Below, piece by piece: positions 1 through 64,000 of a DNA stretch of 64,000 nucleotides (its first letter is position 1; each line of letters begins with the position of its first letter). The translations under genes were made by a program, and so were the position numbers. Source of the stretch: Nodosilinea nodulosa PCC 7104 (GTDB lineage Bacteria; Cyanobacteriota; Cyanobacteriia; Phormidesmidales; Phormidesmidaceae); contig NZ_JH976537.1 of the NCBI RefSeq assembly GCF_000309385.1, positions 2,802,010 through 2,866,009 on the forward strand. Direction: 5' to 3'. The notes beneath the pieces are model-generated. The model was given only the letters and a program-made list of their open reading frames with translations. It was not told where the DNA came from and searched no databases.

Positions 1-787
1 ACGGGTTAATGCGCTGGAGCCTGCGGTACAGCGCCCAGCTATGGGCCGTGGCGACTGCCGAAAATCGCAGGGAAAGGTTAACCTGAAACACATCCCCCGC
101 CCGAATATGCCGCTTGACCTGCCGCACCGCCTGCTGGTATTCCGCTGCTGTCATACCCAGGGCCACAGCGCGGGGATCGCCCGCTATTGGAGAAATGTAG
201 GCCTCTTCCCTGGGCGGCAAGCTGAGCTGCTTTTCCATCCTGTCAAGGCCGCCCTCCGCAGGTGCCGCCAGCCACAGCCGCTGGGCCTGGTGGTCGAGCA
301 CGGCAAAGGTGGCTGGCTCATACCACAGGGCAATGGGGAAGGGCAGGGAATCGGCCCTGAGGGTGGGCAGCCGCTCGATTTCCCAGGCCAGATCGTAGCC
401 TAGCCAGCCCAGCCAGCCCCCCGTAAAGGGCAGCGTCTGCTCGGCTTCGTCTGCCTCTAGCCCCAAAAGCTGGAGCTGCTTGCCCTCCGCCAGCCGCTGC
501 GTCAGCATGGGCAAAATGCTCCCCACCGCTGGCGTCCACACCTGTGGACGATCGCCTAGCTGACGGGGCGGCCCGGCGCAGATGGAGTAACGGCTGTGAA
601 CGGCGTGGGGCTGGGCCGCCACCGGCAGCGGGTAAGGACTCTCCAGCAGGGCCACCAGGGTTCTAGCGGTGGGGGGCTGCCGCAGCAGGTCGCCGTAGAG
701 GGCTTGAAAGATATCGGTGCCGGTGCGGTGTCCCAGGGGCTGCGATCGCACCCACCACTGCCGCTGAGTCAAGCCTCGCCTCCCCAC
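1..787 (-). CDS. Chorismate-binding enzyme, PabB/TrpE family (C-terminus beyond window)
   Basis: Read from the minus strand; the frame stays open to base 1, so the C-terminal catalytic half is missing. The visible part has the N-terminal motif GGWLGWLGYDLAWEIERLP and then the start of the chorismate-binding core, HIRAGDVFQVNLSLRF. The QVNLS signature is typical of aminodeoxychorismate synthase component I (PabB) and of related anthranilate synthase subunits, which aminate chorismate for folate or tryptophan synthesis. The likely start is GTG at 787 (TTG at 772 is also possible), so the gene overlaps the 3' end of the ecfT-like gene and is probably cotranscribed with it. PabB versus TrpE cannot be settled from this half. 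Confidence 0.8.
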   Translation of the reverse strand, partial: MGRRGLTQRQWWVRSQPLGHRTGTDIFQALYGDLLRQPPTARTLVALLESPYPLPVAAQPHAVHSRYSICAGPPRQLGDRPQVWTPAVGSILPMLTQRLAEGKQLQLLGLEADEAEQTLPFTGGWLGWLGYDLAWEIERLPTLRADSLPFPIALWYEPATFAVLDHQAQRLWLAAPAEGGLDRMEKQLSLPPREEAYISPIAGDPRAVALGMTAAEYQQAVRQVKRHIRAGDVFQVNLSLRFSAVATAHSWALYRRLQRINP

Positions 788-1683
788 ACCCAGCGCGCCC
801 ACAAAAATACCGCCAGCAACCCAAGCGCAAACCAATCCCAGCTCCGCAGCGCCAGCTGGTACCAGCGCACCTGGTGCTCGTTGGGGCTGGTAAAGCCGCG
901 CACCTCCATCGCCGCCGAGATTTGCTCGGCCCGCAGCAGCAGGTTTTGCAGCAGCCGCTCCATCACCGCCAGCCACACCTGGGCCGAGCCGCGAAAGCCC
1001 AGTTTTTTCCAGTTGATGGCGCGGGTCTGCACCGATCGCACCAGGTTCTGCACCTCCTCCAGCACCAGAGGAATAAACCGCAGCGAGAGCGTCACCGTCA
1101 GGGCAATCTCGGTTACAGGCAGGCGCAGCCACCGCAGCGGGGCCATCAGCGTCTCTAAGGCCAGGGTAATTTCTTCGGGGGCGGTGGTGAGCAGGTAAAG
1201 ATTGGTGCCATAGATGAGCGTAAACAGCAGGGTGCCAATGCGAATGCCCAGTTCAAGCGATCGCCGCGTCACTGTAACTGGCCCCCAGTCAAATACCACA
1301 TAGCGATAGGAGGTCGGCTGAGGCAGCTCCGGCAATTCCTCCGGCGGATTCTCTAGAGTCGCCATCGCCGCTGGGGTCGGCAGGCGCGGCGTCTGCGCTA
1401 CCTGAAGCCCGTCGGGCATGACAAAGGTCAGCCCCATCACCAGGGCGCTCAGCAGCACCAGCCAGCCCATCTGCTGTCGCCACACCCGAAAGGGAATGCG
1501 CGCCACCAGCGTCAGCAACACCAGCAGCGCCACTAGCCCAAACCGCCAGTAGGCATTGGCCAGAATGGGCGTCACCAAAATGCTCATCAGCCACGCCATT
1601 TTGACCCTAGGGTCGAGCCGGTGCAGCCAGGTAACCGGCTGCTCCAGGTAAAGGCCAATGGGGAGAGAGCGGAGGAGATCCAT
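769..1683 (-). CDS. Energy-coupling factor transporter transmembrane protein (EcfT/CbiQ family)
   Basis: A 304-residue integral membrane protein with several hydrophobic helices in the N-terminal half (around residues 25-90 and 135-165) and a C-terminal helix near 280-300. Between them is a long cytoplasmic helical region with the EcfT-type coupling segments QTRAINWKKLGFRG and MEVRGF, which contact the ATPases of ECF vitamin or metal importers. No ECF ATPase or S component is adjacent. It sits between der and the chorismate enzyme on the same strand and overlaps the latter. The family call is firm; the substrate is unknown. Confidence 0.85.
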   Translation of the reverse strand: MDLLRSLPIGLYLEQPVTWLHRLDPRVKMAWLMSILVTPILANAYWRFGLVALLVLLTLVARIPFRVWRQQMGWLVLLSALVMGLTFVMPDGLQVAQTPRLPTPAAMATLENPPEELPELPQPTSYRYVVFDWGPVTVTRRSLELGIRIGTLLFTLIYGTNLYLLTTAPEEITLALETLMAPLRWLRLPVTEIALTVTLSLRFIPLVLEEVQNLVRSVQTRAINWKKLGFRGSAQVWLAVMERLLQNLLLRAEQISAAMEVRGFTSPNEHQVRWYQLALRSWDWFALGLLAVFLWARWVWGGEA

Positions 1684-1717
1684 GGAGTTGGGGGTTGGGT
1701 TTTGACTACCGTTGCCA

Positions 1718-1841
1718 ATTTTGGATTTTGGATTTGCGATTTTAGCCGACAGCTATATCGCTAGAGGGCAAGGCTCATGAGCTATGGGTTTTAGCGGCTT
1801 TCACCCAACTCATCTAAAATCCAAAATCGCAAATCCAAAAT
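1718..1841. repeat. Inverted pair of a 27-bp intergenic repeat
   Basis: Between ecfT and der, 1718-1744 and 1815-1841 are inverted copies built from the modules ATTTTGGATTT and GCGATTTT in different order. The reverse complement of the right copy matches 61633-61659 at 26 of 27 positions, so this is a dispersed repeat and not just a local hairpin. Both copies lie outside genes. Confidence 0.75.
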
Positions 1842-1842
1842 A

Positions 1843-3207
1843 TCACTTCACCTTCGTCGCCCGGTTGGGGTTGTTGCGCTCCAGGTCGCGCATCGCCTTG
1901 CCCCGCCAAAAGATGCGAATCGGCGTGCCCTCAAAGCCCAGGTTCTCGCGAAACTGCCGCTCCACATAGCGGCGGTAGTTGTCTTTGAGCAGGTGGGGAT
2001 CATTCACAAATAAGGTGAAGGAGGGGGGCCTCACCGTGACCTGGGTGCCGTAGTAGATGCGGCCCTGGCGGCCCTGGCGGGTGGTGGGCGGCGTGTGCCA
2101 CTTGACCGCGTCCTCCAGCACTTCGTTGACCACTGAGGTGCTGACCCGGCGCCGGTGCTGCTCGACGGCCTGATCCACCAGCTCCAGAATTTTGGGCACC
2201 CGCTGGCCAGTCTTGGCGCTGACGAAGATGCGCTTGGCCCAATCCAAAAAATTGAGCCGGGCGGAAATTTGGTGGTCAAAGTCGTAGATGGTGTGGCTGT
2301 CTTTTTCGACGGCGTCCCACTTGTTGACGACGATGATGCAGGCGCGACCGTCTTCTTCAATGCGGCCCGCCAGCTTTTGGTCTTGCTCGGTGACGCCGTC
2401 GAGGGCGTCGATCACCAGCAGCACCACATCGGCGCGGCGAATGGCCTTAAAGGCGCGGTTAATACCAAAAAACTCTGGCCCGTACTCCACGCTTTTTTTC
2501 TTGCGAATGCCGGCGGTATCGATCAGGCGGTAGATCTGGTCGCCGTGCTGCACCCGCATGTCGATCGCATCACGGGTGGTGCCCGAAATCGGGCTGACAA
2601 TGGCGCGGGTTTCGCCCACAAAGGCATTGAGCAGGCTTGACTTGCCCACGTTAGGTCGCCCGACGATGGCAACTTTGATTTCTTCCTCGGCGGCTTCTTC
2701 GACGGTTTCGGGCAAAAACTCCACCAGGGCATCGAGCAGTTCTCCCGTGCCGCTGCCGTGGATGCCCGACACGGCGTAGGGCTCACCCAGCCCTAGCTCC
2801 CAAAACTGAGCCGCCTGCACCAGGCCGTGATCAAGGGATTCGCACTTGTTGACCGCGAGCACAATAGGTACGGACTGCTGCCGGAGCCAGGAGGCGATTT
2901 CGCGATCGGATTCGGTAGGGCCGGTTTTGCCGTCTACTACAAATACAGCCGCACTGGCTTCGGTCAGCGCCAGCTGGGCCTGTTCGCGAATATAGGGCAA
3001 AAATTCGGTGTCGTCGTCAAAAACCAGACCGCCGGTGTCGACTACCAGATAGTCGCGATCGCGCCAAAAGGCAGGCTGATAGGTGCGATCGCGCGTCACC
3101 CCCGGCTGGTCGTAGACAATCGCATCCTGGGCCCCGGCCAGGCGGTTCACCAGGGTAGATTTGCCCACATTCGGGCGTCCGATAACCGCAACAATAGGCA
3201 GTGGCAT
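1843..3207 (-). CDS. der: Ribosome biogenesis GTPase Der (EngA)
   Basis: A 454-residue protein with the two tandem GTPase domains unique to Der. The first P-loop is [14 protein letters not shown] (residues 9-22), with DTGG and NKCE downstream. The second is [14 protein letters not shown] near residue 183, with DTAGIRKK and NKWD. A C-terminal KH-like domain follows (to about residue 454), ending in a basic tail. Der acts in maturation of the 50S ribosomal subunit. Length and motifs are normal. Start ATG at 3207. Confidence 0.97.
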
Positions 3208-3460
3208 AGCTCACTTCTTTAACGAAAGGGTCAAGGTCAAGGGTCCTAAAGTACTCGCGACCCTAGGAACTTAAACCCCTTTGAACTCGACAAATACTCA
3301 ATTCTCCCATTGTAGCGATCGCGGAACGGTCTGGGAAACTGAGGTGAGGAAACGCCAACCTAGGGGATTGCGAGGGAAGGGGGTGAGCGAAGCGACGCCA
3401 TTAACAGGGCTGACAAAACTGGCGCGATATGATGAAGGCATATCTAACCTGCTCAGTGCT

Positions 3461-4099
3461 ATGACCCCTGCTGCATTGGTCACCAAGCCTATCAGCCAGC
3501 TACAGCTAGCTCCCGGCAGCCTGCTAACGATTCCAAACGTGAGCTGGAATGAGTTTGAGACCATTCTCGAAGAGCTGGGCAACCATCGGGCTGTGCGGGC
3601 TACTTACTTTGAGCAAACCCTAGAACTCATGGTTCCACTGCCGGAGCACGAAAAGCCCAAGGAAATCATTGGCGACATTGTCAAGACTCTGCTCAAAGCC
3701 TCTGGTCGCCGTTATGAACCCTTTGGCTCGACAACGTTTCGTGAGCCTGGAGTGGCTGGGGTAGAGCCTGATGCTTGCTTTTACATTGCTAATTACCAAC
3801 AAATGATGGGTCGCCGTCGTTTAGAACCGGGCGATCCGCCACCGGATTTAGCAATCGAAACCGATGTGATGTCAAAGACGACTTTGGATGCCTACCTAGC
3901 CATTGGTGTGCCTGAACTATGGATTTTTGCCAACGGCAAGCTGACTATCTACGTCTTGCAACAAGACCGCTACACTGCCGTTGAAGACAGCCCCACGTTT
4001 GCCGGTCTGCCTCTGGCGAAATGGATTGCGACTACCGTGATGCGATCGTGGCAGGTAGGGACGTCCCAGGCTTTAGAAGAGTTGGATGCGCAGATTTAG
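3461..4099 (+). CDS. Uma2-family putative endonuclease (DUF820)
   Basis: I take the ATG at 3461 (212 residues) because the in-frame sequence before it shows no family similarity. The protein has the Uma2 pattern: an N-terminal FEQTLELMVPLPEHEK segment, then GVEPDACFYIANY, PPPDLAIETDV, a conserved Lys-Thr-Thr, and GVPELWIFANGKLTIYVL. The acidic and Lys residues form a PD-(D/E)XK-like nuclease core. Uma2 genes are greatly expanded in cyanobacteria and their biological role is not established. It converges on lgt and overlaps its end by 4 bp. Confidence 0.85.
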   Translation: MTPAALVTKPISQLQLAPGSLLTIPNVSWNEFETILEELGNHRAVRATYFEQTLELMVPLPEHEKPKEIIGDIVKTLLKASGRRYEPFGSTTFREPGVAGVEPDACFYIANYQQMMGRRRLEPGDPPPDLAIETDVMSKTTLDAYLAIGVPELWIFANGKLTIYVLQQDRYTAVEDSPTFAGLPLAKWIATTVMRSWQVGTSQALEELDAQI

Positions 4100-4923
4100 A
4101 CGGCTGTGCGACGGTGGCGACGGTAGAGGGTGAAAGCAGCGATCGCGATCGCCACCGCCGACAAAATATGCACCAGGTTAAACGGCGTACCGGGGAAAAA
4201 CCACGAATCCGTCCGCAAAAACTCGATAAAAAAGCGCCCCAGTGGATACCAGATTAAATACCCCAGAGCCAAATCCCCTGGTTTGAGTCGCTTTTCAAAC
4301 TTGCGCGAAATCCAAAACAGCACCACAAAGCCGAGGAAATTCCACAGCGACTCGTAGAGAAACAGCGGGTGGAACCGGGTGGAATCGGGATACTGAGCCA
4401 GGTCGTTGTAGGGAGCAATGCGGTGCTGGTCATCGATGCGCAGGCCCCAGGGCAGGGTGGTGGGCGGGCCGTAGAGCTCCTGGTTAATGAAATTGCCCCA
4501 GCGGCCAATGGCCTGGGCTAAGGGCAGGCCCAGAGCAATGCCATCAAGGTAGGGCAGAGGATTGAGCTTGCGAACGCGGCTAAAGATGAAGAGTGCGATC
4601 GCGCCAAAGATAAACCCGCCAAAAATGTGGATACCGCCGCCCCAGATCTGCAAAATCTTACCGGGATGATCGAGGTAATAGCCCAGCCCCTCCGGCCCGC
4701 GCGGCGACTGAATGAACACGTAGTACAGCCGTGCCCCGATAAACCCCGGAATCAAAATCCAGAACAGCATGTCCCAGAGGTTGTCGGGGTCTTCGCCCTG
4801 GCGTTTCACGTAGCGACCCGCCACCGTCGCCGCCGTCAAAATCGCCGTCAGCATCAGCAGCCCGTACCAGCGCAGGGCAAAGGGGCCGAGTTCAAAGATG
4901 ATTGGGGAGACGGGGGGATACAT
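4096..4923 (-). CDS. lgt: Prolipoprotein diacylglyceryl transferase
   Basis: A 275-residue, seven-helix inner-membrane enzyme that transfers diacylglycerol from phosphatidylglycerol to the lipobox cysteine of prolipoproteins. Family landmarks are LRWYGLLML near the N-terminus, the signature GGIHIFGGFIFGAIALFIFSR, then AQAIGRWGNFINQELYG (the conserved Arg-Trp-Gly-Asn motif), FLYESLWN and FFIEFLRTD. Start ATG at 4923. The MntC-like lipoprotein at 44.7-45.6 kb is one likely substrate. Confidence 0.96.
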   Translation of the reverse strand: MYPPVSPIIFELGPFALRWYGLLMLTAILTAATVAGRYVKRQGEDPDNLWDMLFWILIPGFIGARLYYVFIQSPRGPEGLGYYLDHPGKILQIWGGGIHIFGGFIFGAIALFIFSRVRKLNPLPYLDGIALGLPLAQAIGRWGNFINQELYGPPTTLPWGLRIDDQHRIAPYNDLAQYPDSTRFHPLFLYESLWNFLGFVVLFWISRKFEKRLKPGDLALGYLIWYPLGRFFIEFLRTDSWFFPGTPFNLVHILSAVAIAIAAFTLYRRHRRTAV

Positions 4924-4962
4924 GGGTGGGCAGATGAGGTATTGAGTAGATGGGAAGAGAGG

Positions 4963-5400
4963 TTACTGACCTAGTTCGTTAAACGGGTTGACAATGGTTA
5001 ATACATCGTGGATGACCAAGCCATGTCCCATATCTTCGGTGTAGAGAACAGAGCATTGGTACTGAATAGCGGTGCTAATAATCATGGAATCCCAAAATGA
5101 TAGGTTATAGCGCTGCCTAACATCGGATGCTTTCAAAAGAATCGCCTCATCCATTGGACAGACAGCGTATTTTCTATAAAACGATCTGATCAGAGACTGA
5201 ATTGCAACCTCAGTAAATTTAAATTTACGCATCAGGTTAACGGATACTTCGTTGATAACCTGTACGGAGAGATGAGGCCTAATTTGATTTATCAGAGTTC
5301 TAGCAGCGTCATGACGAGGATCGAGAGGTACATCTTGGGATTGAGTAGCAGCGTAGATCCAGATATTCGAATCGACAAAGCAGCGATCAGCATCGGTCAT
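4963..5400 (-). CDS. PIN-domain protein (VapC-like toxin)
   Basis: A 145-residue protein opening with DRCFVDSNIWIYAATQ, the first PIN aspartate motif (D-S-N). Central acidic residues are present (MDEAILLKASDVR), with LSFWDSMIISTAI and YTEDMGHG near the end supplying the remaining PIN acidic positions. PIN toxins are Mg-dependent RNases. It overlaps the upstream small gene by 14 bp, the usual antitoxin-toxin arrangement. It is less GC-rich than the flanking lgt and sulfatase genes, which suggests an acquired module. Confidence 0.85.
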   Translation of the reverse strand: MTDADRCFVDSNIWIYAATQSQDVPLDPRHDAARTLINQIRPHLSVQVINEVSVNLMRKFKFTEVAIQSLIRSFYRKYAVCPMDEAILLKASDVRQRYNLSFWDSMIISTAIQYQCSVLYTEDMGHGLVIHDVLTIVNPFNELGQ

Positions 5401-5623
5401 AGATCTGATCTCGGCTCAGAGGCTGAAAGCTGCTCACCGGAACTGGATGAGTTAATAGGTAGCTAATACTACCCTCTTCGTTATCAAGGTTGGTTGCTTC
5501 AGATTCCGGTACCAAAGAGTCTTCTAGCTGCTGATCAACGAGCTTGAGCAGTTGAGTTGCAAGCTGAATCTGTTCTTTGAGGGATAGCTGAGTTGCCTCC
5601 CGAAGCAAGTCTTGAACAGTCAT
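5387..5623 (-). CDS. Small antitoxin-like protein paired with the PIN toxin
   Basis: A 78-residue protein, MTVQDLLREATQLSLKEQIQ, helical and acidic. I choose the ATG at 5623 rather than the longer frame because the extra residues look like leader sequence. The N-terminal helix-rich part resembles small cyanobacterial antitoxins that precede PIN genes; the C-terminal half is probably the toxin-binding tail. Overlap with the PIN gene indicates translational coupling. The antitoxin role is inferred from size and position, since no ribbon-helix-helix or AbrB motif is clear. Confidence 0.6.
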   Translation of the reverse strand: MTVQDLLREATQLSLKEQIQLATQLLKLVDQQLEDSLVPESEATNLDNEEGSISYLLTHPVPVSSFQPLSRDQIYDRC

Positions 5624-5702
5624 AATGAGTTTCCCCTGAAGAAGGGATAGCAAGGTACATCGTTCATTCTCACTTGCTCACCCCCTGATTACCCATCATA
5701 GA

Positions 5703-7253
5703 TTAATCCTCCAGGTAGCCCAGTTCTTCGAGGCGGCGGCGGACTTCGGGATCATCGTAGTCGGTGGCGCGGGTGAGGGCGGCCTGGGCCAGGTGCTGAT
5801 CGGAGCGATCGGCAAAGGCTTGCAGGCAGTCCTGCAGAGCTTCCACATTTTCGGGCAGGATGGCGCTGAGATCGAGGGCTTCGGTGGGGTCTTCGAGCAC
5901 GTCATAGAGTTCGGCCACGGAGCCTTCGGTTTCGATTAGCTTGTGCTGGCCCATCCATACGGCGCGGCGGACGCGATCGCATCCCATGGTCTTCACCAGC
6001 TCGGGCTGGCGTTTCTGCATCAGGTTCACCACATTCTGCGGCGGAATCGCCTCGGCAAACACATAGTCGCGCTCCTTCAATTCGCCCTGGCTGTGAACCA
6101 GATCGAGGCCCATCTCCTTCTCATTGGCAATGCCAGCGGCGGCCAGCACCGTGTGGAACAGACGCCGGGTAGACACCACCGCATCGACCGTTGTGCCCTG
6201 CTCCAGCCGGTTCTGCGGGTCGCGAACGATCAGCGGTACTCGCACCAGCTCGTTGTAGATTGAGAGGCTGTGGCCCATGTACTGCTTTTCGCCCAGGTGC
6301 TCGCCGTGGTCGGCGCAGATGATTACCAGCGTATTGTCGAGCTGGCCCGATTCCTTCAATCGCTGGAAGAACTGTCCCAGCATCGCATCCTGATAGGCCA
6401 CCTCGGCGTCGTACATGCCGTCGAGGGTCTGCTTTTGCTCGTCGTCTAGGGCACCGGTCAGCGGGGCCAGCCAGCCGTAGACATCACCATTGAAGCGCTG
6501 CAAAAAGCTCTGGGCCTTGCGATCGGCCAGCACGTGGGGGGCAAACTGCTCGATGTAGCGGCGGGGCGGGTGGTAGGGCATGTGGGTGCCCATCAAATTT
6601 ACGAAGGCAAAGACGGGCTGGTCATCGACTGCGCCCGAGCGGTTGATTAGCAGGTTGGCGGTGTCTTCCAGCGATTTTTGCGTGTTGCCCTTAAAGCTCA
6701 GCGCCGTCTGCCACAGCGGCACCATCAGCGGCGTAAACGAAAGGGCCAGCAGCGCATCCGATCGCGCAAAAGCATCCTGAATGCGGTTGAGAGTGCCCGC
6801 TAGCTGCCGCTTAAACCACTGCCGATAGCGCCCCACAATGCCCGGGCGGTTGCCCGCCTGGTTGGGCCGGGAGGTGAGCAGACCGCTGTAGTTGAGAAAG
6901 CTAGTAAACCCGCGCCGCAGCCCGTTGTTGATGACGCCGACCAGGGGATTGTTGCAAAACCCGGCGGTGTAGTAGCCGCTGGCCTCAAGCCGCTCGGCGA
7001 GGGTAGGCAAATCGTTGGGCAACACAGAATACGATTGCACCATGGTGTGCTCGGAGGGGTAGAGCCCAGTGAACATGGAGGCGTGGGAGGGCACCGTCCA
7101 CTGCGCGGCTGAAACCGCCTGGGTGAAGCGGGTGGCATCGGCTGCGATCGCATCCAGATTTGGCGATGTCGGCTTGTCGTAGCCGTAGCACGACAGGCGA
7201 TCGGCCCGCTGAGTATCGAGCACAAGAAACAGAATATCGGGGCGTGCAGCCAT
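5703..7253 (-). CDS. Sulfatase/phosphohydrolase-superfamily protein with Thr in the nucleophile position
   Basis: I choose ATG at 7253 (MAARPDILFLVLDTQRAD, 516 residues); the longer frame needs a TTG. The alkaline-phosphatase/sulfatase fold is clear from LVLDTQRADRLSCYGY (first metal Asp), GTHMPYHPP and ICADHGEHLGE (Asp-His metal ligands). The sulfatase nucleophile site normally reads C-x-P-x-R, where Cys becomes formylglycine. Here it is TVPSHASMFTG, so Thr replaces Cys, as in phosphotransferase-like members. The C-terminal part ends VRRRLEELGYLED. Without a formylglycine residue, classical sulfate-ester hydrolysis is unlikely. Confidence 0.85.
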   Translation of the reverse strand: MAARPDILFLVLDTQRADRLSCYGYDKPTSPNLDAIAADATRFTQAVSAAQWTVPSHASMFTGLYPSEHTMVQSYSVLPNDLPTLAERLEASGYYTAGFCNNPLVGVINNGLRRGFTSFLNYSGLLTSRPNQAGNRPGIVGRYRQWFKRQLAGTLNRIQDAFARSDALLALSFTPLMVPLWQTALSFKGNTQKSLEDTANLLINRSGAVDDQPVFAFVNLMGTHMPYHPPRRYIEQFAPHVLADRKAQSFLQRFNGDVYGWLAPLTGALDDEQKQTLDGMYDAEVAYQDAMLGQFFQRLKESGQLDNTLVIICADHGEHLGEKQYMGHSLSIYNELVRVPLIVRDPQNRLEQGTTVDAVVSTRRLFHTVLAAAGIANEKEMGLDLVHSQGELKERDYVFAEAIPPQNVVNLMQKRQPELVKTMGCDRVRRAVWMGQHKLIETEGSVAELYDVLEDPTEALDLSAILPENVEALQDCLQAFADRSDQHLAQAALTRATDYDDPEVRRRLEELGYLED

Positions 7254-7409
7254 GGGAATAGCCAAAGAATCGACGGGAGCCAAGTTTCATCCTAAACAGA
7301 ACCGTGCGCCCTTGTCTGAACCTGGGGTTAGAGATTCTATCGATGGAGAGACTTTGCCACTATAGAACCTGGGTGAGGCGCTGGGATGCGATCGCCCCAA
7401 TCACCACTC

Positions 7410-7682
7410 TCAGCCTGGCAACAGCAGTTTCACCAAAAAGGCCGCCGCATTGATAATCAGGGCCACCGTGGCCGAGATCAGCAGAGCAAAGGCCAGCTGT
7501 ACGACCCAGCGCATACCGGTTTCGTAGGTATCTAGCCGCTCGTTAAATCGTCCAATTTCATCCGTTAACTTGTCGACTGCTGCGGCGTTTTTATCGATTG
7601 CTGCGGCGTTTCTATCAATTGCTGCGGCACTCTTTTCGACTAACGCTTCAATGCGATCGAGGCGATCGTTGCTGGTGGTCAC
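7410..7682 (-). CDS. Small coiled-coil protein with C-terminal membrane helix
   Basis: A 90-residue protein. Residues 15-38 contain three near-identical heptads (AAAIDRN, AAAIDKN, AAAVDKL) that predict a coiled coil, and the DNA shows the matching 21-bp units. Residues 60-87 form a hydrophobic helix (VVQLAFALLISATVALIINA). The layout is that of a tail-anchored oligomeric protein. Similar short proteins of unknown role occur in cyanobacteria. I see no function. Confidence 0.65.
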   Translation of the reverse strand: MTTSNDRLDRIEALVEKSAAAIDRNAAAIDKNAAAVDKLTDEIGRFNERLDTYETGMRWVVQLAFALLISATVALIINAAAFLVKLLLPG

Positions 7683-7805
7683 AGCACGGCAGATAGCTAC
7701 CCCTCCATTATCACCCAGAGGCTATTACCCAAAGGCAGAATGAGCCATGCCTACAGCGTTCAAGACCTCTCACAGCAGGTCTTCAGGTTATGTTGTTGGT
7801 CAAGA

Positions 7806-7822
7806 GGTGAGCAATGCCCACC
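7806..7822. repeat. Degenerate copy of the GGTGGGC palindrome
   Basis: GGTGAGCAATGCCCACC differs by one base from the perfect palindrome at 34252-34268. It lies in the 169-bp gap between two minus-strand genes. Confidence 0.5.
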
Positions 7823-7851
7823 CTACCGAAGCGATATGGTTTTTGCGGTGA

Positions 7852-8784
7852 CTAAGCGGCCAAAATTTTGTCATCCAGGGCAAAGTCTACCTCGGCCTTG
7901 TCGTGGCCAGCGGCCAGGTAGTCGTTCTGGAACGAATCCTTTAGCCCGGTGACCAGGTCGTAGGTGGGTGCCCAGCCCAGCTCGGCCTGAGCCTTGTCGA
8001 TCGCCGTAAAGAAGTGCTGCACCCGCATCGGGAACGCCTTAGCCTTGCCGAAATCAAAGGCCTTGGGGTCGTAGTGGACGATCTGGAGGCTACCGGGATC
8101 TTTGCCTGCCGCCGTGGCGCAGGCGCGGGCCAGCCCGTCGAAGGTGACCGCCTTCTCGCCGGAGATGTTGTAGATCTGGCCGATCGCGGTTTCATTGCCC
8201 AGCACCGCCGCCATCGCCGCCGCCAGGTCTTGCACATGGCCCAGTTGCGTCAGGTGCATGCCGTTGCCGGGAATGGGCACGGGGCGATCGCGCACGACCC
8301 GGTCAAAGAACCAGGCCTCCAGGGGGTTGTAGTTCTGCGGCCCGTAGATGTAAACCGGGCGCACCGAGGTAAAAGGCACCCCCTGCGCTTGCAGATAGGC
8401 CTCGGTTTCAAACTTGCCCTTGTGGCGGCTCTTGGGGTCCACCGCATCGCCTTCGATGTGGGGCATCTGGTCCGACTTGAGGTAGACCCCCGCCGAGCTG
8501 ACATAGACAAAATGCTGGAGTTTGCTACCAAACATTTCAATCAACGGCTGGGTATCGCTCAGCTCGCGTCCGTTGTTGTCGAAAATGGCGTCGAAGGTTT
8601 CGCCCGCGAGCTGGGTTTTGAGACTGCTGGGGTCGGTGCGATCGCCCACAATCGTCGGCACGCCCTCCACCGGGGCGGGGCGGTTACCCCGGTTAAACAG
8701 CACCACCTCGTGGCCCTGCTCAATCAATAGCTTGGTGAGATACACCCCAATAAACCGGGTGCCACCCATGACCAGTACGCGCAT
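7852..8784 (-). CDS. NAD-dependent epimerase/dehydratase family protein (CSP41-like)
   Basis: Starts at the ATG at 8784 (310 residues), because MRVLVMGGTRFIGVYLTKLL begins the Rossmann fold with its GGTRFIG dinucleotide-binding loop. Further short-chain-reductase features are FVYVSSAGVYLKS and RPVYIYGPQNYNPLEAWFFDR (catalytic Tyr region altered to YIYGPQNY). The overall pattern matches the cyanobacterial and plastid CSP41 group, plastid members of which bind RNA, but sugar-nucleotide epimerase activity is equally possible. It is followed by 250 bp of noncoding sequence up to the J-domain gene. Confidence 0.8.
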   Translation of the reverse strand: MRVLVMGGTRFIGVYLTKLLIEQGHEVVLFNRGNRPAPVEGVPTIVGDRTDPSSLKTQLAGETFDAIFDNNGRELSDTQPLIEMFGSKLQHFVYVSSAGVYLKSDQMPHIEGDAVDPKSRHKGKFETEAYLQAQGVPFTSVRPVYIYGPQNYNPLEAWFFDRVVRDRPVPIPGNGMHLTQLGHVQDLAAAMAAVLGNETAIGQIYNISGEKAVTFDGLARACATAAGKDPGSLQIVHYDPKAFDFGKAKAFPMRVQHFFTAIDKAQAELGWAPTYDLVTGLKDSFQNDYLAAGHDKAEVDFALDDKILAA

Positions 8785-9036
8785 TGTCGCCTCCTTGCTG
8801 CTAACCAGGGGCCCAAGACTTGCTGCCAGACCCACTGAACTTAATGTATGTATATTAAGCTGCGCCGATCCCCTCCATTCTCTTGAAGAATCAGGGAATT
8901 TGGCCTCGATTTGCGCTCAAAGGCGTTAAGCAAAACGGTAGATAACGGCCCAGGCCTTACGCTCGGGGGGGAAGCCGCCTAAAATGTTATGAGTTAAGCA
9001 CCGGCCTTAACACCCTAAGCGCGAGATTGTCTCTAC

Positions 9037-10140
9037 ATGCGAGAGCTAGACAACGCCTATCGAATTCTGGAGCTAGAGCCCGGTGCCTCGCTTGAGGCGG
9101 TGAACCAGGCCTACAAAGATCTGGTGTTTGTCTGGCACCCCGATCGCATTCCCCAGGACAACGAGCGCTTATACCAAAAGGCCCAGGACAAGATTAAGGC
9201 ACTGAACCAGGCGCGGGACTTGCTGCGATCGCACAGCCGCACAGCTCCCGCTTCCACCCGCAGCAGCCAGAGCTATGGGGCCAGCACTCCAGGCTATCGC
9301 TCGGCTTACAGCACCTACCAAGGCGCTAGCTACCAGGGCAACGGCAGCACCTACACCGATCGCCAAACCCAGGACGCCGCCGAAAACCGTTCGGCCCACC
9401 ACAACCGCTACTACCGCTACCAGCGCAGCACCTACGGCGGCAGCTACTACGGCAGCAGCAGTACCAATACAGACAGCAGCACCTCCTCGAGCGACACAGC
9501 TTCTAGCGGCGATACTTCTAGCGGCAACACTTCTAGCGGCAACGGAACCAGCCAGTCACAAACCTATCGCCAGCGCCGCGATGCCGCCGCCGGGGTAGGG
9601 GGCAACAAATCCACTAGCTCGAACGGCGGCGCTAGTTCCCAGGGGCCATCTAGCCCTGCCCCTAGCGCCAGCAATGGGCATACCGCCGCCAGTCCCAAGC
9701 CCCCCAGCGACGCCTACAACAGCTACAACGCCCACACCCGCAACGGAGCAGCCAGCACCCACCGATCGCGCCAAAGCCCCGACCTCAGCGGCACCGACAT
9801 GCACGGGGCCAACCTGCGCGAAAAAGACTTTGCCGGCCGCAACCTCAGCGAGGCCAACCTCAGCGGGGCCGACCTCAGCGATGCCTTTTTGCACAAGGTC
9901 AACCTCAACCGAGCCAACCTCAGCAAGGCCAAGCTGTTTCGCGCTAACCTGCTGCAGGCCGACCTCAGCCACGCCAATCTTCGCGAAGCCGATTTAATTG
10001 GGGCCGACTTCAGCGGGGCCGACCTCAGCGGGGCCGACCTCAGCGGCGCCAAGGTGGCCGTAGGGGGTCGCACCATGGTCAAGCTCACGGGCACCATTCT
10101 CACCGGAGCGATCATGCCCGATGGCTCGATCCACGATTAG
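9037..10140 (+). CDS. J-domain protein with Ser/Gly-rich linker and C-terminal pentapeptide repeats
   Basis: 367 residues in three parts. Residues 1-68 are a J-domain (NAYRILELEPGASLEAVNQA, then the HPD motif in VWHPDRI) that should stimulate a DnaK ATPase. Residues about 70-245 are low-complexity Ser, Gly, Tyr, Asn and Thr; within this, three 15-bp units around 9500-9545 encode TSSGD/N repeats. Residues about 250-345 are pentapeptide repeats of the A(D/N)LSxA kind, which fold as a right-handed quadrilateral beta-helix. The combination suggests a DnaK co-chaperone with a protein-binding helix. J-domain and pentapeptide modules are both common in cyanobacteria; this fusion is rarer. Confidence 0.88.
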   Translation: MRELDNAYRILELEPGASLEAVNQAYKDLVFVWHPDRIPQDNERLYQKAQDKIKALNQARDLLRSHSRTAPASTRSSQSYGASTPGYRSAYSTYQGASYQGNGSTYTDRQTQDAAENRSAHHNRYYRYQRSTYGGSYYGSSSTNTDSSTSSSDTASSGDTSSGNTSSGNGTSQSQTYRQRRDAAAGVGGNKSTSSNGGASSQGPSSPAPSASNGHTAASPKPPSDAYNSYNAHTRNGAASTHRSRQSPDLSGTDMHGANLREKDFAGRNLSEANLSGADLSDAFLHKVNLNRANLSKAKLFRANLLQADLSHANLREADLIGADFSGADLSGADLSGAKVAVGGRTMVKLTGTILTGAIMPDGSIHD

Positions 10141-10320
10141 ACACTTGCCCTGATTTACGTTCGAACAGGCAAAGATTCACCGTTGAACGTAGTGCGGTGG
10201 TAAGCGGGCTCTTACCTAGGCCGTTAGAAAGAGGAAGGCGGTAAGGCGATCGCACAGTCGTACCGGTAAAGACTTAGGGGCTCGCTGCCTTTGCCGTAGT
10301 ACCTGAATTGACGGCGAATC

Positions 10321-11442
10321 CTAACGCCCCTGCACCGCCTCAGGCAAAATCAGCATGGCATCGCCGAAGGAATAAAAGCGATAGTCTTGCTCGATGGCAT
10401 CCCCGTACAGCGCCAGCAAGCGCTCTCGACCCACCAGGGCGCTGACCAGCATCAGCAGGCTAGAGCCGGGCAGGTGAAAGTTGGTGAGCAGCCCATCGAT
10501 CACCCGGTACTGGTAGCCGGGGTAAATAAACAGGTTGACCTTGCCCCGGCAGGGTTGCAGTTCGCCGCCCTGGGCTGCTCCCTCCAGGGCACGCACCACC
10601 GTCGTGCCCACGGCAATGACCCGCCCGCCCTGGGCCTTGGTAGCATTGATTTTCTCCACGGTTTCAGGGGAAACGTCAATCCATTCGCCGTGCATTTTGT
10701 GGTCGAGAATATTCTCGGTTTCCACCGGGCGAAAGGTGCCAACGCCGACGTGGAGGGTAATGCGCGATCGCCCCACCCCGATCGCATCCAGCCGCTCAAA
10801 TAGCTCTGGCGTGAAGTGCAGTCCCGCCGTCGGGGCCGCCACCGCCCCAGGAGCCTCGGCATAGACCGTCTGGTACTGGTCGGGAGACGCCGTTGTATCG
10901 GTGATGTAGGGGGGTAGAGGAACTTCCCCCAGTCGTTCAATCAGGGCAAACAGAGACTCACTGCCCTGGGGTTCAAACTGAAGCAGGCGGCCATTGGTAT
11001 CGAGGTCAGTGGACCGCACCTCGGCCACCAGATCGGGCCGATTGGGGTTGGGGCCAAAGTGGATCGTAGCTCCCGGCTTGAGACGGCGACCGGGCCGCAC
11101 CAGGGCCAGCCACTGGTTGTTTCCCCGGTCTTCGAGCAAAAACACCTCCACCACGGCCCCGCTGGGCTTTTGCCCCAGCAGCCGGGCCGGAATGACGCGG
11201 GTGTCGTTGAGCACAAGCAGATCGCCTGGCCGCAGCAGGGTAGGCAGGTCGCGAAAGTAGTGGTGGCGGTGGGTAGTGGCGCTATCGACTACCATCAGCC
11301 GCGAGGCATCCCTAGGCGTGACAGGGGTTTGGGCAATTTTTTCTGGCGGGAGAGAATACTGATAGGCCGCCAGGGAATATTCAGTGGACGGGCCATGGCC
11401 CGCTGGAGACAGGTTTGGGGCCAGTGTTTGACGATCGCGCAT
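10321..11442 (-). CDS. queA: S-adenosylmethionine:tRNA ribosyltransferase-isomerase
   Basis: A 373-residue QueA, which transfers ribose from SAM to 7-aminomethyl-7-deazaguanosine in tRNA to make epoxyqueuosine. Landmarks are [67 protein letters not shown] and the C-terminal [18 protein letters not shown]. The N-terminus carries about 25 extra residues before [15 protein letters not shown] 11442 is kept as start, though a later start cannot be excluded. Confidence 0.96.
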
Positions 11443-11554
11443 GGCCTAGTCAGGTTGGGGAGATACACCCAGGTTAGGTAGAGGGACTTAACCCTAACCA
11501 CCCAGGGGCTAATCCAAGACAATAAGAACTGTAGCACCTGTCTAAAGGTCAACG

Positions 11555-11944
11555 ATGGAATACACCTACTATCTCGCCAATGCCAGTTTGACTCTCCGCG
11601 TAGTCGAACACCTGCTGGGCACCCCGAGATTGCCCCTGGAATTCATGACGGTGATTCATCAGATCGATGGATGGGTCATTCGGGTCAAAATGGATGACAA
11701 CATCGGCGTTCCCGATGCCGAAGATTTTCGTGCCTACATGAACGAGCTAGGCATTGCCTACGATCCCGGCATTCGGGTGCGGATGGCCCTCTGGGGGCTG
11801 GAAACGGGGCAGTCGCCCATCGACGTGATGCGCCGCTACCAGGTGGCGATCGTCTCCCACGGCAAGCCCGATCGCGAAGAAATTGAGGCCTTTCGCCGTC
11901 AGTTTGTGATGGGGTTGGGCTACTGCCCCGAAACCCTGGCCTAG
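11555..11944 (+). CDS. Conserved hypothetical protein
   Basis: A 129-residue soluble protein beginning MEYTYYLANASLTLRVVEHL. It has no signal peptide, membrane helix or motif I can name. The sequence is compositionally normal for this genome and looks like a real, maintained gene (good start context, terminator directly downstream). I do not recognise a function. Confidence 0.6.
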   Translation: MEYTYYLANASLTLRVVEHLLGTPRLPLEFMTVIHQIDGWVIRVKMDDNIGVPDAEDFRAYMNELGIAYDPGIRVRMALWGLETGQSPIDVMRRYQVAIVSHGKPDREEIEAFRRQFVMGLGYCPETLA

Positions 11945-11978
11945 CCGCAGGCCTGTCTCAAAGACGTATCTCGTATGG

Positions 11979-12002
11979 GGGTAGGGTAACCTACCCTTTT
12001 TT
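11979..12002 (+). terminator. Intrinsic terminator after the 129-residue gene
   Basis: GGGTAGG, a GTAA loop, and CCTACCC make a 7-bp perfect stem followed at once by six T residues. It lies 35 bp beyond the stop codon at 11944. Confidence 0.8.
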
Positions 12003-12058
12003 GTGGCCCTTTTTTGCGGCCCTTTTTTGCGGCCCTTTTTTGCGGCCGTTTTTTCTGG
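11994..12058. repeat. Five tandem 13-bp units, each with a T6 tract
   Basis: The unit CCCTTTTTTGCGG repeats in register at 11994, 12007, 12020, 12033 and 12046 (first and last units slightly diverged). It begins inside the T tract of the terminator and runs almost to the stop codon of the convergent minus-strand gene at 12066. Confidence 0.9.
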
Positions 12059-12065
12059 GTATTTT

Positions 12066-12936
12066 CTACAGGCGATCGCAGTAGATGAGATAGCCCAGCG
12101 CGTCCAGATACGCCTCAATGGAGGCCATCACCACGTCGAGGTGAAAACCGCGCCCCGGAAACAGCAGCCCCTGCCGCTCTAGCAGCACCACCGCCGACAC
12201 CGGAGAATCTGCCGTGGTGGCCAGACAGCGGTAGTGCACCATGCCCACATCGCCCACCGGAATGTAGTGATTCACCGCCAGGTTGAGTGCCCTCAGGGCC
12301 GCATCCACCGGGCCTACCCCAAAGGCCGTCTCCTGGCAGGTGTAGCCCAGGGGCGTTTGCAGGCGCACGGTGGCGGTGGGCTGGGTCTGGCCGCAGCAAA
12401 CCTCTACCGACTCAAGCCGCCCCAGCCAGTGGCGCTGATCGGCCATCTCGGCGTCTCGATACTGGGTTTCTAGATCGCTGCGACCGGCATCGAGGTAGCC
12501 GGGGGCGCATTCTGCCAGCAGCTGGCCGGGGGTATACACTAGCACCTCATCGTCTCCGCTGCCCGTCACGTAGTCGAGGGGGCGGTGGGTGACGATGCCA
12601 TCTAGGCCCAGGTGAGCCGCTACAGCGGCCTGGAGCGCAAAGGACAGCCCCAGCTGCGATCGCTGGGCCGTGTGCATCATGGCCTGGTCTACGGGGCAGC
12701 AGTGCAACAGGCCGCAGAGCTGGTTTAGAGCCGTGGTCGTAGCGATCGCATCGTGCGATCGCATCGTGCGATCGCATCGCGTAGCGCCCTACCAAAGCCA
12801 GGGCCAAATCGGTCACGTACCCCTTTACCCGGCCCTGCAAAAACAGTTCCCACAGGCGATCGCCCCGGTGCATCGGCAGCGGGCGGCCAAACAGTAGCTC
12901 TAACAGCAGCCCCTCATCCAGCAAAATGCGCCGCAT
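12066..12936 (-). pseudogene. PIN-like domain + LeuA allosteric-domain protein, frame interrupted by a 13-bp HIP1 repeat
   Basis: Reading leftward, the ATG at 12936 (or GTG 12942) gives MRRILLDEGLLLELLFGRPL then GDRLWELFLQGRVKGYVTDL, a PIN-like N-terminal region. At 12742-12780 three tandem 13-bp units shift the frame, and this frame then runs on into unrelated sequence. In the shifted frame the protein continues ALNQLCGLLHCCPVDQAMMH and LGLDGIVTHRPLDY (rest of the PIN-like fold), then TATVRLQTPLGYTCQETAFG and VGPVDAALRALNLAVNHY, the allosteric domain normally found at the C-terminus of 2-isopropylmalate synthase. Two repeat units instead of three would restore one frame. It could be a true mutation, a phase-variable switch or a sequencing error. 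Confidence 0.8.
12742..12780. repeat. Three tandem 13-bp HIP1-containing units
   Basis: Units at 12742-12754, 12755-12767 and 12768-12780 read GCGATCGCATCGT (the last ends in C). Each contains the HIP1 octamer. The array is inside a coding region, and 13 is not a multiple of 3. Confidence 0.95.
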
Positions 12937-12995
12937 TGCCACAATTTAACTCCTGTGAGATAACTCCCGCGAGCCTCCCAGGAGGTTCGCCTCGC

Positions 12996-13520
12996 CTAGT
13001 CGGCTGGGTCAGAGCCGAGCAGCTTACGCAGAGCCGCCAGGGGCATCTGCACTACATCCTGAGGTCGGTCTCCGGGGTAGGGTTCTGCGATCGACAGCTG
13101 AGGGTTAACCTGGCCCCCTGGCAACCCTTGCGACGACAGCTCATGGACCGAGCGATAGAGCTGGGTCAGACTCCGACGCCCCTCCTCTACACCGTTGGTC
13201 AACGCATCGATCTTTTGCTCCAGCGACAGCAGGCGAGAGGCGAGAGCCTCGGGCGCCGCATCCGGGGTTGGTCCCCCGCTCCGGCTGGTCGCAACACTGC
13301 CGTCTTCGATCGCACCTGCGGTTCGCCTTTCTAACTGGTGCAAAACTCGCTCTACCTGTGACACCCGCTCTGGCAGAGTATCGCCCTCTGTGGCCAATAG
13401 CCCCTGGCGCAGCAGGCGATTGACCAGCTCCGTAGCCGATATGCCCTCACGGCTGGCCCGCTCTTTGAGCGCCTGCTGCAGGTCGTCGGCCAATCGATAG
13501 CTCACCAGCTTTCTCACCAT
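12996..13520 (-). CDS. Protein with N-terminal ribbon-helix-helix-like segment and coiled coil
   Basis: 174 residues. Residues 1-42 (KLVSYRLADDLQQALKERAS, EGISATELVNRLLRQGL) match the strand-helix-helix pattern of CopG/Arc-type DNA-binding proteins. Residues 50-70 and 90-130 are helical with heptad character. The C-terminus (about 131-174) is Pro/Gly-rich and less ordered. It may be a small DNA-binding regulator. The adjacent genes give no target. Confidence 0.6.
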   Translation of the reverse strand: MVRKLVSYRLADDLQQALKERASREGISATELVNRLLRQGLLATEGDTLPERVSQVERVLHQLERRTAGAIEDGSVATSRSGGPTPDAAPEALASRLLSLEQKIDALTNGVEEGRRSLTQLYRSVHELSSQGLPGGQVNPQLSIAEPYPGDRPQDVVQMPLAALRKLLGSDPAD

Positions 13521-13797
13521 AACGGTTTCCCTAAAGCACCTTGCGTTCTCAACCGCGATCTAACGCTCCAGAACACTATACACAAGATACTCAGGTGATA
13601 TACAAAGCCAGGACAAATGTTTTTGCCCTGGGTCTAAAGCTTAGATCGGTTTCCGCCGTTCAAAAAATGCCAGGAGATGTCACATCAGGGGATCTTTTCG
13701 CACAAATAGCTAAAGCTGCCGCGTAAGCAGCAGCATGCAACAACACGCGAGTGAGTTACGTTTACCATACAAAAAACAGCTACCCAGAGAATACCCC

Positions 13798-14016
13798 ATG
13801 CTTGTTCCCTATCACCAGACCCACGATCCTCAGATCGAATGCCCCCAGTGCCGCCGCCACAGCGTAGTCAGACATGGCGAAAGCGAATACGTTTGCCTGA
13901 ACTGCGATTTTCGCCGTGATTTGTCAGAACCCCACCTGGGCAGGTTTGGCAACCTGCTGATGGGGGTGCTGGCCTTTGCCCTGGTGCTGCTCGTGAGCGA
14001 GCTGTTGCAGAGTTAG
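13798..14016 (+). CDS. Small zinc-ribbon membrane protein
   Basis: From ATG 13798 (72 residues; an upstream TTG-type extension is less likely). A zinc ribbon with IECPQCRRHSVVRHG and YVCLNCDFRRD supplies two CxxC pairs, followed by a C-terminal hydrophobic helix (LLMGVLAFALVLLVSELLQ). This predicts a tail-anchored protein with a cytoplasmic zinc-binding head. Function unknown. Confidence 0.65.
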   Translation: MLVPYHQTHDPQIECPQCRRHSVVRHGESEYVCLNCDFRRDLSEPHLGRFGNLLMGVLAFALVLLVSELLQS

Positions 14017-14600
14017 GGCTGCCTGGCCCACAGGGCCAGCCCACCGCTGCGCCCCCGCGCGGCAAGGTAGCTTTCCTGGGCAGCAAAAAAGGAAAAAAAC
14101 GGCAGCTTGGCCACGGATGCCGTAGCAAAGTCCCCCGCCTTGGCCGATTTGCTGCGCAGGGACAGGCTGACCACAGCCCGGTCGCCCACCAGCAGCTGCA
14201 AACGCACAAAGTCGAAGGCCAGCAGGTTTTTCTTGGGCAGTAACTTGGCTGGCCCCGTAAACCGCAGCCGGGCCGGGCCAACCTGAAGCTGGTTTTGAAT
14301 GGTCAAGCGATCGCCGTCGTCGCGGCTAAAGCTGATCGTAGCTGCCGCCAGACTCGGTACATAAAAGCCGCCTGCCGTGGGCTGTCCTGCCTTGTAGGCG
14401 GGCTTTTTGGGAGCGGTAAACCGCAGCCGCCAGGTGCCCAGCAGCGCCTCGGGCGAAAACTGGTGTCGCAGCTGCTTAGTCTGCCGTTCTGCCTTTAACA
14501 GCGCCGCCGTGACCTGCTTACCCTCAATCTTTACCCCCGAGGCAATGGCATCTAGCACGTCGGGGGTGGGCCGGGCAAGGGCGCTGTCGGTGGCGGTCAT
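14013..14600 (-). CDS. Fibrillin/plastid-lipid-associated-like (PAP) protein
   Basis: I use ATG 14600 (MTATDSALARPTPDVLDAIA, 195 residues). The segment LLGTWRLRFTAPKKPAYKAG near residues 55-75 is the PAP/fibrillin signature (L-x-G-x-W), and the rest is beta-rich, as in lipocalin-like folds. Fibrillins associate with thylakoids or plastoglobules in photosynthetic organisms. The end overlaps the convergent zinc-ribbon gene by 4 bp. Family assignment is moderate. Confidence 0.6.
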   Translation of the reverse strand: MTATDSALARPTPDVLDAIASGVKIEGKQVTAALLKAERQTKQLRHQFSPEALLGTWRLRFTAPKKPAYKAGQPTAGGFYVPSLAAATISFSRDDGDRLTIQNQLQVGPARLRFTGPAKLLPKKNLLAFDFVRLQLLVGDRAVVSLSLRSKSAKAGDFATASVAKLPFFSFFAAQESYLAARGRSGGLALWARQP

Positions 14601-14806
14601 GGGGTCTCCAGGCGTGGGGATAAGGCCGACCACAGCCAGCTTTTTCTGGGCTTTCAGTGCGCCCGGCAGAGCAGGAAGCGGCGGTCCTCTGGGATGCCTT
14701 CATTATGCCTGAACCGGCTAGTGACTGGGAAATTGCGATCGCCACCAAATCCCGGTCTTTGGCCCTGGCTCTGGCATAATAGAGCCTGTCGATTACCTGC
14801 GCTGTC

Positions 14807-15700
14807 ATGGCTACCACTCCGCGATCGCCGCTGCTGCGCAGTTCTGCCGCCAAGCCTGCCACCAATGTCTCCGTCGTGCTGATGTGGGTGGGGCTGGCCA
14901 TTACCCTGGCCTTTATTCTGATTGCGCTGCTGGCCCCGCTGCTGCAAAGCTGGGGCTGGCTGCTAGACCCCACCACGGCGCTGCAAAACCCCGTCCACCA
15001 GCCCCCCGGCGGCGACTACTGGTTTGGCACCACCCGCCAGGGCTACGATGTGTTTTCGCGCACCCTGTTTGGCACCCGCGCCGCCTGGCAGGTGGTGCTG
15101 CTGGCCACGCTGCTCAGCCTGGTGATCGGGGTGCCCCTGGGCATGGTCAGCGGCTACCTGGGCGGCTGGCTCGATCGCGCCCTGCTGTTTTTTATGGATG
15201 CCATCTACACCCTGCCGGGGCTGCTGCTCTCGGTCACCCTGGCCTTTGTGGTGGGTCGGGGGGTGCTAAATGCCGCGATCGCCCTCAGTATTGCCTACAT
15301 TCCCCAGTACTACCGGGTGGTGCGCAACCACACCGTCAGCGTCAAGACCGAGTTGTTCATCGAGGCGGCCCAGGCCATGGGGGCCGACCCCTGGACGGTG
15401 CTGACCCGCTACCTGTTTCTCAACGTAATTCAAAGCGTGCCGGTGCTGTTTACCCTCAACGCCGCCGACGCCATTCTGGTGCTGGGGGGGCTGGGCTTTT
15501 TGGGGCTGGGTCTGCCCGAGCAGGTGCCGGAGTGGGGGGCCGACATTCGCCAGGCCCTCGACGCGCTACCCACGGGCATCTGGTGGACGGCGCTGTTTCC
15601 GGGGCTGGCCCTGACGCTGATGGTGACGGGGCTTTCGCTGGTGGGCGAAGGGCTAAATGAACTGATGAACCCCCGCCAACGCCGCGAAAATTGGCGCTAG
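14807..15700 (+). CDS. ABC transporter permease, DppC/OppC family
   Basis: 297 residues with six predicted helices. The N-terminal helix is at about residues 25-48, a periplasmic loop carries HQPPGGDYWFGTTRQGYDVFS typical of peptide/nickel permeases, and the EAA loop that docks on the ATPase is EAAQAMGADPWTVLTRYLFLN. It should be the second permease of a dipeptide-type importer, but no DppB, ATPase or binding protein is nearby. The flanking genes are on the opposite strand, so it is a solitary permease whose partners must be elsewhere. Confidence 0.9.
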   Translation: MATTPRSPLLRSSAAKPATNVSVVLMWVGLAITLAFILIALLAPLLQSWGWLLDPTTALQNPVHQPPGGDYWFGTTRQGYDVFSRTLFGTRAAWQVVLLATLLSLVIGVPLGMVSGYLGGWLDRALLFFMDAIYTLPGLLLSVTLAFVVGRGVLNAAIALSIAYIPQYYRVVRNHTVSVKTELFIEAAQAMGADPWTVLTRYLFLNVIQSVPVLFTLNAADAILVLGGLGFLGLGLPEQVPEWGADIRQALDALPTGIWWTALFPGLALTLMVTGLSLVGEGLNELMNPRQRRENWR

Positions 15701-16098
15701 CGATCGAGCAGAGCGTTAAATTGCTCCACCAAAGACTGGCGCTGCTCTAGGCAAGCTTGCTTATAAACGTCAACAATAGTTTGGGCTAGCTCGGCTTCCA
15801 CCGCCGCCGCCGCCGCCGCCGTTGGGTAAGGGCGGTAGAGCTCGGGGTGCTGGCTCGGGTTAAACATGGCCTGGACAATGCGCTGTAGCAGCATTTCATC
15901 TAAACAGTCGCCCGAGGCCTCAAACACATCGCAGTAGGCCCCTGTGCCACTGTCGGCGGGCTGAAACTCAAGGGTAGAGTCGATCGCGCCGCCCCGGTCT
16001 ATGTACACTGGCACAGCATGTCCGGCCAGATCGGCGGTGAGCTGGCTTTTGGCGGTAAATCGAATAAACGATCGGGTGGGATAAAACTGGTTGCTCAT
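15697..16098 (-). CDS. Hypothetical protein with a polyalanine run
   Basis: 133 residues from ATG 16098 (MSNQFYPTRSFIRFTAKSQL). A GCC/GCG triplet run near 15800-15820 encodes six or more alanines (residues 93-99), a length-variable microsatellite that keeps the frame. No signal, membrane helix or recognised motif. It overlaps the end of the permease gene by 4 bp, tail to tail. Confidence 0.55.
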   Translation of the reverse strand: MSNQFYPTRSFIRFTAKSQLTADLAGHAVPVYIDRGGAIDSTLEFQPADSGTGAYCDVFEASGDCLDEMLLQRIVQAMFNPSQHPELYRPYPTAAAAAAVEAELAQTIVDVYKQACLEQRQSLVEQFNALLDR

Positions 16099-16507
16099 AG
16101 TGACCTACTTCAGGACGGGGGGGAGGAGGTCCTGAGGCAACTAGCACTATTTCCCAAGACCGTAGGTTATTTTAACGCGATCTAAAGGGATTAATCTTCA
16201 CAGATTTTTTAGCCACAAAAGTATAGCGAGCGATCGCCGCTTCGCCCCCCATTCTTGTAACTAAACAGCCCTCTATATCTATGCCTAAAACGGTTTTCTC
16301 AAGTAGATTTTATGCCATACAATCGGCACTAATCTTATTCTCCAAACGCATATTTTACAGGAGTACCCACGGGGGTCATGGCAACTAACAGAGCCAGCTG
16401 ACATGATAGTTTCAGTTGATAGGGCAGGCAAAAAACAAACGCTCTGCATTCCCAAAAAGGAGCTTATCAACCCACGAAAAAACTATCTCATTAGGAGAAA
16501 ATCTATC
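16099..16507. other. 409-bp intergenic region
   Basis: A gap between divergent genes. It is AT-richer than its surroundings and contains one HIP1 site near 16229. A purine-rich ribosome-binding site (TTAGGAGAAAA) precedes the ATG at 16508. I find no RNA gene or clear operator. Confidence 0.4.
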
Positions 16508-17065
16508 ATGGAACGTGCAGGAATCCTTGAAAACGCAGCGGCCCTTGTGGAAACCGAGGTTGCTGGCCCTCAGCCTAAAAAGCAGTTTACCGACACCGAA
16601 ACCTACTCCAAGAACATTCTTGGCCCAGTATATTTTCACCTGTCTAACCTGCGAGTTTACGGCAAGGCCGGTCTTCCCGTAGACCAGACCGTTGCTCCCG
16701 GTCAATCTCCCTATATCATCGCCACCAACGAAGAGTTCTGCGTTAGCGTTGACATTGAATTTAACCAGTCGCCGCTGACCGCTCTGCTGATGTGTCTGGG
16801 CACTCGCATGACCGTCGATTTTGCCTTCGAAGGTCTGGGTGGCCGAGCTACCGAGATTGAGTGGGCAGTGACTGATCTGACCAAAAAGGATGAGTTCAAC
16901 TACACGCTGACCTACAAGGCGACCCCCGACGCCGCTCAGCTGGTGCCTGGTCTGTACGCGATCGCCGCGGTGGCCTCCATTGGCCCCGTTGAGAACGAGT
17001 GCAGCCAGCACGTTTTGGGCTATGGCTACATCGCCCAGCAGCTGCTCCAGGTCTACCCTGTCTAG
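16508..17065 (+). CDS. Conserved hypothetical protein
   Basis: 185 residues from ATG 16508, chosen because AGGAGA lies at good spacing upstream. The protein is soluble and beta-rich (LGPVYFHLSNLRVYGKAGLP; VEFNQ-like strands), with VPGLYAIAAVASIGPVENEC near the end. No catalytic motif or signal peptide is evident. I do not recognise the family. Confidence 0.6.
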   Translation: MERAGILENAAALVETEVAGPQPKKQFTDTETYSKNILGPVYFHLSNLRVYGKAGLPVDQTVAPGQSPYIIATNEEFCVSVDIEFNQSPLTALLMCLGTRMTVDFAFEGLGGRATEIEWAVTDLTKKDEFNYTLTYKATPDAAQLVPGLYAIAAVASIGPVENECSQHVLGYGYIAQQLLQVYPV

Positions 17066-17077
17066 GTTACGTCACCC

Positions 17078-17110
17078 GGGGAACCAGCTCTGGCTCAGGG
17101 CTGGTTCCCC
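17078..17110. terminator. Perfect 11-bp inverted repeat
   Basis: GGGGAACCAGC at 17078-17088 pairs with GCTGGTTCCCC at 17100-17110 across an 11-nt loop, 12 bp after the stop of the hypothetical gene. There is no T tract, so it may be a transcript-stabilising hairpin or weak terminator. Confidence 0.6.
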
Positions 17111-17329
17111 AACTCCACGGCTGTGGAGCGCGGCTGTTGAGCTTTGCGTCGCCGATGTAATCCGTGGGTAGGATGGCCCCTTGCTGGCCCCAGAAGGTTA
17201 AAACCCCTGGCCCTTGACCCAACCGGATCGATTGCACCAGGGCCAACAGCCGATTTTTGAGTGGTCTGCACAACCGCAACAGCAAGGCCATCGTTCATCT
17301 TCCCGGCGAGCTCATCCAGCTCGCCCACA

Positions 17330-18241
17330 TTACTTCAGACTCCCCGCCCTAGTCCGCAGCGCCGTGACCGAGTACAGCAGCAGGGCCGCCCAGATGCAGC
17401 CAAACGTAACAACATGCACGGGGGTAAAGGGTTCGCCGTAGACAAACACCCCGAGCAGCAGGGATATGGACGGACCCAGGTACTGAAAAAAGCCCAGGGT
17501 GGCCAGCTTGAGCCGTTTGGCGGCATTGTTAAACCACAGCAGCGGCATGGAGGTGGCCACGCCAGCGCCAATGAATAGCAGCGTGGTGGATAAACTTTCC
17601 CCAAAGTGCCCCTGCCCGGTGAACCCCAGCCAGCTCACAAACAGCAGCGTGATGGGCGTAATTAAAAGAGTTTCGACCGCCAAACCCACCAGCGGAGCGA
17701 CCGACACCACCTTGCGCAGGAGGCCGTAAAACGCAAAGGAGATGGCCAGGGCCAGGGCAATCCACGGCACTGTGCCCAGTCGCCAAATGAAGTAGCCGAC
17801 GCCCACCACGGCCAGCGCCACAGCCATCTGCTGCCCCCGGTACAGTCGCTCCTTGAGAAACACAAACCCGAGCAGCACCGTAAATAAGGGGTTAATGTAG
17901 TAGCCCAGGCTGGCCTCAACGACGCGATCGCTGTTCACCCCGTAGATGTACAGCCCCCAGTTAAAGCTCAGCAAGCTGGCGGTGAGCAGCAGCACCAGCA
18001 CCCGGCGAGGCGATCGCAGCAGGGCCAGCAACTCTCCCAGCCGCCTCTGCACCAGCAAAATACCAACCAAAAACACCGCCGACCAAATCATGCGGTGGCT
18101 GAGCACCTCCACGGCAGAAGTCGTGCCAAACTGCTTCCAGTAGATGGGCAGCAGCCCCCAGGCACTAAAAGCCAGCAGAGCATAGATGGGGCCAAGCCTG
18201 GCTTCGGAGCCGCCGGGGGTAGCAGAGTTAGGTAATGCCAA
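17330..18241 (-). CDS. rarD: EamA-family transporter, RarD type
   Basis: A 303-residue drug/metabolite transporter with ten hydrophobic helices. RarD features are IYALLAFSAWGLLPIYWKQF, EVLSHRMIWSAVF, NWGLYIYGVNSDRVVEASLG and YYINPLFTVLLGF. The only start after an in-frame stop is the TTG at 18241. Substrate is unknown for the family; RarD is loosely linked to chloramphenicol sensitivity in other bacteria. Confidence 0.9.
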   Translation of the reverse strand: MALPNSATPGGSEARLGPIYALLAFSAWGLLPIYWKQFGTTSAVEVLSHRMIWSAVFLVGILLVQRRLGELLALLRSPRRVLVLLLTASLLSFNWGLYIYGVNSDRVVEASLGYYINPLFTVLLGFVFLKERLYRGQQMAVALAVVGVGYFIWRLGTVPWIALALAISFAFYGLLRKVVSVAPLVGLAVETLLITPITLLFVSWLGFTGQGHFGESLSTTLLFIGAGVATSMPLLWFNNAAKRLKLATLGFFQYLGPSISLLLGVFVYGEPFTPVHVVTFGCIWAALLLYSVTALRTRAGSLK

Positions 18242-18297
18242 AAAGACAGCCGCCGTTCAAAGCAACCATTCTAACCATCGGGTCTATCTCTGGTGGT

Positions 18298-19911
18298 TTA
18301 TCTGCGGTGAAGGGGCAGCCGCACCGCGATCGCTGTTCCTTCCTCAGGCTGGCTGCGGGCCACCACGGTGCCGCCGCAGTACAGCAGCAGCTGCTGCACG
18401 ATCGACAGCCCCAGCCCGGCGCCCTCGGTTTCATCGGAGGGCAAATTGCGCCCCCGGTAAAAGTGCTCAAAAATATGGGGCAGGTCGGCGGCAGAGATGC
18501 CGATGCCGGTGTCGCGCACTTCAACTTCGGCGTAGTCTGGGGTGCTGCGTGCCGTCACCCAAACCCGGCCACCGCTGGGCGTGTATTTGAGGCTGTTGTT
18601 GAGCAGGTGGATAACAATTTGGCGCAGCCAGCTAGCGGGGCAGGTCACCGCCGGCAACTGTCTGGGAATGGTATAGGCCAGCATAATGCCCTTCTCCTCG
18701 GCCAGGGGCTGATAGGTGCTCACGACCGGAGGCACCGTCTCGGCTAGGCTCAGGGAGTCAAGCGGCGTCTGCCCAACGCTAGTTTCCATTTGCAGCAGGT
18801 TGAGGACTCCGCTGATCAGGGCACTCTGGCGATCGCACTCGTGGCTGATCATCTCCATGTAGCGCTGCCGCTGAAGGGGCTTGAGATGGGGCGAATCGAG
18901 CAGGGTGAGGGCGGTTTTAATCGTGGTGAGGGGAGTGCGCAGCTCCTGGCCCACGGTATTGAGAAAGTCGTCCTTTAGGCGCAGGGTGTTGAGCAGCACT
19001 TCATTTTGATTGGACAGCCGCGCTATACCCAGGGCCTGATGGCGATAGGTAGCGGCCGACTGGCGCAGATGCTCCTGGCGCTTGAGCTGCCAGTTGAGCC
19101 ACCGATCGACCAGGCCCAGGTAGGTCGGGGTGAGGGGCTGAGTTGACCTTGCCTGCGACCACTGCTGGGTTAGGGTGGCCAGATTGACATCGGTATCGGC
19201 GATGCCTCCGTGGTCCATCTGGTGGCAAATAGCGCTAACTACGGTAGCCACCAAATCAGGGTTTACCGAGCAGCACACCGACAGGTAGGACGATCGCGCC
19301 GTGCCCGCATCTTCTAGGGCGGGCGATGCTTCCTCGTCATCGGTATCGCGCTGATCCTCCCGGGAGAGTCGTTGGCTATCGCCCGAGGGCGTAGCCGAAA
19401 GCGGCTGCAAGCGATGGGCCACCACCATAGCCGCAAAGGTTTCCGACTGCGCCACCAAAAAATAATCCCCCCGCCAGATGGGACCGACGCTGAGCGGCAA
19501 GACCACCTCTGAAGCGCCTGGCGCGGTCGTTAGAGGGGCCGTCGCGAGGGCATCAGGTGCAAAGGCGTTAGAGTCGACGCGCAAAAACCGAAACACCCGG
19601 TGGGGCGACACCAGCCCCTGACCATAGCGCGACACATCTTCGCTCCAGGCATCGCCATTGGGCAGCTTGACCAGCAGATGCGCCTGAACATTGTGGGCCT
19701 CAAGAAATTCTACAGTCGATTGCAGAATTGCCTTGAACCCCTTGGGTTTAACCTGTATGTAGTTTGGAGTTGCCGCACTGAGCTGCAGAAGCCGGTGTAG
19801 CGACACCTCTTGCTCTTGATAAGACTGCATGGTGCTCCAACGGGCCGGGGCCAGACCAGCACTAATGTCTTTGAAATCAGCACTGGCATCTATTAGCGTA
19901 TCTTTAACCAC
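18298..19911 (-). CDS. Sensor-kinase-like protein lacking the phosphoacceptor histidine
   Basis: 537 residues, starting at GTG 19911 with AGGTGG upstream. The N-terminal 200 residues form a soluble sensory region of the kind found in cyanobacterial DICT-domain kinases (inferred). The HisKA helix near residue 315 reads FLNTVGQELRTPLTTIKTAL, so the usual Ser-His before Glu-Leu-Arg is Gly-Gln. The C-terminal ATPase is intact: HLLNNSLKYTP (N box), VRDTGIGIS (G1), FEHFYRG (F box) and GAGLGLSIV (G2). It can probably bind ATP but not autophosphorylate at the normal site. No response regulator gene is adjacent. Confidence 0.85.
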   Translation of the reverse strand: MVKDTLIDASADFKDISAGLAPARWSTMQSYQEQEVSLHRLLQLSAATPNYIQVKPKGFKAILQSTVEFLEAHNVQAHLLVKLPNGDAWSEDVSRYGQGLVSPHRVFRFLRVDSNAFAPDALATAPLTTAPGASEVVLPLSVGPIWRGDYFLVAQSETFAAMVVAHRLQPLSATPSGDSQRLSREDQRDTDDEEASPALEDAGTARSSYLSVCCSVNPDLVATVVSAICHQMDHGGIADTDVNLATLTQQWSQARSTQPLTPTYLGLVDRWLNWQLKRQEHLRQSAATYRHQALGIARLSNQNEVLLNTLRLKDDFLNTVGQELRTPLTTIKTALTLLDSPHLKPLQRQRYMEMISHECDRQSALISGVLNLLQMETSVGQTPLDSLSLAETVPPVVSTYQPLAEEKGIMLAYTIPRQLPAVTCPASWLRQIVIHLLNNSLKYTPSGGRVWVTARSTPDYAEVEVRDTGIGISAADLPHIFEHFYRGRNLPSDETEGAGLGLSIVQQLLLYCGGTVVARSQPEEGTAIAVRLPLHRR

Positions 19912-19973
19912 CTAAAATGGCGGCGAGAATGTTGCGTGTATTCACACAATGCCGTCATTTTAGGGTTGAAAAG

Positions 19974-21485
19974 TTAGTTTGGATAGCGTTTTTTAAGAAA
20001 ATGGCGGGCTTGCTCGCGATCGTCAAAGTGAATTTTCTCAGTCCCGAGAATCTGATAATCTTCATGGCCTTTGCCCGCAATCAGAATACCATCCCCCGGC
20101 TGGGCCATGGCAATGGCTGACTGGATGGCGGTGGCGCGATCGCACACCACCTGATCCTCCCCTAGTTCTGCCGGAATCCCCGCCACCACATCCCGCAAGA
20201 TCTGCTCGGGGTCTTCGGTGCGGGGGTTGTCGGAGGTAACGACGGCGATATCGGCCAGGTCGTAGGCAATCCGGCCCATCTGAGGGCGCTTGGTGCGATC
20301 GCGATCGCCGCCGCAGCCAAACACGCAGATCAGCCGCCCCGGCACAAAGGGGCGCGCCGCCAGCAGCGAATTCTTCAGGCTGTCTGGGGTGTGGGCGTAG
20401 TCCACAATCACGCTGATGTCCTGGGCGTCGGAGACTTTTACCTGCTCCATGCGGCCCGGCACCCCACCAAAGCCGGGCAGCGCCGCTGCAATAATGTCCA
20501 AAGCAACGCCCAGATGCAGGGCCGCCCCCACCGCCGCCAGCAAATTTTCCAGATTAAACTGCCCCACCAGCGGCGAGCTAAAGGGCACCGTACCCGAGGG
20601 AGTTTTCAGCGTTCCGGTGACGCCATTGGCCTGATAGGTCAAATCGCCGGTGTAGAGGTCAGCCTCAGGATTTTGGGTGCTATAGGTCCACACCCGCTCG
20701 GGAGGAAGCTGGGCGACGAGGCGATCGCCGTAGGGCGTGTCGATATTCACCACGGCCCGACCCGCCAGATACTGCTCGCTAAACAGCAGCGCCTTGGCCT
20801 GGAAGTAGTCTTCCATGTCGCGGTGGTAATCGAGGTGGTCCTGGGTCAGGTTAGTGAATACCGCCACCTCAAAGGGGCAGCCCCAAACCCGCTTTTGGGC
20901 CAGGGCATGGGAGCTAACTTCCAGCACCGCGTAGCGACAGGCCGCATCCCGTGCTTTGGCCAACTCGGCCTGGAGCTCGACCGCAAAGGGCGTGGTGTAG
21001 AGAGCCGTCTGCTGATGCCCCGGCCAGCGGGTGTAGAGGGTGCCCAACAGCGCCGTGGGCTGCTCTGCCGCATTCAACAGGTGCTCAATCAGGTGGGTGG
21101 TCGTCGTTTTGCCGTTGGTGCCCGTCACCCCCACCAGGCCCATCTGCCGAGCTGGATAGTTGTAGAACCGCGCCGCCACCTCCGCGCAGGCGACGGCCAT
21201 ATCCGTCACCGGCACCACCCAGGCCTTGCCTTCAGCCGGACGGTTTTGCAAGGCTTGGCACGACACCAGCGCCGCCGCCGCCCCCGATTCCAGGGCGCTG
21301 GGCCAAAATTCGCCGCCGTCGACTCGGGTTCCAGGCATGCCAATGAACATATCCCCCGGCTGGCAGGCGTGGGAATTGGTGCACAGCCCCTTGATGTCGC
21401 GCTCATCGCCTGGTTCGCTCGGCAGCGTAAATCCAGAGGCGATCAGCCCCGTGGGCAGGTCCTCAAGCAGTTGGCGCAGCTTCAT
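19974..21485 (-). CDS. murE: UDP-N-acetylmuramoyl-L-alanyl-D-glutamate--2,6-diaminopimelate ligase
   Basis: A 503-residue cytoplasmic Mur ligase that adds meso-diaminopimelate to the peptidoglycan precursor. GVTGTNGKTTTTHLIEHLL is the ATP loop, CRYAVLEVSSHALAQKRVWG and DHLDYHRDMEDYF follow, and VTSDNPRTEDPEQILRDV carries the DNPR motif that selects diaminopimelate over lysine. Length and motifs are normal. Start ATG 21485. Confidence 0.97.
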   Translation of the reverse strand: MKLRQLLEDLPTGLIASGFTLPSEPGDERDIKGLCTNSHACQPGDMFIGMPGTRVDGGEFWPSALESGAAAALVSCQALQNRPAEGKAWVVPVTDMAVACAEVAARFYNYPARQMGLVGVTGTNGKTTTTHLIEHLLNAAEQPTALLGTLYTRWPGHQQTALYTTPFAVELQAELAKARDAACRYAVLEVSSHALAQKRVWGCPFEVAVFTNLTQDHLDYHRDMEDYFQAKALLFSEQYLAGRAVVNIDTPYGDRLVAQLPPERVWTYSTQNPEADLYTGDLTYQANGVTGTLKTPSGTVPFSSPLVGQFNLENLLAAVGAALHLGVALDIIAAALPGFGGVPGRMEQVKVSDAQDISVIVDYAHTPDSLKNSLLAARPFVPGRLICVFGCGGDRDRTKRPQMGRIAYDLADIAVVTSDNPRTEDPEQILRDVVAGIPAELGEDQVVCDRATAIQSAIAMAQPGDGILIAGKGHEDYQILGTEKIHFDDREQARHFLKKRYPN

Positions 21486-21516
21486 GTCAGCAAGTCCTCA
21501 CATCACTGAAGTTGCC

Positions 21517-21801
21517 CTATTCTGCCTTACTCTGACCCAGATAAGTCTGTATCAATTGCTCCACCCTGGCCTGGGAAGCTCGGGGCGACAGCCGGGGCAG
21601 GGGATTTTCCTGGACTCCGGCCTCGGTGACCAGCACCTGACACAGCACCGGAATCTCGTACTGATAGCGCTGAAACCAGTCGTCACGGGTGGTGATGTCG
21701 CGCACCTCTAGCTCAAAGGGAAGGTGAGCAGCAGCGACCAGTTTTTCCTCCAGCCCTTCGCACAGGTGGCAGCCGGGCTTGCTATAGAGCACAAATTTCA
21801 T
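21517..21801 (-). CDS. Glutaredoxin-like thioredoxin-fold protein
   Basis: 94 residues from ATG 21801 (MKFVLYSKPGCHLCEGLEEK). The CHLC motif near residues 11-14 is a redox-active CxxC in the DUF836/glutaredoxin-like family, followed by DITTRDDWFQRYQYEIPVLC with the cis-proline region. Probably a small cytoplasmic disulfide reductase. It lies 31 bp upstream of murE on the same strand. Confidence 0.85.
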   Translation of the reverse strand: MKFVLYSKPGCHLCEGLEEKLVAAAHLPFELEVRDITTRDDWFQRYQYEIPVLCQVLVTEAGVQENPLPRLSPRASQARVEQLIQTYLGQSKAE

Positions 21802-21972
21802 CGCTTTAGCATAGTGCAGAAACGGCTGGAGCCGGGCGATCGCACCTTCCCTGGCCCCAGGCAATTACTACCATAGGTGGGTTGATCATTCGCCACAACT
21901 GCTCGGCAGTCCCAGGCTCAATTCAGCTCTCCCCAAGGGCATCCTCAGCAGGGGGTCAATGTCTACAGCGTC

Positions 21973-24501
21973 CTATCCAGTCGGCTGAACCTGCTCTAGC
22001 AGCACAGCCTGACTATCCTGAAGCTCAAACGATCTAAGGGCAGCAGCGTCCAGCGCCACCCCAGGCGACATAACGGCAACCCGCCATTCGTCGAGATCGA
22101 TTTGCAGCCAGTCGCCGAGGGTAACGCTCAGGGGATCGCCCCCCATATGAGCCACCATGGCCACCTGGTGCTGGCTAGTCTGCTCAGGCTGGGCAGGGGC
22201 AGTGCGCAGGCCGTAGAAAATAGTTTGCGCCTCGGTGTTGATGCGGTTGAAGCAATCGAGCGCGGCAAGATTGTCCCGCAGCCAGGGGTTGGCACGGCGG
22301 AACCGCCGCAGCGCCAGATTAAAGGCCACCTGACCTGGATCCAAAAAATCCTGTTGGAGCCAGACATTGCACATTTCATGGGTGTCTTCCATAAAATTCT
22401 TGGCAAACTCCTTCAGCTTGCCCACATCTAGCTGGGTCAAAACAGCTGACTTATCGGGCACGTTGAGCTTTTGCAGCGATTGAGTTGATTTTCGAGTTTG
22501 CCCCTCTGCCGTTGGGGCAGCATCAGCGTTCAGACAGATTTGGCACAGACGGGCCACCTCATCGAGATCGTAGTTGGTTTCTTCGATCGCATCGCAGAGC
22601 CCCCGCACAAACTGGCGCAGCTCGCTCAGCTTGGTAAAGCCCATGGCCTTGAGGCGCGGAAACAAATTGGGCCAGTCGTAGGTTGCAGGAATCACCTGCC
22701 AGTCTAAAAAGCCCCCGGCCTCTTCAGCAACCACCTTGACGCCGTAGCGATCGTCGGTATTGCGCAAAAATGCCCAGGGCGCCCGCATGGTGCAGTTGAT
22801 AAAGTCCATCGGCAGGCCGGGGCTAAAGCCGTAGGTCATCAGCGCGATCGCGGCGTTGTCGTAGGCATTGTTGAGCACCTCTGGCAGGCTGTCACCCAGG
22901 TTCCAGTTGATGTCGAGGTCGGGGTCAACCTGAGTGCCGCGCCGCAGGGTGTCGTGGTTGCCGCAGCCGGTAATCCAGCCAGTTCCCACCTGCATTTGCT
23001 CGGTGACGCGCCGCCATTTTCTATCCCAAAACTGGCGCAGACTGGGGGTGTTGTGGGCGAAGATCAGCGGTCCCCACTGAAACGCATCAGGCTTGAACTC
23101 AATAATGTCGCGGTAGGTGGAGATCTCTTCCCAGCCTTCCGCCGGCCAGGGGCGACCGTCTTCAAAAATGGCAAACAGGCGGCGCTGGCCGTCGCCCACG
23201 GTTTGCAGCACCTCCGCCATGTCGCTGAGGTAATTGTCATCGTACTCAACCCGGCCCGACAGCGGGTTAAAGAACTTAAAATCCTGGGCGCCATCGACAC
23301 GAATGCCGTCGACACCAGTATTGTTTTTGCGCCGCTGCATCTCCAGCAAAATGGCCCGCACAGTAGGGTTCTGATGGTTTACATCCTGCCCGTACATATT
23401 AGGGCCTTTGAGAAAGCGCCCGTTCAGCAGGTCAGCCCCCTGGTTGTCGGCATGGCCATAGACGATGTCGAAGATGACCTGGATTGGTCCGGTGGGAAAG
23501 TTGTGCAGGGTGGCGATGAACTCTACCAGTTCGTCAGGGCGCAGGGTTTCGAGCACCGAAGGATTGGTGGCCGACGAGCCAAAGATGACGATGTCGTAGC
23601 CCCAGTTTTGGGTGTCGGGTTTTCTGAGGGTGACTTTGATATCCCCCGGCTCGCGCTCGATCTCTGCGGTTTCGGGGTCCATCTCCCCCATGTCGTCTTC
23701 CCGCAAAATAAAGAAGCCCCGACCCAGCTCGTGCTCGCCCAAATACTCCACCGTAGGCTCGATGGGAAGCAGCTGTACGGCATCGTAGCCAACGAAGTTT
23801 TGCTCCGCCGGAGTGAGCGGCGTCTGAGCCTTGAGCTTGTCGGCAATGCCCTGATAGACGGCGGTTAGCCCGCTGAGGTAGCCGTTGGGCGAAGCGGTGT
23901 TGACGTGGAGCTGCAAAATATTGCCGGGCGGATGCACCTGCACCACGCCATCGTCGTTGGTGTCGCCCTGGGTAAAATAGTCGCGATCGCCCCGCCGCTC
24001 CTGGAGGCTCTCCATGTCGTAAAGTTCTGCGGGCGCATAGACACCGTAGGGCAGCGAGTAGGCCAGGCAGTCGCCAATTACCCGCACCTCGTCGGTGTTC
24101 ATGTCGAGGTAGCGCAGCCAGTAGAACGACCCGAGCTGATCGCGAGTACCGGGCTTCATGCCCGACAGCACGCCCCAGTAGTACTCTCCCTGCTTTTGCA
24201 GCTCCACGTAGTCGCGGCGAAAGATCACTTTTTGGTTGACCTTGGTGGGGTCGATGTTCTGTTTCGGGGTAAAGATTTCCAGGTAGATATTCTTGGGCTG
24301 CACCATGTCAGCCCCCAGTTCGGGCGTCCAAAAGCCGATTTCGGTCAGGCCATCGTCTCGGTAGTGGGCACCCAGCCGGGTCGCCAGAGCTTTGGCCTGA
24401 TTAAACAGGGTGTCATCGGACTGCTGCACCTGTTCGGCCCAGTCCAACAGTTGTTGGGTTTCTGTTTCCAGGATCTGAATACGAGCAGCAGTGGCGACCA
24501 T
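21973..24501 (-). CDS. gghA: Glucosylglycerol hydrolase, GH13-type (GghA-like)
   Basis: An 842-residue glycoside hydrolase with alpha-amylase-superfamily catalytic regions: GVDGIRVDGAQDFKFF (nucleophile Asp), RLFAIFEDGRPWPAEG (acid/base Glu) and TGCGNHDTLRRG (His-Asp). The long N-terminal part (LTEIGFWTPELGADMVQPKN) matches cyanobacterial GghA, which breaks the compatible solute glucosylglycerol into glucose and glycerol after salt downshock. It lies beside glgB on the same strand with a 218-bp gap. The gghA identification rests on overall resemblance; another GH13 specificity is possible. Confidence 0.78.
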   Translation of the reverse strand: MVATAARIQILETETQQLLDWAEQVQQSDDTLFNQAKALATRLGAHYRDDGLTEIGFWTPELGADMVQPKNIYLEIFTPKQNIDPTKVNQKVIFRRDYVELQKQGEYYWGVLSGMKPGTRDQLGSFYWLRYLDMNTDEVRVIGDCLAYSLPYGVYAPAELYDMESLQERRGDRDYFTQGDTNDDGVVQVHPPGNILQLHVNTASPNGYLSGLTAVYQGIADKLKAQTPLTPAEQNFVGYDAVQLLPIEPTVEYLGEHELGRGFFILREDDMGEMDPETAEIEREPGDIKVTLRKPDTQNWGYDIVIFGSSATNPSVLETLRPDELVEFIATLHNFPTGPIQVIFDIVYGHADNQGADLLNGRFLKGPNMYGQDVNHQNPTVRAILLEMQRRKNNTGVDGIRVDGAQDFKFFNPLSGRVEYDDNYLSDMAEVLQTVGDGQRRLFAIFEDGRPWPAEGWEEISTYRDIIEFKPDAFQWGPLIFAHNTPSLRQFWDRKWRRVTEQMQVGTGWITGCGNHDTLRRGTQVDPDLDINWNLGDSLPEVLNNAYDNAAIALMTYGFSPGLPMDFINCTMRAPWAFLRNTDDRYGVKVVAEEAGGFLDWQVIPATYDWPNLFPRLKAMGFTKLSELRQFVRGLCDAIEETNYDLDEVARLCQICLNADAAPTAEGQTRKSTQSLQKLNVPDKSAVLTQLDVGKLKEFAKNFMEDTHEMCNVWLQQDFLDPGQVAFNLALRRFRRANPWLRDNLAALDCFNRINTEAQTIFYGLRTAPAQPEQTSQHQVAMVAHMGGDPLSVTLGDWLQIDLDEWRVAVMSPGVALDAAALRSFELQDSQAVLLEQVQPTG

Positions 24502-24719
24502 GCTGTGGAAATTCCTTCTTTAGAGAGAAACAACAAGTCAAACGAATGAAAGCAATCAATGGTGCAGCGGGCAGAGCACTATTGCCAGTGGCCAAAACGA
24601 GCTAGTAGATAAGGATTGCAGGTAGCCGTGGTACTCGACACGAAAGATATTTCGGCGGGGAACTTTTCTAGCCAAGGGCGATCGCTCCACACAGGGCACC
24701 CTACCGAGGAACCCAAGGG

Positions 24720-26981
24720 TTAACCGTTCAGCTTGAACACCATCACCCCCAGGGGTGGCAGGGTCAAACTCAGGGCGTGGGGCCAGCGAGGGTGATCCCA
24801 AGGGTGGCTCTGCTGACCGCCGTTGTTGCCAACGCCGCTGCCGCCGTAGTCGGTGCGATCGCTATTGAGAATCTCCTGGTAATAGCCCGGCTTGGGCACA
24901 CCCACCCAGTAGTCGTGGTGGACGGTGGGGGTAAAGTTGCACACCGTCACCACAAACTCGTCGGAATGTTTGTCCTGGCGAATGAACGACACCACGCTGT
25001 GGTCGGCGTCATTGCAGTCAATCCACTCAAACCCATGGGATGAGAAATCATCGGTGTAGAGGGCGGGCTCGCGCTTGTACAGGGCATTGAGGTCGCCCAC
25101 AAACTGCTTCAGCTGGCGGTGAGGCTCATTATTGAGCAGGCTCCAGTCTAAATCCAGCCAGCTGTTCCACTCGGTGGTTTGGCCAAACTCCATGCCCATG
25201 AACAGGGTCTTTTTGCCGGGGTGGGTAAACATATAGGCGTAGAGGGCGCGCAGGTTGGCCAGTTTCTGCCAATAGTCCCCCGGCATTTTTTGGAACAGGT
25301 TGCCCTTGCCGTGCACCACCTCGTCGTGGGAGAGGGCCAGCATAAAGTTTTCGCTAAAGGCGTACCAGATCGAAAAGGTAATGTTGTTCTGGTGGTAGCG
25401 GCGGTGGATCGGGTCTTCGCTGAAGTAGTTCAGCATGTCGTGCATCCAGCCCATGTTCCACTTAAAGTTGAAGCCCAGGCCGCCCACGTAGGTGGGGCGC
25501 GACACATTGGCCCAGGAGGTCGACTCTTCGGCAATGGAGAGAATGCCGGGATAGTAGCCAAACAGCACCGTGTTCAGCTGGCGCAGCAGATCGACAGCCT
25601 CCAGGTTTTCGTTACCGCCAAATACGTTTGGGATCCACTCGCCGTCGTTGCGATCGTAGTCGAGGTAGAGCATCGAGGCCACCGCATCGACCCGAATGCC
25701 GTCGATGTGGTACTTGTCAAACCAGAACAGGGCGTTGGCAATCAGAAAGTTGCGCACCTCGTTGCGCGAGTAGTTAAACACCAGGGTGCCCCACTCCTTG
25801 TGCTCGCCCTTGCGGGGGTCGGCATGCTCATAGAGGTGGGAGCCATCGAAAAAGGCCAGCCCGTGGGCATCTTTGGGAAAGTGGCCCGGCACCCAGTCGA
25901 CAATCACCCCGATGTCGTTGGCGTGGCACTGGTCGACGAAATACATAAAGTCCTGGGGCGTGCCAAACCGAGAGGTCGGCGCAAAATGCCCGGCCACCTG
26001 GTAGCCCCAGGAACCGTCGAAGGGGTGCTCGGCCACGGGCAGCACCTCAATGTGGGTGTAGCCCAGCTCCTTCACGTAGGGAATCAGGCGATCGGCTAGC
26101 TCTCTGTATGTAAGGAACCGAGCCTCGGGCTTCTGACTCACCCGCACGGCCTGACCCTCAGCGGGGGGATTGTCCATGCCGTCGTGCAGCCACGAGCCCA
26201 GGTGCATTTCGTAGACCGAAACCGGCTTTTCTTGCGGATCGGCGCTGCGGCGCTGCTCTAGCCAAGCCGCATCGTGCCAGTGATAGCTGAGGTCGGTAAC
26301 CACAGAGGCGGTGTCTGGCCGCACCTGTTGCTGAAAGCCGTAGGGGTCAGACTTGAGATAGACGTGGCCGTGCTGATTCTTGACCTCAAACTTGTACAGC
26401 TCTCCGGTGGTCAGCTCAGGGATAAACAGATCCCAAACGCCACCCTGGAACAGGCGCATCTGGTGCTTGCGGCCATCCCAGCTGTTGAAATTGCCCACCA
26501 CCGAAACATTGCGGGCGTTAGGTGCCCACACCGCGAAATAGACTCCCGCTACGCCATCGACCTCGACGGCATGGGCGCCCATTTTCTCGTAAATGGCATG
26601 GTGATTGCCTTCGCCAAACAGATAGATGTCAAAATCGGTCAGCAGCGGCGACTTAAAAGCGTAGGGGTCCCGCAGGGTGCGTTCACGATCGCCCTCTTTC
26701 ACCTTGAGCAAATAGTTCTGGTCAGCCTCTCCCGGCAGCTGGCACTCAAAGAAGTGGGGATGGTGCACCGACTCCATGGCGTACTCCTGCCAAGTCTCAG
26801 GGCGCACTACCCAGGCGGCATCGGCATCGGGCAAATAGGCGCGAATCACCCAGTGGGCATCGCCTTTGGCCTGATCTTTGGCCTGCTCAAGGGTGTGGGA
26901 GCCAAGCACTTCAAAGGGGTTGCTGTGCCGATTCTCGACGACACGGTACACCTGGTCAGGGGAGAGCGTAGAAGAAGACAT
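24720..26981 (-). CDS. glgB: 1,4-alpha-glucan branching enzyme
   Basis: 753 residues from ATG 26981 (MSSSTLSPDQVYRVVENRHS). An N-terminal CBM48 region (NPFEVLGSHTLEQ, VSVVGNFNSWDGRKHQM) precedes a GH13 catalytic barrel with VAEHPFDGSWGYQ, DGIRVDAVASMLYLDY (nucleophile), ILSIAEESTSW (acid/base) and LALSHDEVVHGKGN. It makes alpha-1,6 branches in glycogen. Downstream is gghA, so both genes serve glucose-polymer and compatible-solute metabolism. Confidence 0.97.
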   Translation of the reverse strand: MSSSTLSPDQVYRVVENRHSNPFEVLGSHTLEQAKDQAKGDAHWVIRAYLPDADAAWVVRPETWQEYAMESVHHPHFFECQLPGEADQNYLLKVKEGDRERTLRDPYAFKSPLLTDFDIYLFGEGNHHAIYEKMGAHAVEVDGVAGVYFAVWAPNARNVSVVGNFNSWDGRKHQMRLFQGGVWDLFIPELTTGELYKFEVKNQHGHVYLKSDPYGFQQQVRPDTASVVTDLSYHWHDAAWLEQRRSADPQEKPVSVYEMHLGSWLHDGMDNPPAEGQAVRVSQKPEARFLTYRELADRLIPYVKELGYTHIEVLPVAEHPFDGSWGYQVAGHFAPTSRFGTPQDFMYFVDQCHANDIGVIVDWVPGHFPKDAHGLAFFDGSHLYEHADPRKGEHKEWGTLVFNYSRNEVRNFLIANALFWFDKYHIDGIRVDAVASMLYLDYDRNDGEWIPNVFGGNENLEAVDLLRQLNTVLFGYYPGILSIAEESTSWANVSRPTYVGGLGFNFKWNMGWMHDMLNYFSEDPIHRRYHQNNITFSIWYAFSENFMLALSHDEVVHGKGNLFQKMPGDYWQKLANLRALYAYMFTHPGKKTLFMGMEFGQTTEWNSWLDLDWSLLNNEPHRQLKQFVGDLNALYKREPALYTDDFSSHGFEWIDCNDADHSVVSFIRQDKHSDEFVVTVCNFTPTVHHDYWVGVPKPGYYQEILNSDRTDYGGSGVGNNGGQQSHPWDHPRWPHALSLTLPPLGVMVFKLNG

Positions 26982-27209
26982 AAATACCGCTGTAGCTGCT
27001 GTGGCTGTTGGCCAATGCTGGCGATCGCTCAATTTCAGCAAACCGATCGTCTATGACAACTGCCAAGGGCAACCTAGGGGACTTCTCTAGTCTGGGGCAT
27101 CTATCTGTAGGGGTATTCAGGCCATCTGCTTGAACGGCAAAGCGATTATCAGACCGCTATTGCTCTCCCCAGAGGGTTAGCCTGCCCAGGCAACTCCTGC
27201 CGCCGACCG

Positions 27210-28685
27210 TTACCTCACCTGCTCTGCTTCCACTGGAGGGGTAGTCCCATGGCTGCGATTTCGGAGCTTTTGGGCCTTGGCGGTCAAATCCTGGAAGAAA
27301 TCGGTCTCGACAATCTCTTTGACCTGTTTTTTGCGCTTGGTTTCGTCAATCTCAATGCGCAGGTCGCGCACCTGCTGCTTGAGCTTTTGCTCGCGAGTGT
27401 AGACCTGCTGGGCCATGCGGTCAAACACGCGGGCCAGCTGGCCAATTTCGTCGCGGCGGCGGGCGATCGCCCCCAGCTGACCCAGCTCAAATTTTTCTGC
27501 CTCAATATTTGCCGCCGTGCGCGCAATACCCAGAACGGGCCGGGCAATCAGGCGATCGGCCATCAGCACCGCCACCCCGCCGGTTAGCCCCGTAAAAATG
27601 GCAATTATCCCCAGCAGCATGCGTTTGTTGCGGTTGACTTCTACCAAATAGCTCGATTCAGGTATGACCGTGCCCACCACCCAGTCCAGCTGCTCTAGAG
27701 GGGTAAACGAAATTAGGTAGCGCTCTCCCGTAGCCGGGTCCTTAAACGAAAACCGCTGCAATTCAGTCAGATTATCTAGGTTTACCCCCTGGGATTGAAT
27801 CGTTTGGCTGGCTATTCGCAGCAGCGGATTTTCCACATTTTCAAGCTGCTGCAAGTGGGGATCGGCTGCATTCTCCCCCTGGGACGGCATCACCTCCGCC
27901 ACATCGGTAGAGGCAATCAGATCTTCCTGGGCATTGATGATAAAGGCCTCCCCAGTGTAATCACCCTTCAGCTGCTGCAAATACTCCGACAGCTGAGATA
28001 ACTCGATACCGACCCCTATCACTCCCCAGATGTCGCCATTGGGGCGGATTAAAGCCGTGGTGGCATCCAATCCAGGGCTTTGGGTCGATCGATAGACGTA
28101 CACAGTCCAGGCCCGCTTTTGGGGAGAAGCCAGCGCATTCTTATACCAGGGGCGATCGGGCGCAAAAAAAGGCGGATTCATCTGATAGGCTTCGGTCCCC
28201 ACCAGGGTTAGTCCTTGGGAATTGGCCTTATAGGTGTTGACCGTGGTCTGGGTGGTCCCACTGGCTTTGTCCCAATCGCGCAGGTGAAAGTGCAGTTGCC
28301 CATCGGAGGTACGCTGAGCCCCAAAAAAGTCTCCGTTGGTCTCCCCATACTGCACCCAGGTAAAGTTGGGGTTGGCCTGCAAGACGCTGAGTAAAAACAG
28401 CTCTCGGTCCTTGGGATTGGTTAGGTTAACTAAATTCTGCCCCAGACTGCTGTTGAGCAATGACTGGGCTGAGTCAGCATTGTCAAACAGCTTTTCCACC
28501 TCCTGGGAGGTCCCCAGGGCAATCTCCTGATTGACCTGGTCGACAATGGTGTCGATGTTCCGCTTAGACACCAGCGACCATGGAATGTAGACAATCGCCG
28601 CCGTAGTACCCACGGTCAGCAGCATAGCTCCCACCAGGGTGGCTTTGAGTCCGGGAGGCTTGGGAAGGCGGAAGGGGAGGGGCAT
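27210..28685 (-). CDS. Cache-HAMP transmembrane receptor without output domain
   Basis: 491 residues. A first helix at residues 14-36 (KATLVGAMLLTVGTTAAIVY) is followed by an extracytoplasmic double-Cache sensor (about 40-345; FFAPDRPWYKNALASPQKRA is the ligand-pocket signature), a second helix near 352-373, a HAMP domain with ADRLIARPVLGIARTAANIE, and a cytoplasmic coiled coil (VYTREQKLKQQVRDLRIEID). No kinase, cyclase or methyl-accepting domain follows, so it probably works through a partner protein. It is the last gene of the amino-acid-related run and sits 127 bp after the symporter. Confidence 0.85.
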   Translation of the reverse strand: MPLPFRLPKPPGLKATLVGAMLLTVGTTAAIVYIPWSLVSKRNIDTIVDQVNQEIALGTSQEVEKLFDNADSAQSLLNSSLGQNLVNLTNPKDRELFLLSVLQANPNFTWVQYGETNGDFFGAQRTSDGQLHFHLRDWDKASGTTQTTVNTYKANSQGLTLVGTEAYQMNPPFFAPDRPWYKNALASPQKRAWTVYVYRSTQSPGLDATTALIRPNGDIWGVIGVGIELSQLSEYLQQLKGDYTGEAFIINAQEDLIASTDVAEVMPSQGENAADPHLQQLENVENPLLRIASQTIQSQGVNLDNLTELQRFSFKDPATGERYLISFTPLEQLDWVVGTVIPESSYLVEVNRNKRMLLGIIAIFTGLTGGVAVLMADRLIARPVLGIARTAANIEAEKFELGQLGAIARRRDEIGQLARVFDRMAQQVYTREQKLKQQVRDLRIEIDETKRKKQVKEIVETDFFQDLTAKAQKLRNRSHGTTPPVEAEQVR

Positions 28686-28812
28686 GGTGAAGATAGGGGG
28701 TGAATTAGAGGGCGAGGTAAAGAAGGTGGGGGAATGAGACGAGTAGAGAGGAGAGATAGAAAAAGCAGCTCAGACAGATGGAAAAAGGGTTGAAGAACCA
28801 GAGCTAACGGCC

Positions 28813-30099
28813 TTAGCTTTCCTGGTCGGCGATCAGCGTCGTCACCGCCATCCCTGTGTGAACAATACCCAAGGTGCGAAAGGGATCCATCAGGGGATCA
28901 ATGGCAATAAACAAAACCAGCACAGCCTCCAGTGGCAGCTTCAGGGGCTCCAACACCAGGCCCAGCATGGTCAGCGTGAGCACACCCGTCACCCCGGAGG
29001 TAGCCATGCCCGCCAGAATAGACCCCATGATTACTATGCCCAGCCCCGCTAGCCCTAAATCGCGCTGGTAAAGCTGCATCACAAATAGCGTAGCCGAAGC
29101 AAAATAAATCACCGAGCCAAAGCGGCATAGGGTAATGGCTAGGGGGGTAACCAGGTTAGTGGTCTGAGGATTGAACTTGAGGGTGTCGCTCAGGCTGGTG
29201 ATGGCGGCGGGCAGACAGGCCAGGCTGCTGGAGGTGGCCAGCGACAGAATCGTGGGATCTTTGAGGGCCAGCAGGGTGGGCCAAAAGTTAAGCCCAGACC
29301 GCCGCCAGATCACCAGGGTGCTGACTAGGTAGATCAGGGCAAAGGTGGCGATCGCAACTACCACAAAGTCCACCATCGACAGCAGCACCGCCACACCCAC
29401 CTGGGAAAGCTGGTAGGCCAGCAGGCTGCACAGACCAAAGGGCAGCAGGTAGGTCAGCCCGTAGATCACCTTATTAAAGGCCTGGTAAAGACTGTCGAGG
29501 GTGTCGAATAAGGCGGCGGTAGTAGGCGCTTTAACCAGCCCCAGCGATACGCCAAAAATCATGGCAAACAACAGCACCTTAAGCGTTTGGCCTTCGCTGA
29601 GGGCCGCAAAAATATTGTCAGGCACCATGCTGTCAACCAGGGTGGTCACGCTGCCCGTAGACGCTTCAGGCAGCGGGCCGCTGAGGGCCATCTCCAGATC
29701 GACGCCCGATTGATTCACCAGTACCCCAAGGGTTTGCAGGGTTTCTGTGGACAGGTCGCGGCCAGGGCCAGCGAGGGCGGCGATGGCAACAGCGATCGCG
29801 CTAACCGTCAGCAGACTCAGCGGAAAGACAACGGCGATGCGCTGGACGTACTGCCGCGCGTCGTGACTCTGCATCAGCCTTCCCAAGCTATTTGTAATCG
29901 CTGACAGCAAAATCGGCAGTACACACATCTTCAGCAGCCCCAGGTAGAGGGTGCCAAAGGGAGCAATCCACACCGCCACTTGGGGATGGGCGGTGCCGAT
30001 AAAGACGCCCATCCCGCTGCTAATCAAAATGGCCCAGGGGCTGCGCAACCACTCAATGGAAGCCTGGTGCGGGAGATAAGCTTTTCGAGAAGTAACCAT
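28813..30099 (-). CDS. Dicarboxylate/amino acid:cation symporter (DAACS/SDF family)
   Basis: 428 residues with about eight helices and two re-entrant hairpins. The SDF signature appears as LATSSSLACLPAAITSL (the Ser-rich hairpin) and in the C-terminal part with MATSGVTGVLTLTMLG and DPLMDPFRTLG. Family members import glutamate, aspartate or C4-dicarboxylates with Na or H ions. It lies just downstream of a periplasmic amino-acid-binding protein and a racemase, which points to acidic amino acids. Confidence 0.9.
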   Translation of the reverse strand: MVTSRKAYLPHQASIEWLRSPWAILISSGMGVFIGTAHPQVAVWIAPFGTLYLGLLKMCVLPILLSAITNSLGRLMQSHDARQYVQRIAVVFPLSLLTVSAIAVAIAALAGPGRDLSTETLQTLGVLVNQSGVDLEMALSGPLPEASTGSVTTLVDSMVPDNIFAALSEGQTLKVLLFAMIFGVSLGLVKAPTTAALFDTLDSLYQAFNKVIYGLTYLLPFGLCSLLAYQLSQVGVAVLLSMVDFVVVAIATFALIYLVSTLVIWRRSGLNFWPTLLALKDPTILSLATSSSLACLPAAITSLSDTLKFNPQTTNLVTPLAITLCRFGSVIYFASATLFVMQLYQRDLGLAGLGIVIMGSILAGMATSGVTGVLTLTMLGLVLEPLKLPLEAVLVLFIAIDPLMDPFRTLGIVHTGMAVTTLIADQES

Positions 30100-30130
30100 G
30101 GGGGGGTGCCAAAACGGTTTTTTCAGAACA

Positions 30131-31162
30131 CTAAGATTGCTTCAAACGCTGAGCCGACCAATAATCAGCGTATTCATCCAGCACCGTATCCACGGTGTAC
30201 TGGGTCGCCAGGGTATCTAGGTACTGATCTACAAAAGCCAGCAAGTGTGCGCTGCTCCACGGCAGCACCACAGCTAGGGAATCCTGGGTATCGGTGAGAG
30301 CAATGGTTTGCAGTTGCAGGGCTGCATCCGGCCGGGTGCGCACTACTTTTTTAATTTCCAGCTCATCGCGGTAAGCGGCGAGAATGTCGCCCCTCACCAC
30401 CGCCCCCACGGTGTCTTCCCAGGTGGGATACTCCACGATGCTGGCCTGGGGAAATTTTTGCTTCAAAAAACCCACGTAGGAAGACCCCTCAATCACGCCT
30501 ACCTGGCCCCGCAGGTCGCGAATTGTCTCAACTATCGATCGCCCCTGGGTCTGCTCTGCCATTTGCAGACGGTTGACCAATAGCCCCTGGCGCATGCGCA
30601 GATAGGGCCGCGAAAACCGCACCCGCTGCGCTCGCTTCAGGGTGCGGCTAATTTTTGAAATCGCCAAATCCGCCTTTTGTCCGTAAACCGTATCGACGAC
30701 CTGGTCAAAGGTTTGAGCAGAACGAGTCACCTCTAAACTGACCCCTAGCTGATCCGCTAAAGCCTGGGCTAGCTGAATGTCCAATCCTTCGAGGTGCCCT
30801 GGGTTGCCCATAAAAAATGGAGCGTTATCCTGTCCTAGCACCGCTACCGTGAGCTTGCCGCGGTCCAGAATGCGCTGGATATCTGGCGGCATAGCGGGCA
30901 GAACTGTCGGAGATGGATTCGAGGTCGTCGATCGAGCTGGCGTGGAGCTGGCAGCTGCGGTTCGAGTCGCGCTGGCCGCAGGGGAGGCCGCGATCGGGGC
31001 CTTAGAAACGGCTAGCGCCCCATCGCTGGCTCCAAAAGTTAAGCCGAGAAAGAGCACCAGAGCAAACCCGCCCAGCAGCGTTCTGGACCACCTGTCTGCC
31101 TTTACGTCCCTTTTCCCTCTCCATAGACAGGAAAAGCTCTGAGTCATCAATTTCTGGAACAT
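30131..31162 (-). CDS. Periplasmic amino-acid-binding protein (SBP family 3)
   Basis: 343 residues from ATG 31162, which has GGAGAAGG upstream. An N-terminal signal/anchor (about residues 25-52) is followed by an Ala/Ser/Pro-rich linker (55-95). The binding domain runs from GKLTVAVLGQDNAPFFMGNP through HLEGLDIQLAQALADQLGVS, DLAISKISRTLKRAQRVRFS and RDLRGQVGVIEGSSYVGFLK. No permease or ATPase accompanies it, so it may feed the adjacent symporter or the Cache receptor. Confidence 0.85.
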   Translation of the reverse strand: MFQKLMTQSFSCLWRGKRDVKADRWSRTLLGGFALVLFLGLTFGASDGALAVSKAPIAASPAASATRTAAASSTPARSTTSNPSPTVLPAMPPDIQRILDRGKLTVAVLGQDNAPFFMGNPGHLEGLDIQLAQALADQLGVSLEVTRSAQTFDQVVDTVYGQKADLAISKISRTLKRAQRVRFSRPYLRMRQGLLVNRLQMAEQTQGRSIVETIRDLRGQVGVIEGSSYVGFLKQKFPQASIVEYPTWEDTVGAVVRGDILAAYRDELEIKKVVRTRPDAALQLQTIALTDTQDSLAVVLPWSSAHLLAFVDQYLDTLATQYTVDTVLDEYADYWSAQRLKQS

Positions 31163-31170
31163 TCCTTCTC

Positions 31171-31959
31171 CTAGGCGGCATGCCAAAGCGGCAGGGAACG
31201 ATGACCCCAGGCCAGATCTAGGGTGATGTCAGCCACCACCTCCAGGGGATCTATCCAGGGCAGCGGCAGAGATGGCATTTGGGCAAACGCCACCGACAGT
31301 TCGGTGCAGCCTGCAATCACCACTTCGGCCCCCTGAGTTTTGAGCCAGTTCGTTGCCTGCTCTAATACCGTCAACGCTTTGGTAGATACCTGGGTCCCTG
31401 TGGTTTTTATTCCCCAATCCGAGTGGTAAATCGACTGCATGACCAAATCTTGCCAGGGAGAGGTCAGTTCAAAGCCCATAGGCGTTAGCCCCGCCTGGGC
31501 CAGGCTACGGCTGTAAAGTCCGCACTGCACCGTGCCGTCAGTGGCCAACACGCCCACTCGCCGCACTGTGGGATGGACCTGGCAAATATAATCGCTGGTG
31601 CAGGCCATCAGGTGAATCCAGGGAATGTTCAGCTGAGCCTGCACCTGATCGTAAACTCCGTGAGCTGTGTTACAGGTCACAACTAAAAAATTGGCCCCAG
31701 CTCGCTCTAGCAGTTGGGCATAGCGCACTAGTCCGGGGATACAGTCGGGCCCGGTGCCCTGTAAGCTGTCTGTGCGGTTGGGAATAGGGGTGCCGTTGAC
31801 CAGCAGCCACACCGGATGATCTTGATCGCCCTTGGCCCCCCGAACTACATTACGCTGAATCAGCCGCTGCTCAAACTGTACGTGGGCCATCGGGCCAAGG
31901 CCGCCAAGGATACCCGGAATAGCAGCTTGTCGATCCTGACAGAGTAGCGGCACGGCCAT
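31171..31959 (-). CDS. Aspartate/glutamate racemase family protein
   Basis: 262 residues. Both catalytic cysteines are present: LVVTCNTAHGVYD (first) and VIAGCTELSVAF (second). The N-terminus GILGGLGPMAHVQFEQRLIQ carries the GGxGP loop of the family. It should interconvert L- and D-aspartate or glutamate. Only 8 bp separate its stop from the start of the binding-protein gene, strong evidence of an operon. Confidence 0.9.
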   Translation of the reverse strand: MAVPLLCQDRQAAIPGILGGLGPMAHVQFEQRLIQRNVVRGAKGDQDHPVWLLVNGTPIPNRTDSLQGTGPDCIPGLVRYAQLLERAGANFLVVTCNTAHGVYDQVQAQLNIPWIHLMACTSDYICQVHPTVRRVGVLATDGTVQCGLYSRSLAQAGLTPMGFELTSPWQDLVMQSIYHSDWGIKTTGTQVSTKALTVLEQATNWLKTQGAEVVIAGCTELSVAFAQMPSLPLPWIDPLEVVADITLDLAWGHRSLPLWHAA

Positions 31960-32023
31960 GGCAAATCCTTGTAGTTAACTTGAGTCCAGTGGCACAATCC
32001 AGTAACCCCAGAGAGGTCCCAAA

Positions 32024-33244
32024 TTAAACCGACAGCTGACGGCGAGGCAGGTTAGACAGGGCAAACCCCACGGCCATTGCCATAAACAGCGCTCCCATCC
32101 AAAAGGGAGAGAGCATACCCGAGCGATCGAACATCCAGCCCGCCCACAGCGGCCCTAAAATTGAGGCCATGCTTTGCAAAGCCTGGTTACCACCCAGGGT
32201 TTTTCCCTGCTCCTGACCCGATACCCGGATAGAAATGAGTCCCCGCAAGGAGGGAATTAGCAGCCCTACTCCCAGCGCTAGCATGGCCTGGGTAGTATAC
32301 AAAGCCGGCACTAGAACCGGACTACCGGCCGGAATTAGCACTACGCCGCCAAAGGCCAGCGCCACCAGCACCAAACCCGCGATCGCCAGCTTGGCTTCTC
32401 CAAACCGAGGCAAAAGCTGACGAATGAGCCCACCCTGTACCAGGGTCGAAACAATGCCGATAAAGCAAAAGACCATAGCGGCCTGGCTTGGCCCCCAGCC
32501 GTAGCGGGCATTCAAAAACAGCACAAAGATGCTGCTAAAGCCCGCAAAGGCAAAGTTAAAGATAAAGAAGGAAATCAGCAGGCCCTGAATGCGGCGATCG
32601 CGCAAAATATCATTGAGTTGGCCAATCGGGTTCAGATCGCGCAGGGAAAAGGGCCGCCGCTGATCTCTATCTAAGGATTCTGCCAGCACAAAGTAACCCA
32701 GCCCAAAGTTCAGCAGGGCGATGGTGCCCGCCACAAAGACTGGCAAGTTGAGGCTGATGCTGGCTAAAACCCCGCCCAGGGCTGGCCCCAGCGTAAAGCC
32801 CAGGCCAAAGGCTGCGCCAGTGATACCAAAGTTCTTAGCTCGATCTTCAGGGGCGGAAATATCGGCAATGTAGGCTTGGGCCGTCGCCGCTACTCCACCG
32901 GTTGCTCCATCTAAAATACGAGAGAAAAACAGGACCCCCAGGGTAGTAGCAAAGCCAAAAATAAAGTATGAAATAGCCGTACCCATGACGCATATCAGCA
33001 TGACCGGGCGGCGACCATAGCGGTCAGACAGGGCACCGATGACCGGGATGGCAATGAACTGCGCGATCGCATAGGAGGACACCAGCATCCCCAGGGTGAA
33101 GGCATCGGAGCGAAATCGCTCGACCAAAAACGGCAAAATTGGGAAGATCAGGCTTTCGCCCAGCTTGTCGAACAGGATGGTAATGAAAATAAAAACCAGC
33201 CGGGGTACCGACAGGGTCTTAGCAGTAGGAGGACTCAAGGACAT
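32024..33244 (-). CDS. MFS transporter
   Basis: A 406-residue, 12-helix major facilitator with motif A as GALSDRYGRRPVMLICVMG between helices 2 and 3 and DGATGGVAATAQAYIADIS (motif C-like). It resembles drug/proton antiporters of the TetA-like group. It is located 8 bp downstream of the alpha/beta hydrolase and 64 bp upstream of the racemase, so it probably belongs to the same transcript. Substrate unknown. Confidence 0.92.
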   Translation of the reverse strand: MSLSPPTAKTLSVPRLVFIFITILFDKLGESLIFPILPFLVERFRSDAFTLGMLVSSYAIAQFIAIPVIGALSDRYGRRPVMLICVMGTAISYFIFGFATTLGVLFFSRILDGATGGVAATAQAYIADISAPEDRAKNFGITGAAFGLGFTLGPALGGVLASISLNLPVFVAGTIALLNFGLGYFVLAESLDRDQRRPFSLRDLNPIGQLNDILRDRRIQGLLISFFIFNFAFAGFSSIFVLFLNARYGWGPSQAAMVFCFIGIVSTLVQGGLIRQLLPRFGEAKLAIAGLVLVALAFGGVVLIPAGSPVLVPALYTTQAMLALGVGLLIPSLRGLISIRVSGQEQGKTLGGNQALQSMASILGPLWAGWMFDRSGMLSPFWMGALFMAMAVGFALSNLPRRQLSV

Positions 33245-33252
33245 GGGTTAGC

Positions 33253-34167
33253 TCAGCGGGGGGATACAGCGGGCGTGGTGACAGCGTGGCGAGCCACCCA
33301 GGCTTGCAGGTGATCGTTGACAACATCGGGGATTTCATCCTGAGGACAATGCCCTGCTCCTTCCAGGGGAATGAACTCCTCCACAGCCGGAAACTTTGCT
33401 AGCTCTCGGCCCAGGGCGATCGGCTCCCAGGGGTCGGCAGTGCCCCAAAGAATCAGCGCCGGGCAAGTGATTTGGGGTAGCAGATCCTCGGGCAGCGGGC
33501 CGTCAAAATTGTTAATAAAGGCCCAGAACACATCCGCTGCGCCCGGCTCACGGGCAGGGGCAAGGAGGATTTCAATCAGCTCATCGGTGACAGCTTCGGG
33601 GTTGCCATAGGCGGTGCGGAGAACGGCGCGGATTCGCGCTGGTCTGGCGATTTGGGCGAATAGCCAATGCACCAGGGCGCGATTTTTCAGCACCTTTTTG
33701 AGCAGCGGACGACCCAGGCGGCGCATAGGAGGCTGGGTATGGAGCTTGCGATCGCAGATTTGGCGCAGCGCACAGTCCAGCAAAATCACCCCTTGGCTTT
33801 GGCCTGGGTCCATTACCGCCGCCTGAAGCGCCACCACCCCGCCAATGGAGTTGCCCACCACAAAGGCAGGTTCCTTGACGATCTCATGCAGAAAATCCGT
33901 GACCTGAGTGCCCCAGGTCTCAAAGTCGTAGGGCAGCGGTTCCCCCGGAGCAGGCTTGGCCGACTGGCCAAAGCCCAGCAGATCAAGGGCAAAGACCCGG
34001 TGATTCTCGGCCAGGGCAGGAATAGTCTTGCGCCAGTGGCCAACACTGGCCCCGAACCCGTGAATCAGCACCAGAGCAGGGCCATCAGTGCCCATCTGCT
34101 GGTAGTTAATCGGCAGACCGCGCCACTCCCAGATTTGGTTTGGTATGGAAATCTCAGCCGTGGACAT
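33253..34167 (-). CDS. Alpha/beta hydrolase
   Basis: 304 residues. ALVLIHGFGASVGHWRKTIP gives the oxyanion HGFG, VVGNSIGGVVAL the nucleophile elbow (Ser), LWGTADPWEP the acid, and GAGHCPQDEIPD the catalytic His. Sequence around the elbow resembles the cyanobacterial/plastid hydrolases that include chlorophyll dephytylase and pheophytinase, but that is inference. It precedes the MFS gene in the same direction. Confidence 0.88.
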   Translation of the reverse strand: MSTAEISIPNQIWEWRGLPINYQQMGTDGPALVLIHGFGASVGHWRKTIPALAENHRVFALDLLGFGQSAKPAPGEPLPYDFETWGTQVTDFLHEIVKEPAFVVGNSIGGVVALQAAVMDPGQSQGVILLDCALRQICDRKLHTQPPMRRLGRPLLKKVLKNRALVHWLFAQIARPARIRAVLRTAYGNPEAVTDELIEILLAPAREPGAADVFWAFINNFDGPLPEDLLPQITCPALILWGTADPWEPIALGRELAKFPAVEEFIPLEGAGHCPQDEIPDVVNDHLQAWVARHAVTTPAVSPR

Positions 34168-34251
34168 AGTGATGTGCTCCTTAGAATGGGCTGTAGCGCT
34201 TCACCCAGGGGTTGCCGCACCCGACTAGCGGGCGGATCGAGCTGTGCCGTA

Positions 34252-34268
34252 GGTGGGCAATGCCCACC
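34252..34268. repeat. Perfect 17-bp intergenic palindrome
   Basis: GGTGGGCAATGCCCACC (8-bp arms, 1-nt centre) between the alpha/beta hydrolase and the downstream Rieske oxygenase. Related copies are at 7806-7822 and 35456-35472. Confidence 0.8.
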
Positions 34269-34310
34269 AGGCCCCCGGCTGCAATTGCAGCCTGGGGCAA
34301 GTTGTCCCCG

Positions 34311-35360
34311 CTATCGGGCTACCCGCTCAGCGGGGATAACGTCCTCTGGCAGTTCGGCAGGCCCGGCATACTGCTTCAGCAGCTTGCGGTAGGCGATCAG
34401 CGTGGCGTCGCTGGCCACCAGCAGTTCCTGGCGCATGTCGCTGTAGGGCGCTACCTGGGGCACCTGGGTTTTGACCACCACATCGTCTTCCTGCATGATT
34501 TTGTTGCCCACCTGGGCGGTGTTGCCGTCGAGCCAGTGGCCCAGGCCCGGCACCCGGTTGAGGAAGTTGCGAATATTCACTGACTTAACCACTGTGGTCT
34601 CGTCATCCACCGGAATGTGGACCATGATGCTCTCGATTTTGTAGCGGCCAAACTGCACCGCCGAGTAGGTGATGTTGGGCAGGGCAAAGCGGTAGCTCTT
34701 GTGGGCCTCTGGGTCGTCTTGTTGCAGCACAAACCGCATCACGCCGTTGAGGCGGTTGACCTTGATCGGCAGGCTGGCAGCGAGTTCATACTCTGCTAGG
34801 GTCACTTCGTAGTCGTCAATTTCGGTGTTTTGCGGGGCGTTGCTGGCCCCGATCGCGCCTTTGTGCATAAACAGCGCGTGGGAGGTGTCGATGGCATTTT
34901 CCATCGTGCGGGTGAAGTGGGCGTCGAAGACGTGGCGGCTATAGGTGGCTGGCCGCCCGGGCGATTCAAACTGGGGGAAGGCTGGAATCGGCGGACGGCG
35001 ATCGGCGGGAAGATCTGGGCTACCGACAAACATCCACACCAGGCCGTAGCGTTCCTGCACCGGGTACGACTGCACCCGCGCCCGTTTAGGGATGGGGGTG
35101 CCCGGCGCATCGGCGGGGATGTGCTGGCACTGACCATCGGTGCCATAGCTCCAGCCGTGGTAGGGGCAGCGCAGGCAGCCCCCCTCTACCCAGCCCAGGG
35201 CCAAACTGGCCCCTCGGTGGGCGCACTGGTTATCTAAGGCGATCGCGCGGCCCTGGCCATCGCGGTAGAGCACGTAGTCTCGACCCAAAAGTCTCAGCGG
35301 TGTGGGAGTCGTGCCCACCTCATGGCTCAGTTCGACGGCGTACCAAAAGTTTTCCAGCAT
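34311..35360 (-). CDS. Rieske 2Fe-2S aromatic ring-hydroxylating oxygenase, first copy
   Basis: 349 residues from ATG 35360 (MLENFWYAVELSHEV); this start matches the paralogue upstream. The Rieske cluster ligands are in CAHRGASLALGWVEGGCLRC followed by PYHGW, and the mononuclear iron site is in NAIDTSHALFMH (two His, with Asp further on). It belongs to the single-component-alpha family of vanillate demethylase or pheophorbide oxygenase type and needs a separate reductase. Substrate unknown. Confidence 0.9.
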   Translation of the reverse strand: MLENFWYAVELSHEVGTTPTPLRLLGRDYVLYRDGQGRAIALDNQCAHRGASLALGWVEGGCLRCPYHGWSYGTDGQCQHIPADAPGTPIPKRARVQSYPVQERYGLVWMFVGSPDLPADRRPPIPAFPQFESPGRPATYSRHVFDAHFTRTMENAIDTSHALFMHKGAIGASNAPQNTEIDDYEVTLAEYELAASLPIKVNRLNGVMRFVLQQDDPEAHKSYRFALPNITYSAVQFGRYKIESIMVHIPVDDETTVVKSVNIRNFLNRVPGLGHWLDGNTAQVGNKIMQEDDVVVKTQVPQVAPYSDMRQELLVASDATLIAYRKLLKQYAGPAELPEDVIPAERVAR

Positions 35361-35455
35361 GGCGGTGTGCTTCCAGTTCAACGAGATTGGGAGATGGGTG
35401 GAGATGCCTGGGAGGAATTTCCCTAGGCTTCTTTAACAGCGGTGGATCTGGGTAG

Positions 35456-35472
35456 GGTGGGCGGTGCCCACC
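35456..35472. repeat. GGTGGGC palindrome, second full copy
   Basis: GGTGGGCGGTGCCCACC, 7-bp arms around a 3-nt centre, in the 133-bp gap between the two Rieske genes. Confidence 0.75.
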
Positions 35473-35493
35473 AGGGGGGTTGGAGAAAACAAC

Positions 35494-36555
35494 CTACCCA
35501 GCGCTGACTTCGGCCGGAACCCTGCGGTTGCCGTTGGTCGATACCGCAACTGGAGCAATGCCGTAGTCATTTCCCACCGCCCAGCCCCGCTCAACACACT
35601 GGCGAATCAGCTTGCGGTAGGCCAGCTGGAGGCTGTCGGAGGCCAGCAAAATTTCGCCGGTCAGGGGCACTACGCGGGGCACCTGGCTCTCGATCACTGC
35701 TTTGTCTTCGAGATAGGTGTCGTTGGTGTTTTTGCGCGAGTTCCAGTCGGCCCAGCCCTGGGGCAGGAAGTTGCGCAGACCAATCCACTTGGTCAGGGTG
35801 GTGTGCTCGTCTACCGGAATGTTGCTGGCGAAGTAGATGTACTGGTAGCCGCGAAAGTTGAAGTCGAGGTGGATGCGGTTGATATTGGGCATATGGGCGG
35901 TGAGCGTGGCGCTGGAGTAGGGGCGATCGCGCTTCACAATCAGCTTTAGCAGCCCGGCCCGCTTGGGCGGTTTGGAAATCGTGCGGGCTGCCGCGCTCCA
36001 GTCATCCACCTGCACCTCGTAGGGGGGCACCTCGGCGTCATTCCGCAGGTTGAAAAAGACTGAGTGCACAAAGGGCGCATGGGAGGTGTCGAGACCGCTT
36101 TCAACCACTCGGGTATAGTGAGCATTCCAGGTGTATTCACCAGTAATGGCCCGCCAGGCGGGGTCGCCGTACTCGGGCAGGGCCGGGATGGGAGGCCGCT
36201 GTTCTGCGGGCAGATCGCCCACGAACATCCACACCAGACCGTAGTGCTCTTCGACCGGGAACGCCTCGATTTTGGCCCGCTTGGGAATTGGGGTGCCTGC
36301 CTGGTCGGCGGGAATGTGCACGCAGGTGCCGTCGGCTTCGTACCGCCAGCCGTGGTACGGGCAGCGGATGCAGTTGCCCTCGACCCAGCCCCCCGCCAGC
36401 GATGCGCCCCGGTGAATGCAGCGATCGCGCATCGCCACCACCTGGCCATTGCCACCTCGGTACAGCACGTAGGTTTCGCCCATTAGTTTGACGGGCACTG
36501 GCGCGTCAGCAACGGCAGCGCTAAACTCAACGGCATACCAGAAATTTTTGAGCAT
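35494..36555 (-). CDS. Rieske 2Fe-2S aromatic ring-hydroxylating oxygenase, second copy
   Basis: 353 residues, MLKNFWYAVEFSAAVADAPV. Rieske ligands are in CIHRGASLAGGWVEGNCIRC plus PYHGW, and the iron site is in VVESGLDTSHAPFVH. It is clearly a tandem paralogue of the gene downstream, with strong N-terminal similarity and diverged C-terminal half, so the two probably act on related but different substrates or form a mixed oligomer. Confidence 0.9.
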   Translation of the reverse strand: MLKNFWYAVEFSAAVADAPVPVKLMGETYVLYRGGNGQVVAMRDRCIHRGASLAGGWVEGNCIRCPYHGWRYEADGTCVHIPADQAGTPIPKRAKIEAFPVEEHYGLVWMFVGDLPAEQRPPIPALPEYGDPAWRAITGEYTWNAHYTRVVESGLDTSHAPFVHSVFFNLRNDAEVPPYEVQVDDWSAAARTISKPPKRAGLLKLIVKRDRPYSSATLTAHMPNINRIHLDFNFRGYQYIYFASNIPVDEHTTLTKWIGLRNFLPQGWADWNSRKNTNDTYLEDKAVIESQVPRVVPLTGEILLASDSLQLAYRKLIRQCVERGWAVGNDYGIAPVAVSTNGNRRVPAEVSAG

Positions 36556-36843
36556 AGGGAGTCTCCTGGGGATTGGGCACCTGCGATCGGCCCAGGGGGG
36601 CGATCCTTGACCGCCGCCACGCCTACGACAAGGCGTGCCGAAGCTTGGTTTGAGATTGCCCAGAGACTCCGAAGAAATCGCGGTTTCAGGCCATTAAATC
36701 GGCGGTTTAGCGAAAAACCCCTAGACCTACGCCGCTCAGCCTGGCGATCGCCGCCGTTATCTACGCGGATCTACGGATCACCGGCTCTACAAAAATTCCG
36801 CCCGCAGGCGTTTCTAGCCCAAAAGTCGTGCCGCATCTGCGCC

Positions 36844-38550
36844 CTAAAGCGTTTTAGTCTCTAGGGGCAAAAACACGGTCAAGACTTCCCCGGCCTGGGG
36901 GCGCTGCCGTACGATCAGCTTTCCGCCCAGGGCCTGAAACAGATTCTTTGTGGCGTTTAGGTTGAGGCTGAGGCCGCCAGTTTCAGGCTGAAACATCAGT
37001 AGTTGCCCCAGCGCTTTAAAGGGCGACGCGAAAGGATCGTGTTCCGGGTGAGACTGGGCGCTGCCCTCGGGGGGCTGCGACTGAAACTGAAGCTTGAGCT
37101 GATGCCCGGCCAGGGTCACCGCCAGCTCGATGTGGCTGTAGGGAGGCAGGCTGTGGGTGAAACGGTCAATCAGCCCGGTCAGCACCTGAGTCAGCATGGC
37201 CGGGTCGCTGTTGACCATGGGCAGGCAGGGGGGCACGTTAACCGTCAGGCTGAGGTTGCGGCGGCTGGCCTGCTGCTGCCAGCGAGGAGTGGCATCGTCG
37301 AAAAGCTGGTTTAGGGAAATGGCCGACAGCGGCGATCGCGGCCTCGGAGCGCGGTCTGTCTCCAGCTCCACGGCCCGGAATATTAGGCTAAAGCGATCGA
37401 TCTGCTGGGTGCATTCGCGATCGATCAGGCGCAGCCGCTTGGCTACCTCATCGCCAATGTCTTTGCGCTTCAGCAGCGATCGCGTCAGGGTGCGAATGGT
37501 CGTCAGCGGCGTGCGAATTTCGTGGGCCATCGCCTTCAGTAGCTCGGTGTCCGGGCTATCTGGAGGCGTTGAGGCGGGTTCTGGCCCTTCAAAAGCGGCA
37601 CTGCTAACGCCAGCCTCGACGTGGGGGCTGGGGTCGGTCTGAAACGCGGCCAGAATAGGGCGAGCGGGCAGGGCCAGGGCCGGGGTGGCCCCAGGGGCCT
37701 GCTGTTCTTCGCTGCCGGTCCCTGTCACAATCTGCGATCGCTGGCGCAGCTGGGCCAGAAGCAGCTGGCTGTATCGCGTCACCAAGCGATAGTCGGGAAC
37801 AACGGGGGAAAACTGATCGTATAGACGATCTAGCTCAGGCACTAGGGGCGAGCGGGTGGCGGAGACGCGATCGCGCAGCTGCCGCCAGCCCTGGCCCACT
37901 ACCTCGGGGTCAAAGGAAAACTGAAACTGAGGCAGCCCACTGGCGGCATAGCCCAAAACCAGCAGCAGGCTAAAGCGACGAGTCAGCAGTAGACAAAATC
38001 GCTCGCCCACCAGGGGGTCATTGGTGGGTAAGGGCACCATCTGTAGATCGGAAGCAGAGCCTGGAGCTTTCCCCTTGCCCTGCCCAGGCAATAGGGGACG
38101 CGTCACTGCAAGAATTTGCTCTAGCGGTTCCGGTACCAGCAGCCAGTGCGAAAGTCGCTGCCCCATCAGGCGATCGGGCAGCACCGGGAACGGCCCCGAC
38201 AGGACTCCACCCATCAGCGGTATCTGCCCAGGATTCTCTGGCACATCTAGCTCCGAGTGCGCGCCGGGCGGAAGCTCAATTAGCAGCTTAATTAAGGCCG
38301 TAAGACCACCCAGCCATTCCTGCTCGGCCTGCATATGAGCCTGATGTAACCCGCTAGAGCTATCCCCAGGCAAGCCATGGATAGCCCCATGCTCCCAATA
38401 GCGATCCCTCGCCCCGGCCACCGCAGAGGACGGCGGCTGATCAAGCAATGGACTGAGAGGTAGAAACTGCTGCACCAAAGGGTCACCTGTCTCTGCGATA
38501 GGCCAACTGCGGCACTTGACCTCAGTCAGCAGGTTGTCTGTTAAAGACAA
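36844..38550 (-). CDS. Sensor-kinase-like protein with degraded ATPase domain
   Basis: 568 residues from TTG 38550 (no better start seen). The N-terminal 300 residues are soluble and lack membrane helices; GERFCLLLTRRFSLLLVLG resembles the sensory part of cyanobacterial cytosolic kinases. The HisKA helix near residue 340 is canonical, LKAMAHEIRTPLTTIRTLTR, with the phosphoacceptor His. The C-terminal ATPase region has the right length, but the N box reads QVLTGLIDRFTHSLP (no Asn) and no DxGxG is present. Only an end motif, NLFQALGGKLIVRQRPQAGE, survives. It may be phosphorylated in trans. Confidence 0.8.
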   Translation of the reverse strand: MSLTDNLLTEVKCRSWPIAETGDPLVQQFLPLSPLLDQPPSSAVAGARDRYWEHGAIHGLPGDSSSGLHQAHMQAEQEWLGGLTALIKLLIELPPGAHSELDVPENPGQIPLMGGVLSGPFPVLPDRLMGQRLSHWLLVPEPLEQILAVTRPLLPGQGKGKAPGSASDLQMVPLPTNDPLVGERFCLLLTRRFSLLLVLGYAASGLPQFQFSFDPEVVGQGWRQLRDRVSATRSPLVPELDRLYDQFSPVVPDYRLVTRYSQLLLAQLRQRSQIVTGTGSEEQQAPGATPALALPARPILAAFQTDPSPHVEAGVSSAAFEGPEPASTPPDSPDTELLKAMAHEIRTPLTTIRTLTRSLLKRKDIGDEVAKRLRLIDRECTQQIDRFSLIFRAVELETDRAPRPRSPLSAISLNQLFDDATPRWQQQASRRNLSLTVNVPPCLPMVNSDPAMLTQVLTGLIDRFTHSLPPYSHIELAVTLAGHQLKLQFQSQPPEGSAQSHPEHDPFASPFKALGQLLMFQPETGGLSLNLNATKNLFQALGGKLIVRQRPQAGEVLTVFLPLETKTL

Positions 38551-38627
38551 CCCAACGTCTATTACGAGACTACGCCCTCAGCCAAAATTGAGCTATGGGT
38601 AGAACCGAACGGAAACCCGGCCATCAC

Positions 38628-38984
38628 TTAACCAAACCAGCTAGATGGAATGGGCTCAGCTTCTACCAGCTCGGTAGTTGTGCGGCGCTGCCAGATTTCA
38701 GGCCGACCCAGCAGAGCATCAATACCCTGGTGAATCAACTGCTTAATTTGGTCGTGCTGGTCAGACGAGTAGCAGTGCCCAGTTACCGCCATGTCAGAGG
38801 CGGCACCGCTGTCCATCGTGACGTACACCACCGGCAGCCGGGCCAAGACATAGGCCGTTAGCTTTTGGCGCAGTTCAGGAACAGCAAAAACCTGACGATA
38901 TTCGTAGAGCGGATAAGCCGCCAAAATATCATCGATCTTATCTGTCACGATCGGTAAAGTTAGATTGACAATTGTTTGAGTCAT
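38628..38984 (-). CDS. ComFB-family-like small protein
   Basis: 118 residues. The pattern ILAAYPLYEYRQVFAVPELR, then QKLTAYVLARLPVVYVTMDS, matches the helix-helix-strand core of cyanobacterial proteins related to late-competence ComFB, members of which have been linked to cyclic-dinucleotide binding. The family call is from pattern memory. It is the first minus-strand gene left of a 447-bp gap, with a good ATG at 38984. Confidence 0.5.
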   Translation of the reverse strand: MTQTIVNLTLPIVTDKIDDILAAYPLYEYRQVFAVPELRQKLTAYVLARLPVVYVTMDSGAASDMAVTGHCYSSDQHDQIKQLIHQGIDALLGRPEIWQRRTTTELVEAEPIPSSWFG

Positions 38985-39431
38985 CAGAATTAAACTCCAG
39001 GAGTGTTCGGCGTTAAGGTCAAGGGTAAATTGCTAATTCTTTAGCCAGGGATCAAACTAAACAAGCGGAGAAAGACCTGCAAGCAGGGCAAAAAGTTAGA
39101 GATTAGTTTTCTAGGCCGGATCTAATCAGCTCCGGCATCTATCTGAGGTAATAGCCAGAGCCAGGAGTCTGGCAGGAATTTGAAAGTTTCTAAAGCGCTG
39201 AAGCGAAACATGTCCCACCTCCATCAGGTATTCCCTATATATGCGCTTCAATGGCGATGGCCTTATCTAAGTTTTAGAAAATAATTATTTTTCTCTTCCA
39301 GAAGATTATGAAAACTACGTAAAGTGAATCGTTTCTCAACCGTTGTTGTTTCTGGCAGGAGTGCTAGTCTCCTGGCTATATACAATGCGTAACATTGGGC
39401 GGAGCTAGCCCTAAACTTGGCCGAGTAAGGA
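38985..39431. other. 447-bp intergenic region
   Basis: AT-rich relative to the flanks and between divergent genes. Contains a short hairpin, GCCGGATCTAATCAGCTCCGGC, at about 39115-39136. No coding or RNA gene is convincing. Confidence 0.4.
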
Positions 39432-40058
39432 GTGGGGGTCGGATTGCAGCAGATCGTTTTACTCGTCTGTGGCGGCATGCATCCGCCCAGCTATACAGAA
39501 CATGTCTTGAGGACTATTGCTGAGGACGAGACGCTGAGCACAATCAGTCGAGTGGTCTACGCAGCCCCCTCTGCGTATGGCCTAGAAATCCTCTCGCCCT
39601 TTGCTCTGCGGCAAGGGATCGAAGCTTCTCTGGCCGTTCCCGCCAAGGAGGGGACAGCCCCGGTGCTCGTTATCTGGGCCTTTAGTGCCGGTTGCGTCGG
39701 AGCGATGGCACTGGCAGCCCACTGGCAGCGCCATCGGGGGCCGGTGCTGGCTCTGTTTATGGTGGATGGTTGGGGAGTGCCCCGCGACCCGGCGGTGCCC
39801 ACCTACAGACTGAGCCACGATTACACCACCCACTGCACCTCTCGCTGGCTGGGGGCTGGCGACACCGACTTCTACGCCGATCCAGCGGTGTCACACCTGG
39901 AGTTTTGGCAGCAGTTGTCAACTGCAAGCGGTTGGGCTGTGGGGCCGGGCAAGGGCCGCCAGCGACTGAGCGCGGCCAACTTTCTCTGCCAGCGATCGCG
40001 AGAGGCGATCGCCCTCTATCAGAGCCAGCGCGACAGCCTGAATATCAACAGCCCATAA
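39432..40058 (+). CDS. Hypothetical protein, possible alpha/beta-hydrolase fold
   Basis: Up to 208 residues. GTG 39432 or TTG 39444 could start it; the latter has AAGGAG at better spacing. QQIVLLVCGGMHPPSYTEHV opens a strand-loop resembling hydrolases, and LVIWAFSAGCVGAMALAAHW looks like a nucleophile elbow (F-S-A-G-C). The end of the protein is short for a complete hydrolase, and a catalytic His is not obvious. It may be a degenerate or specialised member. Confidence 0.55.
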   Translation: MGVGLQQIVLLVCGGMHPPSYTEHVLRTIAEDETLSTISRVVYAAPSAYGLEILSPFALRQGIEASLAVPAKEGTAPVLVIWAFSAGCVGAMALAAHWQRHRGPVLALFMVDGWGVPRDPAVPTYRLSHDYTTHCTSRWLGAGDTDFYADPAVSHLEFWQQLSTASGWAVGPGKGRQRLSAANFLCQRSREAIALYQSQRDSLNINSP

Positions 40059-40242
40059 CGAGGGGCCTAAAGTAGTCCCTCTAGCCATAAAGACCCCGGC
40101 CTCTGCTGCTAATATGAGGGGAAATGTTTCTCATTTAACAGCATTTAAAAGCATCATTCCTGTAAAGCAGCGGCGGTAAGCCTGTTTACCGCCCGTGTGG
40201 CCTGAGGGAGAAAATGTTCGCAATTTATTTTCTTCTTAAGCA

Positions 40243-42132
40243 ATGCACTCTAGCCCTAGCCCAACCCAAGCACTCGCCGCCATGACAACTCCCGTTGCCG
40301 CTCCTAACAGTGTTCTTGTGCGCCGCGCCTCCGGTGCCTTTGCTCTGATCGACAGCCTCAGACGGCATGGAGTAGAGCATATTTTTGGGTATCCCGGTGG
40401 GGCGATTTTGCCCATCTATGACGAGCTGTATCGGGCTGAGGCCGCAGGGGGCATCAGCCACATTCTGGTGCGCCACGAGCAGGGGGGTGCCCACGCGGCT
40501 GACGGCTATGCCCGAGCAACCGGGAAAGTGGGCGTCTGCTTTGGCACCTCTGGCCCCGGCGCTACCAACCTGGTCACTGGCATTGCCACCGCGCAGATGG
40601 ACTCGGTGCCGATGGTGGTGATCACGGGCCAGGTGCCCAGCCATGCGATCGGCAGCGATGCGTTTCAGGAAACCGATATTTTTGGCATTACCCTGCCCCT
40701 GGTCAAGCATTCCTACGTAGCCCGCACCCCCGACCAAATTCCCCGCATGGTGGCGGAGGCGTTCTACATTGCCCAGACCGGCCGACCCGGCCCAGTCCTG
40801 ATTGATATTCCCAAAGACATTGGTCTAGCGGAATTTGACTATGTGCCTGTGGAGCCTGGGCAGGTCACTTTACCTGGATACAGACCCACCATCAAAGGCA
40901 ATGCGCGCCAGGTCAACCCCGCCCTCCGGCTGCTGCGCCAGAGTGAGCGCCCGCTGCTGTATGTGGGAGGCGGCGCCATTACCGCTGGTGCCCACGAGGA
41001 GATTCGGCGGCTGGCGGAATATTTTCAAATTCCGGTGACCACGACGCTGATGGGTAAGGGGGCTTTTGATGAGCACCACCCCCTGGCCCTGGGTATGTTG
41101 GGCATGCATGGCACCGCTTACGCCAACTTTGCCGTCAGCGAGTGCGACCTGCTCATTGCGGCGGGGGCCCGCTTTGACGATCGCGTCACCGGCAAGCTCG
41201 ACGAGTTTGCCTCCCGCGCCCAGGTGATTCACATTGACATTGACCCCGCCGAGGTGGGCAAAAACCGAACTCCCCAGGTGCCCATCGTAGGTGATATCAA
41301 GCAGGTGCTGACTCATCTGCTCAACCGCCTGGAGGAAGAGAACCAGCTGCCGCCCCCCAATCAGACGGCGGCCTGGCGCGATCGCATCGATCGCTGGAAG
41401 CGCGACTATCCGCTGGTTGTACCCACCTATCCCGACGTTCTGTCGCCCCAGGAAGTTATTCACGAGCTCGCCACCCAGGCCCCCCATGCCTACTTCACCA
41501 CCGATGTAGGGCAGCACCAGATGTGGTCAGCTCAGTTTTTAAAGAACGGTCCTCGCCAGTGGATCTCCAGCGCTGGTTTAGGCACCATGGGCTTTGGCAT
41601 GCCGGCAGCGATGGGGGTGCAGGTCGCACTCCCCCAAGAAACCGTCATTTGCATCAGCGGCGATGCCAGCTTTCAGATGAACTTGCAGGAACTCGGCACC
41701 CTGGCCCAGTACGGCATTCCGGTGAAAACCGTGATTGTCAACAACGGCTGGCAGGGCATGGTGCGCCAGTGGCAGCAGGCTTTCCACGGCGAGCGCTATT
41801 CTTCCTCCAATATGGAAGTGGGCATGCCCGACTTTGAGCTGCTGGCCCAGGCCTACGGGATTAAAGGTATGGTGGTGCGCGATCGCGATCGGCTCCGCCC
41901 AGCCGTAGCCGAAATGCTGGCCCATAGCGGTCCTGTACTGCTAGACGTGCGCGTGCGCCGCGACGAAAACTGCTATCCCATGGTTGCCCCTGGCAAGGGC
42001 AACCACCAAATGATTGGCCTACCAGAGGTGCATGGCATTGGCACTGACAACGGCATCGCCCCCTGTGTGAGCTGCGGGCACCACAATGCTTCAACCAGCA
42101 ACTTCTGCTCGGAGTGTGGCACCAAGCTATAG
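40243..42132 (+). CDS. ilvB: Acetolactate synthase large subunit with C-terminal zinc ribbon
   Basis: 629 residues. The N-terminal TPP domain has [20 protein letters not shown] and the activating Glu in [18 protein letters not shown]. The FAD domain is in the middle. The C-terminal TPP domain has [19 protein letters not shown] and [13 protein letters not shown]. It condenses pyruvate to acetolactate for branched-chain amino acids. After the normal end, residues 608-629 form a zinc ribbon ([20 protein letters not shown]), an addition not needed for catalysis. The small regulatory subunit is not in the window. Confidence 0.95.
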
Positions 42133-42231
42133 ATGATTTTGTAGCTTAGCAGGGCGTTTTGCCGAGCTTATAGCCCAAATTTTTCAGAATGCAGTATCCT
42201 GACTTCAGTTTCATACTGGTGTGGGTCATCT

Positions 42232-42762
42232 ATGTCCGCTGCTCTGAAATCCTATGTGCCTCGCCCCGTGCCGTCTCGGCAGGGGGCAGCGGCGACCCTA
42301 AGCCAGCGTGCCGCCGCTTTACCCGCAGAGACCAGGCCCAGGGTTTCTCCCCCCGCAGTGCTGCCCACGGCGCCAGGGATAAATGCTCCTGGACCAGGGG
42401 TAAAGCGGCTGTCTCAACTGCACCTGGTCTCATCGGCGTTGGCCGTGTCGTTTGTAGCCCTTACCCTGGTGAGCTATGGCGCCTCGGTCTATGTCAACCG
42501 CCAGCTCAACCAGTCAAAGCAGCGGCTCCACCATCTACAGCGCAGCGAGCAGCAGCTTACCACCGCTAACGAAGTCCTTAAAAACCATCTGGCCAAGCAG
42601 GTCGAAAGCAGCGAGCTAGGGTTTCAGCCTCCCCAGCCTGGCAATGTCATTTTCCTAAAGCCCACGCCACAGTCGGCGGCGGTTACTCTATCTCACCCGG
42701 TTACCCAATCCGTGATGGGGCGAATTGCCCTGCCTAAGGTGGATGTACCGCTAGGGTACTAA
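42232..42762 (+). CDS. FtsL-like single-pass membrane protein upstream of ftsI
   Basis: 176 residues with no clear homologue by motif. A Pro/Ala-rich cytoplasmic N-terminus (1-60) is followed by one membrane helix (HLVSSALAVSFVALTLVSYG), then a coiled coil (NRQLNQSKQRLHHLQRSEQQ) and a Pro-rich tail. This topology, size and position directly upstream of a class B penicillin-binding protein (37 bp) is that of FtsL or a cyanobacterial substitute in the septal machinery. The assignment is by architecture and context only. Confidence 0.65.
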   Translation: MSAALKSYVPRPVPSRQGAAATLSQRAAALPAETRPRVSPPAVLPTAPGINAPGPGVKRLSQLHLVSSALAVSFVALTLVSYGASVYVNRQLNQSKQRLHHLQRSEQQLTTANEVLKNHLAKQVESSELGFQPPQPGNVIFLKPTPQSAAVTLSHPVTQSVMGRIALPKVDVPLGY

Positions 42763-42799
42763 GCGCTAGCCCGACGTTTATTCGCTCTTTTACCTATCC

Positions 42800-44671
42800 A
42801 TGGCTAGCTCTGTCTACTCTGCCCGTCGCCGTCGCCGCCGCAAACGAACTCGCCCACCGATTGTCATCGCGTTTAATCCGGCGGCCAATCGGGTGCGAGT
42901 ATTGCTGGTGTGGGGGTTGCTAGTGCTTTCGCTAGTAGCGATCGCCGGGCGATTGGCCTGGCTACAGCTAACCCAGGGCAGCAGTCTGGCCAGTATGGCT
43001 CAGCAGCAAAGGCTTTCATCGCCCGTGCAGCGCGAGGTGCGCCACTCAATTATCGATCGCCAGGGCAACGTGCTGGCGGTCGACCGAGTCGTGTACACGC
43101 TCTACGCCCACCCCCGGCTGTTTAACCACCCCCAGCAGGAGGTAGCCGCCGCCCTCAGCCCTCTGGTAGAAACACCTGAGTCTGAGCTAATGGACCAATT
43201 TAGCCGCCAGTCCACGGGCATTCGCGTGGTTGACGGACTGCCTGAAGCAACCGCCGACCACATTCGCGCCCTGCGCCTCGACGGGCTAGAACTGCAACCC
43301 CAGCAGCAGCGTTTCTATCCTCAGCAGCAGCTGTTTGCGCCGATCGTGGGATTTGTGAATTTTGATGGACAACCCCAGGCGGGGTTGGAAATTGCATACC
43401 AGGATCAGCTGGCCTTAACTCCTCCTAAGGAAGCATCGGCGAACAGGGAAGCCTCAGCGGAAAAGTCCCTTCAGCCAGATGCCAGCACACCAGAGATCTA
43501 TGGCCCACCCGAGGAGGCACTCTGGGAAAAGCCCCAGGCCTCAGGTAAGGCTCCCGATAACACCCCGCCAGCCGCCTGGCCAGCGGGCACGGTAAGTTTG
43601 CAACTCACCCTCGACAGCAGGCTTCAGCGCACTGCGCAGCAGGAGTTACAAACCGTAGTTGAGCGCCACCACGCCAAGCGAGGCACCGTTATGGTGATGG
43701 ATGCTCGCAACGGCGAAATGCTAGCTTTGGCCAGCGTGCCCACCTATGACCCAAACCAGTACTACAAGGCCAATCTCAGCGACTTGCGCAGCTGGGCCGT
43801 TAGCGATCTCTACGAGCCAGGGTCAACCTTTAAGCCGATCAATGTTGCGATCGCGCTACAGGCCGGGGTTATCACCCCCGACGACATGGTCAACGACAGC
43901 GGCCAAATGCAGTTTGGCAAGTGGAAAATTCGCAACCACGACTACGCCACCGTCGGTGGACGGGGGCCGATTTCGATCACCGATGTGCTGAGGTACTCCA
44001 GCAACGTGGGCATGGTGCATATCATGCAGAAAATGCCCGCCAGCGACTACTTCAACTGGCTCCAGCGCCTTGGTCTTGAAAGACTCACCGGTATCGACCT
44101 GCCCGCCGAGGCCGTTGGGCAAATGAAACCTCGCGAACAGTTTGTCAAAAGCCGGGTCGAGTCGGCAACGACTGCCTTTGGCCAGGGCTTTTCAGTATCG
44201 CCCATTAAAATGCTGCAACTGCTGTCTACCCTGGCCAACGGCGGCAAGCTGGTAACGCCCCATGTGGTAAGCGCCATGGTTGCCAGCGATGGCAGCGAGG
44301 TTTGGACACCGCCTTTGCCCCAGCCCACATCCATTTTCTCGCCCCAAACGACCCAGCAGGTGCTCACCATGATGGAAGCTGTGGTCGACAACGGCACGGG
44401 CAAACCAGCTCAATTGCCAGGCTACCGCATCGGGGGCAAAACCGGCACCGCCCAGAAAGCAGCTCCTGGAGGCGGCTACGGGAAAGGGCGGGTCACCAGC
44501 TTTGTGGGTATCTTGCCCGTCGATGCACCCCGCTACGTGGTGCTGGCCGTAATTGACGAACCCCAGGGCGATGATGCCTACGGCTCTACCGTGGCCGCCC
44601 CCCTGGTGAAAAAGGTGATTGAGGCTCTGGTGGTGCTGGAAGGCTTACCGCCCAGCGCCCCAGCACCCTAA
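42800..44671 (+). CDS. ftsI: Class B penicillin-binding protein (FtsI/PBP2-like)
   Basis: 623 residues. A basic start (RRRRRRKRTRP) and one membrane helix near residues 35-55 are followed by the dimerisation domain with IIDRQGNVLAVDRVVYTLYA. The transpeptidase domain has EPGSTFKPINVAI (catalytic Ser in S-x-x-K, near residue 341), RYSSNVG (S-x-N) and GGKTGTAQKA (K-T-G, near 546). A Pro/Ala-rich stretch at about 210-262 is a non-conserved linker. It cross-links septal or elongation peptidoglycan. Confidence 0.93.
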   Translation: MASSVYSARRRRRRKRTRPPIVIAFNPAANRVRVLLVWGLLVLSLVAIAGRLAWLQLTQGSSLASMAQQQRLSSPVQREVRHSIIDRQGNVLAVDRVVYTLYAHPRLFNHPQQEVAAALSPLVETPESELMDQFSRQSTGIRVVDGLPEATADHIRALRLDGLELQPQQQRFYPQQQLFAPIVGFVNFDGQPQAGLEIAYQDQLALTPPKEASANREASAEKSLQPDASTPEIYGPPEEALWEKPQASGKAPDNTPPAAWPAGTVSLQLTLDSRLQRTAQQELQTVVERHHAKRGTVMVMDARNGEMLALASVPTYDPNQYYKANLSDLRSWAVSDLYEPGSTFKPINVAIALQAGVITPDDMVNDSGQMQFGKWKIRNHDYATVGGRGPISITDVLRYSSNVGMVHIMQKMPASDYFNWLQRLGLERLTGIDLPAEAVGQMKPREQFVKSRVESATTAFGQGFSVSPIKMLQLLSTLANGGKLVTPHVVSAMVASDGSEVWTPPLPQPTSIFSPQTTQQVLTMMEAVVDNGTGKPAQLPGYRIGGKTGTAQKAAPGGGYGKGRVTSFVGILPVDAPRYVVLAVIDEPQGDDAYGSTVAAPLVKKVIEALVVLEGLPPSAPAP

Positions 44672-45636
44672 AATTCGGTTTCTGAGACTGTACCACCGAG
44701 ATTCTCGACGATCGCCCTAGTGTTAGCGGCCATCATTTTCAGGTAGGTGTCACCGTCGCTGCCCGGCGCACCAATCGAGTCGGAATACAGCTGAGTTGGG
44801 GCCAGCGGAACCCCTGCTTCACTCGCCACCGTGGTAATCAGCTGGGGATTAATGGTGGTTTCGGCAAAAATGGCAGGTACCCCTAGCGTTTGAATCGATG
44901 TCACCAGTTCCTGAACGGTGCGGGCACTGGGCTGCTCTTCGGTGCTGAGACCAATGAGGGTACCAATTACGCTGAGGCCGTAGGCGCTAGCGTAGTACTG
45001 AAAGGCGTCGTGGGTGGTCACGAGCTGCCGCTGGTCGGGGGGAATGGTGGCGGTTTGAGCCTCAATCCAGGCGTCTAGCTGGTTGAGTTCGGCAATGTAG
45101 GCGGCAGCGTTTTGGGTGAACAGAGCCTCCTGGTCGGGGGCCAGTTCAATTAGCTGATCGCGAATAGCTTCAACCATGGGCACTGCGTTGCTGACGTCGC
45201 CCCACACGTGGGGATCGGGTACGGTGCTCGTGCCCGTTTCTAGATCGAGGGGGGGCACGACTTCGCCAATGGCAGCCCGTTGGGCATTGACCCCAGCGGC
45301 GTTGAGCAGACGAATGAGATTGGGCTCTAGATTGTAGCCGTTGTAGAGAATCAAGTCGGCCTGCTCGAAGGCAATGCTGTCGGCGGGCACCGGCTCGTAG
45401 ACATGGGGGTCGGCACCGGGCTGCAAAATGCCGGTCAGGGCAATGTGATCGCCGCCCACCTCGGCAGCCCAGTCGGCGATTAGGGTGCTGGTCGCAACCA
45501 CTGCCGGACGAGTGTCATCCCCACCCGAGGATTCTGCCCCGCTGTCGGCCGGGGTGCAGCTGGCTAAGCTTAGCCCTGCGACCAGCATCGCAATCGCTAG
45601 TCTGCCGTGCCGCGGGACGGGATTCATCCATTGCAT
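44668..45636 (-). CDS. mntC: Metal ABC transporter substrate-binding lipoprotein (MntC/ZnuA family)
   Basis: 322 residues. A signal peptide with lipobox (VAGLSLASC) makes it a lipoprotein. Metal ligands are expected in ADPHVYEPVP, DPHVWGDVSNA and FAETTINPQ, typical of cluster A-I binding proteins. There is no His-rich loop like that of ZnuA, which argues for manganese, though specificity is not proven. It is divergent from the ATPase and permease genes across a short regulatory region. Stop overlaps the end of ftsI by 4 bp, tail to tail. Confidence 0.88.
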   Translation of the reverse strand: MQWMNPVPRHGRLAIAMLVAGLSLASCTPADSGAESSGGDDTRPAVVATSTLIADWAAEVGGDHIALTGILQPGADPHVYEPVPADSIAFEQADLILYNGYNLEPNLIRLLNAAGVNAQRAAIGEVVPPLDLETGTSTVPDPHVWGDVSNAVPMVEAIRDQLIELAPDQEALFTQNAAAYIAELNQLDAWIEAQTATIPPDQRQLVTTHDAFQYYASAYGLSVIGTLIGLSTEEQPSARTVQELVTSIQTLGVPAIFAETTINPQLITTVASEAGVPLAPTQLYSDSIGAPGSDGDTYLKMMAANTRAIVENLGGTVSETEF

Positions 45637-45641
45637 AAGTG

Positions 45642-45698
45642 CATTTCATAATCGTTTCATTTTTACGATATAATACATTTCATAATCATTTCATTTTT
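45642..45698. promoter_or_regulatory. Operator-like array of four TTTCAT hexamers between mntC and mntAB
   Basis: Two 23-bp direct repeats (45642-45664 and 45676-45698) differ at one base. Each holds two TTTCAT hexamers with 11-bp spacing (starting 45644 and 45655; 45678 and 45689), and the repeats are 34 bp apart. A plus-strand TATAAT at 45669-45674 lies between them. Direct hexamers at 11-bp steps are typical of OmpR-type response regulators; ManR of that class represses mntCAB in Synechocystis. The identity of the regulator is inferred. Confidence 0.75.
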
Positions 45699-45736
45699 TG
45701 CCTTGCCCCAGCTCAGCCGGGGTTGGAGAGATTGGT

Positions 45737-46477
45737 ATGGCCCCTACTCCCTGCATCACCGTTGACCATCTAACCGTTAACTACCGAGATGTGCAGGCGC
45801 TGAGGAACATCCGCCTTACCGTGCAGCCTGGTAAGGTGGTAGGCATCTTTGGTCCCAACGGCGCGGGTAAAAGTACTCTGATTAAGGCCATGCTGGGGCT
45901 GATGCCGGTGGTGACAGGCCGGGTTTCCTACGGCGAAGGGACCCTGGCCCGCCAGCTCGATCGCGTCGCCTACGTACCCCAGCGATCGCAGATTGACTGG
46001 ACTTTTCCCGCCACCGTGTGGGATGTGGTGATGATGGGCCGGGTGAAAAAAACCGGCTGGTTCAATCGCTTTTCGGCGGTGAGTCGACGGCTAGCCACGG
46101 AGGCTCTAGAGAGAGTCGGCATGCTGGAGTTTCGCGATCGCCCCATTGGTGCCCTCTCAGGCGGGCAGCAGCAGCGGGTGTTTCTGGCCCGCGCCCTGGC
46201 CCAGCAGGCGGAGATCTTCTTTTTTGACGAACCGTTTGTCGGGGTGGATCAGAAGACCGAAGCCGTGTTGTTCAAAATTTTTCAAGAGCTGGCGGCGGCT
46301 GGCAGCATTGTCATGGTGGTCAACCACGACTTGGGCGAGTCGATTACCCACTTTGACCAGCTGATTTTGCTCAATAAGGAGTTGATTGCCGCTGGCCCCC
46401 GCGACCGGGTGCTCACCCGCGACAATATGACCCGCGCCTACGGCGGACACGTGGGCTTCTTTGGCCATGTCGCCTGA
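45737..46477 (+). CDS. mntA: Metal ABC transporter ATP-binding protein
   Basis: 247 residues from ATG 45737 with GGAGAG upstream; an earlier TTG is not needed. Walker A is GPNGAGKSTLIKAMLGL, the Q-loop is in VAYVPQRSQIDW, the signature is LSGGQQQRVFLARALAQQ, and Walker B is IFFFDEPFVG. The ATPase of a MntABC/ZnuABC-type importer. Its stop overlaps the start of the permease by 17 bp. Confidence 0.92.
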   Translation: MAPTPCITVDHLTVNYRDVQALRNIRLTVQPGKVVGIFGPNGAGKSTLIKAMLGLMPVVTGRVSYGEGTLARQLDRVAYVPQRSQIDWTFPATVWDVVMMGRVKKTGWFNRFSAVSRRLATEALERVGMLEFRDRPIGALSGGQQQRVFLARALAQQAEIFFFDEPFVGVDQKTEAVLFKIFQELAAAGSIVMVVNHDLGESITHFDQLILLNKELIAAGPRDRVLTRDNMTRAYGGHVGFFGHVA

Positions 46478-47378
46478 GCTAGCGGTGCTGGACTGGTTCT
46501 TTGAGCCGCTGCAGTTTGCCTTTATGCAGCGATCGCTGGCGGTGGCAATCATGGTGGGCATCATCTGCTCGGTGGTGGGCAGCTACCTGATGGTGCAGCG
46601 GCTGGCCCTGCTGGGCGATGCGATTAGCCACTCGGTGCTGCCGGGGCTGGCGATCGCCTTCTGGCTGGGGGTGAATATTTTTGTCGGGGCCTTTATTGCC
46701 GGGGTGATCAGCACGGTGATCATCGCCTGGATTCACACGCGATCGCCGATCAAAGAAGACGCCGCCATGGGCATTGTGTTCTCGGCCTTCTTCGCCCTCG
46801 GTATTACGCTGATTACCACCATCCAGAAAGACAACAAAATCGATCTCAACCACTTTTTGTTCGGCAATATTCTGGGCGTTACTGCCGGAGATGTGCGCGA
46901 TACGGCTATTATTGCCGTTTTAGTGCTGGTAGCCGTCGCCCTGCTCTATAAAGAGCTGCTGTTCTACAGTTTTGACCCCCTTGGTGCCCAGGCCAGTGGT
47001 CTGCCGGTGGGACTGCTTAACGCGGGACTGATGGTGCTGATTGCCCTGACTGTGGTGGCCAGCATGAAGGTGGTAGGCGTAATCCTGGTGCTATCGCTGC
47101 TGATTGCGCCGGGGGCCACGGCCTACCTGCTAGTGCCGCGCCTGCACCAGGTGATGCTATTGGGAGCCGCGATTGGTGTCTTCTCCAGCATCAGCGGCAT
47201 GTACCTGAGCTACTACGTCAACCTGCCCTCCGGGCCAGCGATCGTAATGGTGGTGTCGGCGCTGTTTAGCCTGTCGTTTTTGCTTAGCCCTCGCTATGGG
47301 GTTCTGGTGGGGCCAAGGAGGGATCGGCCCTGGCAAAAGCTACGGACGCTACTGCTATCCAAAGGCTCCCGCCCCTAG
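46461..47378 (+). CDS. mntB: Metal ABC transporter permease
   Basis: 305 residues, about eight to nine helices of the ABC-3 family (LQFAFMQRSLAVAIMVGIIC, GDAISHSVLPGLAIAFWLGV). LLGDAISHSVLPG is the cytoplasmic coupling region characteristic of Mn/Zn permeases, and LIAPGATAYLLVPRLHQVM lies near the C-terminal part. It forms the membrane channel with the ATPase and lipoprotein. Confidence 0.93.
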   Translation: MAMSPELAVLDWFFEPLQFAFMQRSLAVAIMVGIICSVVGSYLMVQRLALLGDAISHSVLPGLAIAFWLGVNIFVGAFIAGVISTVIIAWIHTRSPIKEDAAMGIVFSAFFALGITLITTIQKDNKIDLNHFLFGNILGVTAGDVRDTAIIAVLVLVAVALLYKELLFYSFDPLGAQASGLPVGLLNAGLMVLIALTVVASMKVVGVILVLSLLIAPGATAYLLVPRLHQVMLLGAAIGVFSSISGMYLSYYVNLPSGPAIVMVVSALFSLSFLLSPRYGVLVGPRRDRPWQKLRTLLLSKGSRP

Positions 47379-47480
47379 CTGCCCTTGCCCACTGGTGCAG
47401 ATCGATAATGCGTAGTCTCAGCACCTAAAATAGACTCATTCCCGTACGGCTCGCCGATCTCCCATTGTTCAGTCTGCACT

Positions 47481-48062
47481 ATGGTTCAGCTCAATCAACG
47501 GTTTCAGAGCTGTGAAGACTATCTGGCCTACGACGACGGGACAAATAATCTCTATGAGTTATTCAACGGAGAACTGATCGAGGTACCGCCAGAATCTGGG
47601 TTCAACGTTGAAACAGCAAACTTCCTTTTTGCACTATTGCTGCCTATAGTAGGCCATCGTCGCCTTAGAGGACATGGCCTAGAGCTTGAGATGCGTGGTG
47701 AGCCGAGAAACCGCTATCCAGACCTCACGGTCATCTATAAAGAGCAGGTTGAGCAGCTGAATCGACGCAACACGCTACGGATTTCGATGGGGCCGCCGAT
47801 GCTGGTGGTTGAGATTGTTGGCCCAGGAAAAGTGCAGCACAACCGAGACTATATAGCCAAGCGCGGCCAGTACCAAAATTTGGGCATTCCCGAATACTGG
47901 ATTGTAGATCCGCAGACAGCTACTATTTTAGTTCTAGAACTGGGAGATGGGGTGTATTGCGAAGCGGCGATGTTTCGCGGTGAAAATTTTCTTAGTTCGC
48001 CTCAGCTAGGATCTCTAAATATAAAAGCGCAGCAAATGCTTCAAATCCCCAAGTCTGCATAA
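47481..48062 (+). CDS. Uma2-family putative endonuclease
   Basis: 193 residues, MVQLNQRFQSCEDYLAYDDG. The Uma2 core is recognisable: LYELFNGELIEVPPESG, NRYPDLTVIYKEQVE (the PD motif), MLVVEIVGPGK (E-x-V) and YQNLGIPEYWIVDPQTATIL. It belongs to the subfamily with the N-terminal F/Y-E-D-Y-L sequence. It lies at the border of the AT-rich accessory zone. Confidence 0.85.
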   Translation: MVQLNQRFQSCEDYLAYDDGTNNLYELFNGELIEVPPESGFNVETANFLFALLLPIVGHRRLRGHGLELEMRGEPRNRYPDLTVIYKEQVEQLNRRNTLRISMGPPMLVVEIVGPGKVQHNRDYIAKRGQYQNLGIPEYWIVDPQTATILVLELGDGVYCEAAMFRGENFLSSPQLGSLNIKAQQMLQIPKSA

Positions 48063-48069
48063 TGCAAAA

Positions 48070-48600
48070 TTATTCATCACAGAACGTCAAAATCTGACTT
48101 TCCCTTGCTAAATCCTCATTCAAGACTAGGACCGAAGTAGGCACCAAATCCCAAATTTTTACTGTCACTTTGAGCTTTTTCCTAAGTTCATCTTGCAACG
48201 GCGGCAACCAATCCATTTGGTGGTTTTTTATAACTAGTATTAGACGAAATTCGACTTGATCAAGATCAAGTGCTTGAAAAGGACTTGGAAGTTCGTTGCA
48301 TGTTGAGGAATGTCTTTTCAAATAAACTGCTACATAAAGATTTAGCGAATTAGAAAGCTTATCAGCGATCTCCTGAAGAAATTTGTCAAAGCCTGGACTA
48401 GTTTCAGGACGTGGAGAACTTGATTTTGCTTCAATAATCCATATTTTAGGTTTATCCCTTACGGCTAGAATCAAAAACTCCGCAATCTTTATTCCATTTT
48501 GAATAGCTAAGTAAGTTCTACTTTTTTCAATATAAAAACAGTGACCAGGCGGATAAGGGCCAAATGACATTCCAGACTCAAAAATTGGCTCGATCATCAT
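48070..48600 (-). CDS. Probable PD-(D/E)XK-like protein coupled to an AAA ATPase
   Basis: 176 residues, MMIEPIFESGMSFGPYPPGH. Residues 37-63 read IKIAEFLILAVRDKPKIWII followed by EAKSS, that is, an upstream Glu, a turn and an E-x-K on a strand, the pattern of PD-(D/E)XK nucleases. Its ATG overlaps the stop of the ATPase by 4 bp (ATGA). The sequence is distinctly AT-rich compared with its flanks. Whether it cleaves DNA or RNA is unknown; it could also be a fold-only partner. Confidence 0.6.
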   Translation of the reverse strand: MMIEPIFESGMSFGPYPPGHCFYIEKSRTYLAIQNGIKIAEFLILAVRDKPKIWIIEAKSSSPRPETSPGFDKFLQEIADKLSNSLNLYVAVYLKRHSSTCNELPSPFQALDLDQVEFRLILVIKNHQMDWLPPLQDELRKKLKVTVKIWDLVPTSVLVLNEDLARESQILTFCDE

Positions 48601-49613
48601 TCTAATGCGAGCCTCACTTCTTCCTTATATAACCTGATTGACTCATCAATAATAGGGTTATCTGGCATTCCCTCTTTCAGATTGTCTACATTCCAAGATC
48701 CATCCTTTGAAGAAAGTATTACGACAGAGAGTGGATCTTCCTTTTGAGAGATAAGAAAAAGCTTTTTAACAACGAAATAAGAATGACTTGCCATAAAAAA
48801 CTGGATACCACATTGAGCCAGTAAGCTTATAATATCCAGGAATTTTGATATTGCGACTGGATGCAGAGCTGACTCTGGTTCATCAATAAAAATTATTGAT
48901 TTTGGATCTATATATCGATTTCCTAAAAGGGTATCAAGAATAGAAATTTTCTTGATACCTTCTGCTGTTACGCCAATCGAGAATTTCTGGTTACCTTTTT
49001 TGAATTGCCAACGACTTATCTTTTCATCGTATTCAACTTTGCCATCCAAGATTTCATGTAAACTCTTGCGGGAAGCAGCAAACTCTCGATAATTATTTCC
49101 TTGTTGAGGAGGCTGGCGTAAAGCTCTTGCCAAGTCTAGATATGTGTCGTCAAAGCCAAATGTCTTATCCAACTCACGAGATCCTAGAATTACGTTGTAT
49201 AAAGAAAGTACTTCTTTTGTCGGGAAAAAAATTGAATTACTATCTCTGGGAGGAATATGATTCTCAAGAGTTTGAATAACTTTTGTTGTGTCTTTTCCAA
49301 AGTCGTAGCAAAAATCTGCACTATTAAACTCAAGTTTAAAGGAAAGAGAATCGTCTGCGCCCTTAGTAACAAGATCGCCAATTTTCTCTGTCTCAAAAGT
49401 CCAGTAAAGTTTATCAGCAAGTATTTCTCTAGCATTACGAGGTTCATTACCACGTTTGTATTCTTCCAAGGTTTTCATTGCGCTATAAAGAGCTTTGAGA
49501 AGAATAGTCTTTCCTGCTCCATTTCCGCCGATAATTAGGTTGATATTGCCTAGATTTTGACAATTGAGTTTATGGATCGGCCCAAAGTTTTTGAGTTCAA
49601 TGCTGTTGATCAT
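48597..49613 (-). CDS. AAA-family ATPase of the OLD/SMC-like class
   Basis: 338 residues. Walker A is IIGGNGAGKTILLKALYSAM (residues 27-46), Walker B is IIFIDEPESALHPVAISKFL (near 245), and FFMASHSYFVVKKL is the following switch histidine. The N-terminus MINSIELKNFGPIHKLNC is the usual strand of ABC-ATPase-like AAA_15/AAA_21 proteins. It has no TOPRIM domain, so nuclease activity must come from another protein, presumably the coupled gene downstream. Codon use and AT-richness suggest lateral transfer. Confidence 0.85.
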   Translation of the reverse strand: MINSIELKNFGPIHKLNCQNLGNINLIIGGNGAGKTILLKALYSAMKTLEEYKRGNEPRNAREILADKLYWTFETEKIGDLVTKGADDSLSFKLEFNSADFCYDFGKDTTKVIQTLENHIPPRDSNSIFFPTKEVLSLYNVILGSRELDKTFGFDDTYLDLARALRQPPQQGNNYREFAASRKSLHEILDGKVEYDEKISRWQFKKGNQKFSIGVTAEGIKKISILDTLLGNRYIDPKSIIFIDEPESALHPVAISKFLDIISLLAQCGIQFFMASHSYFVVKKLFLISQKEDPLSVVILSSKDGSWNVDNLKEGMPDNPIIDESIRLYKEEVRLALE

Positions 49614-49706
49614 CTATCGTACTCTCAAGACTTGTATTCCAAAGCTTTATTGAACGCTCATTTCACATTTTTATGATCGTCACTTATTTTTCCTTATAAT
49701 TAGATT

Positions 49707-51617
49707 TTACTTATAGCTGCGCTGGGTGAGTTGCACATTCTCAAAATCGAGGTTTTCGCGGTGTAGCTGGGGCATCCGCCCTTCCCCCGCATATTCCCAA
49801 GCTGCCACAAAAGCAAAGTGCTCGTCGTCGCGTTTGGCCTCGCCGTCAGGGGTTTGGTACTCTTCGCGAAAGTGGCCGCCGCAGGATTCTTCTCGTTGCA
49901 GAGCGTCCCGCGCCATTAGTTCGGCCAGGTCAACGAAGTCGGCAACGCGCCCGGCAAACTCCAAGTTTTTGTTCAGGGTGTTGGCCTCGCCGGGGATCTT
50001 GAGGTTTTGCCAGAATTCGGTGCGCAGGTCTTGAATTTGGGCGATCGCGCTCTCCAGCCCCTCCCGGTTCCGCGCCATGCCGACGTGATCCCACACAATG
50101 CGGCCAAGCTCGCGGTGAAACTCCATTACCGTTTTGCTGCCCCCAATGCTCAGCAGCTTGGTAATGCGGGCCTTGGCGCTGGCCTCGGCTTCTCCAAAGG
50201 CATCGTCGTCGGTGCTCACGGTGGGCAGAGACTGCCCGGCAATGTAGTCGCCCAACGTGTAGGGAATCACAAAGTAGCCATCCGCCAGACCCTGCATCAG
50301 GGCGCTGGCCCCCAGCCGATTCGCGCCGTGGTCGGAGAAGTTGGCCTCGCCCAGCACAAACAGCCCCGGAATCGTGCTCATCAGGTGGTAGTCGACCCAC
50401 AGGCCGCCCATGGTGTAGTGGACAGCGGGGTAGATGCGCATGGGGGTTTCGTAGGGATTTTCGCCCGAGATCCGCTGGTACATATCGAACAGGTTGCCGT
50501 AGCGGGCGGCAATGGTGTCGCGGCCTTGAGCGGCGATCGCATCCCGAAAATCCAAATACACCGACAGCCCTGTTTCACCCACGCCGCGCCCCTCATCGGT
50601 CATCGCCTTGGCATTGCGCGAGGCCACGTCCCTGGGCACCAGGTTGCCAAAGGCGGGATAGCGAGTCTCCAGGTAATAGTCGCGCTCGTCGTCGGGGATG
50701 TCTCCGGGACGGCGAGTATCCCCAGCCCTCAACGGCACCCACACCCGCCCGTCGTTGCGCAGGCCCTCGCTCATCAGGGTCAGCTTCGACTGGTAGTCGC
50801 CCGACACCGGAATGCAGGTGGGGTGAATCTGCGTATAGCAGGGGTTGGCAAAGTAGGCCCCGCGCCGATGGCAGCGCCAGGCTGCCGTCACGTTGGAGTT
50901 TTTCGCATTGGTCGAGAGGTAGTAGACATTGCCGTAGCCGCCGCTGCACAGCAGCACCGCATCCCCGGCGTAGCGCTCCAGTTCCCCCGTCACCAGGTTG
51001 CGGACGACAATGCCCCGCGCTTTGCCGTCCACGACTACAAGCTCCAGCATTTCGCGCCGCGAGTAGACCTCGATCTTGCCTGCCTGCACCATGCGCATCA
51101 TGGCGCTGTAGGCCCCAAGCAGCAGCTGCTGCCCAGTCTGCCCCTTGGCGTAGAAGGTGCGCGACACCTGCGCCCCGCCAAAGGAACGGTTGTCGAGCAG
51201 GCCGCCGTACTCCCGCGCAAAGGGCACCCCCTGGGCCACGCACTGGTCGATAATGCCGCTGCTGATCTCCGCCAGCCGGTGCACATTGGCCTCACGGGAT
51301 CGGTAGTCGCCGCCTTTGATGGTGTCGTAGAACAGTCGCCACACGCTGTCGCCATCGTTGGGGTAGTTCTTGGTGGCGTTGATGCCCCCCTGGGCGGCAA
51401 TGCTGTGGGCGCGGCGGGGCGAGTCTTGAATGCAGAAGCTTTTGACGTTGTAGCCCAGTTCGGCCAGGGTCGCCGCCGCCGAGGCCCCGGCCAGCCCAGT
51501 ACCGACGACCAGAATGGTGTGCTTGGCTTTGTTTTTGGGGCTAACCAAACGACAGTGGTCTTTAAAGTCGCTCCATTTTTGGTTCAGCGGGCCAGCGGGA
51601 ATGCGAGGGTCGAGCAT
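49707..51617 (-). CDS. sdhA: Succinate dehydrogenase/fumarate reductase flavoprotein subunit
   Basis: 636 residues. The FAD-binding segment is [20 protein letters not shown], and the flavin-attachment histidine is in [14 protein letters not shown]. Substrate residues lie in [11 protein letters not shown] and in the C-terminal part. This is the long SdhA form without a twin-arginine signal, typical of cyanobacteria and some other phyla, that works with an iron-sulfur subunit not present here. It oxidises succinate in the respiratory chain. Confidence 0.95.
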
Positions 51618-51712
51618 AGGGAAGGGGATGAGGAGATGGAGATGACAGGGGAGGTGGGGAAGAAAGGCAAAAATCTTACCGAAGCAGTCCCCGCCGGCAG
51701 GGCAGGGGTGGG

Positions 51713-51936
51713 CTATTCGAGCAGCCAGTTGAAAACAGAGCCTACTGTAAGGCTAAGCCCTTGGGCAAAGGCTGGGACAGGCAGAGATTGATCAGGCTCG
51801 TCAAAGACTTCGGGCTGCTGCTTGGGGAGATGGGTTTTGGAATGATTTGCCCGTCAAAGTATTCGCTGGCAGGCTTGGTCTCTGGCAGTTGCAGAAACTC
51901 CTCCAGGGTGATTGGCTTGGGCGGGGACTGTACCAT
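51713..51936 (-). pseudogene. Uma2 pseudogene with internal deletion
   Basis: The ATG at 51936 gives a normal Uma2 N-terminus, ITLEEFLQLPETKPASEYFD then GQIIPKP. After about 51835 the frame shifts and the DNA encodes a normal Uma2 C-terminus in another frame, QPEVFDEPDQSLPVPAFAQG then [14 protein letters not shown], stopping at 51713. The central 100 or more residues with the nuclease motif are absent. This is a dead gene made by an internal deletion. Confidence 0.8.
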
Positions 51937-52358
51937 CGCAGAGATCGGTCAAAAGATTGCTGCTTCCCTAAGCATAGCGGGGCAGCTACACGCTATGGCG
52001 CATGTCACGCTCCTTGCCCAAAACTCATTTGCCCAGCGATCGCACCATTGACTGCCGATTCAACTAAGTCCGGCGATCGCCTGATGTATGGCCAACTTGT
52101 CGTATTCAACACGACAATCTACCTGCTCAAGAACGGCTCGTAGCTGCTGAATGGTCCCTTCAGGAAACCATTGAACAAACTCTTCGGCATTACTGCCGCC
52201 CTCCAGGTTCTCAAATAGGGCGGATAAGGAGCTGAGTGCCGTGAAAAAGCCAGGCATCGCTGACCTACTGCGGCCTTTGTTCACCGACTGAGCAAGCAGG
52301 CCAGTCAAGCATGATGTCATCAGAACCATCAATGCCTGATCTGATCGGCAAGCCTGAC
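51937..52358. other. 422-bp region without intact gene
   Basis: Between the Uma2 pseudogene and the CDP-alcohol transferase. Contains a probable DUF433 remnant at 52060-52257 and nothing else I can name. Confidence 0.5.
52060..52257 (-). pseudogene. Probable DUF433 antitoxin remnant
   Basis: SALFENLEGGSNAEEFVQWF then PEGTIQQLRAVLEQV is the C-terminal helix-turn-helix half of DUF433 proteins, which often act as antitoxins next to PIN toxins. The N-terminal part (normally G-K-P-V-x-x-G-T-R-x-P) is replaced by unrelated residues (PGFFTALSSL). No toxin gene is adjacent. A short active protein is possible but unlikely. Confidence 0.5.
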
Positions 52359-52970
52359 TCAGGGCATCGCTCCGGTGCTACTGGTAGCCGCACTGCTGGC
52401 CCGAATTTGCAGCGCCTTCTGAATGGTGACGACATCGAAAGTCCACTGGGGCAAAATCAACGTCATGGCGACTTCTTCTAAATTGTGCAGAGTGCCGATC
52501 GCCAGGGTGGCCCAAAAAGTGACGCCAGCATAGCCAAAGCCAAATAGGGCTACTGTTGCGATCGCCAGAGAAAGCCCCCAGATTTTGGCCGAATAGCTGT
52601 GGTAGCTGGCCAACCGACCATACTTGATCAGGGAAGACGCCCACTGCAGCAGTTGAGAGAGGGCTGTAATCCCCAGGGGGAGGGCAAAACCCACGACCAC
52701 ATCGGGAAACACGCGCCAGATGCTGGCCAAAACGCATAGATAGAGACACAGGTCAGCCCGGCTGTCGGCCTCTCGCAAAAAGGAGCTGACCACCTTTAGC
52801 CGCCGGGCAATGATGCCATCAAAAATATCGGACAGCACCGCCAGCACAAACACCGGCACAAACCCGGCACCGGGCTGGCCGTGCCAGGCGTCGAGCAGCA
52901 GGTAAGGGCCAGCCAAAAAGCGAAATACCACCAGAGCCGTGGGCAGGGCCGATATAAGAGAACGGAACAT
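52359..52970 (-). CDS. CDP-alcohol phosphatidyltransferase family protein
   Basis: 203 residues with about five helices. The active motif is present as DIFDGIIARRL and then READSRAD, providing the metal-binding aspartates of D-x-x-D-G-x-x-A-R and D-x-x-x-D. The Gly normally found eight residues after Ala-Arg is Leu. The family makes phospholipid headgroups such as phosphatidylglycerol phosphate. Which alcohol is used cannot be told. Confidence 0.85.
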   Translation of the reverse strand: MFRSLISALPTALVVFRFLAGPYLLLDAWHGQPGAGFVPVFVLAVLSDIFDGIIARRLKVVSSFLREADSRADLCLYLCVLASIWRVFPDVVVGFALPLGITALSQLLQWASSLIKYGRLASYHSYSAKIWGLSLAIATVALFGFGYAGVTFWATLAIGTLHNLEEVAMTLILPQWTFDVVTIQKALQIRASSAATSSTGAMP

Positions 52971-53312
52971 CAGCGAAATCTCTGTGAGAAATTAGCGCTT
53001 CCATTCTGGCCAATGGCGCTTGGGATGCCGATAGCTCCTGTGCCAGATGATCGTCAAAACTTTGACCTCGATGGGGGACGGGTGCCTTTGCTGTATGGCA
53101 AAGAGCTGGGGCCAACCAGAAGAAGGCACCATTTCGTCGAGGATGCTTGACTAGGGGACGGGTGCCTTTGCTGCGTAGCAGAAGGCCGGGGTCAACCTAC
53201 AGAAGGCACCCGTCCCCTCTGCGGAGATCTCAGATCTAATCAGTAAACAACCCCACGAAAGCTGTCTTAACGCTGGAAAAGTCAATTCGGAACGGATCAG
53301 TACAACACACAA
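52971..53312. other. 342-bp intergenic region with hairpin repeats
   Basis: Holds two copies of the GGGGACGGGTGCCTT element (53074-53130 and 53154-53217) and no gene. Confidence 0.6.
53074..53242. repeat. Tandem pair of hairpin-forming repeats
   Basis: Copy 2 has perfect 15-bp arms: GGGGACGGGTGCCTT (53154-53168) and AAGGCACCCGTCCCC (53203-53217). Copy 1 (53074-53130) is 80 bp upstream and has lost the outer right arm. The sequence following copy 2 (53191-53242) recurs at 53937-53989, on the other side of the zinc-ribbon gene. Confidence 0.85.
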
Positions 53313-53885
53313 TCACTTAATTGCACTGCTGGGTGCCCCTTTTGAGTAAGGTTCTGGATTAGCCAAGTAATCTAAAATTAACTCTTTCTCTGGATGACTA
53401 CCGATCCACTCTTTAAGTTGTTTAAGCCTTTCATAGTCGCCCTCGAAACGCTCAGTATACATCGAGTCGAGGAATTGACGCGCCTGACCTTTGCGAACTT
53501 CAGATTGCCAGGGGGCTGAGAAAATGAGATGAACTTCATCATGAAGATTGCGTTCTTTCAGGGCTTCCCATTCATTTTTATCAAACCAAAATCCTTGACA
53601 GCTACCACATTGATCCAGGCCAAAAGTTGTGCCATGACCTACCTTGTATCGCAACATGATACGACGGCATTCGGGGCATAACTTTGCTCTCTGCACGTCA
53701 GAAATCTCAATGGGCGTCGAATCTGGCTCCTTTTCTGGTAATCTCTCTCCGTGTTCATCCAGCCAATTCCAATAACTGGATGCTGAAATCCAATGACCAT
53801 CACAATTTGAGCATTGAGATGATTCTATTTGAGACTCAAGACTAACATACTTGAGAGATGCAGTTTTACAAACAGGACATTTCAC
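53313..53885 (-). CDS. Protein with two TFIIB-type zinc ribbons
   Basis: 190 residues from GTG 53885, which has ATAGGAGAAAATCCT upstream; the longer TTG start is not needed. First ribbon: KCPVCKTASLKY with SSQCSNCDGHW. Second ribbon: AKLCPECRRIMLRY with LDQCGSCQGFWFDKNEWEAL. The C-terminal 70 residues are helical. The W-I/F-D pattern after the ribbon is typical of zf-TFIIB proteins of unknown role. It sits between direct repeats at 53191-53242 and 53937-53989. Confidence 0.8.
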   Translation of the reverse strand: MKCPVCKTASLKYVSLESQIESSQCSNCDGHWISASSYWNWLDEHGERLPEKEPDSTPIEISDVQRAKLCPECRRIMLRYKVGHGTTFGLDQCGSCQGFWFDKNEWEALKERNLHDEVHLIFSAPWQSEVRKGQARQFLDSMYTERFEGDYERLKQLKEWIGSHPEKELILDYLANPEPYSKGAPSSAIK

Positions 53886-53936
53886 AGGATTTTCTCCTAT
53901 AAGCAAGTAGATGTCTCGATCTAGCAAAGAGGTTGA

Positions 53937-53989
53937 GCCAACTCACAGAGGGTACCCGTTCCCTCTGCAAAGATCTCAGATCTGATCAC
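53937..53989. repeat. Third partial copy of the hairpin repeat's right half
   Basis: Aligns with 53191-53242 over about 52 bp, including the shared AGATCTCAGATCT core. Together they flank the zinc-ribbon gene. Confidence 0.75.
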
Positions 53990-53997
53990 GCCATCTA

Positions 53998-54035
53998 ATC
54001 TTCAAAGCGACTCGTGGTGTTGCGATCGCGTTTAG
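53998..54035 (-). pseudogene. 3' end remnant of a second GFA-family gene
   Basis: On the minus strand this short stretch reads RDRNTTSRFED then stop, close to the C-terminus of the intact GFA gene at 54780 (RDRNATTRFEE, stop). Nothing else of the gene remains. Confidence 0.55.
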
Positions 54036-54075
54036 AGGTGTATAGGTGGCGTTTTGTATCCGTAGGTCTTGCAGT

Positions 54076-54690
54076 TCAGATGCTCGATCGAATTGCTCTA
54101 GGAGGACTAGCACCTTCGGCAACGGCTGTAATCACCTGCTGGTAGAGTTTCGGTATCGTAAGATCAGGGAAAAACTGGCTAGACTCTGTTTGAATATATC
54201 CCTCAGACGTTACGACAAAGATTGCTAAAACATCCCCTCGAATTAGCCATACTTCAGGAACCTTAAAAAGCTCGTAATCTGCGATATTAGTGAAGTTAGT
54301 CACATCTACTTCAACTGCAATATCGGGTGGTGGATCAGTAGTCAAGTCAATTCGGCTTTTGCCGCTCACAGCGGCCCAATTGCTGAGCCAAAAACAGTGG
54401 TCGGGTTCGATGCCTGCCTGTTCAGGAATTTGCAGAGTGACGGGTGTCGTTCGCACGTAATCGCGCAGCTGCTGGTTGAGGATAGCCACAATTAGATCAG
54501 CAACAATGGCGTCTAGCTGGCCGTGCTCAAAGGTTGGCATCTTGAGAGTCAGGTATCCGTTAGCAAATTTGAGACGCGGAGTACTATGGGCACCTCGGCT
54601 CGCAGCCAGTTGCTGGTACTCTGCCCAACTCATTGGGATAGTTGCCACTGAGCCATCTGGTAAAGACTTTATAGGCGCGATCGCGATCAT
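54076..54690 (-). CDS. Uma2-family putative endonuclease
   Basis: 204 residues from ATG 54690 (MIAIAPIKSLPDGSVATIPM). Core motifs are SWAEYQQLAASRGA, GIEPDHCFWLSN, PPPDIAVEVDVTN (the acidic pair) and FKVPEVWLIRGDVLAIFVVT. It is one of four apparently intact Uma2 genes in the window. It lies between the GFA remnant and the intact GFA gene. Confidence 0.85.
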   Translation of the reverse strand: MIAIAPIKSLPDGSVATIPMSWAEYQQLAASRGAHSTPRLKFANGYLTLKMPTFEHGQLDAIVADLIVAILNQQLRDYVRTTPVTLQIPEQAGIEPDHCFWLSNWAAVSGKSRIDLTTDPPPDIAVEVDVTNFTNIADYELFKVPEVWLIRGDVLAIFVVTSEGYIQTESSQFFPDLTIPKLYQQVITAVAEGASPPRAIRSSI

Positions 54691-54779
54691 ACCTCTGCAC
54701 CAAAGCCGCTCTACTGCATTGATTATAGGCTGCATGAAAGTAGCTTGATTACTATCGCTGGTGCCTTTGAAGATGGGAC

Positions 54780-55172
54780 CTACTCTTCAAAGCGAGTCGT
54801 GGCATTGCGATCGCGCTCATACCGCTTTGCCAGCGGAAACGGCGGCAGCCACGACTCGCGACGGATGGTCCAGTTTTCGTAGGTTGGCATCAGTTGGTCA
54901 GGAGCATCCAGGCAGCCCAGGTGCACTTCAATTTCGTCGTCGGTGCGCCCGAAAACGGATGAGCCGCAGCGAGGGCAGAAGAATCGCCCGTTGTAGTCGC
55001 TGGTTTCGCCACTGATGGTTACGGCATCCTGAGGGAAGATCGCGGCAGCGTAGAACAGGGCGCCATGATGCTTGCGGCAGTCGAGGCAGTGACAGAGGCC
55101 AACCCGGTATGGCAGCCCTGTTGCCACAAGCCGGACGTTGCCGCACAGGCAACCGCCAGTGAATTGCTCCAT
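54780..55172 (-). CDS. GFA-family (CENP-V/GFA) zinc protein
   Basis: 130 residues. MEQFTGGCLCGNVRLVATGL, CHCLDCRKHHGALFYAAAIF and RFFCPRCGSSVFGR are the Cys motifs that bind zinc in glutathione-dependent formaldehyde-activating and related enzymes. Activity toward formaldehyde is not implied for most family members. Direct repeats of AAGAGTTGATATC (55191 and 55209, 18-bp step) lie just upstream and could be an operator. Confidence 0.88.
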   Translation of the reverse strand: MEQFTGGCLCGNVRLVATGLPYRVGLCHCLDCRKHHGALFYAAAIFPQDAVTISGETSDYNGRFFCPRCGSSVFGRTDDEIEVHLGCLDAPDQLMPTYENWTIRRESWLPPFPLAKRYERDRNATTRFEE

Positions 55173-55249
55173 GCTGCGTTTCCTTTAGACAAGAGTTGAT
55201 ATCTAGAAAAGAGTTGATATCACGGTAAAAATAATCGGCACAAGACAAA

Positions 55250-55585
55250 CTATGCAACTTTCTCCAAGCCAGTCCCAGCCGTTCGCTGCATTGAAGTGTT
55301 AGTCTTCCAATCGAGAACGATTGCAATGATAGGTATACTCATTTGAATTGCCATATCCAACTCCAATCGAACCCAATTGGACTCAAAGTATTTAGGTGTA
55401 ATTAAAGCACAGAAGGTTTCCGACTGCTTTAAATTGCTAATTACATATTCTTGAGGATTTGGGCTTTTATTATGCAAAATATCTATGTATGGCTCTCCAA
55501 AGTTCAAGAAAAAATATTCAAAGCGTTGGAGATCTCCAATACTTAAAAAGTCATCTCTTAGGGTATAACTAATAAATATCCTCAT
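55250..55585 (-). CDS. Short TIR-domain protein
   Basis: 111 residues from ATG 55585 (a TTG one codon earlier exists). MRIFISYTLRDDFLS is the TIR strand A/box 1. SNWVRLELDMAIQMSIPIIA carries a Trp and the Glu (residue 75) at the NAD-hydrolysing position of TIR enzymes. The domain is cut short after the last strand; the tail (MQRTAGTGLEKVA) looks unrelated, so the 3' end may be truncated. ATG overlaps the stop of the membrane gene (TGATG), so the two are translationally coupled. AT-rich. Confidence 0.75.
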   Translation of the reverse strand: MRIFISYTLRDDFLSIGDLQRFEYFFLNFGEPYIDILHNKSPNPQEYVISNLKQSETFCALITPKYFESNWVRLELDMAIQMSIPIIAIVLDWKTNTSMQRTAGTGLEKVA

Positions 55586-56094
55586 CAAGATGTCTTTTTG
55601 AGAACGATTGTTGGCAGAACTCCAAAGATCTGCAATAGAGCAAGAGTAATAAAAATAGAAGTCAGCAAGTAATAAAAGACCATTGAATGATTGAATGCAG
55701 ACTGTAACAATAGGTTATCTTGTTTACTTCTTCTAGCAATTGGCATACCTATGCCATCGACAAGGTTAACAAAGCCACTTCTCTCAGCAATATTATTTGC
55801 AAGCTCTTTCATTCGCAAACGTATTTTTCTCTGCAACAAGTAGTTCTGTCCATCCAAAAACCAGAAAAAACTACTAATAGCTGCACCGATAAGGAAAAAG
55901 GAATATTCGACTCTTACATCTGGTTGAACCTGAGCTAATCCTACAACTCCTGCAACAACCGAACCAATAATCGTGGCACATAGTTTTTTGATATCATAGC
56001 AAGTTTGACTAACCTGTAAGAGAGCCGCGTGAAGCTGATTAATACTATCTCTGTCAAGCGAGTTTTGAAATTCATTTCTTTTATCTGCATTCAT
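55585..56094 (-). CDS. Three-helix membrane protein coupled to a TIR protein
   Basis: 169 residues from ATG 56094. An N-terminal amphipathic helix (1-40) precedes two close membrane helices (LCATIIGSVVAGVVGLAQV; YSFFLIGAAISSFFWFLDG), then a cytoplasmic helical part (RKIRLRMKELANNIAERSGF) and a third helix near the end (YYLLTSIFITLALLQIFGVL). The layout resembles SLATT/S-2TM-type effectors that pair with nucleotide-signalling or TIR proteins in predicted immune systems, but I cannot assign it to a named family. Confidence 0.7.
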   Translation of the reverse strand: MNADKRNEFQNSLDRDSINQLHAALLQVSQTCYDIKKLCATIIGSVVAGVVGLAQVQPDVRVEYSFFLIGAAISSFFWFLDGQNYLLQRKIRLRMKELANNIAERSGFVNLVDGIGMPIARRSKQDNLLLQSAFNHSMVFYYLLTSIFITLALLQIFGVLPTIVLKKTS

Positions 56095-56871
56095 AAATCA
56101 TTCCCGCTCTCTGCTTTTTTTGATCATTAGAAAGAGTTTGAAGCCTATCCCTTGAACAATTAATGCCCTTTCTAAGGATTTTTAGTACAATCTCAAAACT
56201 TATAGTCTTATATTTTCCCCTGAAAGTTTCTTTACCCTAGACATATCGTATTAGTAGATGATTTCATAGCAAAACCACAACAAATAACTCAGAAGGCAAA
56301 CTTGCGCTCAGCCTGATTTTTGTCTTTGCGCTCTGCAAAACATACCTGATCAGGGTGCTTAGCCAGATCTTAGGTTGAATATCAACGAGGGACCGTTATG
56401 CTGAAAAATATTTGTATATTTGCTTAAGGTGAAGTGTTATGCAGATTTTAATCGGGCTATCTCCCCAAAACGGGGTGTAACATAGAGCGAAGTCATGATA
56501 ACTACCTCGCATAGGGACTTATGCAGATCTTGATCGGCATAATAGGCTTTTTAAGAGGTGTTGTTCAGATACTTTAAGAAAATCTTCATTAGCAATGCCC
56601 CCGCCTCTCTACGCTTGACAGGGAGCTTTTGTACCAATACACTCATCCATTAAGCCGTTCGACCCGAGCGGTTGTCCCACAGAACTCGAAAACTTTGGCG
56701 CTGCCTGAAGGTGCTCGCAACACCAACAGACAGCTGACCCCGCAAATCTCGAAGGCAGATTGCGAGGCTAGGCTCATGGTACCCTAGCCCCCTCAGTTTG
56801 CACGGCAAGCGCGGGTGGCTGGGGTTTTCGCGTTCTGTTTCTTCCGTATCCACACCAAGGAAACAGAACCG
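56095..56871. other. 777-bp intergenic region
   Basis: AT-rich on the left, presumably holding the promoter of the membrane/TIR operon. Two direct repeats, TTATGCAGATTTTAATCGG and TTATGCAGATCTTGATCGG, start near 56438 and 56519. A small inverted repeat, TTCTGTTTC and GAAACAGAA (about 56834-56868), precedes the next start. A minus-strand frame at 56650-56853 ends NRSGRTA but shows no family motif. Confidence 0.45.
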
Positions 56872-57120
56872 ATGTTTGAATATCTTGAGCCCGACGCATC
56901 TGGTGCGTCAAATCTTCCGCCTGACAACTTTAGCAAACCTCAACCGCGCCCAGAGCGGGTGCGCCACATGCTCTACGGCAGCCTGGCGGGCATCGATCGC
57001 ACCATCAAAATCCTCCATTCCCTCGGCTACGCCGACCCCAACGACTGGTCAGAGCCAATGCCCACCGACCAGCCCAACCTGTGGATGGCGATACTGACCA
57101 AGATCTTGCTGATTGAGTAG
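56872..57120 (+). CDS. Small conserved hypothetical protein
   Basis: 82 residues from ATG 56872 (MFEYLEPDASGASNLPPDNF). The core, LYGSLAGIDRTIKILHSLGY, is helical and the C-terminus (LWMAILTKILLIE) hydrophobic-helical. Similar small proteins recur in cyanobacterial genomes. No function is known to me. Confidence 0.55.
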   Translation: MFEYLEPDASGASNLPPDNFSKPQPRPERVRHMLYGSLAGIDRTIKILHSLGYADPNDWSEPMPTDQPNLWMAILTKILLIE

Positions 57121-57134
57121 CGTCTACCAAAGAG

Positions 57135-57192
57135 ACTGGGTGCCTGTGCTGCTGGCAAAGTCTTGGGTTGAGACAATAGGCACTCGGTCTTT
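57135..57192. repeat. Diverged copy of the GGGTGCCT hairpin repeat
   Basis: GACTGGGTGCCT and AGGCACTCGGTC form imperfect arms, with an interior GCTGCTGGCAAAG like the copies at 53.1-53.2 kb. Lies between the small conserved gene and comM. Confidence 0.6.
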
Positions 57193-57326
57193 AAGGGAGT
57201 TGTTCACCTCTTTGTACCTGAAAACTCACCGGCGCAACTTTCCCTACCTCGAAAATGCCGATCGCATCCTATCCTCTGGGCACCCTAAACCCCAGAATCA
57301 GGGGCCATCCCAAGGACTAACACAAC

Positions 57327-58853
57327 ATGCTGGCAAGGGTTTGGAGCGCAGCGCTGGTGGGCATCGATGCCCTTAAAGTAGGGGTCGAGGTCGATATATC
57401 CGGCGGGCTGCCGGGGGTGGTGGTCGTCGGTCTGCCCGATACCGCCGTGCAAGAGTCTCGCGAGCGGGTAAAGGCAGCGCTGAAGAACGCCGGGTTTCCC
57501 TTTCCCATGCGCAAAGTCGTCATCAACCTCACCCCCGCTGACCTGCGCAAAGAAGGTCCCATTTTTGACCTACCGATTAGCGTTGGCATTCTCGCCGCTG
57601 CCGAGCAGGTAAATACCGACGCCCTCAACGACCTGCTATTTTTGGGCGAAGTTTCCCTCGACGGCAGTTTGCGGGCGGTGGCCGGGGTGCTGCCGATCGC
57701 CGCCGCCGCTCAAAAACTGGGCATTCGCGGCCTGGTCGTACCCACCGACAACGGGCGCGAGGCCGCCGTGGTGCCGGGGCTAACGGTCTATAGCTTTAGC
57801 CATTTGTCAGAGGTAGCCGACTTTTTGAACAATCCCTCTGGCCACACCCCCGTGGCGGTCGATACCGAGTTAGTGATGAGCGCGGCCCCCAATGCGCTGA
57901 ACTTGCGGGATGTGAAGGGTCAAGCCCAGGCCCGTCGAGCGCTAGAGATTGCCGCTGCGGGCGGGCACAATTTGATTTTCGTAGGACCGCCCGGCAGCGG
58001 GAAAACCATGCTGGCTCGGCGTTTGCCCTCCATTTTGCCGCCGCTTCAGTTTGAAGAAGCCCTGGATGTCACCCAAATTCACTCCGTTGCCGGACTGCTA
58101 AAGGAGAAGGGGACGCTGGTGAATACGCGACCCTTTCGCAGTCCCCACCATTCCGCCTCTGGCCCCTCCCTGGTCGGCGGCGGCAGCTACCCCAAGCCGG
58201 GGGAAATTTCCCTCGCCCACCGGGGGATCTTGTTTCTCGATGAACTGACGGAGTTTAAACGCGACGTGCTGGAATACTTGCGCCAGCCCCTCGAAGACGG
58301 CTACGTCACCATTACCCGCACCCGGCAGTCGGTTGTTTTCCCGGCCCAGTTTACGCTGATTGCCAGCACCAACCCCTGCCCTTGCGGTTTCTATGGCGAC
58401 TCGGTGCAGCCCTGCACCTGTAGCCCCCGCAGCCGCGAAAATTACTGGTCGCGCCTCTCTGGCCCGCTGATGGATCGGATCGATTTGCAGGTGGTGGTCA
58501 GCCGCATTAAGCCCGAGGAGATGACCCAGCATCAGGCGGGGGAGGCCTCGGAACCCGTGCGCGATCGCGTCCAAACCGCCCGACAGCGCGCCCACGATCG
58601 CTTCAAAACCGAGCCGGGGTTGCAGTGCAATGCCGATATGCAGAGCCGCCACCTAAAGCACTGGTGCCCGCTGGATGACACCAGCAAAACCCTGCTGGAG
58701 GGAGCAGTCCGCAAGCTGGGGCTTTCGGCCCGCGCCACCGATCGCATTCTCAAAGTCGGTCGCACCATCGCTGATCTGGATGGGGCCGACGATCTGCAAA
58801 CCCACCACATTGCCGAGGCGATTCAGTACCGTACGATCGATCGCATGCAGTGA
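57327..58853 (+). CDS. comM: ComM/YifB-type Mg-chelatase-like AAA ATPase
   Basis: 508 residues. An N-terminal Lon-protease-like domain (VDISGGLPGVVVVGLPDTAV, INLTPADLRKEGPIFDLPIS) is followed by a Mg-chelatase-like AAA domain with GPPGSGKTMLARRLPSILPP (Walker A), LFLDELTEF (Walker B) and a zinc-like NPCPCGFYGD loop. ComM promotes branch migration of D-loops in natural transformation in other bacteria, and cyanobacteria have it widely. Start ATG 57327 with AAGGA upstream. Confidence 0.93.
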   Translation: MLARVWSAALVGIDALKVGVEVDISGGLPGVVVVGLPDTAVQESRERVKAALKNAGFPFPMRKVVINLTPADLRKEGPIFDLPISVGILAAAEQVNTDALNDLLFLGEVSLDGSLRAVAGVLPIAAAAQKLGIRGLVVPTDNGREAAVVPGLTVYSFSHLSEVADFLNNPSGHTPVAVDTELVMSAAPNALNLRDVKGQAQARRALEIAAAGGHNLIFVGPPGSGKTMLARRLPSILPPLQFEEALDVTQIHSVAGLLKEKGTLVNTRPFRSPHHSASGPSLVGGGSYPKPGEISLAHRGILFLDELTEFKRDVLEYLRQPLEDGYVTITRTRQSVVFPAQFTLIASTNPCPCGFYGDSVQPCTCSPRSRENYWSRLSGPLMDRIDLQVVVSRIKPEEMTQHQAGEASEPVRDRVQTARQRAHDRFKTEPGLQCNADMQSRHLKHWCPLDDTSKTLLEGAVRKLGLSARATDRILKVGRTIADLDGADDLQTHHIAEAIQYRTIDRMQ

Positions 58854-58927
58854 TGGCAACGGTGCCTGTGCAAAAACTCATGCTCTTGTTCTATGAGCCT
58901 GTCGGGGTAGCTGCATAGCCGATCCAA

Positions 58928-60679
58928 TCAGCCCTCACCCACCTGGGGCACTGGGCGAATGCTGCGGTAGCGATCCTGTCGAATCCAATCCAGGGCCGAC
59001 TGAATTTCTAGGGACTTTTCCCCCAGGGTGTTGAGCAAGTGAGAGCCCAGCTCCAGGGCCGCCTCAAACTCGGGCTGCACAACTTCTCTAGCCCCCAGCT
59101 GAGTGAGCACGTCGATTTCTTCATTGTTGTGCGATCGCGCAATGATATCCAGCTCTGGGGCCTTGGCCAGGGCGCGCTGCAAGAGCAGGCGGGTAGTGGT
59201 GGGGTCGGGCAGGGTAATGGCCAGGGCTTTGGCGGTTTCTAAGCAGGTTTTGTCGAGCACCAGTTCGCTGTCGGCATCGCCATAGACGTAGGGAATTTGC
59301 ACCAGGGGGGCATGGCGGTTGCGCAGGCGCTGCACGGCAGTTTCGCTGTTTTCGACCACCAGCACCGGGTAGCCCCGGCTGAGCAGTACATTGACCAGCA
59401 CCTCACCCACCCGCCCATAGCCCGCCACAATCACGTGGTCGCTGAGGTCTTCGGGCACCGAGAGCAGCGTCGGTTCCTCCGCCTGGTTGAGGTAGTCTTT
59501 GAGCACCGGCAGCGCGTGCAGCCAGTCCGCCACGCGGGGAGCCAGATTGATCCACACCGGGGTGAGCATGAGCGAGATGGCGATCGTGCCCAGCAGCAGT
59601 GAGTAGCGCTGCTCGGTAATCAGCCCCATCTCCAGGCCAACCAGGGCCAGCACAAAGGAAAATTCGCCAATTTGGTTGAGCCCAAAGCTGGCCTTTACCG
59701 CCGTCTTGAGCGAATAGCCAAAGCCCAGCACAATCGGCAAAATAATCAGCGCTTTTCCCACCATAATCAGCGCCACCAGCTCAAGGATTCGGCCCAGATC
59801 GTTGATGATCAAGTTGGGATCGATCAGCATGCCGATGGAGGCAAAAAACAGGCAGGCAAAGGTGTCCCTGAGGGGCAAAATTTTGCCCAGGGCCTGGTCG
59901 GCATAGTCGATTTCAGAAATCATCAGTCCGGCGACAAAGGCCCCCATGGCGATGGAGAGACCCAGTTTAGAGGTCACCCAGGCCACCCCCAGACAGAGGG
60001 CCACCACGGTCAGCAAAAATAGCTCGCTGCTCTCGGTGGCGGCGATGTGCTGAATCAGCTGGGGCACGACCCAACGACCCAGGGCAATGGATCCAGCTAG
60101 AAACAATAGAAACTTGAGCGCCGCGATGCCCAGCGCCATGCCAATCGTATCGGGCTGGTTGAGCACGGGCAAGACCGCCAGCATCAGCCCCAGGGCGATG
60201 TCTTGGGAAATCAGCAGGCCCAGCATCACCTGGCCGTGGACGGTGGCGGTTTCGCCGCGATCGGTGAGGGTTTTGAGCACCACCGCCGTAGAGGAAAGCG
60301 ACAGCACCAGGCCCAGAAAAATGCCTTGCAGCGGTGAGTTGGCCGTGCCCGACAGCAGCGATACCGAGCACACCAGCAGCGTGGTTAGGCCAATTTGCAG
60401 CAGACTGCCCTGAAGCGCGATCGCCCTGACCCGCTTTAGCTCAGAGAGGGAAAACTCAACCCCCAGGGCGAATAGCAAAAAGGCGATGCCTACCTCCGCC
60501 AGGGCCTGAATTTGCTCCACATCGGTTTGTAGCCCCAGACCGAAGGGGCCGATAATCAGCCCGGTAATCAGGTAGCCCAGCAGCGCTGGCTGCTTGAGTC
60601 GATGGGCAATGTAGCCGCCAATGGCAGAGCACCCCAGCGCCAGTGTCAGATCGAGGACAAAATTCGGTTCAGCGGTCAT
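58928..60679 (-). CDS. Kef-type cation:proton antiporter with NAD-binding (TrkA-N) domain
   Basis: 583 residues from ATG 60679 (MTAEPNFVLDLTLALGCSAI). About twelve membrane helices form the CPA2 exchanger (GYLITGLIIGPFGLGLQTDV), followed by VIVAGYGRVGEVLVNVLLSR, the Rossmann GxGxxG nucleotide-binding TrkA-N domain (about residues 415-560), and a short C-terminal tail. The family couples K or Na efflux to H import and is gated by nucleotides or glutathione. Confidence 0.93.
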   Translation of the reverse strand: MTAEPNFVLDLTLALGCSAIGGYIAHRLKQPALLGYLITGLIIGPFGLGLQTDVEQIQALAEVGIAFLLFALGVEFSLSELKRVRAIALQGSLLQIGLTTLLVCSVSLLSGTANSPLQGIFLGLVLSLSSTAVVLKTLTDRGETATVHGQVMLGLLISQDIALGLMLAVLPVLNQPDTIGMALGIAALKFLLFLAGSIALGRWVVPQLIQHIAATESSELFLLTVVALCLGVAWVTSKLGLSIAMGAFVAGLMISEIDYADQALGKILPLRDTFACLFFASIGMLIDPNLIINDLGRILELVALIMVGKALIILPIVLGFGYSLKTAVKASFGLNQIGEFSFVLALVGLEMGLITEQRYSLLLGTIAISLMLTPVWINLAPRVADWLHALPVLKDYLNQAEEPTLLSVPEDLSDHVIVAGYGRVGEVLVNVLLSRGYPVLVVENSETAVQRLRNRHAPLVQIPYVYGDADSELVLDKTCLETAKALAITLPDPTTTRLLLQRALAKAPELDIIARSHNNEEIDVLTQLGAREVVQPEFEAALELGSHLLNTLGEKSLEIQSALDWIRQDRYRSIRPVPQVGEG

Positions 60680-60903
60680 ACATGAGCAGGTAGGGCAATG
60701 AAGGGATATAAAGCCCCCCAGCACCAGGTTTGACGCAGGGGGGCTTCACAGCAAACTAGAAGAGCACAGGGCAATCAGCCAGAGCCATGACGATGCTGGG
60801 CTTAAGAGCTGATTTTCTACGGAAGGAAGCTAGATAGCTCACTCTTCTCTTATTGTCGCTAATAAGCGCCACCTGCGCTATTACCTAGAGCCAAGAAGAA
60901 GAG

Positions 60904-61575
60904 CTAAATATCTGGTTCTAAGCCCGCCGCCCGGAGCTGAGCCGCCAGTCGCTCGGCTCGCTGGTGCGCTTGTTCGGCCCTTTGTCGTTCTTCCTCGAGC
61001 TGCTGGCCTAGCTCGCTGTAGGTTAAAAACCGCTGCCCGTCGGGACGATAAATTTCTAAGCCTTCGGGGGGCGTCTGAAAGCGGATTTGCAGACGAGGGC
61101 TGACCCAGCCGTCCATGTTTTCAATTATCTCAAGACCATCTGTCTCGCGCTGAAGCCCGGTGAGTTCCAGCTTGTCGGGGTCGTAAATATAGTACTCTTC
61201 GACGCCGTGGCGATCGTAGAAGCCGAGCTTGCGCAGCATCTCGCCAAAGCGGTTCCCCGGCGACAAAATTTCAAACACCACCTGGGGAGCAATGCCCCCC
61301 TCTTCCCACTGGCGGTAGGATCCTCTGTCTCCCTTGGGCCGTCCCACTGCCACCATCACATCAGGGGCCTGGCGGATGGCGTTATTGCCTTCAACGGGGT
61401 ACCAGAGCAAATCTCCGGCGACAAAAACCTGGGCATCGTCGATAAAGAGCAGCTCCAGGTTTTCTTTGATTACCACAATCCAGCGGAACTGCTTGGTATT
61501 GTCGGCCATAGGCTGCCCATCGCTGTCGGGGTAGTCGATCGGTGTGGCGGTATCGGGTTGGATCTGCTGAACCAT
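60904..61575 (-). CDS. Uma2-family putative endonuclease with C-terminal coiled coil
   Basis: 223 residues. The N-terminal two thirds is Uma2: APDVMVAVGRPKGDRGSYRQ (P-D-V), VVFEILSPGNRFGEM (E-I-x-S-P), and LGFYDRHGVEEYYIYDPDKL. The C-terminal 40 residues, EEERQRAEQAHQRAERLAAQ, are a charged heptad coiled coil, common in a Uma2 subgroup and probably an oligomerisation tail. Confidence 0.88.
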   Translation of the reverse strand: MVQQIQPDTATPIDYPDSDGQPMADNTKQFRWIVVIKENLELLFIDDAQVFVAGDLLWYPVEGNNAIRQAPDVMVAVGRPKGDRGSYRQWEEGGIAPQVVFEILSPGNRFGEMLRKLGFYDRHGVEEYYIYDPDKLELTGLQRETDGLEIIENMDGWVSPRLQIRFQTPPEGLEIYRPDGQRFLTYSELGQQLEEERQRAEQAHQRAERLAAQLRAAGLEPDI

Positions 61576-62144
61576 GGTGGCAATGCCGTGCAGGTCTAGA
61601 CTTTTATTTTAAGCGCTGGCTCAATGCTGCCGATTTTGGATTTGCGATTTTGGATTTTGAATGCAGACCTATCACCAGCAAAGGGGTTGGGGGGTGATTT
61701 TCGGTAGCCAGAACTTTTGGGATGCTGTGCTGCGATCGCGCCCTCGGCCCTTGACGCCAATTTCCGTCGCGGTTACGATTCTCGTATTGTGCAATTCCGC
61801 GCTACTTCTCTTTGATGTCGTCTTTGCAGCTATCCCTCGCCCCTCTCTTCAGCCTGCTACTAGGGCTGGGGCTGCTGCTGCGCCTTGGGCGCAACTAATT
61901 CTTTAAAACAAAGGCGAAATGCCCTGAATAGTTCAACTCCCTAGGTCACAGGTTCGGCCTGGAACTAACTACTGTTTGGGAGTTGATGCGTTGTTCAGCC
62001 TGGCGGTGCCTCAGACCACGCAATGACTACACCTTGCCGCCTTTTGAATTGACGGTCTTATCAGCCATGCTTACCACTCCAGTCAGAGGATGCTTAGCCA
62101 TCGCCTCAGGACTGCCACTCCGCTGAAATTTAGAGAGATTTCCC
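61576..62144. other. 569-bp intergenic region
   Basis: Carries the dispersed repeat at 61633-61659 (see 1718-1841) near its left end. An 81-codon plus-strand frame (61661-61906) has no supporting features. A weak purine-rich site precedes leuA. No RNA gene or leader peptide seen. Confidence 0.5.
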
Positions 62145-63827
62145 ATGTTGACCAACCCCGCCCAAAAGTATCGCCCCTTTGCGCCGATCGCACTGCCCGA
62201 CCGCACCTGGCCCAGCCAAGTGATTACCCAGCCGCCAATCTGGCTCAGTACCGACCTGCGCGACGGCAACCAGGCGCTAATTGAACCCATGTCTGTGGAG
62301 CAAAAGCTGCGCATGTTTGAGCTGCTGGTGCAGATTGGCTTCAAAGAAATCGAGGTCGCCTTTCCCTCGGCTTCGGAGACCGACTTTCGCTTTGTGCGCC
62401 GCCTGATCGAAGAGAACCGTATCCCTGACGATGTGGAAATTCAGGTGCTCACCCAGGCGCGGGAAGACCTGATTCGCCGCACGTTTGAGTCGCTGGCGGG
62501 GGCGAAGCGGGCGATCGTGCATGTCTACAACGCCACAGCCCCGGTATTTCGGCGGGTCGTGTTTCGCAATGACGAAGCAGGCACAATCGCCCTGGCGGTG
62601 AATGCGGCGATGCTCATTCGCGATCTGGCCGCAGAGCAGTCCGAAACCCAGTGGCGGTTTGAGTACTCGCCGGAAGTCTTCTCCCAGACAGAGCTGGAGT
62701 TTGCGCGGGATATCTGCAATGCGGTGCTGGAGGTATGGCAGCCAACGCCCGATCGCAAAGCGATCATCAACCTGCCCGCCACGGTGGAGAGCGCCACCCC
62801 TAACGTGTTTGCCGACCAGGTGGAGTGGATGCACCGCCGCCTGGCCTACCGCGACAGCGTAGATTTGAGCGTGCACAACCACAACGACCGGGGCTGCGCG
62901 ATCGCCGCCGCCGAGCTGGGTCAAATGGCCGGGGCCGACCGGGTTGAAGGCTGCCTGTTTGGCAACGGCGAGCGCACCGGCAACGTCGATATCGTCACCC
63001 TGGCGCTCAACCTCTACACCCAGGGCATTCACCCAGGGCTGGATTTTTCGCGCATTAACGAGGTGGCCCGCATTGTCGAAGACTGCACCCAGCTGCCCAT
63101 TCATCCCCGCCACCCCTACGTGGGCGACCTTGTGTTTACAGCGTTTTCTGGATCGCACCAGGATGCGATTCGCAAGGGCTTTGCTGCCCGCAACCCCAAT
63201 GACCTGTGGGATATGCCCTACCTGCCGCTGGACCCTGCCGACCTGGGCCGCTCCTACGAGTCGGTGGTGCGGGTGAACAGCCAGTCGGGCAAGGGCGGCA
63301 TTGCCTTTTTGCTGGAGCGCGACTACAACCTCAGCCTGCCGCGACGTTTGCAGATTGAGTTTAGCCAGGTGGTGCAGCGGGCCATGGATGCCACCGGCAA
63401 GGAGATGACCGCGCCGATGCTGTGGGATCTGTTTGAGCAGGAATATCTGCGGGCCAATATGCCCTTTAAATACGTGGGGCACCACTGGCGAGATGACGAA
63501 AGTCCTGCCGCAGTTTCCACAACCGTGGAATGTAATGGCACCTTGCTGCATCGGCAGGGGCACGGCAATGGCCCCATCGATGCCTTTGTGGATGCGCTGG
63601 CGCTGGGCGTTCGGGTGCACAGCTACGAGGAAAAGGCGATCGGCCACGGTAGCGATGCCGATGCGATCGCCCTGATCGAAATTGCCGCCGACTGGCTAGA
63701 GGGCACCATTCACGGCGTTGGCATCCACAGCAGCATTGTCACCGCCTCGCTGCTGGCGGTGCTCAGCGCCGTGAACCGGGGGCTGGCAACACTGCCCCCC
63801 ACCCAGCGGCAGATCGTTTTACCCTAA
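62145..63827 (+). CDS. leuA: 2-isopropylmalate synthase
   Basis: 560 residues. [20 protein letters not shown] is the start of the HMGL-like TIM barrel with the metal-binding Asp, [20 protein letters not shown] gives the His-x-His metal site, and [20 protein letters not shown] is the family signature. A C-terminal allosteric domain for leucine feedback follows ([40 protein letters not shown]). It makes the first committed intermediate of leucine synthesis and is a complete counterpart of the orphan regulatory domain at 12 kb. Confidence 0.97.
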
Positions 63828-63922
63828 CACCGTGGCGGCGGGTCGGTCAGGTCGACATACAGGGCCTACCCGCTCCAGCCTTGGCCAAAGCTTAAGCTAC
63901 GACTGAACCTTCGGAGGCCACC

Positions 63923-64000
63923 ATGAACGAACCCCAAAACCCCATAGCTGTTGTGGCAGATCAGGTGCCGCTTCGAACCAAACCCTCGAACTATCCAGAA
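63923..64000 (+). CDS. Start of a probable cupin-domain protein (partial)
   Basis: 26 codons from ATG 63923 with TCGGAGG upstream: MNEPQNPIAVVADQVPLRTK then PSNYPE. The R-T-K-P-S-N-Y-P-E segment resembles the N-terminus of cyanobacterial cupin proteins. The rest lies beyond the window, so the identity is tentative. Confidence 0.45.
   Translation, partial: MNEPQNPIAVVADQVPLRTKPSNYPE

Follow-up and report, generated by a model that had tools for sequence, protein, structure and literature searches.

A cyanobacterial copy of the candidate two-gene defence system HEC-02 in Nodosilinea nodulosa PCC 7104

Gene layout and insertion site

The window analysed here (the whole stretch of 64,000 nucleotides) contains two neighbouring genes, encoding an ATPase (HEC-02A) and a small protein (HEC-02B), in an AT-rich island (Table 1). 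Both open reading frames are present as claimed in a preliminary description of this DNA, and the stop of the first overlaps the start of the second in an ATGA through which translation of the two genes is likely to be coupled. The same description placed the island between GC-rich flanks, with sdhA and Uma2 genes around it. The contrast in GC content (55 to 65% on both flanks), sdhA and one intact Uma2 gene were all found, but the second Uma2 gene, beyond sdhA at 51742-51936, is a remnant of 64 aa that scores under the Pfam cut-off. The intact Uma2 gene also occurs in genus-mates whose sdhA-Uma2 site does not carry HEC-02. Elsewhere in the GC-rich part of the window, a 169-aa open reading frame of unassigned function (55585-56094; 37% GC) is possibly another acquired gene.

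Table 1. Features of the HEC-02 locus (positions in the window)
Feature	Position	Strand	Remarks
HEC-02A, ATPase gene	48597..49613	(-)	338 aa
HEC-02B, small-protein gene	48070..48600	(-)	176 aa
ATGA start/stop overlap	48597..48600	(-)	4-bp overlap, recurring in almost every relative
AT-rich insert, from sdhA (ends 49707) to Uma2 gene (ends 48062)	48063..49706	(.)	36-38% GC
Uma2 gene, intact	47481-48062		converges on the HEC-02 pair; PADLOC candidate PDC-S03, E = 1.1e-63

The gene sdhA occurs in 25 of 28 genomes of the genus, and HEC-02 lies at the sdhA-Uma2 site in only two of the 28 (G000 and G503); G474 carries it at another place. In G524, the Uma2 gene follows sdhA by <100 bp, i.e., the site is empty, and in G527, the gap holds a different AT-rich insert. 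Because the site is empty in one genome and differently filled in another, the HEC-02 pair is an insert at a small variable site, and, given the alternative insert of G527, accessory genes possibly have a small hotspot in the sdhA-Uma2 gap. Inspection of the insertion by eye showed no target-site duplication. The G527 insert (L100:434-2431) contains a further Uma2 gene and encodes two proteins, of 278 aa and 82 aa, the latter resembling UPF0175 by eye.

Identity and predicted structure of the two proteins

The ATPase matches the PADLOC HEC-02A model PDLC04214 from end to end (E = 2.9e-161; residues 1-337 of 338 on positions 1-337 of 338 of the profile), and the small protein matches the HEC-02B model PDLC04221 (E = 8.1e-68; residues 2-171) and five further HEC-02B models of PADLOC-DB. 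The two models are thus matched by neighbouring genes of one operon with a 4-bp overlap and, as judged from these profile matches, the gene pair is a copy of HEC-02, a candidate system that is already catalogued and not new. Nothing material distinguishes it from HEC-02 as held in PADLOC-DB; it is a cyanobacterial copy outside any larger defence operon. HEC-02 reportedly originates from a preprint by Payne et al. A published article gives HEC as Hma-embedded candidate, a product of “guilt-by-embedding” work, and attributes antiviral activity to several HECs, including HEC-06 (PMC12988326). Among the papers searched, no experiment on HEC-02 was found, and none names it as a defence system.

The full Walker A and B motifs and switch histidine described earlier were located in HEC-02A as GGNGAGKT (K35), FIDEPE (D244/E245) and H277, accompanied by a sequence, TAEGIKK, resembling the ABC signature. 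Nearly all of these residues are invariant among relatives, and the motif FGFDDTY (residues 152-158) is invariant. The protein matches AAA_21 (E = 2.8e-23) and also AAA_15 in Pfam, and the fold of its AlphaFold2 model (pLDDT 87) is closest to PtuA of retron Ec78/Septu (VIA Z 18.5 over 300 residues), with the heads of Rad50/SMC proteins also near in structure comparison. Neither Pfam nor the model revealed a TOPRIM or other second domain in any of the 338 residues, the ATPase fold running throughout, which agrees with the earlier claim that the protein has no nuclease domain. On its motifs and predicted fold, HEC-02A is an OLD/Rad50/PtuA-like ABC ATPase.

HEC-02B has no match in Pfam or NCBIfam. 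The 44 aligned sequences share E8, S9, F13, E25, E57, A58, P63, L122, N161 and A165 without exception, whereas E41 and K59 are nearly invariant (replaced by D and R, respectively, in one relative each). The upstream glutamate and E-x-K pattern noticed previously correspond to E41 and E57-A-K59, which form a conserved (D/E)-X(10-20)-(D/E)-X-K motif and are spaced as in a PD-(D/E)XK site; the spacing is very similar to that of D450, D467 and K469 of FokI. In the AlphaFold2 model (pLDDT 92.4, pTM 0.90), E41 lies just ahead of the strand formed by residues 42-46, and E57-K59 closes the strand 52-59, from which a long helix follows.

The best structural matches of the HEC-02B model are mostly PD-(D/E)XK nucleases. 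The top matches in VIA-align were Can2 (Z 6.9), FokI (Z 6.3), Cdn1, BspD6I and BsmI, followed at lower ranks by EcoO109I, HamA, EndoMS and McrBC, with a few unrelated chains (acetyl-CoA carboxylase) mixed in; the highest Z, 6.9, is below the value of 8 above which one structural match is trusted alone. Foldseek returned FokI with a probability of 0.99 (E = 3.5e-3) and no match at E ≤ 0.001. A viral structure library likewise yielded no match at this threshold, and a PDB sequence search with the HEC-02B profile gave chance-level matches only. Nevertheless, HEC-02B is probably a PD-(D/E)XK-like nuclease with the putative active site E41, E57-A-K59, because many PD-(D/E)XK nuclease matches agree convincingly with an independently conserved motif.

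Co-conservation, distribution and defence-gene neighbourhood

With the ATPase as query, a scan of genome contigs returned 47 loci, 46 of them real relatives; one (L067), with 26% identity over 109 residues, was dropped as spurious. In this search for the pair across genomes, the small gene is directly downstream of the ATPase gene in every real relative (46/46), with a −4 overlap in nearly all. The relatives belong to cyanobacteria, several proteobacterial groups, Verrucomicrobia, Lentisphaeria, Chloroflexi, Bacillota, Fibrobacter and others. The nearest is another Nodosilinea copy (L021), 93% identical in the ATPase and 81% in the partner, against which dN/dS (NG86) is 0.047 and 0.137, respectively; as judged from these ratios, both genes are under purifying selection. 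A chance association of the two genes is excluded because of the invariable downstream position of the small gene and the purifying selection on both. The small protein as lone query found nothing in the genome collection. Some copies have decayed, with a truncated ATPase at L011 and only a fragment at L018. In a Methylobacter copy (L049:7011-7540), the ATPase is intact and the small gene broken, a natural partial loss.

The system is patchily distributed. The HEC-02B model is matched in 4 of 292 genomes of a phylum sample, and the protein was found in 13 of 390 genomes of a class sample; on plasmids it is rare (4 of 72,556 records). No relative of the small protein was found in PHROGs or viral contigs, and in phage records, from which the pair is essentially absent, the ATPase has only distant relatives (~30% identity). 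A role in DNA repair or housekeeping rather than defence would suit an ATPase fold close to Rad50, but is highly improbable given this patchiness, the AT-rich nature of the insert, the empty site in a congener and the occurrence of the pair among restriction and BREX genes.

Embedding of the pair among defence genes in other genomes is explicit. It lies between hsdS and hsdR of type I restriction operons at L025 and L031 (the order at L031 being hsdM, hsdS, other genes, HEC-02A, HEC-02B and hsdR), before hsdR at L066 and before the BREX genes pglZ and brxL at L037. The same scan of the 47 other proteins of the window detected no restriction or BREX genes, although few flanks were compared and a single window served as control. 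Its matches were Uma2 (PDC-S03), PDC-S17, an ordinary ATPase, a GTPase and a GlgB model, and Uma2 (PDC-S03) is the only other strong defence gene near the pair in the window. A “mad3” match (45698-46477) is an ordinary ABC transporter ATPase and a LeoA match (1843-3207) is a P-loop GTPase resembling Der/EngA; neither was retained. The view of the locus as a candidate two-gene defence module is supported by the predicted nuclease-like fold, co-conservation and the HEC-02 match, its anti-phage activity being putative.

Proposed mechanism and relation to known systems

WonAB of the Vibrio cholerae WASA-1 prophage is the nearest studied pair and, by analogy, would be the best guide to the mechanism of HEC-02. 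It pairs an OLD-type ABC ATPase with a PD-(D/E)xK nuclease, both of which are required for proven defence, in which infection is aborted through arrest of translation, and protection is abolished by mutation of ATPase residues or of K71 of WonB (PMC12137116). Excess WonB halts translation only with active WonA and does not degrade genomic DNA, and rRNA or tRNA has been suggested as its target (PMC12137116). The authors regard WonAB as part of a broader family in which an ATPase sensor works with a nuclease effector, and the HEC preprint is one of their citations for operons of this sort (PMC12137116). Both systems are two-gene operons of an OLD-type ABC ATPase followed by a small PD-(D/E)xK nuclease (predicted in HEC-02) with a catalytic lysine, and the distance from the Walker B glutamate to the H-loop histidine is ~32-33 residues in each. 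WonA is longer than HEC-02A between Walker A and Walker B (K34-E300 versus K35-E245), and WonB is smaller than HEC-02B (16.1 kDa versus 176 aa), the comparison being one of features and not of sequence. No WonAB model is among the PADLOC v2.0.0 matches of the pair. Krishnan et al. reportedly described operons of “OLD-ABC ATPase + novel REase” in 2020, which have the same ATPase-then-nuclease layout and are grouped here with WonAB as close systems.

Other systems are less similar. PD-T4-4 of Escherichia coli also combines an OLD-like ATPase with a PD-(D/E)XK nuclease, but PD-T4-4_A matches the ATPase far more weakly (E = 2.6e-17) than HEC-02A does, and the small protein does not match the PD-T4-4_B model PDLC04034 up to E = 5 in PADLOC. 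In Septu/retron PtuAB, the ATPase is the closest in fold, whereas PtuB is an HNH nuclease. PARIS (AriAB) likewise pairs an ATPase sensor with a small nuclease, and AriA models match the ATPase (E = 2.6e-22), but AriB is DUF4435/TOPRIM-like, and PADLOC gave no AriB match to the small protein at E values up to 5. With no Pfam match and a PD-(D/E)XK-like model, the partner is therefore unlike DUF4435, HNH and TOPRIM proteins, as previously supposed. OLD and Gabija differ in having a TOPRIM domain fused to the ATPase.

From the layout and motifs shared with WonAB, ATPase-gated nuclease activation and abortive infection are the best guess. It is likely that the pair, as a copy of HEC-02, acts through an ATPase that senses infection and activates the nuclease, so that infection is aborted. 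HEC-02A would dimerise around ATP, sense an infection cue, probably DNA or a signal from DNA metabolism, and bind and control HEC-02B, which, once activated, would cut nucleic acid and abort the infection. We infer the nuclease activity, the ATPase-nuclease complex, its ATP-dependent control and phage sensing; that the nuclease aborts infection by attacking RNA or DNA of the host would follow by analogy with WonAB.

In a restriction-like alternative, which is rather unlikely, a Rad50-like ATPase scans foreign DNA for direct cleavage by the nuclease, and the host survives. This would accord with the Rad50/SMC-like heads of the ATPase, the presence of DNA restriction enzymes (FokI, BspD6I, BsmI and EcoO109I) among the nearest nuclease structures and the embedding in type I restriction operons. 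Set against these are the lack of a methyltransferase belonging to the pair and the fact that the best matches also include Can2 and Cdn1, two ancillary CRISPR nucleases whose substrates are nucleic acids of the cell. Moreover, genomic DNA is not degraded by WonB (PMC12137116).

It is improbable that the module is a classical toxin-antitoxin system, mainly self-maintaining, in which a constitutively toxic nuclease is held in check by the ATPase. Overlapping genes with the nuclease second would be compatible with such a system, as would the mobility and patchiness of the pair, including its presence at the sdhA-Uma2 site in only two of the 28 genus genomes. However, the full set of ABC ATPase catalytic motifs is conserved, which is needless for a simple sequestering antitoxin, and the pair is found inside restriction operons and beside BREX genes; in the WonAB analogue, the ATPase is needed for toxicity and sequestration is excluded (PMC12137116).

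Abortive action by an ATPase-activated nuclease is preferred here. Rather doubtful is a more specific version, that HEC-02 is a distinct family in which the ABC ATPase reads a phage DNA signal and the PD-(D/E)XK effector cuts host RNA (tRNA/rRNA); if true, this would give an RNA-targeting role to a fold known mostly for DNA cutting. The locus adds an intact, isolated cyanobacterial copy to an apparently uncharacterised candidate defence system, and HEC-02 becomes directly testable, having numerous relatives and an active site that is clear in the prediction. By its likeness to WonAB, this copy would link the candidate to a proven class of ATPase-nuclease pairs.
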